Assembly: GCF_000337095.1 (NCBI RefSeq)
Contig: NZ_AOIV01000043.1
Span: 43,477 to 76,947, forward strand
Length of the DNA: 33,471 nucleotides
Origin: Halogeometricum pallidum JCM 14848
GTDB taxonomy: Archaea; Halobacteriota; Halobacteria; Halobacteriales; Haloferacaceae
Direction of reading: 5' to 3'
The notes beneath the pieces were generated by a model that worked only from the letters and a program-made list of their open reading frames with translations, did not search any database and was not told where the DNA came from. Shown piece after piece: positions 1 to 33,471 of this stretch. Each line of letters opens with the position of its first letter. The stretch's first letter is position 1. The translations under genes and the position numbers were made by a program.

Positions 1-122
1 CCTCCGGCGCCGTCCTCGTCGCCGCCGCCGTCGCCGGCTATCGGAGTCTCGCCGGGTCGGGGGACGCCAACGCCAACGCGGACGCCGACGACGCCGCGTC
101 GAGCGTCGAACCGTCGAAGTAG
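1..122 (+). CDS. C-terminal end of a small membrane protein (partial)
   Basis: The gene runs in from beyond the left edge. In the third forward frame, about 39 codons lead to a TAG at 120-122. The visible piece has a short hydrophobic stretch (GAVLVAAAVAGY), a basic boundary (YRS), and then a tail rich in Asp, Ala and Asn. That is the pattern of a last membrane helix followed by an acidic cytoplasmic tail. Nothing more of the protein can be seen, so no family can be named. It converges with the minus-strand helicase, whose stop lies 45 bp away. Frame choice rests on the acidic, haloarchaeal composition; the other frames give Pro/Arg/Thr-rich, less plausible protein. Confidence 0.5.
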   Translation, partial: SGAVLVAAAVAGYRSLAGSGDANANADADDAASSVEPSK

Positions 123-167
123 TTAGTAACCCGAACTCCCGTCGCCGCGGCGTCGCGTCCGACCCCC

Positions 168-2105
168 TCAGAGCCGTTCGCGCACCTCGCGGAACACCGG
201 CAGGTTGGCCTCCACGACGGCGGCGATGGCGTCCGCCGCGCCGAGCAACCACTCGACGCGTTCGAGTCGGGCCTCCAGGTCGCCCGGGCCGATGCGGTAG
301 TTCTCGACGATGGCCTCGACGGACTCTCCCTCGGTCCACTCGCGGACGATGCGCGCGAGTTTCACCGCGCAGAGCCACTCCTCGAAGTCGTCGGTGTCGT
401 TCATCGCCGTCGTGAACTCCGCGGCGTGGCCGCTGGCGAAGCGGTACATCGCCGCTCGCTCCCGGTTGCCGAGGTACGTCCCGTGCATGTCGGGCGTGTC
501 GCAGACGATTTCGAGGGCGGTCAGTTCGGTGACGTTCTCGGGGTCCATCCCCGCCGCCGCCCGCACCCCGTCGACTAACCGGGCGCCCGTCTCCGGCGTG
601 ACGTACTGCCGGGAGACGACGCCGCCGAGTTCCGTCGCCGCCAGTTCCGCCTCGCCCTCCCCGTCACCGCCCGCGGCCAGCATCTCCATCCCGACGAGTT
701 CCTCGACGACGCTGCCGACGAGGCGCGTGAGGTCGACGTCGGGCGACTGGTGGGCGAAGAACGTCGCGTCCAGGAGGTCGAGGACGCTCTCTTGGGAATC
801 GGCGAATCCGGAGGCGACGACGCTCAGGACGTGCGTCCGCAGGGCGTCGCGCGCGGCGAGTTTCGACTCGACGGCCTCGGGGCCGGCGGTGACGTAGCGG
901 TCCCACAGTTCGGCGACGGCCGCGTCGTCGTCGCCCTCGGCCAGGAGGACGGCCTCGCCGTAGGGGTCGAGGTGCGGGCGGCCCGCGCGGCCGCACATCT
1001 GGTGGACTTCGAGGACGGGGAGCCACGCCATCTCCTCGCCGGTGTAACGCTTCAGGTCGCGGACGACGACGCGGCGCGCGGGGACGTTCACGCCCGCCGC
1101 GAGCGTCGGCGTCGCGCAGATGACTTTCAGCGTCCGCTCGCGGAACGCGTTCTCGACGAGGGCGCGGTGGCTGCTTCGGACGCCCGCGTGATGGAACGCG
1201 ACGCCCGATTCGACGGCGTCGGCGAGGCGCGTCCCCGTCTCCGTCCGCCCGAGTTCCGAGACGGCGTCGGCCAACTCCGGACAGTCGGCGAGCGGTTCCA
1301 TCGCCAGTCGGCGCGCCAGCGACTCGGCCTCGCGGCGGGAGCGGACGAACGCGAGACACTGCCCGCCGTCGTCGACGGCGTCGGCGACGAGGGCCGCCGT
1401 CGCCTCCGTCGCGCCGTCCTCGTTCGGTCCCGGCGCCTCCACGTCGACGGCCAGCGTCGACTCGTCGTCGAACCGCACGTCGCCGTCGGCGTAGACGCCG
1501 GTGCGGAGCGAGACGGGCCGCCACGTCGTCTCGACGAGTTCGGCGTCGAGCCAATCGGCGATGTCCTCGGGGTTGTCCACCGTCGCCGAGAGGGCGACTA
1601 TCTGGAGACCGGGGGCGCGGCGCTGAAGCGTCGCCAGCGTGACTTCGAGCGTCGGCCCGCGGCCGTCCGAGCCGAGGAGGTGCACCTCGTCGACGACGAC
1701 GCAGGCGAGCGACTCGACCCACGACGCGCCGGTTCGGATGGCCGAATCCACCTTCTCGGCGGTGGCGACGACGATATCGTTCCCCGCGAGGTCCTCGTCC
1801 GTCGCGTCGAAGTCGCCCGTCGAGATACCGACGCTCACGCCGGGCAGTTCGGAGAACGTCTCGTACTTCTCGCGCGCGAGGGCGCGGAGCGGAACGATGT
1901 ACAGGGCGGGTCCGCCGGCCGTGAGCATGGCGAGTTCGGCGATGAAGGTCTTCCCCGAGGCGGTGGGGATGGCGGCGACGAGGCGTGCGCCCTCGGTCAC
2001 GCCGGCCTCGACGGCGGCGGCCTGCGGCGGATACAACTCCTCGATACCCCCGGACTCGTAGTGCTCCAGTACCGGGCCGGGGAGCGGCAGGTCCCGGACG
2101 TGCAT
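168..2105 (-). CDS. Hel308-like Ski2-family DNA helicase, short form lacking C-terminal HhH domain
   Basis: A superfamily 2 helicase of 645 aa. Visible motifs are a Q-motif-like YPPQAAAVEAG (25-35), Walker A PTASGKT (47-53), DEVH box (139-142), SAT (173-175) and motif VI QMCGRAGR (369-376). The C-terminal helical part (about 500-645) resembles the Hel308 winged-helix and ratchet domains, including EWLLGAADAI near the end. Hel308 enzymes unwind lagging strands at stalled forks and are usually 700-800 aa with a terminal helix-hairpin-helix domain V. Here the chain stops just before that domain, which suggests a paralogue of the standard enzyme. The start at 2105 was chosen because the Hel308-like sequence begins there and a TATA element lies about 30 nt upstream; the open frame continues another 40 codons, but those read as non-coding. 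A role in DNA repair or fork processing is inferred. Confidence 0.85.
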   Translation of the reverse strand: MHVRDLPLPGPVLEHYESGGIEELYPPQAAAVEAGVTEGARLVAAIPTASGKTFIAELAMLTAGGPALYIVPLRALAREKYETFSELPGVSVGISTGDFDATDEDLAGNDIVVATAEKVDSAIRTGASWVESLACVVVDEVHLLGSDGRGPTLEVTLATLQRRAPGLQIVALSATVDNPEDIADWLDAELVETTWRPVSLRTGVYADGDVRFDDESTLAVDVEAPGPNEDGATEATAALVADAVDDGGQCLAFVRSRREAESLARRLAMEPLADCPELADAVSELGRTETGTRLADAVESGVAFHHAGVRSSHRALVENAFRERTLKVICATPTLAAGVNVPARRVVVRDLKRYTGEEMAWLPVLEVHQMCGRAGRPHLDPYGEAVLLAEGDDDAAVAELWDRYVTAGPEAVESKLAARDALRTHVLSVVASGFADSQESVLDLLDATFFAHQSPDVDLTRLVGSVVEELVGMEMLAAGGDGEGEAELAATELGGVVSRQYVTPETGARLVDGVRAAAGMDPENVTELTALEIVCDTPDMHGTYLGNRERAAMYRFASGHAAEFTTAMNDTDDFEEWLCAVKLARIVREWTEGESVEAIVENYRIGPGDLEARLERVEWLLGAADAIAAVVEANLPVFREVRERL

Positions 2106-2130
2106 TCGTACGGTGCTGGGTCCGTGACCG

Positions 2131-2140
2131 TATAAAAACT
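2131..2140 (-). promoter_or_regulatory. TATA box of the helicase gene
   Basis: On the minus strand this reads agtttttata, centred about 30 nt before the ATG at 2105. That spacing puts the transcription start at or next to the start codon, as in leaderless haloarchaeal mRNAs. It supports the short start over the upstream in-frame codons. Confidence 0.6.
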
Positions 2141-2229
2141 CGCGCCCGCTCGACGGCGTCCCGCCAGCCCCGAACCGGCCATTCGGTCGCGTCCCGGTAT
2201 CACCGGACGGCGGGACGCTCCGCACGGCA

Positions 2230-2238
2230 CTTTTTTAC
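2230..2238 (+). promoter_or_regulatory. TATA-like element before the CARDB/ABC operon
   Basis: A run cttttttac sits about 35 nt before the ATG at 2269, with a second T-rich stretch at 2252-2258. Either could be the TATA box for a nearly leaderless operon transcript. No Shine-Dalgarno sequence is visible before the ATG. Confidence 0.4.
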
Positions 2239-2268
2239 GCTCCCCGGCGCTCTTTTTACTCAGATTAC

Positions 2269-3717
2269 ATGAGCCGAGCAGCCGTCTTCGCTCTCGCCCT
2301 CCTCGTGGTGCTGTCGTCGCTCGCCGGAATCGGTCTCGTCGACGCCGAGACGACGGCGTTCATCTCCGAGGCCACGGTGTCGCCCGAGCAACCGGCGCCC
2401 GGCGAACAGTTCACCGTCCGGACGACGATTCAGAACAGCCAACAGAGCGACGGCGGGTTCGAGATAACCGACGTGTACGTGCGCCAGCGCGGGTCGACGA
2501 AGGACATCGGCCGCGTCGAGGACATCGGGACGCTCCCGCCGGGATCCGACGTCACCGTGCCCCTGACGGCGTCGTTCGACTCCCCCGGCACGCGCGAACT
2601 CCGCGTCTACGTCGTCGGTCGAAACCCGGACGACGGAGTCGTCCGCCTGCAGTACCCCGTCGTCGTCACCGTCCGGGAGGGCGGTCCGCAGATAGGTGTC
2701 TCCACCGGCGACGCCGTCGTCGGCACGGAGGGGACGGTGCAGGTGACGGCCGCCAACGGGGAGGACGCCGCCGTGCGGAACCTCCGCGTCTCCCTCTCGG
2801 GCGACGCCGGCATCGAGGACGACACGCGGGTGCTGGCGACGCTTCCGGGCAACGCGTCGCAGACGTTCAACTTCTCCGTGACGCCGCGGTCGCGGACGAC
2901 CGAACTGGAGGCGCGGGTCCAGTACACCACCACCTCCGGGAGCACGCGAACCGTCACCGAGACGGTCACGCTCGACGCCGACCCGCTCAGAGAGAGCGTC
3001 CAACTGGACGCGAGCGTCGTCGGCGACGGCGCGACCCCCGACGTGGCCGTCGACGTCTCCAATCTCGGGAACGCCCCCCTCGAAGACGCCGTCGTCGAAC
3101 TCGTTCGCGACGGGAGCGTGCTGTTCCGGCGTCCCGTCGCGGACGTCGCCCCCGACGAGACGCGGACCGCTCGAATCAACGTCTCGAACGTCGAGACGGG
3201 TCCGATGGACGTCCGCGTCCGCTACGAAACCGGCGGACGGACCGGCGAGGCGACGACGCGCCTCAACTACTCGGCCAACCCCGGCCGAATCGAACTCACC
3301 GGCCTCGACTACGAGACGGAGGAGGGGAAACTCCACGTCTCCGGGACGGCCAGCAACGTCGGACTCGGCGACGTCGACAGCGTCGTCGTCCGCGTCGTCC
3401 GCACGGAGAACGTGACGCCCGCCCGCCCCAACCCCGAGTACTTCGTCGGGAGCATCCCGTCGAGCGACTTCTCCTCGTTCGACCTCTACGCCGAGGTGGC
3501 TCCGGGGACGGAGACGGTGCCCATCGAGGTGACGTATCTGGCGAACGGCGAGGAGCGGACGACGCGAACCGAACTCGACGTGAGCGACCTGAACGCGCAA
3601 CCGGCCGAGGGGGACGACGGCGACGGCGGCCTCCCGATGCTTCCGCTCCTCGTCGTGGCCGTGCTGGCGTTCCTCGTTATCGTCGGTATCGCCGGGTACG
3701 CGTACTTCCGACGATGA
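2269..3717 (+). CDS. Exported CARDB/S-layer-like protein with C-terminal membrane anchor
   Basis: 482 aa. Residues 1-26 look like a signal peptide (basic start, long hydrophobic core, VDA before Glu-Thr). Repeated beta-rich, CARDB or COG1361-like immunoglobulin-type segments follow, such as PAPGEQFTVRTTIQN and DVAVDVSNLGNAPLEDAVV. A linker rich in Gly and Asp precedes one transmembrane helix at the end (LPLLVVAVLAFLVIVGIAGY) and a short Arg tail. Several N-x-S/T sequons (GNAS, FNFS, NVS, NYS, NVT) are compatible with surface N-glycosylation. The stop overlaps the start of the ABC ATPase gene (ATGA). The protein probably lies outside the membrane and serves the ABC system, much as MacA-type adaptors serve MacB, though it is not a MacA homologue. 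That partner role is inferred from the operon. Confidence 0.8.
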   Translation: MSRAAVFALALLVVLSSLAGIGLVDAETTAFISEATVSPEQPAPGEQFTVRTTIQNSQQSDGGFEITDVYVRQRGSTKDIGRVEDIGTLPPGSDVTVPLTASFDSPGTRELRVYVVGRNPDDGVVRLQYPVVVTVREGGPQIGVSTGDAVVGTEGTVQVTAANGEDAAVRNLRVSLSGDAGIEDDTRVLATLPGNASQTFNFSVTPRSRTTELEARVQYTTTSGSTRTVTETVTLDADPLRESVQLDASVVGDGATPDVAVDVSNLGNAPLEDAVVELVRDGSVLFRRPVADVAPDETRTARINVSNVETGPMDVRVRYETGGRTGEATTRLNYSANPGRIELTGLDYETEEGKLHVSGTASNVGLGDVDSVVVRVVRTENVTPARPNPEYFVGSIPSSDFSSFDLYAEVAPGTETVPIEVTYLANGEERTTRTELDVSDLNAQPAEGDDGDGGLPMLPLLVVAVLAFLVIVGIAGYAYFRR

Positions 3718-4427
3718 CGGCGACGTCCATCATCGAACTCGAAGGCGTCTGGAAGCGGTATCAGAGCGGCACCGAGACGCTCGAAGCCCTGAAGGACGTG
3801 AACTTCGCCGCGGAACCGGGGGAGTTCGTCGCCATCATGGGGCCCTCGGGGAGCGGGAAGTCCACGATGCTGAACGTGCTCGGCCTCCTCGACGTCCCCT
3901 CCGAGGGCGTCGTCCGCCTCGACGGCAGCGACGTGACCGACCTCTCCGACGAGGAGATGACGACCCAGCGGAAGGACGCCATCGGCTTCATCTTCCAGGA
4001 CTTCTTTCTCATCCCGACGCTGTCGGCCATCGAGAACGTGGAGGTGCCGACGCTGTTCGGCCGCGACCCGACGGCCCGCGACAGGGGCGTGGAACTGCTC
4101 GAACGCGTCGGCCTCGGCGAGCGAATCGAGCACCGACCGGACCAACTCTCCGGCGGGCAGAAACAGCGTGTCGCCATCGCGCGCGCCCTCATCAACGAAC
4201 CGCGCATCCTCCTGGCGGACGAACCGACGGGGAACCTAGACAGGAAGACGGGCCGGGACGTGCTCGAACTGTTCACCGAACTGAAAGTCGAGGAGGACGT
4301 CGCCGTCATCGCCGTCACGCACGACGACCAACTCCGGCAGTACGCCGACCGGGTCGTCAACCTCGTCGACGGCGTGCTGACCGAGGAGGGGAGGCCGGAC
4401 GAACTGACGGAGGAGTTCGGAACGTGA
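3714..4427 (+). CDS. ABC transporter ATP-binding protein, MacB/LolD type
   Basis: 237 aa, the usual length of this family. All ATPase motifs are present: Walker A GPSGSGKST (43-51), Q-loop Gln95 in FIFQDFFLIP, signature LSGGQKQR (145-152), Walker B ILLADEP (165-171) and the switch His in AVTHDD. The sequence around the signature (RPDQLSGGQKQRVAIARAL) is typical of the LolD/MacB/FtsE-like subgroup, which powers conformational changes in FtsX-type permeases rather than classical substrate channels. The gene overlaps its upstream neighbour by ATGA and its downstream permease by GTGA, so the three are almost certainly co-translated. The substrate is unknown. Confidence 0.92.
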   Translation: MTATSIIELEGVWKRYQSGTETLEALKDVNFAAEPGEFVAIMGPSGSGKSTMLNVLGLLDVPSEGVVRLDGSDVTDLSDEEMTTQRKDAIGFIFQDFFLIPTLSAIENVEVPTLFGRDPTARDRGVELLERVGLGERIEHRPDQLSGGQKQRVAIARALINEPRILLADEPTGNLDRKTGRDVLELFTELKVEEDVAVIAVTHDDQLRQYADRVVNLVDGVLTEEGRPDELTEEFGT

Positions 4428-5569
4428 GCGCTCTCGAACGGCTCTACCGCCGGATACCCGCGCTCCTGATGGCACGCCGGAACCTCTCGCGGAACCGCCT
4501 CCGGTCGGGGTTAGCGGCGCTCGGCATCATCATCGGCGTCCTCGCCATCGCCTCGCTCGGCATGTTCGGGACGACGCTGCGGACGGGGGCGACCGAGCAA
4601 CTCGGCGACATCGGCAACGAGATACAGATCACGCCGAACGCCGAGGAGGGGTTCGAGCGGCTCACCGACCGCGACGTGGCCGACATCAGACGCGTCACCG
4701 ACGAGGGGACGGTGGTGCCCATCAGGCAGAGGACGGCGACGCTGACGAGGGGGGAAGACAGGACGATAGCCACGGTGTACGGCATCGAGAATCCCGGGGC
4801 GCTGTACGAGGCGTCGGACGGGCAGGCGCCCGAACGCCTCCGGCAGGGGGCGCTCGTCGGGTCGTCGCTCGCCGAGCGGTTGGAGCTACAGGTGGGCAAC
4901 CGCATCACCCTCGACAACGAGTCGTTCCGCGTCGTCGGCATCCTCGAACAGCAGGACGGCATCTCGCTTCTGAACCCGAACGGCGCCGTCATCGTCCCAA
5001 TCGAGTCGTTCGACGAGTCGGGCTACTCGCAGGTGGTCGTCCGGTCGCCGTCGGGGACGGCGGCGAACGAGACGGCCGTCGCCGTCCGCGAGGAGTTGAA
5101 CGACCGCGAGGAGAAGGTGACCATCTTCGAGTTGGGCAGCATCACCGAGGGCATCAACCAGTTCTTCGGCATCCTCAACGCCTTCCTCATCGGCATCGGC
5201 TCCATCTCCCTGGTCGTCGCGGGCGTGGCCATCCTGAACGTGATGCTGATGAGCACCATCGAGCGCAGACAGGAGATCGGCGTGCTCCGCGCCGTCGGCG
5301 TGCAGAAGCTCGACGTGGTGAAGATGATACTCGCCGAGGCGGGACTGCTCGGCTTCGTCGGCGGGTTCTTCGGGGCCATCCTCGCCGTCCTCGCCGGCCT
5401 CGTCCTCAATCAGGTGGTGCTGTCGGACCCTCTCCTGACGTTCGCGCCGGTGAACCTGATGTACATCGGACTGGCCGTCGTGTTCGGCATCGTCACCAGC
5501 GTCCTGAGCGGGCTCTACCCGGCGTGGAAGGCGGCGTCCGAGCGGCCGGTGGAGTCGCTCAGGAAGTAG
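4424..5569 (+). CDS. ABC transporter permease, FtsX/MacB family
   Basis: 381 aa, starting at a GTG that overlaps the stop of the ATPase gene. The N terminus (MARRNLSRNRLRSGLAALG) and first membrane helix (about 30-50) are typical of MacB_PCD proteins. A large extracytoplasmic domain (about 50-240) follows. The C-terminal FtsX domain has three helices (about 245-275, 300-330, 340-370) with ILNVMLMSTIERRQEIGVLRA, the characteristic FtsX/MacB coupling segment, cited here in two parts as ILNVMLMSTIE and RRQEIGVLRAVG. Such permeases act by transmitting ATP-driven movement to the extracytoplasmic side. The exported CARDB-like protein encoded two genes upstream is the likely partner there. Cargo could be a peptide, lipid or antimicrobial; the sequence does not say. 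Confidence 0.9.
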   Translation: MSALERLYRRIPALLMARRNLSRNRLRSGLAALGIIIGVLAIASLGMFGTTLRTGATEQLGDIGNEIQITPNAEEGFERLTDRDVADIRRVTDEGTVVPIRQRTATLTRGEDRTIATVYGIENPGALYEASDGQAPERLRQGALVGSSLAERLELQVGNRITLDNESFRVVGILEQQDGISLLNPNGAVIVPIESFDESGYSQVVVRSPSGTAANETAVAVREELNDREEKVTIFELGSITEGINQFFGILNAFLIGIGSISLVVAGVAILNVMLMSTIERRQEIGVLRAVGVQKLDVVKMILAEAGLLGFVGGFFGAILAVLAGLVLNQVVLSDPLLTFAPVNLMYIGLAVVFGIVTSVLSGLYPAWKAASERPVESLRK

Positions 5570-5584
5570 CGGCGGCGGGAGGCG

Positions 5585-5601
5585 AAAGAAAAAGCAAAAA
5601 A
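5585..5601 (-). terminator. T-rich terminator downstream of aspC
   Basis: Read on the minus strand, two T tracts (six and five T) separated by GC lie 22-38 nt after the aspC stop codon. Archaeal transcription commonly ends at such T runs without a hairpin. The site lies in the 53-bp space between convergent genes. Confidence 0.55.
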
Positions 5602-5622
5602 TCGCGTCGAACGGAGACGGTC

Positions 5623-6771
5623 TCAGATGAGGTCGTGTTCGGCGAGGCGGTCGACGGCCTCGCGCAGTCGCTCCTCGCTGGCGGCGTAGGAGATGCGGGC
5701 GTAGCCGGGCGACCCGAACGCCGTACCGGGGACAGTGGCGACGTGGGCCTCCTCGATGGCGCGTTCGCACCACGAGGTGTCGTCGTCGTCCACCGGAATC
5801 ATCATGTAGAACGCGCCGTCGCCGACGGGCACCTCGACGTCGTGCTCGGCGAACAGGTCCGCGAGCATGTCGCGGCGCTCTCGGAACGCGTCGCGCATCT
5901 CCGAGACGGCGTCGTCGGTGTTCGTGATGGCCTCGACGCCCGCGTGCTGGACGAAGTTGACCGCACAGGACACCGAGTGCGAGTGGAGCTTCGCCGCCTG
6001 CGAGACGAGGTCCTCGGGCGCGTGCAGGTAGCCGAGGCGCCACCCGGTCATCGAGTACGCCTTCGAGAAGCCGTTTATCGTCACGGTCCGCTCGGCCATC
6101 CCCTCCATGGAGGCGAGGCTGGTGAGGTCGGCGTCGTACGTTATCTCCTTGTATATCTCGTCGGAGATGACCGCGATGTCGTGTTCGACCGCCAGGTCGC
6201 GGACGCCCTCGAGGGCCGCGTCGGAGTAGACGGCGCCGGTCGGGTTCGACGGCGAGTTGACGACGAGCAGTTCGGTGTCGTCGGAGACGGCCTCGCGCAG
6301 GTCGTCCAGCGCGGGTTCGAGTTGGAAGTCGTACGGCGCGAGGTCGACGCGGTTCAGCGAACCGTTCGAGAGCTTCGCCATCGCCTCGTAGGAGACCCAC
6401 GCGGGGTCGAGGAGGACGACTTCGTCGCCGTCGTCGATGAGCGTCTGGAACGTCTCGAACAGCGCCTGCTTGCCGCCGGGCGTGACGATGACCTCGTCCG
6501 CGTCGGCGTCGATGCCGTCGTCTTGAAGCTTCTCCGCGATGGCTTCGCGGAGTTCGCGGATGCCGTTCGAGGAGGTGTACCCGGTGTGGCCGGCGTCCAT
6601 CGCCTCCTGTCCGGCGTCGACGACGTTCTGCGGCGTCGAGAAGTCCGGTTCGCCGACCGAGAGGTCGACCACGTCGACCCCCTGTTCCTCGAGTTCGCCC
6701 GCCTTGTTGCTGATGGCGAGCGTCGCGCTGGGCTCGACCCGCTGTACGCGGGCTGCGAAATCGAAACTCAT
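5623..6771 (-). CDS. aspC: Class I PLP-dependent aminotransferase (aspartate-type)
   Basis: 382 aa, subgroup I-gamma of aspartate/aromatic aminotransferases. The Schiff-base lysine is Lys237 in GFSKAYSMTGWRLGY. Other PLP contacts are visible: the SNPTG segment (175-179), Asp204 with Tyr207 in SDEIY, and the Arg of the MTGWR segment. The N-terminal VGEPDFSTP is the usual substrate-side signature. The enzyme should move amino groups between an amino acid (probably aspartate) and 2-oxoglutarate in the cytoplasm. The start at 6771 overlaps the ribH stop in an ATGA arrangement, so aspC is the second gene of a two-gene operon; no longer in-frame start is needed. The exact amino-acid preference cannot be deduced, since this subgroup includes several specificities. 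Confidence 0.88.
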   Translation of the reverse strand: MSFDFAARVQRVEPSATLAISNKAGELEEQGVDVVDLSVGEPDFSTPQNVVDAGQEAMDAGHTGYTSSNGIRELREAIAEKLQDDGIDADADEVIVTPGGKQALFETFQTLIDDGDEVVLLDPAWVSYEAMAKLSNGSLNRVDLAPYDFQLEPALDDLREAVSDDTELLVVNSPSNPTGAVYSDAALEGVRDLAVEHDIAVISDEIYKEITYDADLTSLASMEGMAERTVTINGFSKAYSMTGWRLGYLHAPEDLVSQAAKLHSHSVSCAVNFVQHAGVEAITNTDDAVSEMRDAFRERRDMLADLFAEHDVEVPVGDGAFYMMIPVDDDDTSWCERAIEEAHVATVPGTAFGSPGYARISYAASEERLREAVDRLAEHDLI

Positions 6772-7172
6772 GCTAGCACCTCCACCATATCGACCGCCGC
6801 GTTTACCGCTTCCGCACCTTTCCCGACGCGCTCTCTCGCCTCGGCCCCGCTCTGTCCCGGCCCGCTGACGCCGAACGTGACCGGGGTGTCCCGGTCGAGA
6901 CTCACGTCCGTCAGCGCCTGCGCCGTCGCGTCGCCGATGACTCGGTCGTGTGCGGTATCGCCGGTGACGATGGCGCCGACGACGACGACGGCGTCGACGC
7001 CGTCGCGTCGGGCGAGTCGGTCCGCGGCCAGCGGCGAGTCGTAGACGCCCGGTACGCGGAGAACGTCCGCCACGTCGGCGCCGCGTTCGGCGGCCGCGTC
7101 GCGGGCGGCGCCCTCCATCTCGTCGGTGACCGAGGCGTTGAACTCGGTCACCACGAATCCCAGTGCAACCAT
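6768..7172 (-). CDS. ribH: 6,7-dimethyl-8-ribityllumazine synthase
   Basis: 134 aa, slightly shorter than bacterial RibH (about 150) and near the length expected for archaeal forms. It joins 5-amino-6-ribitylaminouracil to 3,4-dihydroxy-2-butanone 4-phosphate, the penultimate step of riboflavin synthesis. The substrate-binding start FVVTEFNASVTD, the segment VPGVYDSPLAA and the active-site loop GDTAHDRVI with catalytic His75 are all visible. It is first in an operon with aspC. A TATA element lies 26 nt upstream of the ATG, which supports both the start and a leaderless transcript. No other riboflavin gene is nearby. Confidence 0.92.
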   Translation of the reverse strand: MVALGFVVTEFNASVTDEMEGAARDAAAERGADVADVLRVPGVYDSPLAADRLARRDGVDAVVVVGAIVTGDTAHDRVIGDATAQALTDVSLDRDTPVTFGVSGPGQSGAEARERVGKGAEAVNAAVDMVEVLA

Positions 7173-7193
7173 ACCGTTTGGGTTCCACCCTCC

Positions 7194-7201
7194 GATAAAA
7201 G
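7194..7201 (-). promoter_or_regulatory. TATA box of the ribH-aspC operon
   Basis: The minus strand reads cttttatc here, centred about 26 nt before the ribH ATG at 7172. This is the leaderless spacing seen for several genes in the window. Confidence 0.6.
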
Positions 7202-7332
7202 AACTACCGACACGCGCGACCCGAGTTGCCCGTCTCGGCCGCCGATTCGCCGTCGAGCGACCGGACGAGTAAGTGAAACGACCGTATGAGAGACCGTAAC
7301 CATTCTAACCACGGGGGCGGTTGGGAGTCGTA

Positions 7333-9207
7333 ATGAGTTCGAACGACGCCGCGTCGGGGTCCTCCGCGCCAGCGTCCTCGTCCGAATCCGCGACGGACGG
7401 CTCCGTCGCCGCTCGCTCGGAGCAGGACGCGACGCGGACCCCCGCGGACACCGACGCGGCTCACAACCGCGCGCTCCTCGCCGTCCTCGCCGTCTCCGTC
7501 CTCGCCCTCGGGATGCGTCTGGTGGCGCTCGGCGGCCGCATCTTCCACTGGGACGAGGGCCGCGTCGGCTACTGGATACTGCGCTATCACGACTCCGGCT
7601 ACCACGTCTACCGGCCCATCGTCCACGGGCCGTTCCTGCCCATCGTGAACGACTGGCTGCTCACCGTCGCGCCGGCGTCGGACTTCCTCGTCCGCTTGCC
7701 GGTGGCCGTCATCGGCGGTCTCCTGCCCCTCGCGGCGTGGCTGTTCCGCGAGCGACTGACGCGGACCGAGATAGTCGCGCTGGCCGGCGTCCTCGCGCTG
7801 AACCCGCTTCTCGTCTACTACTCGCGGTTCATGCGCAACGACGTGCTCGTCGCCGCGTTCTCGCTGTTCGCGCTCGGATTCGTCGTCCGCGGCTTCGACA
7901 CCGGACGGCTCCGCTACGCCTTCCCGGCGGCGGCGTCGCTGGCGCTCGGCTTCACCGCGAAGGAGAACGCGCTCATCTACGTGCTCTGCTTTCTCGGCGC
8001 CGGGGTGCTCCTGCTCGACCACCGGCTGCTGAAGGCGACCGCCCGAGGCGACGGCGCGCAGGACGTCGTGTTCGGCCGGTGGCCCGCCGCGGTCCGCGCC
8101 CGCGTCCGGGGCCACGGGACGGCGTCGCGGCCGGGGTGGCTCCGCGTCGGCGCGACGCTCGCCGGCGCGTTCGTCGCCTTCTGGGCCGTCTTCGTCTTCT
8201 TCTACGCGCCGCGGCCGGACCTCTGGCAGGCGTTCGGCGACCCCTCACGGCTCCCCGGCGTCGTCGAGGCCGGGTCGGTCGGCGCGCTGGAGGAGTTCGC
8301 AGACACCTGGGTCGGCAGCAGCCACCAGGACCACGCCTATCTCCCCTACCTCTACGACATCGTCGAGACGCTGGTGTACGGCGCGCCGGTCGTCCTCGGC
8401 TTCACGCTCATCGGCGTCGTCGTCGACCGCTACGGCTTCCAGACCGGCGGCACGTACCGCGAACTCGTCGCGTTCGCCACCTACTGGGGACTGGCGTCGC
8501 TGGCGGGCTACCCGATCGCCACGGACATTCAGGCCCCGTGGGCGGCCGTCCACATCGTCGTCCCCCTCGCCGTCCCCGCCGCCGTCGGCGTCGCCTTCGT
8601 CGCCGAGTCGGCGTGGGAGGCGCTGGCCGCGAACGACGCCGTCAGCGTCGGTCTGGCGACGGTCGTCGTCCTCGCCGCCGTCGGCGGCGTCGCCGTCGCC
8701 AACGTCGAGTACTTCAACTCCACGTCGAACGAGGACCGGCAGGTGCTCCAGTGGGCGCAACCGGGCAACGACCTGAAAGAGTCCCTGCAGAAGGTGGAGG
8801 CGGTGGCCGCGCAGAACGAGGGGACCGACGTGCTGTTCTTCAGCAGACCGGTGCCGGGCGACGAGGACAGGGAGGTGTTCCACGTCGCCAACGAGTCCGA
8901 ACTGCTGACGCCGCCGCCGCCGGGCGGAACCCACTGGCACGACCGCCTGCCGCTGCCGTGGTACATGGAGAAGTACGGCGCGAACGTGTCGAGCAGCGAC
9001 CCCGACGCCTCGGCTGAGGAAGCGCTCGCAGACGCGCCGCCGGTCGTCATCGCCCGCGAGTTCAGCCGCGAGGAGGCGGAGGCGCAACTCGACGGCTACG
9101 TCGCCTACGAACACGACTGGCGCCTCCGGAGCGAACACGTGGTCGTGTTCATCGACCGCGACGCCCTCGACGCGGCGGGCGTCCCGGCGAACGAGACGGC
9201 CTCCTGA
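7333..9207 (+). CDS. Agl23-like flippase-activity-associated multi-TM protein (TIGR03663 / PMT-like)
   Basis: 624 aa. A Ser/Ala/Asp-rich cytoplasmic N terminus of about 45 residues precedes roughly a dozen hydrophobic segments. The first loop holds the acidic motif HWDEGRVGYW followed by VHGPFLPIVNDWL, resembling the catalytic-loop region of GT-C fold glycosyltransferases (PMT/ArnT-like). This pattern is the hallmark of the TIGR03663/Agl23 family, associated in haloarchaea with moving or assembling lipid-linked sugars for S-layer N-glycosylation. The C-terminal 150 residues form a soluble domain. ATG at 7333 was chosen over an in-frame TTG at 7321 because the N terminus looks normal from there. 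No other agl gene is in the window, so the role rests on family resemblance alone. Confidence 0.75.
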   Translation: MSSNDAASGSSAPASSSESATDGSVAARSEQDATRTPADTDAAHNRALLAVLAVSVLALGMRLVALGGRIFHWDEGRVGYWILRYHDSGYHVYRPIVHGPFLPIVNDWLLTVAPASDFLVRLPVAVIGGLLPLAAWLFRERLTRTEIVALAGVLALNPLLVYYSRFMRNDVLVAAFSLFALGFVVRGFDTGRLRYAFPAAASLALGFTAKENALIYVLCFLGAGVLLLDHRLLKATARGDGAQDVVFGRWPAAVRARVRGHGTASRPGWLRVGATLAGAFVAFWAVFVFFYAPRPDLWQAFGDPSRLPGVVEAGSVGALEEFADTWVGSSHQDHAYLPYLYDIVETLVYGAPVVLGFTLIGVVVDRYGFQTGGTYRELVAFATYWGLASLAGYPIATDIQAPWAAVHIVVPLAVPAAVGVAFVAESAWEALAANDAVSVGLATVVVLAAVGGVAVANVEYFNSTSNEDRQVLQWAQPGNDLKESLQKVEAVAAQNEGTDVLFFSRPVPGDEDREVFHVANESELLTPPPPGGTHWHDRLPLPWYMEKYGANVSSSDPDASAEEALADAPPVVIAREFSREEAEAQLDGYVAYEHDWRLRSEHVVVFIDRDALDAAGVPANETAS

Positions 9208-9213
9208 CGACCG

Positions 9214-9241
9214 CTCTCTCCTCTCTCCTCTCTCCTCTCTC
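9214..9241 (+). repeat. Four perfect tandem copies of ctctctc
   Basis: Directly after the Agl23-like gene (stop at 9207), the 7-bp unit ctctctc repeats four times without mismatch, giving a 28-bp pure pyrimidine tract plus one extra C. It lies about 70 bp upstream of the purK start, upstream of its TATA box. It could arise by slippage; a role in termination or as a structured purine/pyrimidine tract is possible but unproven. Confidence 0.9.
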
Positions 9242-9280
9242 CGATACACGTTCGTGGACATTTTCAGCCGTATTCGGTAA

Positions 9281-9290
9281 CGCTTATGCA
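9281..9290 (+). promoter_or_regulatory. TATA-like box of the purKE operon
   Basis: The element cgcttatgca is centred about 28 nt before the purK GTG at 9314, consistent with a leaderless transcript. Confidence 0.5.
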
Positions 9291-9313
9291 GCGACGTCCA
9301 CAATCGGCCGACC

Positions 9314-10480
9314 GTGACTGTCACCGTTCCCGGCCCCACGCTCGGCGTCGTCGGCGGCGGCCAACTCGGGCGGATGCTCGCCGAGGCGGCCGCGCCCCTC
9401 GGCGTCGAGGTGGTCGTCCTCGATCCGACGCCCGACTGCCCCGCCGCGCCCGTCGCGCGCGACCAGATCGTCGGCGGCTTCGACGACCCCGAGGCGTTCC
9501 GCGAACTCGCCTCGCGGGCGGACGCACTGACGTTCGAGATAGAACTCGCCGATTCGGAACTGCTCGACGACGTCTCCGAAGCGCACGGCCTCTCGGTACA
9601 TCCCTCGCCCGAGACGCTGTCGCTCATCGAGGACAAACTCGTCCAGAAGCGGGCGCTCGAAGACGCCGGCGTCCCCGTCCCGCCGTTCCGGCGGGTAGAC
9701 GACGCCGAAGACCTGCGCGCGGCCCTCGAGGAGTTCGGGTCGGTGATGCTGAAGGCCCGGACCGGCGGCTACGACGGCCGCGGCAACGTCCCCGTCCGCG
9801 AGGAGAGCGAAATCGAGGACGCCCTCGACGCCGTCGGCGGCCCCGCGATGGCCGAGACGTTCGTCGACTTCGCGCGCGAACTCTCCGTCATCGCCGCGCA
9901 GGGCGACGGCGAGGTGCGGACGTTCCCCGTCGGCGAGAACGTGCACGAAGAGGAGATACTGCGCGAGACGGTCGTTCCGGCCCGGACGGACGAGTCGACG
10001 CTCGCACGCGCGGACGAGGTGGCCCGCGGCGTGCTCTCGGTGCTCGACGGCCGCGGCGTCTTCGGCATCGAGATGTTCGAGACCGACGGGGGGGAGATAT
10101 CGGTCAACGAGATAGCGCCGCGCCCGCACAACTCGGGGCACTGGACCATCGAGGGCGCGCGCACCTCGCAGTTCGAACAGCACGTCCGCGCCGTCCTCGG
10201 GTGGCCGCTCGGGTCGCCCGCGCGCCGGTCGCCCACGGCGATGGCGAACGTCCTCGGCACCGTGGAGGAGTCGCAAGAGGCGGAACTCGGCGGCGTGGAG
10301 TCGGTTCTCGCCGCCGACGGCGCGTCGCTGCACTGGTACGGAAAAGACGAGGTGCGGCCCCTGCGGAAGATGGGTCACCTCACCCTGACCGGGACTGACG
10401 GCGCGAGCGACGACGACGCGGACGTGGACGAGTTGCTCGCGCGTGCGAGAGACCTGCGGGACGGACTGCGGTTCGAGTGA
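9314..10480 (+). CDS. purK: 5-(carboxyamino)imidazole ribonucleotide synthase (PurK)
   Basis: 388 aa ATP-grasp enzyme that uses ATP and bicarbonate to convert AIR to N5-CAIR in purine biosynthesis. The N-terminal pre-ATP-grasp motif GVVGGGQLGRMLAEAA (11-26), the central glycine loop KARTGGYDGRGN and the metal/ATP site ISVNEIAPRPHNSGHWT are all present. So is the C-terminal domain after VLGWPLG. The start is a GTG placed by the family's N terminus (a few residues before the Rossmann-like strand) and by a TATA element 28 nt upstream. purE follows after 19 bp on the same strand, so the two consecutive pathway enzymes are very likely one transcript. Confidence 0.94.
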   Translation: MTVTVPGPTLGVVGGGQLGRMLAEAAAPLGVEVVVLDPTPDCPAAPVARDQIVGGFDDPEAFRELASRADALTFEIELADSELLDDVSEAHGLSVHPSPETLSLIEDKLVQKRALEDAGVPVPPFRRVDDAEDLRAALEEFGSVMLKARTGGYDGRGNVPVREESEIEDALDAVGGPAMAETFVDFARELSVIAAQGDGEVRTFPVGENVHEEEILRETVVPARTDESTLARADEVARGVLSVLDGRGVFGIEMFETDGGEISVNEIAPRPHNSGHWTIEGARTSQFEQHVRAVLGWPLGSPARRSPTAMANVLGTVEESQEAELGGVESVLAADGASLHWYGKDEVRPLRKMGHLTLTGTDGASDDDADVDELLARARDLRDGLRFE

Positions 10481-10499
10481 GAGCGAGAGTGAACACATC

Positions 10500-11135
10500 A
10501 TGACAGACGACACCGACGACGTGACCGTCGAATCGCTCATCGACCGCTTGAACGAGGAGGCCGACGCGGACGCCGACCCCGAAGCGACCCCCGACGTGGG
10601 TATCATCATGGGGTCGGACTCGGACCTAGACGTGATGCGCGGCGCGCACGAGGCCCTCGACGAACTCGGCTTCGCCGAGCAGACCGACTTCCGCGACGCG
10701 CCCGAGGCGCGTTTCACCTACGAGACGTACGTCGTCTCCGCGCACCGGACGCCCGAGTTGATGTACGCCTACGGCGAAACGGCCGCCGACAGGGGTCTGG
10801 ACGTGATCATCGCCGGCGCGGGCGGGAAGTCGGCCGACCTGCCGAACATGACCGCCTCCATCGCGTACCCCCTGCCGGTCGTCGGCGTACCGGTGCAGGA
10901 GAAATCCGTCGACTCGGTCATCGGAATGCCGACGGGCGCGCCCATCGTCGCCGTCGACGCGGGCAAGTCGTTCAACGCGGCGCTCTCGGTCGTGCAGATG
11001 CTCGCGCGCGAGCACGAGGAACTGGAGACGCGCCTCGTCGAGTACCACGAGTCGCTGACCGGCGGGGTCGCGCGGGACTCGCGGGACCTCCACGACCTGG
11101 GCGTAGCCGGCTACGTCGAATCGCGCGAGAAGTAG
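10500..11135 (+). CDS. purE: 5-(carboxyamino)imidazole ribonucleotide mutase (PurE)
   Basis: 211 aa. It moves the carboxyl group of N5-CAIR to C4, giving CAIR, directly after PurK. The class I PurE signatures are visible: GSDSD (38-42), SAHRTP with the catalytic His (80-85), AGAGGKSADLPNM and the VPVQEK...MPTGAPI region. A typical PurE is about 160-165 aa. This one carries roughly 32 extra, very acidic residues at the N terminus and about 20 at the C terminus. ATG at 10500 is the first good start after purK; Met37 sits inside the GSDSD region, too late to be the start. It converges with the minus-strand zinc-ribbon gene, whose stop lies only 15 bp away. Confidence 0.93.
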   Translation: MTDDTDDVTVESLIDRLNEEADADADPEATPDVGIIMGSDSDLDVMRGAHEALDELGFAEQTDFRDAPEARFTYETYVVSAHRTPELMYAYGETAADRGLDVIIAGAGGKSADLPNMTASIAYPLPVVGVPVQEKSVDSVIGMPTGAPIVAVDAGKSFNAALSVVQMLAREHEELETRLVEYHESLTGGVARDSRDLHDLGVAGYVESREK

Positions 11136-11150
11136 TCGTCCGCCTCGTCG

Positions 11151-12140
11151 TCACCGCAGCGAGGACGTGAGTCGCCCGAGGAACGACCGGTCGTCGCTGA
11201 GGTTCTCCGACACCTCGTACTCCCGTTCGATGTTCCCCTCGTCCGTCACGGTCACGATGCGAACGTCGGCTTGTTCGGCTCGGTTCACCACCTGCTCGTC
11301 GACGATGCCGAGCGTCGGGACGAGAAGCGCCTGCGCGGACAGTTCTTCGGCCGTGGCTTCGAGGCTGTCGACGTCGTTGACGGTCGGTTGCTCGTGGACG
11401 GCGGCGATGGCTCCCTTCCCCAGCAGTTCGTCCGTCGCGTGGACGTGGAGGCGGTGTCGAGTTCCGGAGTCGGCGGTGACGGTGGCGTCCTGCTCTACGA
11501 CGTACCCGCGGTCGGCGAGGGCGTCGGCAATGGTCCGTCTCGCTCGGAGTTGCGTTTCGAGCCACGGTTCGCCGCTCTCACCGAGACGGTACTGAAACAG
11601 CGCGTGTTCGATTGCGTCGTGCGGGTCGCAGGCGAAGCCACCGGCCCGGTGCCCCGCGCGGTTCTCACACCGGAGCGCGTGGGCGGGAGTCTCGTGCTGT
11701 TCACCGCAGTCGTGACACCGATACCGGCTCGTCCGTTCGAGTTGGTCTATCGACTCCGCCGTCGAACCGCAGCCGTGACAGACGACTTCGCCGCCGTCGC
11801 TCTCGAACTCCTCCGGCGGTGCGGTCCGGCCGCATCCGCCGCATTTGAGCAGTTCGGTGTCGACAATGTATAACGACTGGCACTTCGGGCAGGCGGTCGT
11901 GTACGTCATCCGCCCCTCGAGGCACTCCGGGCAGGTGTACACTTTCCCCTCGAACGTCCGTTCGAGTATGCCTCGCTCGGTCAGCGATTCGAGCGCTTCC
12001 TTCGATTGTCCGCCCTCGTCGATGAGCGTCTCCTCGACGGCGGGATAGGTGACCACCCCGTCGTCGATCGTCGGCTGATAGGAGTCTCTGGACCCCTCGA
12101 CGAGTTCGGTCACGAGACGTAGTTTCCCGGGAGAGACCAC
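11151..12140 (-). CDS. Winged-helix-like / multi-zinc-ribbon protein with nuclease-fold-like C terminus (TackOD1-like)
   Basis: 329 aa from GTG at 12140. Three regions can be seen. Residues 1-65 look like a winged helix (an EALESLTERGILER helix-turn ending in a wing). Residues 66-172 hold CxxC pairs at 70/73, 84/87, 100/103, 121/124 and 142/145 plus Cys158 and Cys171, implying two or three zinc sites. This resembles the TackOD1 (thaumarchaeal output) metal-binding type I know from haloarchaeal annotation. Residues 195-300 (RARRTIADALADRGYVV..., TADSGTRHRLHVHA..., GADVRIV-like end) resemble a restriction-endonuclease-like fold, but the usual D...ExK residues are not obvious, so it may bind rather than cut. 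The frame stays open to 12281; 12140 was chosen because the family-like sequence begins there and a TATA-like element lies 33 nt upstream. Function is unknown; a DNA-associated regulator is a guess. Confidence 0.65.
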   Translation of the reverse strand: MVSPGKLRLVTELVEGSRDSYQPTIDDGVVTYPAVEETLIDEGGQSKEALESLTERGILERTFEGKVYTCPECLEGRMTYTTACPKCQSLYIVDTELLKCGGCGRTAPPEEFESDGGEVVCHGCGSTAESIDQLERTSRYRCHDCGEQHETPAHALRCENRAGHRAGGFACDPHDAIEHALFQYRLGESGEPWLETQLRARRTIADALADRGYVVEQDATVTADSGTRHRLHVHATDELLGKGAIAAVHEQPTVNDVDSLEATAEELSAQALLVPTLGIVDEQVVNRAEQADVRIVTVTDEGNIEREYEVSENLSDDRSFLGRLTSSLR

Positions 12141-12168
12141 GGTCAGACCCCCTCCGCCGCCCCGACTC

Positions 12169-12177
12169 TTTTCAAAA
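12169..12177 (-). promoter_or_regulatory. Possible TATA box of the zinc-ribbon/nuclease-like gene
   Basis: The minus strand reads ttttgaaaa, centred 33 nt before the GTG at 12140. If used, the longer frame reaching 12281 would not be translated in full. The element is AT-rich in a GC-rich genome but not a perfect match. Confidence 0.35.
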
Positions 12178-12545
12178 TTCCGACGGATTGAATTTGTATT
12201 GCCTGACTCATGAACGATCCTCTCCAGAGACAATACCTCCAAAATATCATAACCATTGTTGCCACTCGTCCGCACAGTCACTCGTCCGTCTGTTTCTCGT
12301 TTCCCAGTCCCTCATTCGAATCGAGAGGTTCATTCGTCGCTACGGCGCGCCACCCGTGATTCGCGTGACACAGACGAGAGAGTGGCAGGCGAGGGGCATC
12401 GATTCGCGCGAGCGCCGACGAACGAAAACGAGATGCCGCCGAACGGGCCGGAGCGTTGGCGTTCGCCTCGAAACCGCGACTTTCTTTTCACGGGTGATTT
12501 CCGGATAGTTACCCGGCGCAACCGTCGCGGGGCGCACAAATCAAC

Positions 12546-12553
12546 GCTTATAG
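12546..12553 (+). promoter_or_regulatory. TATA box of the nuo operon
   Basis: The sequence gcttatag lies about 41 nt before the nuoA ATG. Transcription would begin near 12575, giving a short leader of about 15 nt that contains a Shine-Dalgarno site. This makes nuo one of the few leadered transcripts in the window. Confidence 0.6.
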
Positions 12554-12579
12554 GGGGCCGCTTCTAACCGTCGAACGTC

Positions 12580-12584
12580 AGGAG
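12580..12584 (+). promoter_or_regulatory. Shine-Dalgarno site of nuoA
   Basis: The pentamer aggag ends 6 nt before the nuoA ATG at 12591 and complements the 3' end of 16S rRNA. It supports this start codon. Confidence 0.6.
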
Positions 12585-12590
12585 ACTACG

Positions 12591-13007
12591 ATGAGTGCAT
12601 GGATCGCAATCGGCGCGTTGGCCCTCATGGCTGTCGGCATCCCCATCGGGATGATGCAGACGTCGGCTATGATACGGCCATCGGTGCCGGAGCAAGGAAA
12701 GAGTGCCACGTACGAGAGCGGTGAGATACCGACGGGGTCGGCGCGCGTCCAGTTCAATATCCAATACTACATGGTCGCGCTGCTGTTCCTCGTGTTCGAC
12801 GTCGAGACCGTCCTCATCTTCCCGTGGACGGTTATCTACCGTTCCGCGTTGAGCCAAGGGGCGAGTCTGTCGGCCGTACTGCTGCCGATGTTCGTATTCA
12901 TCGGTGTGCTGGTCATCGGTCTCGTGTGGGCGTGGCGCAACGGCGCAGTCAAGTGGGTCAAAAGCCCGCTGGCGAACCGTCGGAAGACAGAGAGACAAGA
13001 CGCATGA
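12591..13007 (+). CDS. nuoA: NADH-quinone oxidoreductase-like complex, subunit A
   Basis: 138 aa with three membrane helices (about 3-23, 57-77 and 90-112). The conserved NuoA segment is present: YESGEIPTGSARVQFNIQYY, followed by the acidic motif VFDVETVLIFPW in the second helix. NuoA lies at the junction of the quinone-binding module and the membrane arm and forms part of the link between quinone chemistry and proton pumping. It is the first gene of the operon, with a TATA box and Shine-Dalgarno site upstream. Its stop overlaps nuoB (ATGA). The basic tail (NRRKTERQ) is cytoplasmic. Confidence 0.93.
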   Translation: MSAWIAIGALALMAVGIPIGMMQTSAMIRPSVPEQGKSATYESGEIPTGSARVQFNIQYYMVALLFLVFDVETVLIFPWTVIYRSALSQGASLSAVLLPMFVFIGVLVIGLVWAWRNGAVKWVKSPLANRRKTERQDA

Positions 13008-13714
13008 GCAGCGACCAGAACCAACCGTTCGTTACAGACGACTCAAAAGTACAGACGAAGACCCGCGACGCCCGAATGACGGGGACGGGTACGGACAACC
13101 GGTTCAACTCGAAGCTCCGTGAGGCGTTCGGCTCCTCGCCGTTCATCCTCACGAAGTTCGACAACTTCATGAACTGGGTCCGCGGCTCTTCGATGTTCAT
13201 GCTGCAGTTCGGAATTGCCTGCTGCAGCATCGAGATGATGCACACCTATTCGGTGAAACACGACCTTGACCGCTTCCACGCCGGGGTCCCCCGGGCGTCG
13301 CCGCGGCAGGCCGACGTCATCATCGTCCCCGGGACCATCGTCTCGAAGTTCGCCCCGCGCATGAAGCGCGTGTACGACCAGATGCCCGAACCGAAGTTCG
13401 TCATCGGCATGGGGTCGTGCACCATCTCGGGCGGTCCGTTCCAGGAGGGGTACAACGTCATCAAGGGCGCCGAGGAGGTCATCCCGGTCGACATCCACGT
13501 CCCGGGTTGCCCGCCCCGACCGGAGGCGCTCGTTTACGGCGTCGCCAAACTGCAACAGCGCATCGCCGAGGGCGAGTCGAGTCCGGTGACGGTCAAGCCG
13601 TACGAACTCGAACAGTTCGGCGACCTCGAACAGGACGAACTGATCGATAAACTCGCAGAGGAGGTCGACACGGACGATCTCGTGATGCGGTACAACTGGG
13701 CTGATTCGCCATGA
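13004..13714 (+). CDS. nuoB: NADH-quinone oxidoreductase-like complex, subunit B (N2 cluster)
   Basis: 236 aa. The four ligands of the terminal [4Fe-4S] cluster N2 are present: Cys73 and Cys74 in GIACCSIEMM, Cys139 in GMGSCTISGG and Cys169 in VPGCPPRPE. NuoB hands electrons to quinone at its interface with NuoD. The core starts near residue 45; the first 45 residues are a hydrophilic extension, and about 45 acidic residues follow the family core at the C terminus. ATG at 13004 overlaps the nuoA stop; an in-frame upstream extension into nuoA was rejected because it reads as shadow sequence. Confidence 0.95.
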   Translation: MSSDQNQPFVTDDSKVQTKTRDARMTGTGTDNRFNSKLREAFGSSPFILTKFDNFMNWVRGSSMFMLQFGIACCSIEMMHTYSVKHDLDRFHAGVPRASPRQADVIIVPGTIVSKFAPRMKRVYDQMPEPKFVIGMGSCTISGGPFQEGYNVIKGAEEVIPVDIHVPGCPPRPEALVYGVAKLQQRIAEGESSPVTVKPYELEQFGDLEQDELIDKLAEEVDTDDLVMRYNWADSP

Positions 13715-15384
13715 GTTTGGAGAAACCACAAGACGAGCAGTCGAACGCCGTCGTCGCGAAACCGACGACCGGCGAGGAACTCGCCGAACTACTCGGCGAC
13801 CTCGCCATCGGTCGCGACGACCACATGAACGCCCCCGGATTCGTCATCCGGCCGACCGACGTGCAGGAGACGCTGTTCCGCCTGCGCGACGACGCGGGCT
13901 TCGATCACCTCTCGAACGTGACGGCCGAGGAGCGTGAGGACCGCTACGAGACCATCTACCACCTCACGAGCTACGACGACCGCACGCGCGAGGTGAGCGT
14001 CGTCGTCCCCACGACGAAGGACGACCCGCGAAGTCAGTCGGCGAACCCCGTCTTCCGGACGGCCGACTGGCACGAACGCGAGGCGTACGACCTCATCGGT
14101 ATCGAGTACGACGACCACCCGGACCTGCGACGCATCCTCCTGCCGGACACCTGGCAGGGGCACCCGCTGTCGAAAGACTTCGACCAGCGCCGACCGCAGG
14201 TCGTCACGCTGAAAGAGTGGGCGAATCCGCTCGCGGATGACCACCGGGACTCAGAGGGGGAGACGATGTACATCAACATCGGCCCCCACCACCCGGCGAC
14301 GCACGGCGTCCTCCACGTCCGGACGGTTCTCGACGGCGAACAGGTCGCCGACGTGGACCCCGACATCGGCTACCTCCACCGCTGCGAGGAGCAGATGTGT
14401 CAGACGAAGACGTACCGCCACCAGATCATGCCGTACCCCGACCGTTGGGACTACGGGTCGGCGGGTCTGCTCAACGAGTGGGCGTACGCCCGCGCCGCGG
14501 AGGACCTCAACGACATCGACGTGCCGGAGTACGCGCAGATCATCCGGACGATGGGCGCGGAACTCTGCCGCATCGCCTCGCACATGCTGGCCGTCGGAAC
14601 GTTCGCGCTGGACGTCTACGGCGACTTCACGGCCATCTTCATGTACGCGATGCGGGACCGCGAAATCATCCAGAACATCCTCGAGGACCTCACGGGTCAG
14701 CGGATGATGTTCAACTACTTCCGCCTCGGCGGCGTCGTCTGGGACCTCCCCGAACCCCGCGAGGAGTTCTTCGAGAAGATTCGGGACTTCCTCGACGACC
14801 TGCCGGGAACGCTCGAGGAGTACCACGACCTCATCTCCGGCAACGAGATTCTCCAACTGCGCACCATCGACACGGGCGTTCTGCCCCCGGAAGTCGCCAA
14901 GTCCTACGGCGCGACCGGACCCGTCGCACGCGCGTCGGGCATCGACTACGACCTGCGCCGCGACGATCCGTACGGCTACTACGACGAACTCGACTGGGAC
15001 GTCATCACCGACGATGGCTGCGACAACTACAGCCGTCTCCTCTGCCGCATGCGCGAGGTCGAGGAGTCCGCGAAAATCATCTCCCAGTGCGTCGACCTGC
15101 TCGAGGACTGGCCCGAGGAGGAGCGCACCATCCAGTCGAACGTTCCGCGGACCCTGCGTCCGGAGGACGACACCGAAATCTACCGTGCTGTCGAGGGCGC
15201 GAAGGGCGAACTCGGCATCTACATCCGCGCGGACGGCACCGACAAGCCGGGGCGCTTCAAGATACGCAGCCCGTGCTTCTCGAACCTCCAGACGCTGCCC
15301 GAGATATCCAACGGCGAGTACCTGCCGGACATGATCGCCTCCCTCGGCAGCCTGGACATCATCCTGGGTGAGGTCGACCGATGA
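13711..15384 (+). CDS. nuoCD: NADH-quinone oxidoreductase-like complex, fused subunits C and D
   Basis: 557 aa. Residues 1-175 are the NuoC (30-kDa) part, with WHEREAYDLIGIEYDDHPD and RRILLPDTWQGHPLSKDF. Residues 186-557 are the NuoD (49-kDa) part, starting at INIGPHHPATHGVLHV. NuoD forms the quinone pocket: the His of HPATHG (196-ish) and the Tyr of DRWDY (244-248) are retained. The segment normally reading HRGxE is HRCEEQMC here (223-230), adding two cysteines near the pocket. The CD fusion is known from several bacteria and archaea. It overlaps both neighbours by ATGA. It should form the quinone-reducing core with NuoB and NuoI. Confidence 0.95.
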   Translation: MSLEKPQDEQSNAVVAKPTTGEELAELLGDLAIGRDDHMNAPGFVIRPTDVQETLFRLRDDAGFDHLSNVTAEEREDRYETIYHLTSYDDRTREVSVVVPTTKDDPRSQSANPVFRTADWHEREAYDLIGIEYDDHPDLRRILLPDTWQGHPLSKDFDQRRPQVVTLKEWANPLADDHRDSEGETMYINIGPHHPATHGVLHVRTVLDGEQVADVDPDIGYLHRCEEQMCQTKTYRHQIMPYPDRWDYGSAGLLNEWAYARAAEDLNDIDVPEYAQIIRTMGAELCRIASHMLAVGTFALDVYGDFTAIFMYAMRDREIIQNILEDLTGQRMMFNYFRLGGVVWDLPEPREEFFEKIRDFLDDLPGTLEEYHDLISGNEILQLRTIDTGVLPPEVAKSYGATGPVARASGIDYDLRRDDPYGYYDELDWDVITDDGCDNYSRLLCRMREVEESAKIISQCVDLLEDWPEEERTIQSNVPRTLRPEDDTEIYRAVEGAKGELGIYIRADGTDKPGRFKIRSPCFSNLQTLPEISNGEYLPDMIASLGSLDIILGEVDR

Positions 15385-16439
15385 TACCGCTGCAGTCCGA
15401 GACGCCGCTGCCGGACACCATCGCCAACCTGCTGGGACTGTCCGGCTTACTCGGGACGATCGTCGGGGCGCTTCTCGGGGCGTTCCTCATCGCCAACATC
15501 GTCCTGCTGCAGACGGCCGTCGCCGGCCCGTGGGCCAAGCGTAAAATCACGGCCGCGTTCACGGACCGTATCTCCGTCAACCGCGTCGGACCGTTCGGTC
15601 TCCTCACCATCGTGGTCGACGCGGTGCGACTGCTCTCGAAGGAGTTAGTCATTCCCGACGGCGTCGACAGGCCGGCCTACGACCTCGGTCCTCTCTTCAT
15701 TCCCTTCTCCGCTATTCTCGGTTTCGCCGTCATCCCGATGGGCAACGGCATCCACCTCGCCGACCCCGAAACGGGGCTCGTCTTCGCGTTCGCGGCCGCC
15801 TCCATGGCCTCGCTCGGAATCATGATGATGGGGTACGGCTCGGACAACAAGTACTCGCTGCTCGGCGGTCTGCGCGCCATCGCGGCCAACATCGCCTACG
15901 AGATACCGCTCGTCGTCACGGGGGCGTCGGTGGTCCTCTTCACCGGCACGCTCCGGATGAGCGAAATCGTCGCCGTGCAGGCCGAACCGCTTCTCACCGT
16001 GGCGGGTGTGACGATTCCGCAGTGGTTCGCGTTCGTCAACCCGTTCGCGTTCGTGCTGTTCGTCATCGCGAACCTCGCGGAGGTCGGTCGGAATCCGTTC
16101 GACATCCCCGAGGCGCCGACCGAAATCGTCGCCGGATATCAGACGGAGTACTCTTCGGTGTACTTCGTGCTCATCTACCTCGGCGAGTTCGTCCACATCT
16201 TCCTCGGCGGCGCCATCGCGGCGACGCTGTTCCTCGGCGGCCCGGCGGGACCGATCCTGCCCGGGTTCGTCTGGTTCCTGATCAAAATCTGGGGCTTCTA
16301 CTTCTTCACGCAGTGGGCGCGTTCGGCGATTCCGCGCCTCCGCGTCGACCAGTTCCTCGACATCGGTTGGAAGGGCATGCTCGTCCTTTCGTTCGCGAAC
16401 CTGGTGCTCACGGCCATCATCGTGGGAGTGATAGCATGA
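15381..16439 (+). CDS. nuoH: NADH-quinone oxidoreductase-like complex, subunit H
   Basis: 352 aa with about eight membrane helices. The family marker RVGPFGLLTIVVDAVRLLSK, the loop NPFDIPEAPTEIVAGYQTEY and the C-terminal FVRW-like segment FTQWARSAIPRLRVDQ are all visible. NuoH anchors the hydrophilic arm to the membrane and forms the entry of the quinone channel. The acidic residues in these loops are thought to start the proton-pumping signal. The length is slightly above the bacterial average (about 325), with extra residues at the N terminus. The start overlaps nuoCD, and the stop overlaps nuoI. Confidence 0.95.
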   Translation: MIPLQSETPLPDTIANLLGLSGLLGTIVGALLGAFLIANIVLLQTAVAGPWAKRKITAAFTDRISVNRVGPFGLLTIVVDAVRLLSKELVIPDGVDRPAYDLGPLFIPFSAILGFAVIPMGNGIHLADPETGLVFAFAAASMASLGIMMMGYGSDNKYSLLGGLRAIAANIAYEIPLVVTGASVVLFTGTLRMSEIVAVQAEPLLTVAGVTIPQWFAFVNPFAFVLFVIANLAEVGRNPFDIPEAPTEIVAGYQTEYSSVYFVLIYLGEFVHIFLGGAIAATLFLGGPAGPILPGFVWFLIKIWGFYFFTQWARSAIPRLRVDQFLDIGWKGMLVLSFANLVLTAIIVGVIA

Positions 16440-16897
16440 TCGGACTGCTCAAATCCATGGCGACGACGATGAAGCACGCGCTAGACGGCGAGACGTTCAC
16501 GGTGGAGTACCCGGACGTCGCGCCCGAGGTGAGCCCCCGGTTCCGCGGGGTGCACAAGTTCAGTCAGGAGCGCTGCATCTGGTGCCGCCAGTGCGAGAAC
16601 GTCTGTCCGAACGACACCATCCAGATCGTACAGGACGACCAGCGCAACGGCGAACAGTACAACCTCCACATCGGCCAGTGCATCTACTGCCGACTGTGCG
16701 AGGAGGTCTGCCCGGTGGACGCCATCCTGCTCACGCAGAACTTCGAGTTCACCGCGGACACGAAAGACGAGTTCGTCTACAACAAAGAACAGTTGAAGAA
16801 CGTCCCCTGGTACAAGGATATCGACCCGCTGAACTCCCGCGAACCCGACCGCGACGCGTGGATCGGGGAGGGTGACGGCGAAGTCGACTACCAGTGA
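16436..16897 (+). CDS. nuoI: NADH-quinone oxidoreductase-like complex, subunit I (two 4Fe-4S clusters)
   Basis: 153 aa. Two ferredoxin-type motifs are complete: Cys47, 50, 53 and 57 (CIWCRQCENVCP) and Cys82, 85, 88 and 92 (CIYCRLCEEVCP). They ligate clusters N6a and N6b, which carry electrons to N2 in NuoB. Since no nuoEFG is present, this subunit is the likely place where an external donor such as ferredoxin or another carrier docks. That is inference. ATG at 16436 overlaps the nuoH stop. A 112-bp gap follows, the only sizeable break in the operon. Confidence 0.95.
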   Translation: MIGLLKSMATTMKHALDGETFTVEYPDVAPEVSPRFRGVHKFSQERCIWCRQCENVCPNDTIQIVQDDQRNGEQYNLHIGQCIYCRLCEEVCPVDAILLTQNFEFTADTKDEFVYNKEQLKNVPWYKDIDPLNSREPDRDAWIGEGDGEVDYQ

Positions 16898-17009
16898 GGT
16901 GACTCGCTGGTTCGACGGTACCGTCGCCCGACGGCCGACTCGCAGTCGCGCGGGTCGGCTCCGGGCGCTCTCGAAATGTTCAAAGGGATTCCTCAAGGAG
17001 ACACACACA
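16898..17009 (+). other. Intra-operon spacer with a 14-bp palindrome and hairpin potential
   Basis: This is the only long gap in an otherwise overlapping operon. At 16913-16926 lies the perfect palindrome cgacggtaccgtcg. Just after it, gccgac (16934-16939) and gtcggc (16954-16959) can form a 6-bp stem around a GC-rich loop. An in-frame ATG at 16872 would extend nuoJ1 through this region by 46 mostly basic residues, which looks non-coding. It could hold an RNA processing site or an operator; none is proven. Confidence 0.55.
16995..17000 (+). promoter_or_regulatory. Shine-Dalgarno site of nuoJ1
   Basis: The sequence aaggag lies 9 nt before the ATG at 17010 and argues for that start rather than the in-frame ATG at 16872 inside nuoI. 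Confidence 0.6.
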
Positions 17010-17270
17010 ATGGTTTATGAAACCATCGCGTTCGCGCTGTTCGCCCTCATCACCGTGGGCTGCAGCCTGGGCGTCGTCCTCGTGCGGGACATCTGGCATT
17101 CCGCACTCCTACTCGGGGGCGCGCTCTTGAGCGTCGCGGTGCACTACGTGATGCTGCAAGCGGAGTTTCTGGCCGCGATGCAGGTACTCGTCTACGTGGG
17201 CGGGATACTGATTCTGGTCACGTTCGCCGTGATGCTGACGCGTACACGATCGGAGGTGAATAGCGCATGA
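17010..17270 (+). CDS. nuoJ1: NADH-quinone oxidoreductase-like complex, subunit J, N-terminal half
   Basis: 86 aa, three membrane helices (about 2-22, 27-47 and 52-78). It matches the first half of NuoJ: DIWHSALLLGGALLSVAVHY and the strongly conserved AEFLAAMQVLVYVGGILIL. In bacteria NuoJ is one chain of 170-180 aa. Here it ends after the third helix with a basic tail, and the second half follows as a separate overlapping gene. The subunit sits next to NuoK and NuoH in the membrane arm. A Shine-Dalgarno site upstream supports the start at 17010. Confidence 0.9.
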   Translation: MVYETIAFALFALITVGCSLGVVLVRDIWHSALLLGGALLSVAVHYVMLQAEFLAAMQVLVYVGGILILVTFAVMLTRTRSEVNSA

Positions 17271-17644
17271 CGACCAAACCGGAGCTGAACCTCGGCTCGC
17301 ATCTCGTGCCGGGTCTGGCCGCCGTCGCACTGTTCGCCGTGATGGCCGCGGTGTTCCTCACGGCGTCGTTCCCGGAGCCGCAGGGCTTCGCAAACGATGC
17401 GAGCGTCGTCGCTAGCATCGGCTACGCGATGTTCGACCTCGACTTCGGCGGCATCTCGTCGGAGAGCTTCCTCGTCGCGTTCGAGATAATCGACATCGTG
17501 CTCGTGGCCGCGCTGGTGGGCGCCGTGATGCTCGCCCGCCGCGAACCGGGCACGACGACGGTGAAGCTCGTCTCGGACGGCGGGCGGCGACTGAGAGAGA
17601 CGCTCTCGAAGGCGGAAAACGGCGAGACGGAGGACGAAAGCTGA
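17267..17644 (+). CDS. nuoJ2: NADH-quinone oxidoreductase-like complex, subunit J, C-terminal half
   Basis: 125 aa. A soluble N terminus is followed by a helix at about 15-35. A loop then leads to a second helix (about 65-87) containing FEIIDIVLVAALVGAVMLAR, the last helix of NuoJ. The C-terminal 35 residues are hydrophilic and end in an acidic tail. It overlaps nuoJ1 by ATGA and nuoK by TGATG, so the two J halves are surely co-translated. Sequence conservation is weak here, as is usual for the second half of NuoJ, so the call depends partly on position. Confidence 0.82.
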   Translation: MTTKPELNLGSHLVPGLAAVALFAVMAAVFLTASFPEPQGFANDASVVASIGYAMFDLDFGGISSESFLVAFEIIDIVLVAALVGAVMLARREPGTTTVKLVSDGGRRLRETLSKAENGETEDES

Positions 17645-17946
17645 TGGTCCCGCCACAGTACTACCTCCTGCTCTCGGCGGCCGTCTTCTGTATCGGACTG
17701 TTCGGCATCCTGACGCGGCGCAACGCGCTGCTGTTCTTGATGTCGGTCGAACTAATGCTGAACGCCGCGAACATCAACCTCGTCGCGTTCTCCTACGTCT
17801 GGGGGAACGTCACGGGGCAGACGTTCGGACTGTTCACCATGGCGATCGCCGCCGCCGAAGTCGCCGTCGGTCTCGGCATCATCCTGGTGCTGTACCGCGA
17901 CTTCGGCGACGTCGACGTCACCAAAGTAACGACGATGAGGTGGTAA
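17644..17946 (+). CDS. nuoK: NADH-quinone oxidoreductase-like complex, subunit K
   Basis: 100 aa with three helices, the standard length. The two functionally important membrane glutamates are visible: one in LMSVELMLNAANINLVAF, the other in IAAAEVAVGLGIILVLYR. They belong to the chain of charged residues along the middle of the membrane arm. NuoK is related to MrpC-type antiporter subunits. The start overlaps the nuoJ2 stop, and the TAA stop is one base from the nuoL start. Confidence 0.95.
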   Translation: MVPPQYYLLLSAAVFCIGLFGILTRRNALLFLMSVELMLNAANINLVAFSYVWGNVTGQTFGLFTMAIAAAEVAVGLGIILVLYRDFGDVDVTKVTTMRW

Positions 17947-17947
17947 G

Positions 17948-19960
17948 ATGGCAGGAATATTTGATTTCGTTCCGGCGATCGTGCTGTTACCGTTCGTCTC
18001 GTTCCTCGTCGCCCTCGCCGTGGGCAACCGACTGCCCAAGGGCGGCGCGTTCGCCGGTATCGTGGCGACCGCAGGCTCGTTCCTCCTGTCGGTCGCGACG
18101 TTCTTCACGGTCAGTGGGGGACAGACGTACAACCAGACGATATATACGTGGGCCAACGGGCTCGACGGGGCCGTCACGCTAACCTTTGGCCTCCTCATCG
18201 ACCCGCTGTCGGCGATGATGCTCGTCATCGTGACGCTCATCGCCACGCTGGTTCACGTGTTCAGCCTCGGCTACATGAACGACGAGGGCGAGACGGGCCT
18301 GCCGCGCTACTACGCCGGCCTCGGTCTGTTCACCGCCTCCATGCTCGGGTTCGTCGTCGCCGACAACCTGCTCATGGCGTTCATGTTCTTCGAGCTAGTG
18401 GGTCTCTGTTCGTACCTGCTCATCGGCTTCTGGTTCCGCGAACCCGGCCCGCCGTCGGCGGCGAAGAAGGCGTTCCTCGTCACCCGCTTCGGTGACTACT
18501 TCTTCCTCGTCGGCGTCGTCGCCGTCTTCGCGACGTTCGGCACCGCGGCGTTCGCGGGGAGCGAATCGTTCCCGCACCTCGCCGAGCAGGCGCTTCACGG
18601 CGAACACTCGGTGAACACCTTCGGCTTCGAGCCGCGGACGTGGTTCACCATCGTCGGACTGCTCGTGCTCGGCGGCGTCGTCGGGAAGTCCGCGCAGTTC
18701 CCCCTGCACACGTGGCTACCGGACGCCATGGAGGGTCCGACGCCCGTCTCCGCGCTCATCCACGCCGCGACGATGGTCGCCGCCGGGGTGTACCTCGTCG
18801 CCCGGATGTACGGCTTCTACGCGCTCTCGCCGACATCGCTCTCCATCATCGCCCTCATCGGGGGCTTCACGGCCCTCTTCGCGGCGACGATGGGCGTCGT
18901 CAAGCGCGAGATAAAGCAGGTGCTGGCGTACTCGACTATCTCCCAGTACGGGTACATGATGCTGGGGCTGGGCGGCGGCGGCTACATCGCCGCGACGTTC
19001 CACCTGATGACGCACGCGTTCTTCAAGGCGCTCCTGTTCCTGGGGGCGGGGTCGGTCATCATCGCGATGCACCACAACGAGAACATGTGGGAGATGGGCG
19101 GTCTGAAAGACAAGATGCCCGTCACCTACTACACGTTCCTCTCGGGATCGCTCGCGCTCGCGGGCATCGTCCCGTTCGCCGGCTTCTGGTCGAAGGACGA
19201 GGTGCTGTACGAGACGCTCGTCCACGGTCTCGGCGGCAGCCCCATCCTGCTCGTCGCGTACGCGATGGGCCTTCTTGCGGTGTTCTTCACCGGCTTCTAC
19301 ACATTCCGCATGGTGCTTCTCACGTTCCACGGAGAGCCGCGTTCGCAGACGGCCCGTGACCCGCACGGCGTCCACTGGAACGTCAAGGGGCCGCTCGTGG
19401 TCCTCGGTATTCTGGCCGCGACGGCCGGACTGGTCAACATGACCCCCGTGGCGGAGCTCACGGGTCTCGAAATCGAGTTCCTGCACCAGTGGCTCGGACA
19501 CGGCATCGAGGGCCTCACGAGCCACCACTACGTCGAACTGCTGGAGTCGCAGGCGGGCTACCACGCGGCCGAAATCGGCCCCATCGTGCCCGGCCTCGTC
19601 TCGCTCGCTCTCGCTCTCGCGGGCGCGGGCCTCGCGTACTTCCTGTACAACGACGCCGAACCGACCGAGCACACCGACAAGCTCGGCGGCGCCAAGACGG
19701 TCCTGTACAACAACTACTACCAGGACGAGTACCAGGTGTGGCTGGCCAACAGTCTCGTCCAGCCGTTCTCGCGCGGCGCGGACAAGTTCGACCAGGGCGT
19801 CGTCGACGGCGTCGTCAACGGCGTCTCCAGCGTCAGCCTGCTCTCGGGTAACCGCGTCCGGCGCATCCAGTCGGGCGTCGTGAGCAACTACGCCGTGCTC
19901 CTCACGCTGGGGCTGACGGCGCTGATTCTCGGCTTCGGCCTCCTCGGAGGGTGGTTCTGA
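17948..19960 (+). CDS. nuoL: NADH-quinone oxidoreductase-like complex, subunit L (proton-pumping)
   Basis: 670 aa, full length for NuoL. The antiporter core has the TM5 Glu in FMFFELVGLCSYLLIGFW, the Lys of GGVVGKSAQFPLHTWLPDAM and the conserved EGPTPVSALIHAATMVAAG. The C-terminal part (about 520-670) includes the segment YNNYYQDEYQVW, which matches the start of the lateral helix region, and a last membrane helix (VLLTLGLTALILGFGLLG). NuoL is the outermost pump of the membrane arm. The stop overlaps the nuoM start (TGATG). Confidence 0.95.
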   Translation: MAGIFDFVPAIVLLPFVSFLVALAVGNRLPKGGAFAGIVATAGSFLLSVATFFTVSGGQTYNQTIYTWANGLDGAVTLTFGLLIDPLSAMMLVIVTLIATLVHVFSLGYMNDEGETGLPRYYAGLGLFTASMLGFVVADNLLMAFMFFELVGLCSYLLIGFWFREPGPPSAAKKAFLVTRFGDYFFLVGVVAVFATFGTAAFAGSESFPHLAEQALHGEHSVNTFGFEPRTWFTIVGLLVLGGVVGKSAQFPLHTWLPDAMEGPTPVSALIHAATMVAAGVYLVARMYGFYALSPTSLSIIALIGGFTALFAATMGVVKREIKQVLAYSTISQYGYMMLGLGGGGYIAATFHLMTHAFFKALLFLGAGSVIIAMHHNENMWEMGGLKDKMPVTYYTFLSGSLALAGIVPFAGFWSKDEVLYETLVHGLGGSPILLVAYAMGLLAVFFTGFYTFRMVLLTFHGEPRSQTARDPHGVHWNVKGPLVVLGILAATAGLVNMTPVAELTGLEIEFLHQWLGHGIEGLTSHHYVELLESQAGYHAAEIGPIVPGLVSLALALAGAGLAYFLYNDAEPTEHTDKLGGAKTVLYNNYYQDEYQVWLANSLVQPFSRGADKFDQGVVDGVVNGVSSVSLLSGNRVRRIQSGVVSNYAVLLTLGLTALILGFGLLGGWF

Positions 19961-21489
19961 TGTTGATAGAAGGACTCATCGCCGTCGCGTTCGTCGCCGC
20001 TCTGGTCGTGTTCGTTTCGCCGAACGAGTACGCCGGTCGGCTGGCGGCCGCGCTCAGTCTGCTCCCCATCGTGGGGTCGCTCTACATGTGGTCACAGTTC
20101 GACGCGACCGGAAACGCCCTTCTGGGCGGCTCCATCGCGTTCGAGACGGACTTCGTCTGGCTCACGCTGGGCGGGTTGGACGTCCACTGGTTCGTCGGCC
20201 TCGACGGCATCAGCATGCCGCTCGTCGTCCTGACGACCATCCTCACGACGCTGGCCATCGTCAGCGCGTGGACGCCCATCGACACGCGTCAGTCGCAGTT
20301 CTACGGGCTGATGCTGTTCATGGAGGCGAACCTCCTCGGCGTGTTCACCGCGCTGGACTTCTTCGTCTGGTTCGTCTTCTGGGAGGCCGTGCTGGTTCCG
20401 ATGTACTTCCTCGTCGGTATCTGGGGCGGCCCGCGCCGCAAGTACGCGGCGATCAAGTTCTTCGTCTACACGAACATCGCCTCGCTGGCGATGTTCATCG
20501 GCTTCATCGCCCTCGTCTTCGGCCTCGGCGACTCGGTGTCGTCGATGCGCCTGCCCGAGATCGCGATGGCGCTCAGGGGCGGAGAGTTGGGAGGCTTCGC
20601 CGGCTTGGACGCCGGCGCGCTGAAGCTGGCGGCGTTCGTCGCGATGTTCATCGGCTTCGGGGTGAAGGTGCCCATCGTGCCCCTGCACACGTGGTTGCCC
20701 GACGCCCACGTCGAAGCGCCCACGCCGGCGTCGGTGATGCTGGCGGGCGTCCTCCTGAAGATGGGGACGTACGCGCTGTTGCGGTTCAACTTCACGATGA
20801 TGCCCGACGTGGCGCAGGCGCTCGTCGTCCCCATCGCGCTCATCGCCGTCATCAGCGTCATCTACGGCGCGGTGCTGGCGCTGGCCCAGCAGGACCTCAA
20901 GCGCATCGTCGCCTACTCGTCGGTGTCGTCGATGGGGTACGTCATCCTGGGTCTCATCGCGTACACGACGTACGGCGTCGGCGGCGCGACGTTCCAGATG
21001 GTCGCTCACGGCCTCATCTCCGGTCTGATGTTCATGGCCGTCGGCGTCATCTACAACACGACTCACACGCGAATGGTCGGCGACATGTCCGGCATCGCCG
21101 ACCGGATGCCCGTCACCTCGGGCATCTTCGTCGCGGGCGCGTTCGGATACATGGGGCTGCCCCTGATGGCCGGCTTCGCCGGGGAGTTCTTCATCTTCCA
21201 GGGCGCGTTCGCCTCCACCGTCCACGCGGCGATGCCGCTTTTCACCGCGGCCGCGATGTTCGGTATCGTCATCGTCGCTGGGTACCTGCTGCTCGCGATG
21301 CAGCGCACGCTGTTCGGACCGTTCCGCTTCGACGGCGAGTACGAAGTCACGGAGGCGGCGTTCCACGACGTGGCGCCGCTGGCGGTGCTGCTCCTGCTCG
21401 TCATCGTCCTCGGAGTGGCGCCGGACCTGTTCTTCCAGATGATCCAACAAGCGGTTAACCCGATTCTCCAGACCGGAGGTGGGCTCTGA
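19960..21489 (+). CDS. nuoM: NADH-quinone oxidoreductase-like complex, subunit M (proton-pumping)
   Basis: 509 aa with about 14 membrane helices, the usual NuoM length. Family motifs include FVFWEAVLVPMYFLVGIWGG with the TM5 Glu, GVKVPIVPLHTWLPDAHVEA with the TM7 Lys, and APTPASVMLAGVLLKMGTYA. The ATG at 19960 shares its A with the nuoL stop. A GTG three codons earlier is in frame but lies inside nuoL and is less likely. It is the central antiporter-like pump of the membrane arm. Confidence 0.95.
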   Translation: MLIEGLIAVAFVAALVVFVSPNEYAGRLAAALSLLPIVGSLYMWSQFDATGNALLGGSIAFETDFVWLTLGGLDVHWFVGLDGISMPLVVLTTILTTLAIVSAWTPIDTRQSQFYGLMLFMEANLLGVFTALDFFVWFVFWEAVLVPMYFLVGIWGGPRRKYAAIKFFVYTNIASLAMFIGFIALVFGLGDSVSSMRLPEIAMALRGGELGGFAGLDAGALKLAAFVAMFIGFGVKVPIVPLHTWLPDAHVEAPTPASVMLAGVLLKMGTYALLRFNFTMMPDVAQALVVPIALIAVISVIYGAVLALAQQDLKRIVAYSSVSSMGYVILGLIAYTTYGVGGATFQMVAHGLISGLMFMAVGVIYNTTHTRMVGDMSGIADRMPVTSGIFVAGAFGYMGLPLMAGFAGEFFIFQGAFASTVHAAMPLFTAAAMFGIVIVAGYLLLAMQRTLFGPFRFDGEYEVTEAAFHDVAPLAVLLLLVIVLGVAPDLFFQMIQQAVNPILQTGGGL

Positions 21490-23006
21490 TGTCCGCGCTC
21501 CTCGCGCTCCAGAGTTCGCCGCTCCCGGACTGGGCGGCGGTCGCGCCCGCGCTCATCCTCGCGCTGACGGGACTGCTACTCTTGGCTATCGACAGTATCA
21601 ACCCCACCTCCTCGAACAGCCCCGTCCTGGCCGGCATCTCGACGGCCGGGTCGCTGTTCGCGTTCGCCGTCGCCGGCTGGTTCCTCATCGAGGGGACCGG
21701 ACAGGCGGCGACGGGTGGCGAAATATCGCTGTACGGCGACGCCTTGGTCGTCGACGGGATGAGCCTGTTCTTCACGCTCATCTTCACCATCGTCGCCGCG
21801 ATGGTCTCCATCGCCTCGATGGATTACCTCTCTAAGCAGCGTTATCAGGGCGAGTTCTACGCTCTCGTGCTGTTCGCGGCGACCGGCATGGTGCTGATGT
21901 CGATGTCGAACTCGCTGGCGACGGCGTTCGTCAGCCTCGAACTCGCCTCCCTGCCCTCGTACGCCCTCGTGGGGTTCCTGAAGGACAACAAGGGGAGCAT
22001 CGAGGCGGCGCTGAAGTACTTCCTCATCGGCGCGCTCTCCTCGGCGGTGTTCGCGTTCGGAATTAGCCTCGTCTACGCCGCCACGGGGTCGCTGCTGTTC
22101 CCCGACGTGGCGAGAGCGCTCTCCGGCGGCACCGGCATGACCGGCGTCCTCGGCATGGGCATGCTGATGATACTGGGCGGCTTCGCGTTCAAGACGGCCT
22201 CCGTCCCGTTCCACTTCTGGGCGCCGGAGGCCTACGAGGGCGCGCCCGCACCCGTCTCGGCGTTCCTCTCGTCGGCCTCGAAGGCCGCCGGGTTCGCCGT
22301 CGCGTTCCGCGTGTTCATCGAAGCGTTCCCCATCACACAGCTTCCCGCGGGCGTCGACTGGGTGCTGGCGTTCCAGATTCTCGCCGTCGTCACGATGACG
22401 CTCGGTAACTTCGCCGCGGCGACGCAGGAGAACGTCAAGCGGATGCTGGCGTACTCCTCCATCGGACACGCCGGCTACGCGCTCATCGGTCTCGCGGCGC
22501 TGTCGGCCAACGGGCCGAACGCGAACGTCCTGGGCGCCTCGATGGCGCACCTGCTGGTGTACGGCTTCATGAACACCGGCGCGTTCCTGTTCATCGCTCT
22601 GGTCGAACACTGGGGCGTCGGCCGCACGTTCGAGGACTACAACGGCCTCGGTGCGAAGGCGCCGATGGCGTCCGTCGCCATGAGCGTCTTCATGTTCAGC
22701 CTCGCGGGCCTCCCGCCGTTCGGCGGCTTCTTCTCGAAGTACGTCCTGTTCTACTCGGCCATCGAGGCCGGGTTCTGGTGGCTCGCGGCCGTCGGCGCGA
22801 TAAACAGCGCGCTGTCGCTGTTCTACTACAGTCGCGTTGTGAAGGCGCTGTGGATAGAGGACGACACGTCGTCGCTCGAACTGGGCTCGAAGCCGGTCGG
22901 CCTCTACACGGCCATCCTCTTCGCGGCCGTCGGGACACTCCTGTTGCTCCCGGCGTTCCGCCCGGTCATCGAGACGGCACAGACCGTCGCCGCCGCGCTG
23001 TTCTGA
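21489..23006 (+). CDS. nuoN: NADH-quinone oxidoreductase-like complex, subunit N (proton-pumping)
   Basis: 505 aa with about 14 helices. It shows the NuoN motifs SLELASLPSYALVGFLKDN (TM5 Glu), AALKYFLIGALSSAVFAFG and FKTASVPFHFWAPEAYEGAP (TM7 Lys), then VSAFLSSASKAAGF. NuoN lies between NuoK and NuoM in the membrane arm. It is the last gene of the operon. No fpoO, fpoF or nuoEFG follows. The start overlaps the nuoM stop by one base, and a T-rich terminator lies 36-62 bp after its stop. Confidence 0.95.
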   Translation: MSALLALQSSPLPDWAAVAPALILALTGLLLLAIDSINPTSSNSPVLAGISTAGSLFAFAVAGWFLIEGTGQAATGGEISLYGDALVVDGMSLFFTLIFTIVAAMVSIASMDYLSKQRYQGEFYALVLFAATGMVLMSMSNSLATAFVSLELASLPSYALVGFLKDNKGSIEAALKYFLIGALSSAVFAFGISLVYAATGSLLFPDVARALSGGTGMTGVLGMGMLMILGGFAFKTASVPFHFWAPEAYEGAPAPVSAFLSSASKAAGFAVAFRVFIEAFPITQLPAGVDWVLAFQILAVVTMTLGNFAAATQENVKRMLAYSSIGHAGYALIGLAALSANGPNANVLGASMAHLLVYGFMNTGAFLFIALVEHWGVGRTFEDYNGLGAKAPMASVAMSVFMFSLAGLPPFGGFFSKYVLFYSAIEAGFWWLAAVGAINSALSLFYYSRVVKALWIEDDTSSLELGSKPVGLYTAILFAAVGTLLLLPAFRPVIETAQTVAAALF

Positions 23007-23041
23007 GCGCGGGGCGACGGGAAAAGCGACGGTCGGTCGGC

Positions 23042-23068
23042 GGTTTAGCTTTTTGCGGTCGGTTTTTC
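23042..23068 (+). terminator. T-rich terminator after the nuo operon
   Basis: Three T tracts (3, 5 and 5 T) separated by short GC stretches lie 36-62 bp after the nuoN stop. This is the typical hairpin-free archaeal termination signal and ends the ten-kilobase operon before a convergent minus-strand gene. Confidence 0.6.
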
Positions 23069-23098
23069 GCTCTTCGCTCGGTCGGACGCCGCGTCCGT

Positions 23099-23494
23099 CT
23101 ACACCGCCTCGACCCGTTCGACGAGAATCTCTCGGAGGGCGCTCGCAACCTCCTCGGAGGTGCGCTCGGTTATTCCGTCCGTCGTGACGAACACGCCGTG
23201 TTCGCCGCGGGTGACGATGGTCATGTACCCGTTCTCGAACGCACGGATGGTGTACTGGTACTCGCCGAGTTCCGACCCTCGGTAGGCGTCAGTGGCTTGG
23301 AAGTCGTCCGTCTCGTGTTGGACGAACCCCGCCAGGTCGGCGTCCGAGTCGAGATCCGAGCGGAGGTACACCTGCTGGAACGCCGAGCGCGTGAAGTAGG
23401 TGATGCTCCTGAGGTTGTCTCCGACGGCGGTTCGACACGCTGCGCGAATCGACTCCGAGAGGTCGGACGCGACGAGGTCAGGGTCGGCTTCCAT
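23099..23494 (-). CDS. Small haloarchaeal protein of unknown function (possibly DUF7522)
   Basis: 131 aa from ATG at 23494; the frame stays open further upstream, but that part crosses into the opposite gene and looks like shadow. The protein is soluble and acidic. The recognisable pattern is GDNLRSITYFTRSAFQQVYL, then ELGEYQYTIRAFENGYMTIV and GEHGVFVTTDGI. I associate this layout with a haloarchaeal family annotated DUF7522, but I cannot confirm it here. It has no signal peptide, membrane helix or catalytic motif. A TATA-like element about 30 nt upstream supports the start. It is divergent from the DHH phosphoesterase gene, 102 bp away. Confidence 0.72.
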   Translation of the reverse strand: MEADPDLVASDLSESIRAACRTAVGDNLRSITYFTRSAFQQVYLRSDLDSDADLAGFVQHETDDFQATDAYRGSELGEYQYTIRAFENGYMTIVTRGEHGVFVTTDGITERTSEEVASALREILVERVEAV

Positions 23495-23520
23495 GACGTG
23501 CGTTACCACACGTTCGCCGG

Positions 23521-23529
23521 TGTTAATTC
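23521..23529 (-). promoter_or_regulatory. TATA-like box of the 131-aa gene
   Basis: The minus strand reads ggaattaaca around here, centred about 30 nt before the ATG at 23494. This is the leaderless spacing. Confidence 0.5.
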
Positions 23530-23596
23530 CATCGCCCCCGGCCAATCGGGGGTCGAGGACGGTAGGGTTTTGCCGGGTGAGGCCGACTCGAGAGAC

Positions 23597-25066
23597 ATGC
23601 AACGGCGGTTGGTTCTCGGATGCGGGACGGTCGCAGAGGGGGCCGTCGAGCGGTTGGCCGAGTGGCCGGGGTCGCTGACGGTGCTCTCCAAGCGGAGCGG
23701 CGTCGTCGACTCCTTCCGCGAGGACGGCGTCGACGCCGAGCGCTGCGCGCCGGACGACGAGGCGTCCTACCCCGACGACGTCGACGTGGTGTTCGTCGCC
23801 GCCGACGACGCGACGGTGAACCTCGACGCCGCCCGCACCGCCCGCGAGCGCTTCCCCGACGCCTACCTCCTCGCGTACGTCGGCAGCGACGCCGACGCCC
23901 ACACCCGCGAAGCCCTGACGGACCTGGCCGACCGCATCGTCGACGCGCAGAGTACGCTCGTCGACCGGCTCACCGAACTCACGGCGGACGACGACGCCGA
24001 ACGCCTCCACCGACTGTACCGCGTTCTCAAGGGCATCGACGGGACGCTGGCCGTCGTCACCCACGACAACCCCGACCCCGACGCCATCGCCAGCGCACTC
24101 GCGTTAGTCCACATCGCCGAGAGCGTCGGCGTCACCGCCGAGGTTTGCTACTTCGGCTCCATCTCCCACCAGGAGAACCGCGCGCTGGTGAATCTCCTGG
24201 AGCTAGAGCTCGTGAACCTCGAGCGCGGGGACGACATCTCCGAGTACGGCGGGGTCGCCCTCGTCGACCACTCCCGGCCTGGGGTGAACGACGGCCTCCC
24301 CGAGGAGACGGAAGTGGACGTCGTCGTCGACCACCACCCGCCGCGGGCGCCTGTCGAGGCGCGCTTTCTCGACCTGCGGCGCGAACTCGGGGCGACGAGC
24401 ACGCTCGCCACCGACTACCTCCGTCGCCTCGGCGCCGAACCGGGCGCGACGGTGGCGACGGCGCTGTTGTTCGGCATCCGCGTCGACACCCGCGACTTCA
24501 CGCGCGAGGTGTCGGTGCCGGATTTCGAGGCGGCCGCGTGGTTGGTCCCCCACGCCGACCTCTCCATCCTCCAGCGGGTGGAGTCCCCGAGCATGAGCGC
24601 GGAGGTGATGGACACCCTCGCGCGGGCCATCCGCAACCGCGACGTGCGCGGGGAAGCACTCGCCACCAACGTCGGCGAGATACGGGACCGCGACGCCCTC
24701 GCGCAGGCGGCCGACCACCTCCTCAACATGGAGCGCGTCCGCCTCACCGTCGTCTACGGGTTCAAGGACGGCACCGTCTACGTCTCCGGCCGCGCGCGGG
24801 GGACGGACGTCGACCTCGGCGAGACGCTGCGGGAGGCGCTCGGCCCCATCGGCAGCGCCGGCGGTCACGCCGACATGGCGGGCGCGCAGATTCCGCTCGG
24901 CATCCTCGCGGACGTGGGCGAGGACTCCCGCGAGTCGCTCTCGCGCGTCGTCAACGACGTCATCTCCGGGCGAGTGTTCGAGACGCTGGAGGACGCTACG
25001 CGGACGCTCGGAGTGAGCGAGGACGGCACCGACCTCACCTTCGAGTTCCCGATGGAGGAGTGGTGA
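23597..25066 (+). CDS. RCK_N-DHH-DHHA1 phosphoesterase (RecJ-like / c-di-AMP or pAp hydrolase candidate)
   Basis: 489 aa, three domains. Residues 1-125 are a Rossmann-like TrkA-N/RCK_N domain starting RLVLGCGTVAEGAV. Residues 150-305 are a DHH domain with the metal motifs THDNPDPDA (155-163), VDHS (223-226), VDHH (244-247) and DTRD (297-300). Residues 350-450 are DHHA1 with GGHADMAGAQ (423-432 region). All expected metal ligands are present, so it should be active. Related proteins hydrolyse nanoRNA, pAp or cyclic dinucleotides. An RCK_N domain fused to DHH-DHHA1 makes a c-di-AMP or nucleotide-sensing phosphodiesterase an attractive guess; the substrate is not shown by sequence. The protein is soluble, unlike GdpP. 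The start at 23597 fits the Rossmann N terminus. Confidence 0.88.
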   Translation: MQRRLVLGCGTVAEGAVERLAEWPGSLTVLSKRSGVVDSFREDGVDAERCAPDDEASYPDDVDVVFVAADDATVNLDAARTARERFPDAYLLAYVGSDADAHTREALTDLADRIVDAQSTLVDRLTELTADDDAERLHRLYRVLKGIDGTLAVVTHDNPDPDAIASALALVHIAESVGVTAEVCYFGSISHQENRALVNLLELELVNLERGDDISEYGGVALVDHSRPGVNDGLPEETEVDVVVDHHPPRAPVEARFLDLRRELGATSTLATDYLRRLGAEPGATVATALLFGIRVDTRDFTREVSVPDFEAAAWLVPHADLSILQRVESPSMSAEVMDTLARAIRNRDVRGEALATNVGEIRDRDALAQAADHLLNMERVRLTVVYGFKDGTVYVSGRARGTDVDLGETLREALGPIGSAGGHADMAGAQIPLGILADVGEDSRESLSRVVNDVISGRVFETLEDATRTLGVSEDGTDLTFEFPMEEW

Positions 25067-25145
25067 GCCCTCCGGCGGCGGGAACGACGCCGGTCCCGTG
25101 CGATTCGGGGGCACGCTTTTGCCCTCCGCTCGCCTACCGACGACG

Positions 25146-25934
25146 ATGAGCGGGAAGGCGGCCGTCGACGAGTACATGACACGAGAGGTACAGACGGTGT
25201 CCCCCACCGACTCCGTCGCAGACGTGGCAAGGCGCATCGCCGAGAGCGACGGACACAACGGCTTTCCGGTGTGCGAGGGCCGGAAGGTCGAGGGGTTCGT
25301 CACCGCCAGGGACCTCCTCCTCGCCGACGACGAGGCGCCCATCTTCACCGTGATGTCCGAGGACATCATCGTCGCACACCCCGACATGGACGTCAACGAC
25401 GCCGCGCGCGTCATCCTCCGCTCCGGCATCCAGAAACTCCCCGTCGTCGACGACGCCGGCAACCTCGTCGGCATCATCTCCAACACCGACGTCATCCGCT
25501 CGCAGATAGAGCGCGCGACCCCCGAGAAGGTCGGAAAGCTGATGCGGACGCTCGAACAGATTCACGGCATCACCGTCCACGAGGAGCGACACTCGGTCGA
25601 ACTCGACGACCTCATCCCCACGCAGGGCCGCGTCTACGCCGACGAACTCGACGGCCGCAAGTACGAACTCGAACGCGGACTCGCGGAACCGCTCGTCGTC
25701 ATCGACAACGACGGCACCCTCCTCCTCGCCGACGGCCACCACCGCGTGATGGCCGCGAACCGACTCGACGTCGAGGAGATGGACGCGTACGTCATCGTCG
25801 TCGACGACCCCATCGAACTCGGGATGCAACAGACCGCCAAAAAGGAGGGACTCTCCTCCATCGACGACATCGACGTGGTCGACTACGGCCGCCATCCGCT
25901 GGTCGAGTCGACCCAACGGCTCCAACGGGACTGA
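25146..25934 (+). CDS. Tandem CBS domains fused to a ParB/Srx-fold domain (SerK-like candidate)
   Basis: 262 aa. Two CBS domains (about 6-60 and 66-122) include FPVCEGRKVEGFVTARDLL and KLPVVDDAGNLVGIISNTD. After a helical linker comes a ParB/sulfiredoxin-fold domain (about 148-225) with EPLVVIDNDGTLLLADGHHR and the signature DGHHR at 196-200. It lacks the DNA-binding HTH part of true ParB. The ParB-fold serine kinase SerK of Thermococcus uses ADP to phosphorylate free serine, and this domain resembles that group. CBS domains bind adenine nucleotides, which would suit control by energy state. Serine-kinase function is a hypothesis. The gene lies 79 bp after the DHH gene, with a TATA-like gcttttgcc about 28 nt before its ATG, so it may have its own promoter. 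Confidence 0.82.
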   Translation: MSGKAAVDEYMTREVQTVSPTDSVADVARRIAESDGHNGFPVCEGRKVEGFVTARDLLLADDEAPIFTVMSEDIIVAHPDMDVNDAARVILRSGIQKLPVVDDAGNLVGIISNTDVIRSQIERATPEKVGKLMRTLEQIHGITVHEERHSVELDDLIPTQGRVYADELDGRKYELERGLAEPLVVIDNDGTLLLADGHHRVMAANRLDVEEMDAYVIVVDDPIELGMQQTAKKEGLSSIDDIDVVDYGRHPLVESTQRLQRD

Positions 25935-25985
25935 CGCCGACACTTCTCTCCGCCGTCGTTCCGTTCTCTCGTCGGGAGGCGCCGC

Positions 25986-26216
25986 CTACTCCGCCACGTC
26001 GTGCTCCTCGCGCCACGCGGTGACGAGTTCGCGCGCGGCGCTCTCGTCGTCGACTCGCTCCCGCCGGTAGCCGCGGCCGTCCTCGGCCTGATAGAGGCGG
26101 TCCAACCGGACCGCCCACGTGTCGTCGGGTCGTCGCCGGAGTCGGATGGTCGCGTTGCCGTCGCTGCGCTCCCACTCCGTGATGCGGTCGTCCGCGCGGA
26201 TTTCCTGCCAACTCAT
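25986..26216 (-). CDS. Small haloarchaeal protein of unknown function, 76 aa
   Basis: 76 aa, soluble, highly charged. It begins MSWQEIRADDRITEWERSDG and contains ATIRLRRRPDDTWAVRLDRL and a helical end ARELVTAWREEH. The alternation of strands and a final helix suggests a compact alpha/beta fold. I recall a similar haloarchaeal family (annotated as a DUF in the 75xx series) but cannot confirm it. The frame stays open upstream to 26555; ATG at 26216 was chosen because the composition becomes non-coding before it. It converges with the CBS-ParB gene and lies 94 bp downstream of the zinc-ribbon gene on the same strand. Confidence 0.6.
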   Translation of the reverse strand: MSWQEIRADDRITEWERSDGNATIRLRRRPDDTWAVRLDRLYQAEDGRGYRRERVDDESAARELVTAWREEHDVAE

Positions 26217-26310
26217 GCGCTCCACTCGGCGACGGCCCCACCTGTCTCTTGCCCTCCGCGCCGGGAATCGACCGGGGGGACGCGGCGCCGACGACTCGAC
26301 GGGCGCGGAC

Positions 26311-26487
26311 TCAATCGAGAGCTTCGATACCGGTCCGCGCCGCCGCGTCCGCACCGGCCAGCGGACCGGTCCGGGCGCCGCACGCCGGACACTCGGGGTA
26401 GCCCAGCGAGTCGTAGCCGACCGCGTCGGCCCGTTCGACGGCACCGCACGCCGCACAGTCGAAGTACGAGATCCATTCGAATGCCAT
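26311..26487 (-). CDS. 58-aa zinc-ribbon protein
   Basis: This short gene encodes 58 aa, starting MAFEWISYFDCAACG. Two CxxC pairs (Cys11/14 and Cys33/36) are separated by 18 residues, the classical spacing of a single zinc ribbon (or rubredoxin-like site). The C-terminal 20 residues are Ala/Gly-rich and end in ALD. A TATA-like element lies 26 nt upstream of the ATG, supporting a real leaderless gene. Tiny zinc-ribbon proteins are abundant in haloarchaea and mostly uncharacterised; no function can be assigned. The 94-bp gap to the next minus-strand gene leaves co-transcription possible. Confidence 0.7.
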   Translation of the reverse strand: MAFEWISYFDCAACGAVERADAVGYDSLGYPECPACGARTGPLAGADAAARTGIEALD

Positions 26488-26507
26488 ATCGTATCGTTCG
26501 GGAAGAC

Positions 26508-26517
26508 AGTATTTGTT
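26508..26517 (-). promoter_or_regulatory. TATA-like box of the zinc-ribbon gene
   Basis: The minus strand reads aacaaatact, centred about 26 nt before the ATG at 26487, giving the leaderless spacing. A further AT-rich element (gttaaacc) lies near 26545-26553. Confidence 0.5.
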
Positions 26518-26600
26518 ATCGACCGCTTACCCGTCCGATACGCGGGTTTAACCACCCCCTCGACGCGACGGACCGCGAGTCCACCTCACTTCGCTTTGCC

Positions 26601-27677
26601 TCAGGCCGTCGCCGCGCCCGGTCCGTTCCCTCCGTCTCCGCCCTCGTCCTCACCGTCGTCCATCTCCCGCACCGCCGCGCCCACGAGGTCCAGTTCCTCG
26701 TCGACGCGTCCGAGCAGGGACAGCGAGTAGTACCGGAAGAACGTGACGACGGGGACGAGTAACACCGCCGACGCCGCGGCGACGACGACGAGGTAGCACG
26801 CGCCCACGATAGCGAGGAGTACCCACGCGAGGAGTGGGAGCGCTCCGACGCCGGACCCGGAGAACGCGAACAGGACGGCGCCGCCGAGAACTGCGAACGG
26901 AAGGGCCACGAGGACGGCGACGAACAGCGTCCCCGCGGCGACCAGCGCGCCGACGAGAACGCTCAGCGTGAGGCGGACGAGGAGGTAGAGCGCGAACTCC
27001 TCCCATTCGGCGCGCAACGTCGGGAGCACCCGGCGCCAGCCGTCGATAACGCCGCACCCCTCGGTGAGCATCGCCGGGACGACGAAGTCCGTCGCGAGGC
27101 GGAAGAGCAGGGCGACGAGGAACGCGACGGCGACGCCGAGAAGGAGCACCGGTAAGAGGGCGAGCAGGAGACCCGGTCCGACGGCGACGCCGCCGAGGAC
27201 GACGAGGACGGCGGGGACGCCGACGGTCAGGAGGGCGAGCAGACCGACGCACGCCTCGAAGGCCCACAGTCGGAGCCCGTTCCCGAGATGTGCGCGGAAC
27301 GGCGCTCGAATCCGTACCGAGCGGTCGACCAGTCCCGTCACGAGCACGAACTCCATCGCCGCCGAAACGAGCCAGAAGGCGAGGGCGAGGACGAGAAACG
27401 CGGCGACGACGGCGGCGACGCCGTACGCGAGGGCTCCGACGTCGGGGAGTGCGCTCGGGTCCACGGGCGGAAGCCCCTCAACGGGAAACGAGACGGACCC
27501 GAACCCCGGCGTCACCGTGCCGCCGGCGTTGGCGTTGACCGAGGCGTTGCTCGCACCGGCGCCGACGAAGGGGGCGAGGAGGGCGAGGCGGAGCCACGTC
27601 CCGAGGTCGAACGGGAGGAGGAGGTCCGTCGTCGACGCGCGGGCGTCGTCCAGGGCGTCTATCGCGTGCCACGACAT
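26601..27677 (-). CDS. Multi-TM membrane protein of unknown function (DUF7544-like)
   Basis: 358 aa. It begins MSWHAIDALDDARASTTDLL, then LPFDLGTWLRLALLAPFVG, a layout I associate with a haloarchaeal family annotated DUF7544. Six to eight hydrophobic segments can be seen, clustered at about 90-125, 140-215 and 225-325. The C terminus (from GRVDEELDLV) is soluble, rich in Asp, Glu and Gly. The arrangement of paired long helices resembles the membrane domain found beside glycerophosphodiester phosphodiesterases, but no enzyme domain is attached. It has no known catalytic residues. It is divergent from the M24 peptidase gene, with a good TATA box 29 nt upstream of the ATG. Confidence 0.75.
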   Translation of the reverse strand: MSWHAIDALDDARASTTDLLLPFDLGTWLRLALLAPFVGAGASNASVNANAGGTVTPGFGSVSFPVEGLPPVDPSALPDVGALAYGVAAVVAAFLVLALAFWLVSAAMEFVLVTGLVDRSVRIRAPFRAHLGNGLRLWAFEACVGLLALLTVGVPAVLVVLGGVAVGPGLLLALLPVLLLGVAVAFLVALLFRLATDFVVPAMLTEGCGVIDGWRRVLPTLRAEWEEFALYLLVRLTLSVLVGALVAAGTLFVAVLVALPFAVLGGAVLFAFSGSGVGALPLLAWVLLAIVGACYLVVVAAASAVLLVPVVTFFRYYSLSLLGRVDEELDLVGAAVREMDDGEDEGGDGGNGPGAATA

Positions 27678-27701
27678 ACGCGTCGCTGTGTCGCGCGAGC
27701 G

Positions 27702-27710
27702 GATAAAACG
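27702..27710 (-). promoter_or_regulatory. TATA box of the multi-TM protein gene
   Basis: The minus strand reads gttttatcc in this segment, centred about 29 nt before the ATG at 27677. It is one of the clearest leaderless promoters in the window. Confidence 0.6.
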
Positions 27711-27793
27711 GCGGGACGGCGTCGCGACCCGGGTCCGCGGTTGCGAGGCTCGGCTCCCGCAGGTTCTTGTAGCGAGGCGCGGAACGCTCCCGC

Positions 27794-28909
27794 ATGGCGA
27801 CTACGCCGTTCGAGCGTCGCACGCGCGACGCGCAGGCCGCACTCGCAGAGGCGGGCGCGGACGCCCTCGTCTGCTTTCCCAGTCCGAACCTGTTCTACCT
27901 CTCGGGGTTCTCGGAGGACCCCGGCGAACGCCACCTGTTCCTGTTCGTCCCCGCCGACGGCGACCCGGCGTTTCTCGTCCCCGACCTATACGAGACGCAG
28001 GTGCGCGCGGCGACGTGGACCGACAACGTGCGCACGTGGTCGGACGGCGAGGACCCCGTCGCCGCCACCGAGGCGGCCGTCTCGGCGCTCGGACTCCCGG
28101 AGAGCCCCCGCGTCCTCGTCGACGACACGATGTGGGCGCGGTTCACGCAGGACCTCCGCGAGGTCCTGCCGGACGCGACGTTCGGACTGGCGAGCGAGGT
28201 GCTCGCCCCCCTCAGACTCCGGAAGGACGAGGCGGAACTCGACGCCCTGCGGCGGGCGGGCGCGGCGGCCGACGCCGCGATGGACCGCGTCCGGGAACTC
28301 GGCGCCGACGCCGTCGGGATGACGGAGTCTGAACTCGCCGCCGAAATCGAGACGTACCTCGCCGACGCCGGCGGCGAGGGGGTGGCGTTCGAGACGGTGG
28401 TCGGCGCGGGCGACCACGGCGCGATGCCGCACTACCGCCACGGCGACCGCGAGATACGGCCGGGCGACCCCGTCGTCCTCGACTTCGGGACGCGCGTCGA
28501 CGGCTATCCGAGCGACCAGACGCGGACCGTCGTCTTCGACGGCGACCCCTCCGAACGGTTCCGCGAGGTGCACGAGGTGGTCCGCGAGGCGCAGGCGGCC
28601 GCCGTCGACGCCGTCGAACCCGGCGCGACGGCCGAATCGGTCGACCGCGCGGCCCGCGAGGTCATCGAGGAGGCGGGCTACGGCGAGCGGTTCGTCCACC
28701 GGACGGGCCACGGGGTCGGACTGGAGGTCCACGAGGAACCGTACATCGTCGCCGGGAACGACGAGCGACTCGAACCCGGCACGGTGTTCAGCGTCGAACC
28801 AGGCGTCTACCTCTCTGGTGAATTCGGCGTCCGCATCGAGGATTTGGTCGTCGTCACCGAGGACGGGTACGAACGGCTGAACGACAGCGGCCGTGGGTGG
28901 GAGTGCTGA
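27794..28909 (+). CDS. pepQ: M24 family metallopeptidase (Xaa-Pro dipeptidase/aminopeptidase)
   Basis: 371 aa, two domains. Residues 1-140 are a creatinase/prolidase N-terminal domain (FPSPNLFYLSGFSEDPGER). Residues 150-371 are the pita-bread catalytic domain. All five metal ligands are present: Asp230 and Asp241 (VVLDFG...PSDQTRT), His306 (HRTGHGVGLEVHE), Glu335 (FSVEPGVY) and Glu349 (VRIEDLV). The enzyme should release the residue N-terminal to proline from dipeptides or short peptides in the cytoplasm, with Mn, Co or similar metals. Dipeptidase and aminopeptidase members cannot be separated by eye. It is a single-gene unit, divergent from the multi-TM protein gene. Confidence 0.88.
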   Translation: MATTPFERRTRDAQAALAEAGADALVCFPSPNLFYLSGFSEDPGERHLFLFVPADGDPAFLVPDLYETQVRAATWTDNVRTWSDGEDPVAATEAAVSALGLPESPRVLVDDTMWARFTQDLREVLPDATFGLASEVLAPLRLRKDEAELDALRRAGAAADAAMDRVRELGADAVGMTESELAAEIETYLADAGGEGVAFETVVGAGDHGAMPHYRHGDREIRPGDPVVLDFGTRVDGYPSDQTRTVVFDGDPSERFREVHEVVREAQAAAVDAVEPGATAESVDRAAREVIEEAGYGERFVHRTGHGVGLEVHEEPYIVAGNDERLEPGTVFSVEPGVYLSGEFGVRIEDLVVVTEDGYERLNDSGRGWEC

Positions 28910-29042
28910 GCGCGACCGGTCGAGCCGGGAGTACGCCCGGCCTCGCCGACGACTCCGACGGCGTCCGGGGTGTGCGGGACCCGGATCGCCGACTCACCGG
29001 TCGGTAGAAGGAGGTTTGTCCCCGCGGCGCGGAGCGTAACGC

Positions 29043-29234
29043 ATGGTCACGCGCGAACAGCGGGTGGTGCTGGTCGGCGTCGTCCTCGCGGTGCCCGCCG
29101 CGTACCTCGTCTACGCGCTCACCGGGTCGGTCCCGCTGGCGGGAGCGACGCTGCTCGGTCTGGGGTTCGTCATCCCCTCGGGGATAAACGGCTCCCGTCG
29201 CGACTGGCGCGACGGGCGCACCGAGGAGCGGTAG
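29043..29234 (+). CDS. Small two-helix membrane protein, 63 aa
   Basis: 63 aa. Two hydrophobic segments (about 8-27, VVLVGVVLAVPAAYLVYAL, and 31-48, LAGATLLGLGFVIPSG) are followed by a short soluble tail of Arg, Asp and Glu. The N terminus is basic. No family is recognised. A weak TATA-like ggtttgtc lies about 27 nt upstream. It starts 133 bp after the peptidase gene and converges with the BioD-like gene, 27 bp away. Codon use matches its neighbours, and the sensible helix pattern favours a true gene. Confidence 0.6.
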   Translation: MVTREQRVVLVGVVLAVPAAYLVYALTGSVPLAGATLLGLGFVIPSGINGSRRDWRDGRTEER

Positions 29235-29261
29235 CGACGGCGGAGCCGAGTCGGCCGGAAT

Positions 29262-30356
29262 CTACTCCCCGTCCGCGTCAGCGCCGCTATCGCCGTCCTC
29301 CGGACCGACCAGCGAGTCCACGTCGGCGTGCTCGAACAGCAGGTCGCGCATCGTCGAGACGGTCTTCTCGTCGCGGGTGCGCCCCGTGTGGACCACGTCC
29401 TCCGCGCGGTCGACGACCGAGAGCGTGTCGCCGTTGACGAGCATCACGGGAACGCCCTTCTCCTCGGCCTTGCCGAGGACGGCCGAGGAGGGGCGGTGAC
29501 CCCCGGTGAGGATGATAGTTTTCACGCCCGGCGCTTCGAGGGCGGCCGTGATTATCTCCGAGCGGTCGCCGCCGGTGATGACCGCGGCGTCCTTCGTCCG
29601 GCGGAAGTACCGGAGCGCCGAGTCGCCGCCCATCGCGCCGACGAGGAACCGTTCGACGTACTCCTCCTCGTCGCCGCGCGTCACCACGTCGGCGCCGAGT
29701 TCGTCCGCGAGGTCCGCGACGGTGACGCCGGCGAGTTCCTGTTCGCGCGGGACGACGCCGAGGACGGGCACGCCGCGCCCTTCGAGGAACGGGACGACCT
29801 CCTGTTCGAGTTCGTCGAAGACGGCGTCGGTGACGCCGTTGAACAGCACGCCCGCGAGTCGGTCGCCGAACTGCTCGGCGGCGACGAGCAGGTCGTCGAG
29901 GTCCGAGGGCTTCCGGTAGTCGGCGACGAGGAGGACGCCCGCGTCGAGTCGTTCGGCCACGTCGACGTCGGTCATGTCGACGATGCCGCCGGTCGACCAG
30001 ACGCCGCCGCCCTCGACGAGCATCAGGTCCTTCGACTCGGCGAGTTGCTCGAAGTTCTCCTCGACTATCTCGCCGAGTTCGTCGCCGTTCTCCCGTCCGC
30101 GGATGGCGCCGTCGACGAACGTCGGCGAGTAGACGATGGGCTCCATCTGGTGCATCTCGGCGTCGAGACCGAGAATCTCGCGCGCCAGCATCGGATCCTC
30201 GTCGAGGGTCTTCCCGACGTTCGACTGCAGGCGCGTGCCCTTCGGTTTCATGTACCCGACGGCGTTCCCCCGCTCCTGCGCGAGTTTACCGAGCGCGAGG
30301 GTGATGGCCGTCTTGCCGGTGCTTTCGTGGGTCGAGGTGACGAGTAGCGTGTTCAT
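29262..30356 (-). CDS. BioD-like P-loop / DRTGG domain protein (Pta N-terminal-like, no Pta domain)
   Basis: 364 aa. Residues 1-200 are a BioD-like P-loop domain: TSTHESTGKT (7-16) at the start, LMLVEGGGVWSTGG in the middle and VLLVADYRKPSDLDDL later. Residues 215-330 form a DRTGG domain (LRYFRRTKDAAVITGGDRSEI..., IILTGGHRPSSAVL). In bacteria such as E. coli this pair precedes the catalytic domain of phosphotransacetylase and has a regulatory role. Here the catalytic part is absent, and the gene follows the ADP-forming acetate-CoA ligase by 3 bp. A nucleotide- or metabolite-sensing regulator of acetyl-CoA/acetate conversion is the natural inference. The C-terminal 20 residues are acidic. Confidence 0.85.
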   Translation of the reverse strand: MNTLLVTSTHESTGKTAITLALGKLAQERGNAVGYMKPKGTRLQSNVGKTLDEDPMLAREILGLDAEMHQMEPIVYSPTFVDGAIRGRENGDELGEIVEENFEQLAESKDLMLVEGGGVWSTGGIVDMTDVDVAERLDAGVLLVADYRKPSDLDDLLVAAEQFGDRLAGVLFNGVTDAVFDELEQEVVPFLEGRGVPVLGVVPREQELAGVTVADLADELGADVVTRGDEEEYVERFLVGAMGGDSALRYFRRTKDAAVITGGDRSEIITAALEAPGVKTIILTGGHRPSSAVLGKAEEKGVPVMLVNGDTLSVVDRAEDVVHTGRTRDEKTVSTMRDLLFEHADVDSLVGPEDGDSGADADGE

Positions 30357-30359
30357 GGG

Positions 30360-32453
30360 TCAGAGTTGGTCGGGGTCGACCGTCAATCGCACGTCGACGG
30401 CTTTCACGCCGTCGGGCGTGGCGACGAGGGGGTTGATGTCCAGTTCGAGGATGGCCGGAAAGTCCGTGACGAGTTGCGAGAGGCGCTGGACCGTCTCCGT
30501 GACGCCGTCGACGTCGACTGGGTCGCGGCCGCGCGCCCCGCGGAGAAGCGGCGCGGAGTCTATCTCCTCGGTCATCTCGCGCGCCTCCGACTCCGCGACG
30601 GGCGCGACGCGGAACGTCGTGTCTTCGAGGACTTCGACGAAGATGCCGCCGAGGCCGAACATGAGGAGGGGACCGAACTGCGGGTCGCGGTTCATGCCGA
30701 CGATGGTCTCGACGCCGCTGTCGAGGTCGACCATCTCCTGTACCTGCACGCCGATGATGTTGGCGTCGGGTTGGTAGTTGCGCGCGCGGGTGATGAGGTC
30801 CTCGTAGGCGTCGAACACCTCCTCGTGCGGGATGCCGACCTTGACGCCGCCGATGTCGGATTTGTGGAGGATGTCGGGGCTGACTATCTTCATCACCACG
30901 TCGCCGTCGACGTCCTCGGCGACTTCGAGAGCCTCCTCGGGGGAATCGACGATGTCGCCCTGCGGCGTCTCGATGCCGTAGGCGTCCAACAGGTCCATCG
31001 CCTCGACGCCGAGGCGGGTGTCATCGCGGCCCTTCACGGCGGAGAGAATCTCGCGGGCGCGCTCTTCGTCCACGTCGAACGCCGTCGGTTCGTCGTACTC
31101 GCGCCCGGAGATGTCGCGGAAGCGCGAGAGGGCGTCGAGGCCGCCGACGGCGCGGGCGGGGTCGAAGTAGTTCGGGATGCCCGCTTCCGTGAGCACCTCG
31201 GCGGCCGGTTTCACCCGCTCGCCGCCCATGAAGCAGGCCGCGACCGGCTTGTCGTGTTTCTCCTGCAGCTCGACGGTGTCGGCGGCCAGTTCGTCGTAAT
31301 CGAGGACGGCGGTCGGACACGAGAGGACGATGGCGGAGCCGACGTTCTCGTCGGCCAGCGCCACGTCCAGGGCGTTCCGGAAGCGCTCGTTGTCCGCGTC
31401 GCCGACGATGTCGACGGGATTGTAGATGTTGCCCTCCTCGGGGAGTTTCTCGGAGAACTCATCCAGCGTCTCGTCGGTGAACGACGCCATCGACAGGCGG
31501 GAGTCGCCCACGGCGTCCGTCGTCATCACGCCGGGACCGCCCGCGTTCGTGATGACGGCCACGTCGTCGCTGTCGGGCAGCGGTTGGTTCTCCAGCACGC
31601 GCGCGGCGTCGAACAGTTCCTGCACCGACTCCGCGCGGATGACGCCCGCCTGTTCGAGGCCCGCCTCGTAGGCCTGGTCGGACCCGGCGATGGTGCCGGT
31701 GTGACTGGACGCCGCCTGCGCGCCCGCGTCGGTCCGCCCGGACTTCACGAGGACGATCGGCGTGTCCTGCGTCACCTCCCGCGCGGTGTCGATGAACTCG
31801 CGGCCCTCGGAGATGCCTTCGAGGTAGCCGATGATGACGCTCGTGTCGTCGTCGTCGCCCCACGCGTCGATGAAGTCCGCCTCGTCGAGGACGGCCTTGT
31901 TGCCCAGCGAAACGACGTCCTTGAAGCCGATTCCCTGGTCGTTCGCCCAGTCGAGCACCGCGGTGATGAACGCGCCCGACTGGCTCATGAACGACATCTC
32001 GCCGGGCGTGGCGTTCTCGGGGCCGAACGTGGCGTTCATCCCCGTGGGCGTGGACATGACGCCGAGGCTGTTCGGCCCGACGAGGTTGAGGTCGTACGCC
32101 TCGGCCACCTCGGTCAGTTCCTGCTCGCGCGAGGCGCCCTCGCTGCCCGTCTCGCCGAACCCGGCCGTGATGACCACCACGTTCCGGATGCCGGCTTCGC
32201 CGGCCTCGCGCACGGCGTCCACCGCGATGTGCGGCGGGACGACGATTATCGCGAGGTCCGCGTCGGACTCGCCGACGCCGGCAACTGCCGGGACGCCGAA
32301 CACCTCGTCGTACTTCGGGTTCACGGGGACGACGTCCCCATCGAAGTCGTCGATGAGGTTCTCCATGATGGCGCGACCGACGGAGCCTTCGCGCTCTGTC
32401 GCGCCGACGACGGCGACGCGCCGCGGCACGAACAACTCGGATAACTCTCCCAT
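30360..32453 (-). CDS. acd: Acetate-CoA ligase (ADP-forming), fused alpha-beta subunits
   Basis: 697 aa, the single-chain haloarchaeal form of Acd. It converts acetyl-CoA, ADP and phosphate to acetate, CoA and ATP, and is the archaeal replacement of Pta plus acetate kinase. The N-terminal CoA-binding domain has VAVVGATEREGSVGRAI (13-29). The phosphorylated active-site His is His251 in SSHTGTIAGSD. The ATP-grasp beta part (about 475-697) carries the second conserved His, His530, in ILHKSDIGGVKVGI. The last 15 residues complete an INPL...DVRLTV ending. It is first in an operon with the BioD-DRTGG gene. A TATA box lies 29 nt upstream. Related ligases take other acyl-CoAs, so substrate range is uncertain. 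Confidence 0.92.
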   Translation of the reverse strand: MGELSELFVPRRVAVVGATEREGSVGRAIMENLIDDFDGDVVPVNPKYDEVFGVPAVAGVGESDADLAIIVVPPHIAVDAVREAGEAGIRNVVVITAGFGETGSEGASREQELTEVAEAYDLNLVGPNSLGVMSTPTGMNATFGPENATPGEMSFMSQSGAFITAVLDWANDQGIGFKDVVSLGNKAVLDEADFIDAWGDDDDTSVIIGYLEGISEGREFIDTAREVTQDTPIVLVKSGRTDAGAQAASSHTGTIAGSDQAYEAGLEQAGVIRAESVQELFDAARVLENQPLPDSDDVAVITNAGGPGVMTTDAVGDSRLSMASFTDETLDEFSEKLPEEGNIYNPVDIVGDADNERFRNALDVALADENVGSAIVLSCPTAVLDYDELAADTVELQEKHDKPVAACFMGGERVKPAAEVLTEAGIPNYFDPARAVGGLDALSRFRDISGREYDEPTAFDVDEERAREILSAVKGRDDTRLGVEAMDLLDAYGIETPQGDIVDSPEEALEVAEDVDGDVVMKIVSPDILHKSDIGGVKVGIPHEEVFDAYEDLITRARNYQPDANIIGVQVQEMVDLDSGVETIVGMNRDPQFGPLLMFGLGGIFVEVLEDTTFRVAPVAESEAREMTEEIDSAPLLRGARGRDPVDVDGVTETVQRLSQLVTDFPAILELDINPLVATPDGVKAVDVRLTVDPDQL

Positions 32454-32477
32454 CGGGAGGAAGTAGACGCTCTCGCC

Positions 32478-32487
32478 GTTTAAAACC
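32478..32487 (-). promoter_or_regulatory. TATA box of the acd operon
   Basis: The minus strand reads ggttttaaac, centred 29 nt before the ATG at 32453. This implies a leaderless acd transcript. A second AT-rich element (gtaaaacc) lies about 20 bp further upstream. Confidence 0.6.
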
Positions 32488-32511
32488 GGGTATGTGGGGT
32501 TTTACATGAGC

Positions 32512-32540
32512 CGTGAGCGCAGTTCTCGCTCACGATTTTT
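32512..32540. repeat. 8-bp inverted repeat with 7-nt spacer and adjoining T tract
   Basis: The arms cgtgagcg (32512-32519) and cgctcacg (32527-32534) are perfect complements, followed on the plus strand by attttt. On the plus strand this looks like an intrinsic terminator, but no plus-strand gene lies upstream. It sits 25-50 bp upstream of the acd TATA box, so an operator for acd is an alternative. Confidence 0.6.
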
Positions 32541-32589
32541 CGTTCGCCGGTGAATCGCTACCCGAGTGTTCGATTGTGCGTCGAACCGC

Positions 32590-32895
32590 TCACACGGTGT
32601 CGTCCGGGTCGTACTGCTCCCGCGTCCGTTCGGCTTCCGCGGCGTACCGCTCCCGTTCCTCGGGGTCGTCGACGGTGCCGAGGTGGTCCGCGTCCGTGTC
32701 GATGGCGGCCGTCGTATCGCGGACGTCGGAGAAACTGGTGAGCGAGCGCTCCTTCCGCAGATACCGCGACCCGTCGGGCGTTGCGTACACGAGGATGATG
32801 ATGTTCTGCTCGTCGTCGGAGTAGGTACGCTCGACCAACCAGACGCGGGTGGTCTCCTCGTCGTTCTCCGCCGCGTCGTCGGGTGTCGAACTCAT
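32590..32895 (-). CDS. Small acidic protein of unknown function, 101 aa
   Basis: 101 aa, strongly acidic and soluble. A disordered acidic start (STPDDAAENDEET) leads into a beta-rich core, VWLVERTYSDDEQNIIILVY, then ATPDGSRYLRKERSL. A charged helical end follows (DPEERERYAAEAERTREQY). The core could be a small beta-sheet domain. I do not recognise the family. It lies 49 bp downstream of the metal-transporter gene on the same strand, so the two may share a transcript. ATG at 32895 is the only reasonable start. Confidence 0.65.
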   Translation of the reverse strand: MSSTPDDAAENDEETTRVWLVERTYSDDEQNIIILVYATPDGSRYLRKERSLTSFSDVRDTTAAIDTDADHLGTVDDPEERERYAAEAERTREQYDPDDTV

Positions 32896-32944
32896 GGTCG
32901 CGTTTCGTCGGTTCGACGGAAAGGTCGTTCGGCGATTCTACCCA

Positions 32945-33471
32945 TTAGAGAACTCCGAAGCCGAACTGTGGGAAGCCGAGAGCCGTCCAGACGTAGTGGA
33001 GAACGATGCCGACGACGAGGGCCGGAATCGTCGTGTAGATGCTGGCGACGACGGCGGCCGTCTTGTCGATGGCGATGAGGGGGAACAGCGCGTCGCCGTC
33101 TTGGCTGATGGCGTTGGCGGCGAGGGCCGAGAACGGGATGGAGCCCTGCGCGTACGCCGTCGAGAGCACGATCTGCGGGCCGCACCCGGGGATGAGACCG
33201 ACGGCAGCGCCCGCCATCGGCGCGAGGACGCCCGCGGCGGCGGCGAGGCCGGCGATATCGGCGCCCGTGAACAGCACGGTGTACTCGTAGATGAGGTAGG
33301 CGGCGACGACCCAGACGGTGACGAACGACGTCTCCATCGCGGCGTGCGTCAGCGTCTCGAAGACGTTGCCGAACGTATCGCGCGCGTGGCCCACGTCGCC
33401 GTGGCCGACGTACTTCCGACCGACGAAGTAGAGGAACGCCGACAGCGTCGTCCCGGCGAGTCCGGCGACGG
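32945..33471 (-). CDS. C-terminal part of a putative manganese/heavy-metal transporter (ArsP_2-like), partial
   Basis: The reading frame continues beyond the right edge; about 174 residues are visible. Four or so membrane segments can be seen, along with the motif GLIPGCGPQIVLSTAY and then ANAISQDGDALFPLIAIDK. This pair is characteristic of the 10-TM family annotated as putative manganese transporter or heavy-metal exporter (PF11449). The cysteine and acidic residues in these helices could take part in metal movement. An in-frame GTG at 33394 exists but is not the start, since transporter-like sequence continues upstream of it (FLYFVGRKYVGHGD). Substrate and direction are not shown by sequence. 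The C terminus ends in GFPQFGFGVL. Confidence 0.78.
   Translation of the reverse strand, partial: VAGLAGTTLSAFLYFVGRKYVGHGDVGHARDTFGNVFETLTHAAMETSFVTVWVVAAYLIYEYTVLFTGADIAGLAAAAGVLAPMAGAAVGLIPGCGPQIVLSTAYAQGSIPFSALAANAISQDGDALFPLIAIDKTAAVVASIYTTIPALVVGIVLHYVWTALGFPQFGFGVL

Follow-up and report, generated by a model that had tools for sequence, protein, structure and literature searches.

A probable standalone regulator of the TackOD1 family in haloarchaea, with predicted zinc ribbons inside a winged helix and a predicted pseudo-nuclease domain

The TackOD1 family (thaumarchaeal output domain 1; PF18551, arCOG06883) takes its definition from response regulators of archaea, and standalone, REC-TackOD1 and REC-wHTH-TackOD1 architectures have been described (PMC5847659). 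In that account, the domain is given a pattern of five CxxC plus an HxxC and its function is called "obscure". Genes of arCOG06883 are mostly located in thaumarchaeal pilus loci (PMC4858521). In the literature that we found naming TackOD1, PF18551 or arCOG06883, no function is assigned to the domain and no tested function of any TackOD1 protein is reported. Here we analysed a stretch of 33,471 nucleotides from Halogeometricum pallidum JCM 14848 (the window; contig NZ_AOIV01000043.1, positions 43,477 to 76,947 of the forward strand), which encodes a 329-aa protein matching PF18551 with 73.9 bits (E 1.6e-20, residues 27-160; curated cut-off 32 bits). The model is matched by all 28 sequences of our main alignment, that is, the window protein and 27 homologues, so that TackOD1, named as a lead in an earlier note on this DNA, is borne out. 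The window protein shares with TackOD1 proteins the Pfam match and, in its homologues, the published Cys pattern; moreover, a wHTH adjoins TackOD1 in some of the proteins described in PMC5847659. It differs from them in having no REC (receiver) domain in the Pfam search, an additional C-terminal pseudo-nuclease, a CxxC in place of the HxxC and a shifted twelfth Cys. The missing REC domain does not bar membership, because standalone TackOD1 proteins are among the architectures given in PMC5847659.

11151-12140, minus strand: whole gene, 329 aa (open reading frame; start conserved across 28 homologues)

The gene extends from a GTG start at 12140 to a stop codon at 11151-11153, as the earlier note had placed it. 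The open frame continues upstream as far as 12281, and this longer frame was rejected as the gene: homologues start with M[VAG]SPG exactly at the position of 12140. The conservation of these first residues in the alignment identifies 12140 as the true start.

The N-terminal half of the protein was modelled with AlphaFold (AF2), both within the full protein (mean pLDDT 85) and as residues 1-192 (mean pLDDT 90), and the three helices and two-stranded wing of a winged helix are present in both models.

11934-12140, minus strand: winged helix, first part, residues 1-69, with helices 4-15, 33-38 and 46-55 and wing strand 59-69 (AF2 models; MarR/DsrD/Fur-type matches)
11613-11933, minus strand: zinc-ribbon insert in the wing, residues 70-176, part of TackOD1 (PF18551 match; models)
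11880-11933, minus strand: predicted zinc ribbon 1, C70, C73, C84 and C87 (invariant in the alignment)
11769-11843, minus strand: predicted zinc ribbon 2, C100 (for which most homologues have His), C103, C121 and C124 (alignment)
11634-11717, minus strand: predicted zinc ribbon 3, C142, C145, C158 and C169, the fourth ligand shifted by a genus-specific 6-aa insert (alignment, congeners)
11577-11612, minus strand: second wing strand, residues 177-188, completing the winged helix (span of structure matches)

With the N-terminal model, VIA-align matches extend from residue 1 as far as residues 187-192, yet only about 62-75 residues are aligned, which places the zinc module inside the fold; the predicted winged helix thus consists of residues 1-69 together with residues 177-188. 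The matched structures are DsrD (Z 8.4) and proteins of the MarR, HxlR and Fur types, with Fur also matched by the full model. These Z scores (6-8.4) are modest and within the range for common folds, and it is the recurrence of the same type of match, not any single strong match, that supports a winged helix in the models. MarR, Fur and HxlR regulators and DsrD have the winged-helix core in common with the window protein over the 62-75 aligned residues, whereas they lack the insert of about 107 residues that separates its two wing strands. In the homologues, the TackOD1 Pfam match stops close to where the second wing strand ends, consistent with the winged helix and the zinc insert forming one unit; such an insertion in the wing is absent from the description of TackOD1 in the available text of PMC5847659. 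The insert holds 12 Cys as three predicted four-Cys ribbons, with five CxxC pairs (C70/73, C84/87, C100/103, C121/124 and C142/145) plus C158 and C169. Ten of the 12 Cys are invariant among the 28 sequences; the partner of C158 is displaced by the 6-aa insert, which is conserved within the genus. Both sequence and models contain four-ligand Cys/His clusters on beta hairpins, the zinc itself being predicted. Whole-protein and profile sequence searches of the PDB returned zinc-finger noise alone. Thus, the putative DNA-binding N terminus, the twelve Cys with five CxxC pairs and the multiple zinc ribbons proposed in the earlier note all agree with these results; its arrangement of three parts side by side does not, for the models place the ribbons within the winged helix.

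The C-terminal part, for which a nuclease-like fold had been suggested, indeed resembles PD-(D/E)XK nucleases of the Mrr type.

11205-11576, minus strand: PD-(D/E)XK (Mrr-like) pseudo-nuclease domain, residues 189-312 (VIA-align; profile comparison)
11445-11447, minus strand: His232 codon, at the catalytic Asp position (His in 28 of 28; wider set 51 His, 5 Asp)
11388-11402, minus strand: residues 247-251 (AVHEQ), ExK region (register inferred from hairpin geometry)

In VIA-align comparisons of the model, residues ~190-308 match AF1548 with Z 12.1 (104 residues, rmsd 2.7 A) and the fold matches EndoMS with Z 10.9; further matches include Can2/Card1, XisH, RPB5 and Hjc. In one homologue the Mrr_cat match attains the gathering score (21.0 bits, E 3.7e-4). 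When profiles were compared, the value for haloarchaeal Mrr_cat domains was 4.6e-5, or 3.5e-6 with a wider set; a C-terminal profile search of the PDB gave no useful match. The predicted structure therewith points firmly to a PD-(D/E)XK (Mrr-type) nuclease fold. The window family shares this fold and the signature "lvTTsG...a..A..gv.vL" with Mrr-type domains (PF04471; AF1548, EndoMS, Hjc), but it has His where the catalytic Asp would be, does not conserve ExK and is fused to the zinc-winged winged helix. Residue 232 is His in all 28 aligned sequences, and among the 56 rows of a wider homologue set with a residue at this position there are 51 His and five Asp, two of the five being one locus represented twice. 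The Asp rows are divergent, partly broken second copies (paralogues), and their retention of Asp indicates that Asp232 was lost along a lineage descending from an ancestor of nuclease type. Tandem or second gene copies are found at loci L038, L039, L041, L045 and L049; some are broken and several carry Asp at 232. In the HMM-HMM alignment to Mrr the Asp is pinned to His232, while the ExK register is uncertain, and no register shows a conserved ExK among the 56 rows. Residues 247 and 249 (Ala and His) are favoured as the ExK positions in the model, because residue 232 should lie opposite 247 in the hairpin made by strands 228-237 and 242-249, and because 247 (A/S/D/E) is acidic in ten of the 56 rows. 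The eroded active site described earlier is therefore real as to the Asp-to-His change, while the assignment of Gln (251) as an ExK residue depends on the register. A further haloarchaeal protein family, whose Mrr-like domain seems inactive and precedes apparent membrane segments, was noticed at loci L197-L203 (L202 being G000:C41 251500-254500), and it is also present in the genome of the window.

Lacking the catalytic Asp and the (D/E)xK, the window protein does not have the residues of an active nuclease. A noncanonical one could be imagined, in which His232, nearby acidic residues and His249 form an alternative metal site cutting DNA or RNA: His232 is invariant in the main family, residue 249 is His in 49 of the 56 rows, and residue 250 is acidic in 50. 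However, the canonical Asp and Lys are both missing, residue 249 is Ala in the Halalkalicoccus-type branch and residue 247 is variable even though ten rows are acidic there; to our knowledge, a His232/His249-type site is without precedent among nucleases of this fold, and cutting activity seems highly unlikely. The jaw domain of RPB5 is itself a non-cutting PD-(D/E)XK fold. The window protein might be a factor of RNA polymerase or basal transcription, with ribbons and a winged helix as in TFE/TFS and a pseudo-nuclease that docks like the jaw. RPB5 N-terminal domains match the C-terminal part with Z 7-8.4, human TFIIE matches the winged helix with Z 6.3, and there are a weak RNA_pol_Rpb5_N Pfam hint (E 0.06) and weak matches to the zinc parts of TFS4 and TFIIH Ssl1. 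All these matches are weak or reflect shared folds, and several nucleases score above them. With the RPB5 N-terminal domain (Z up to 8.4), which belongs to a transcription protein and is a non-catalytic PD-(D/E)XK fold, the likeness stays at the level of the fold; RPB5 has neither zinc nor winged helix and is not patchy in distribution, in contrast to the window family, which has a clear match in just 3 of the 148 genomes of the taxonomic family of the host. Such a scattered occurrence is at odds with a basal factor. We consider such a polymerase factor improbable.

Full-length relatives, mostly 30-44% identical, are present in Halobacteriales, and the family is sporadically distributed, as a standalone gene in about one fifth of the sampled genomes of this order. 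Protein matches of some kind, including short zinc-ribbon matches, were found in 49 of 195 sampled genomes, the Pfam cut-off is passed in 40, and the C-terminal profile is matched in 37 of 190 genomes, two of them weakly. A control set of genomes yielded no TackOD1 match. Named carriers are Halococcus, Haladaptatus, Halalkalicoccus, Natronococcus, Saliphagus and Halomicrococcus, with some copies on plasmids. A search of contigs with a single sequence as query found no loci; with the alignment as query it found 26. The three matching genomes of the window's own taxonomic family belong to one genus and include that of the window, whose clade forms a long branch within the haloarchaeal family in the tree. 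Among congeners, the gene lies beside purE in three of five genomes and is absent from two, where about 45 bp connect purE to the nuo leader.

11136-12492, no strand: segment missing from two congeners (congener comparison)

This interval, from purE to the nuo leader, is a clean single-gene presence/absence among congeners, and the gene is dispensable at the genus level. Its rarity in the taxonomic family of the host tentatively favours gain over loss; the third-position GC of the gene (0.81, versus 0.88-0.93 in its neighbours) and the presence/absence pattern are compatible with gain from outside. With dN/dS of about 0.35 against two congeners, and 0.21-0.23 in the zinc part, the gene is maintained by purifying selection and not decaying. 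Its neighbours vary from genus to genus, and clustering of conserved neighbours found no partner common to many genera, so that the position between purE and nuo is uninformative; the earlier note was right to locate the gene next to nuo, but the location carries no meaning. TATA-like sequences are found directly upstream of many homologues. Together with the absence of conserved partners, they make the gene look monocistronic, a single gene that apparently acts in trans. One full-length relative (L050 8561-9682) is surrounded by glycosyltransferase and sugar-nucleotide genes, identified by their sequence starts alone; a function drawn from this polysaccharide-like cluster was rejected, one relative being too few.

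The patchy presence, the plasmid copies and the single-gene presence/absence within the genus could also be read as signs of a defence protein or its remnant, either a nucleic-acid sensor or a decayed restriction effector, and the Mrr-like fold has relatives among restriction nucleases and the ancillary nucleases of CRISPR systems (Can2, Card1). However, the window protein has no match in PADLOC (two homologues have weak ones) and no relevant match in PHROG, no defence neighbours were noticed in the surveyed loci, and the gene has no partners. Moreover, the gene is intact at about 330 aa in many genera, and its dN/dS speaks against decay, so that the earlier suggestion of a remnant of a defence-type effector finds no support. 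A defence role of either kind is very improbable, and neither a defence remnant nor an active nuclease is supported.

TackOD1-type zinc modules were also found in other contexts. Short modules at L089 1459-1770 (in the window's own genome, G000:C23), L081 1414-2976, L154 614-1966 and L152 51-620 have neither the winged helix nor the nuclease part, and they adjoin or are fused to glycosyltransferase-2 and DUF2334/polysaccharide-deacetylase genes, which suggests a second branch of the TackOD1 family in surface-polysaccharide loci. At L153 1545-2933 (G425), a REC-TackOD1 protein is encoded in the same phylum as the window genome. Its frame extends into the start of a glycosyltransferase-2, and the intervening part resembles the first half of the nuclease-like fold; this continuity may be a fusion or a frameshift.

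We conclude that the window protein is probably a TackOD1-family transcription factor, a DNA-binding regulator of the standalone kind. This reading is based on the TackOD1 match in all 28 sequences, the domain being defined as a response-regulator output domain in PMC5847659, and we infer that output here means DNA binding. It is supported by the REC-TackOD1 protein in the same phylum, the zinc module inside the winged helix, the nuclease fold with its lost Asp232, the purifying selection and the monocistronic look of the gene. Binding to RNA or to proteins is also known for winged helices and zinc ribbons. An RNA-binding factor in translation or RNA processing, with ribbons and winged helix on RNA, is nevertheless quite unlikely, given the family tie to response-regulator output domains and winged-helix matches mostly to the DNA-binding MarR, Fur and HxlR types. 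The "DNA- or RNA-binding sensor" of the earlier note is compatible with our results, DNA binding being the likely part. No operator or target site was found for the window protein, which counts against a DNA-binding regulator, as do the modest winged-helix Z scores and the dispensability of the gene within the genus.

For a DNA-binding regulator, the winged helix would read a DNA site and the zinc module would stiffen or extend the wing, providing extra DNA contacts, protein contacts, or metal or redox sensing. The pseudo-nuclease could bind DNA without cutting it, bind a ligand or mediate dimerisation; in the haloarchaeal branch it may be the input or dimerisation part, taking the place that the receiver domain has in related response regulators. 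Most likely, then, the window protein is a standalone relative of the TackOD1 response regulators whose pseudo-nuclease is used for DNA or ligand binding or for dimerisation. That His232 and His249, at the catalytic Asp and Lys positions, bind a metal, nucleotide or redox ligand and so switch the zinc-winged winged helix on and off is a more speculative and rather unlikely extension. As far as we have searched, the combination of ribbons in the wing with a pseudo-nuclease is undescribed in the literature.

TackOD1 has been a named yet unexplained "output domain" since 2018. A split-fold winged helix with zinc ribbons in its wing would predict DNA binding for the family, thaumarchaeal response regulators included, and the named Halococcus, Haladaptatus and Natronococcus species that carry the gene make this prediction testable. 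Furthermore, the sister copies that retain the catalytic Asp would allow one to trace how a nuclease became a regulatory module.
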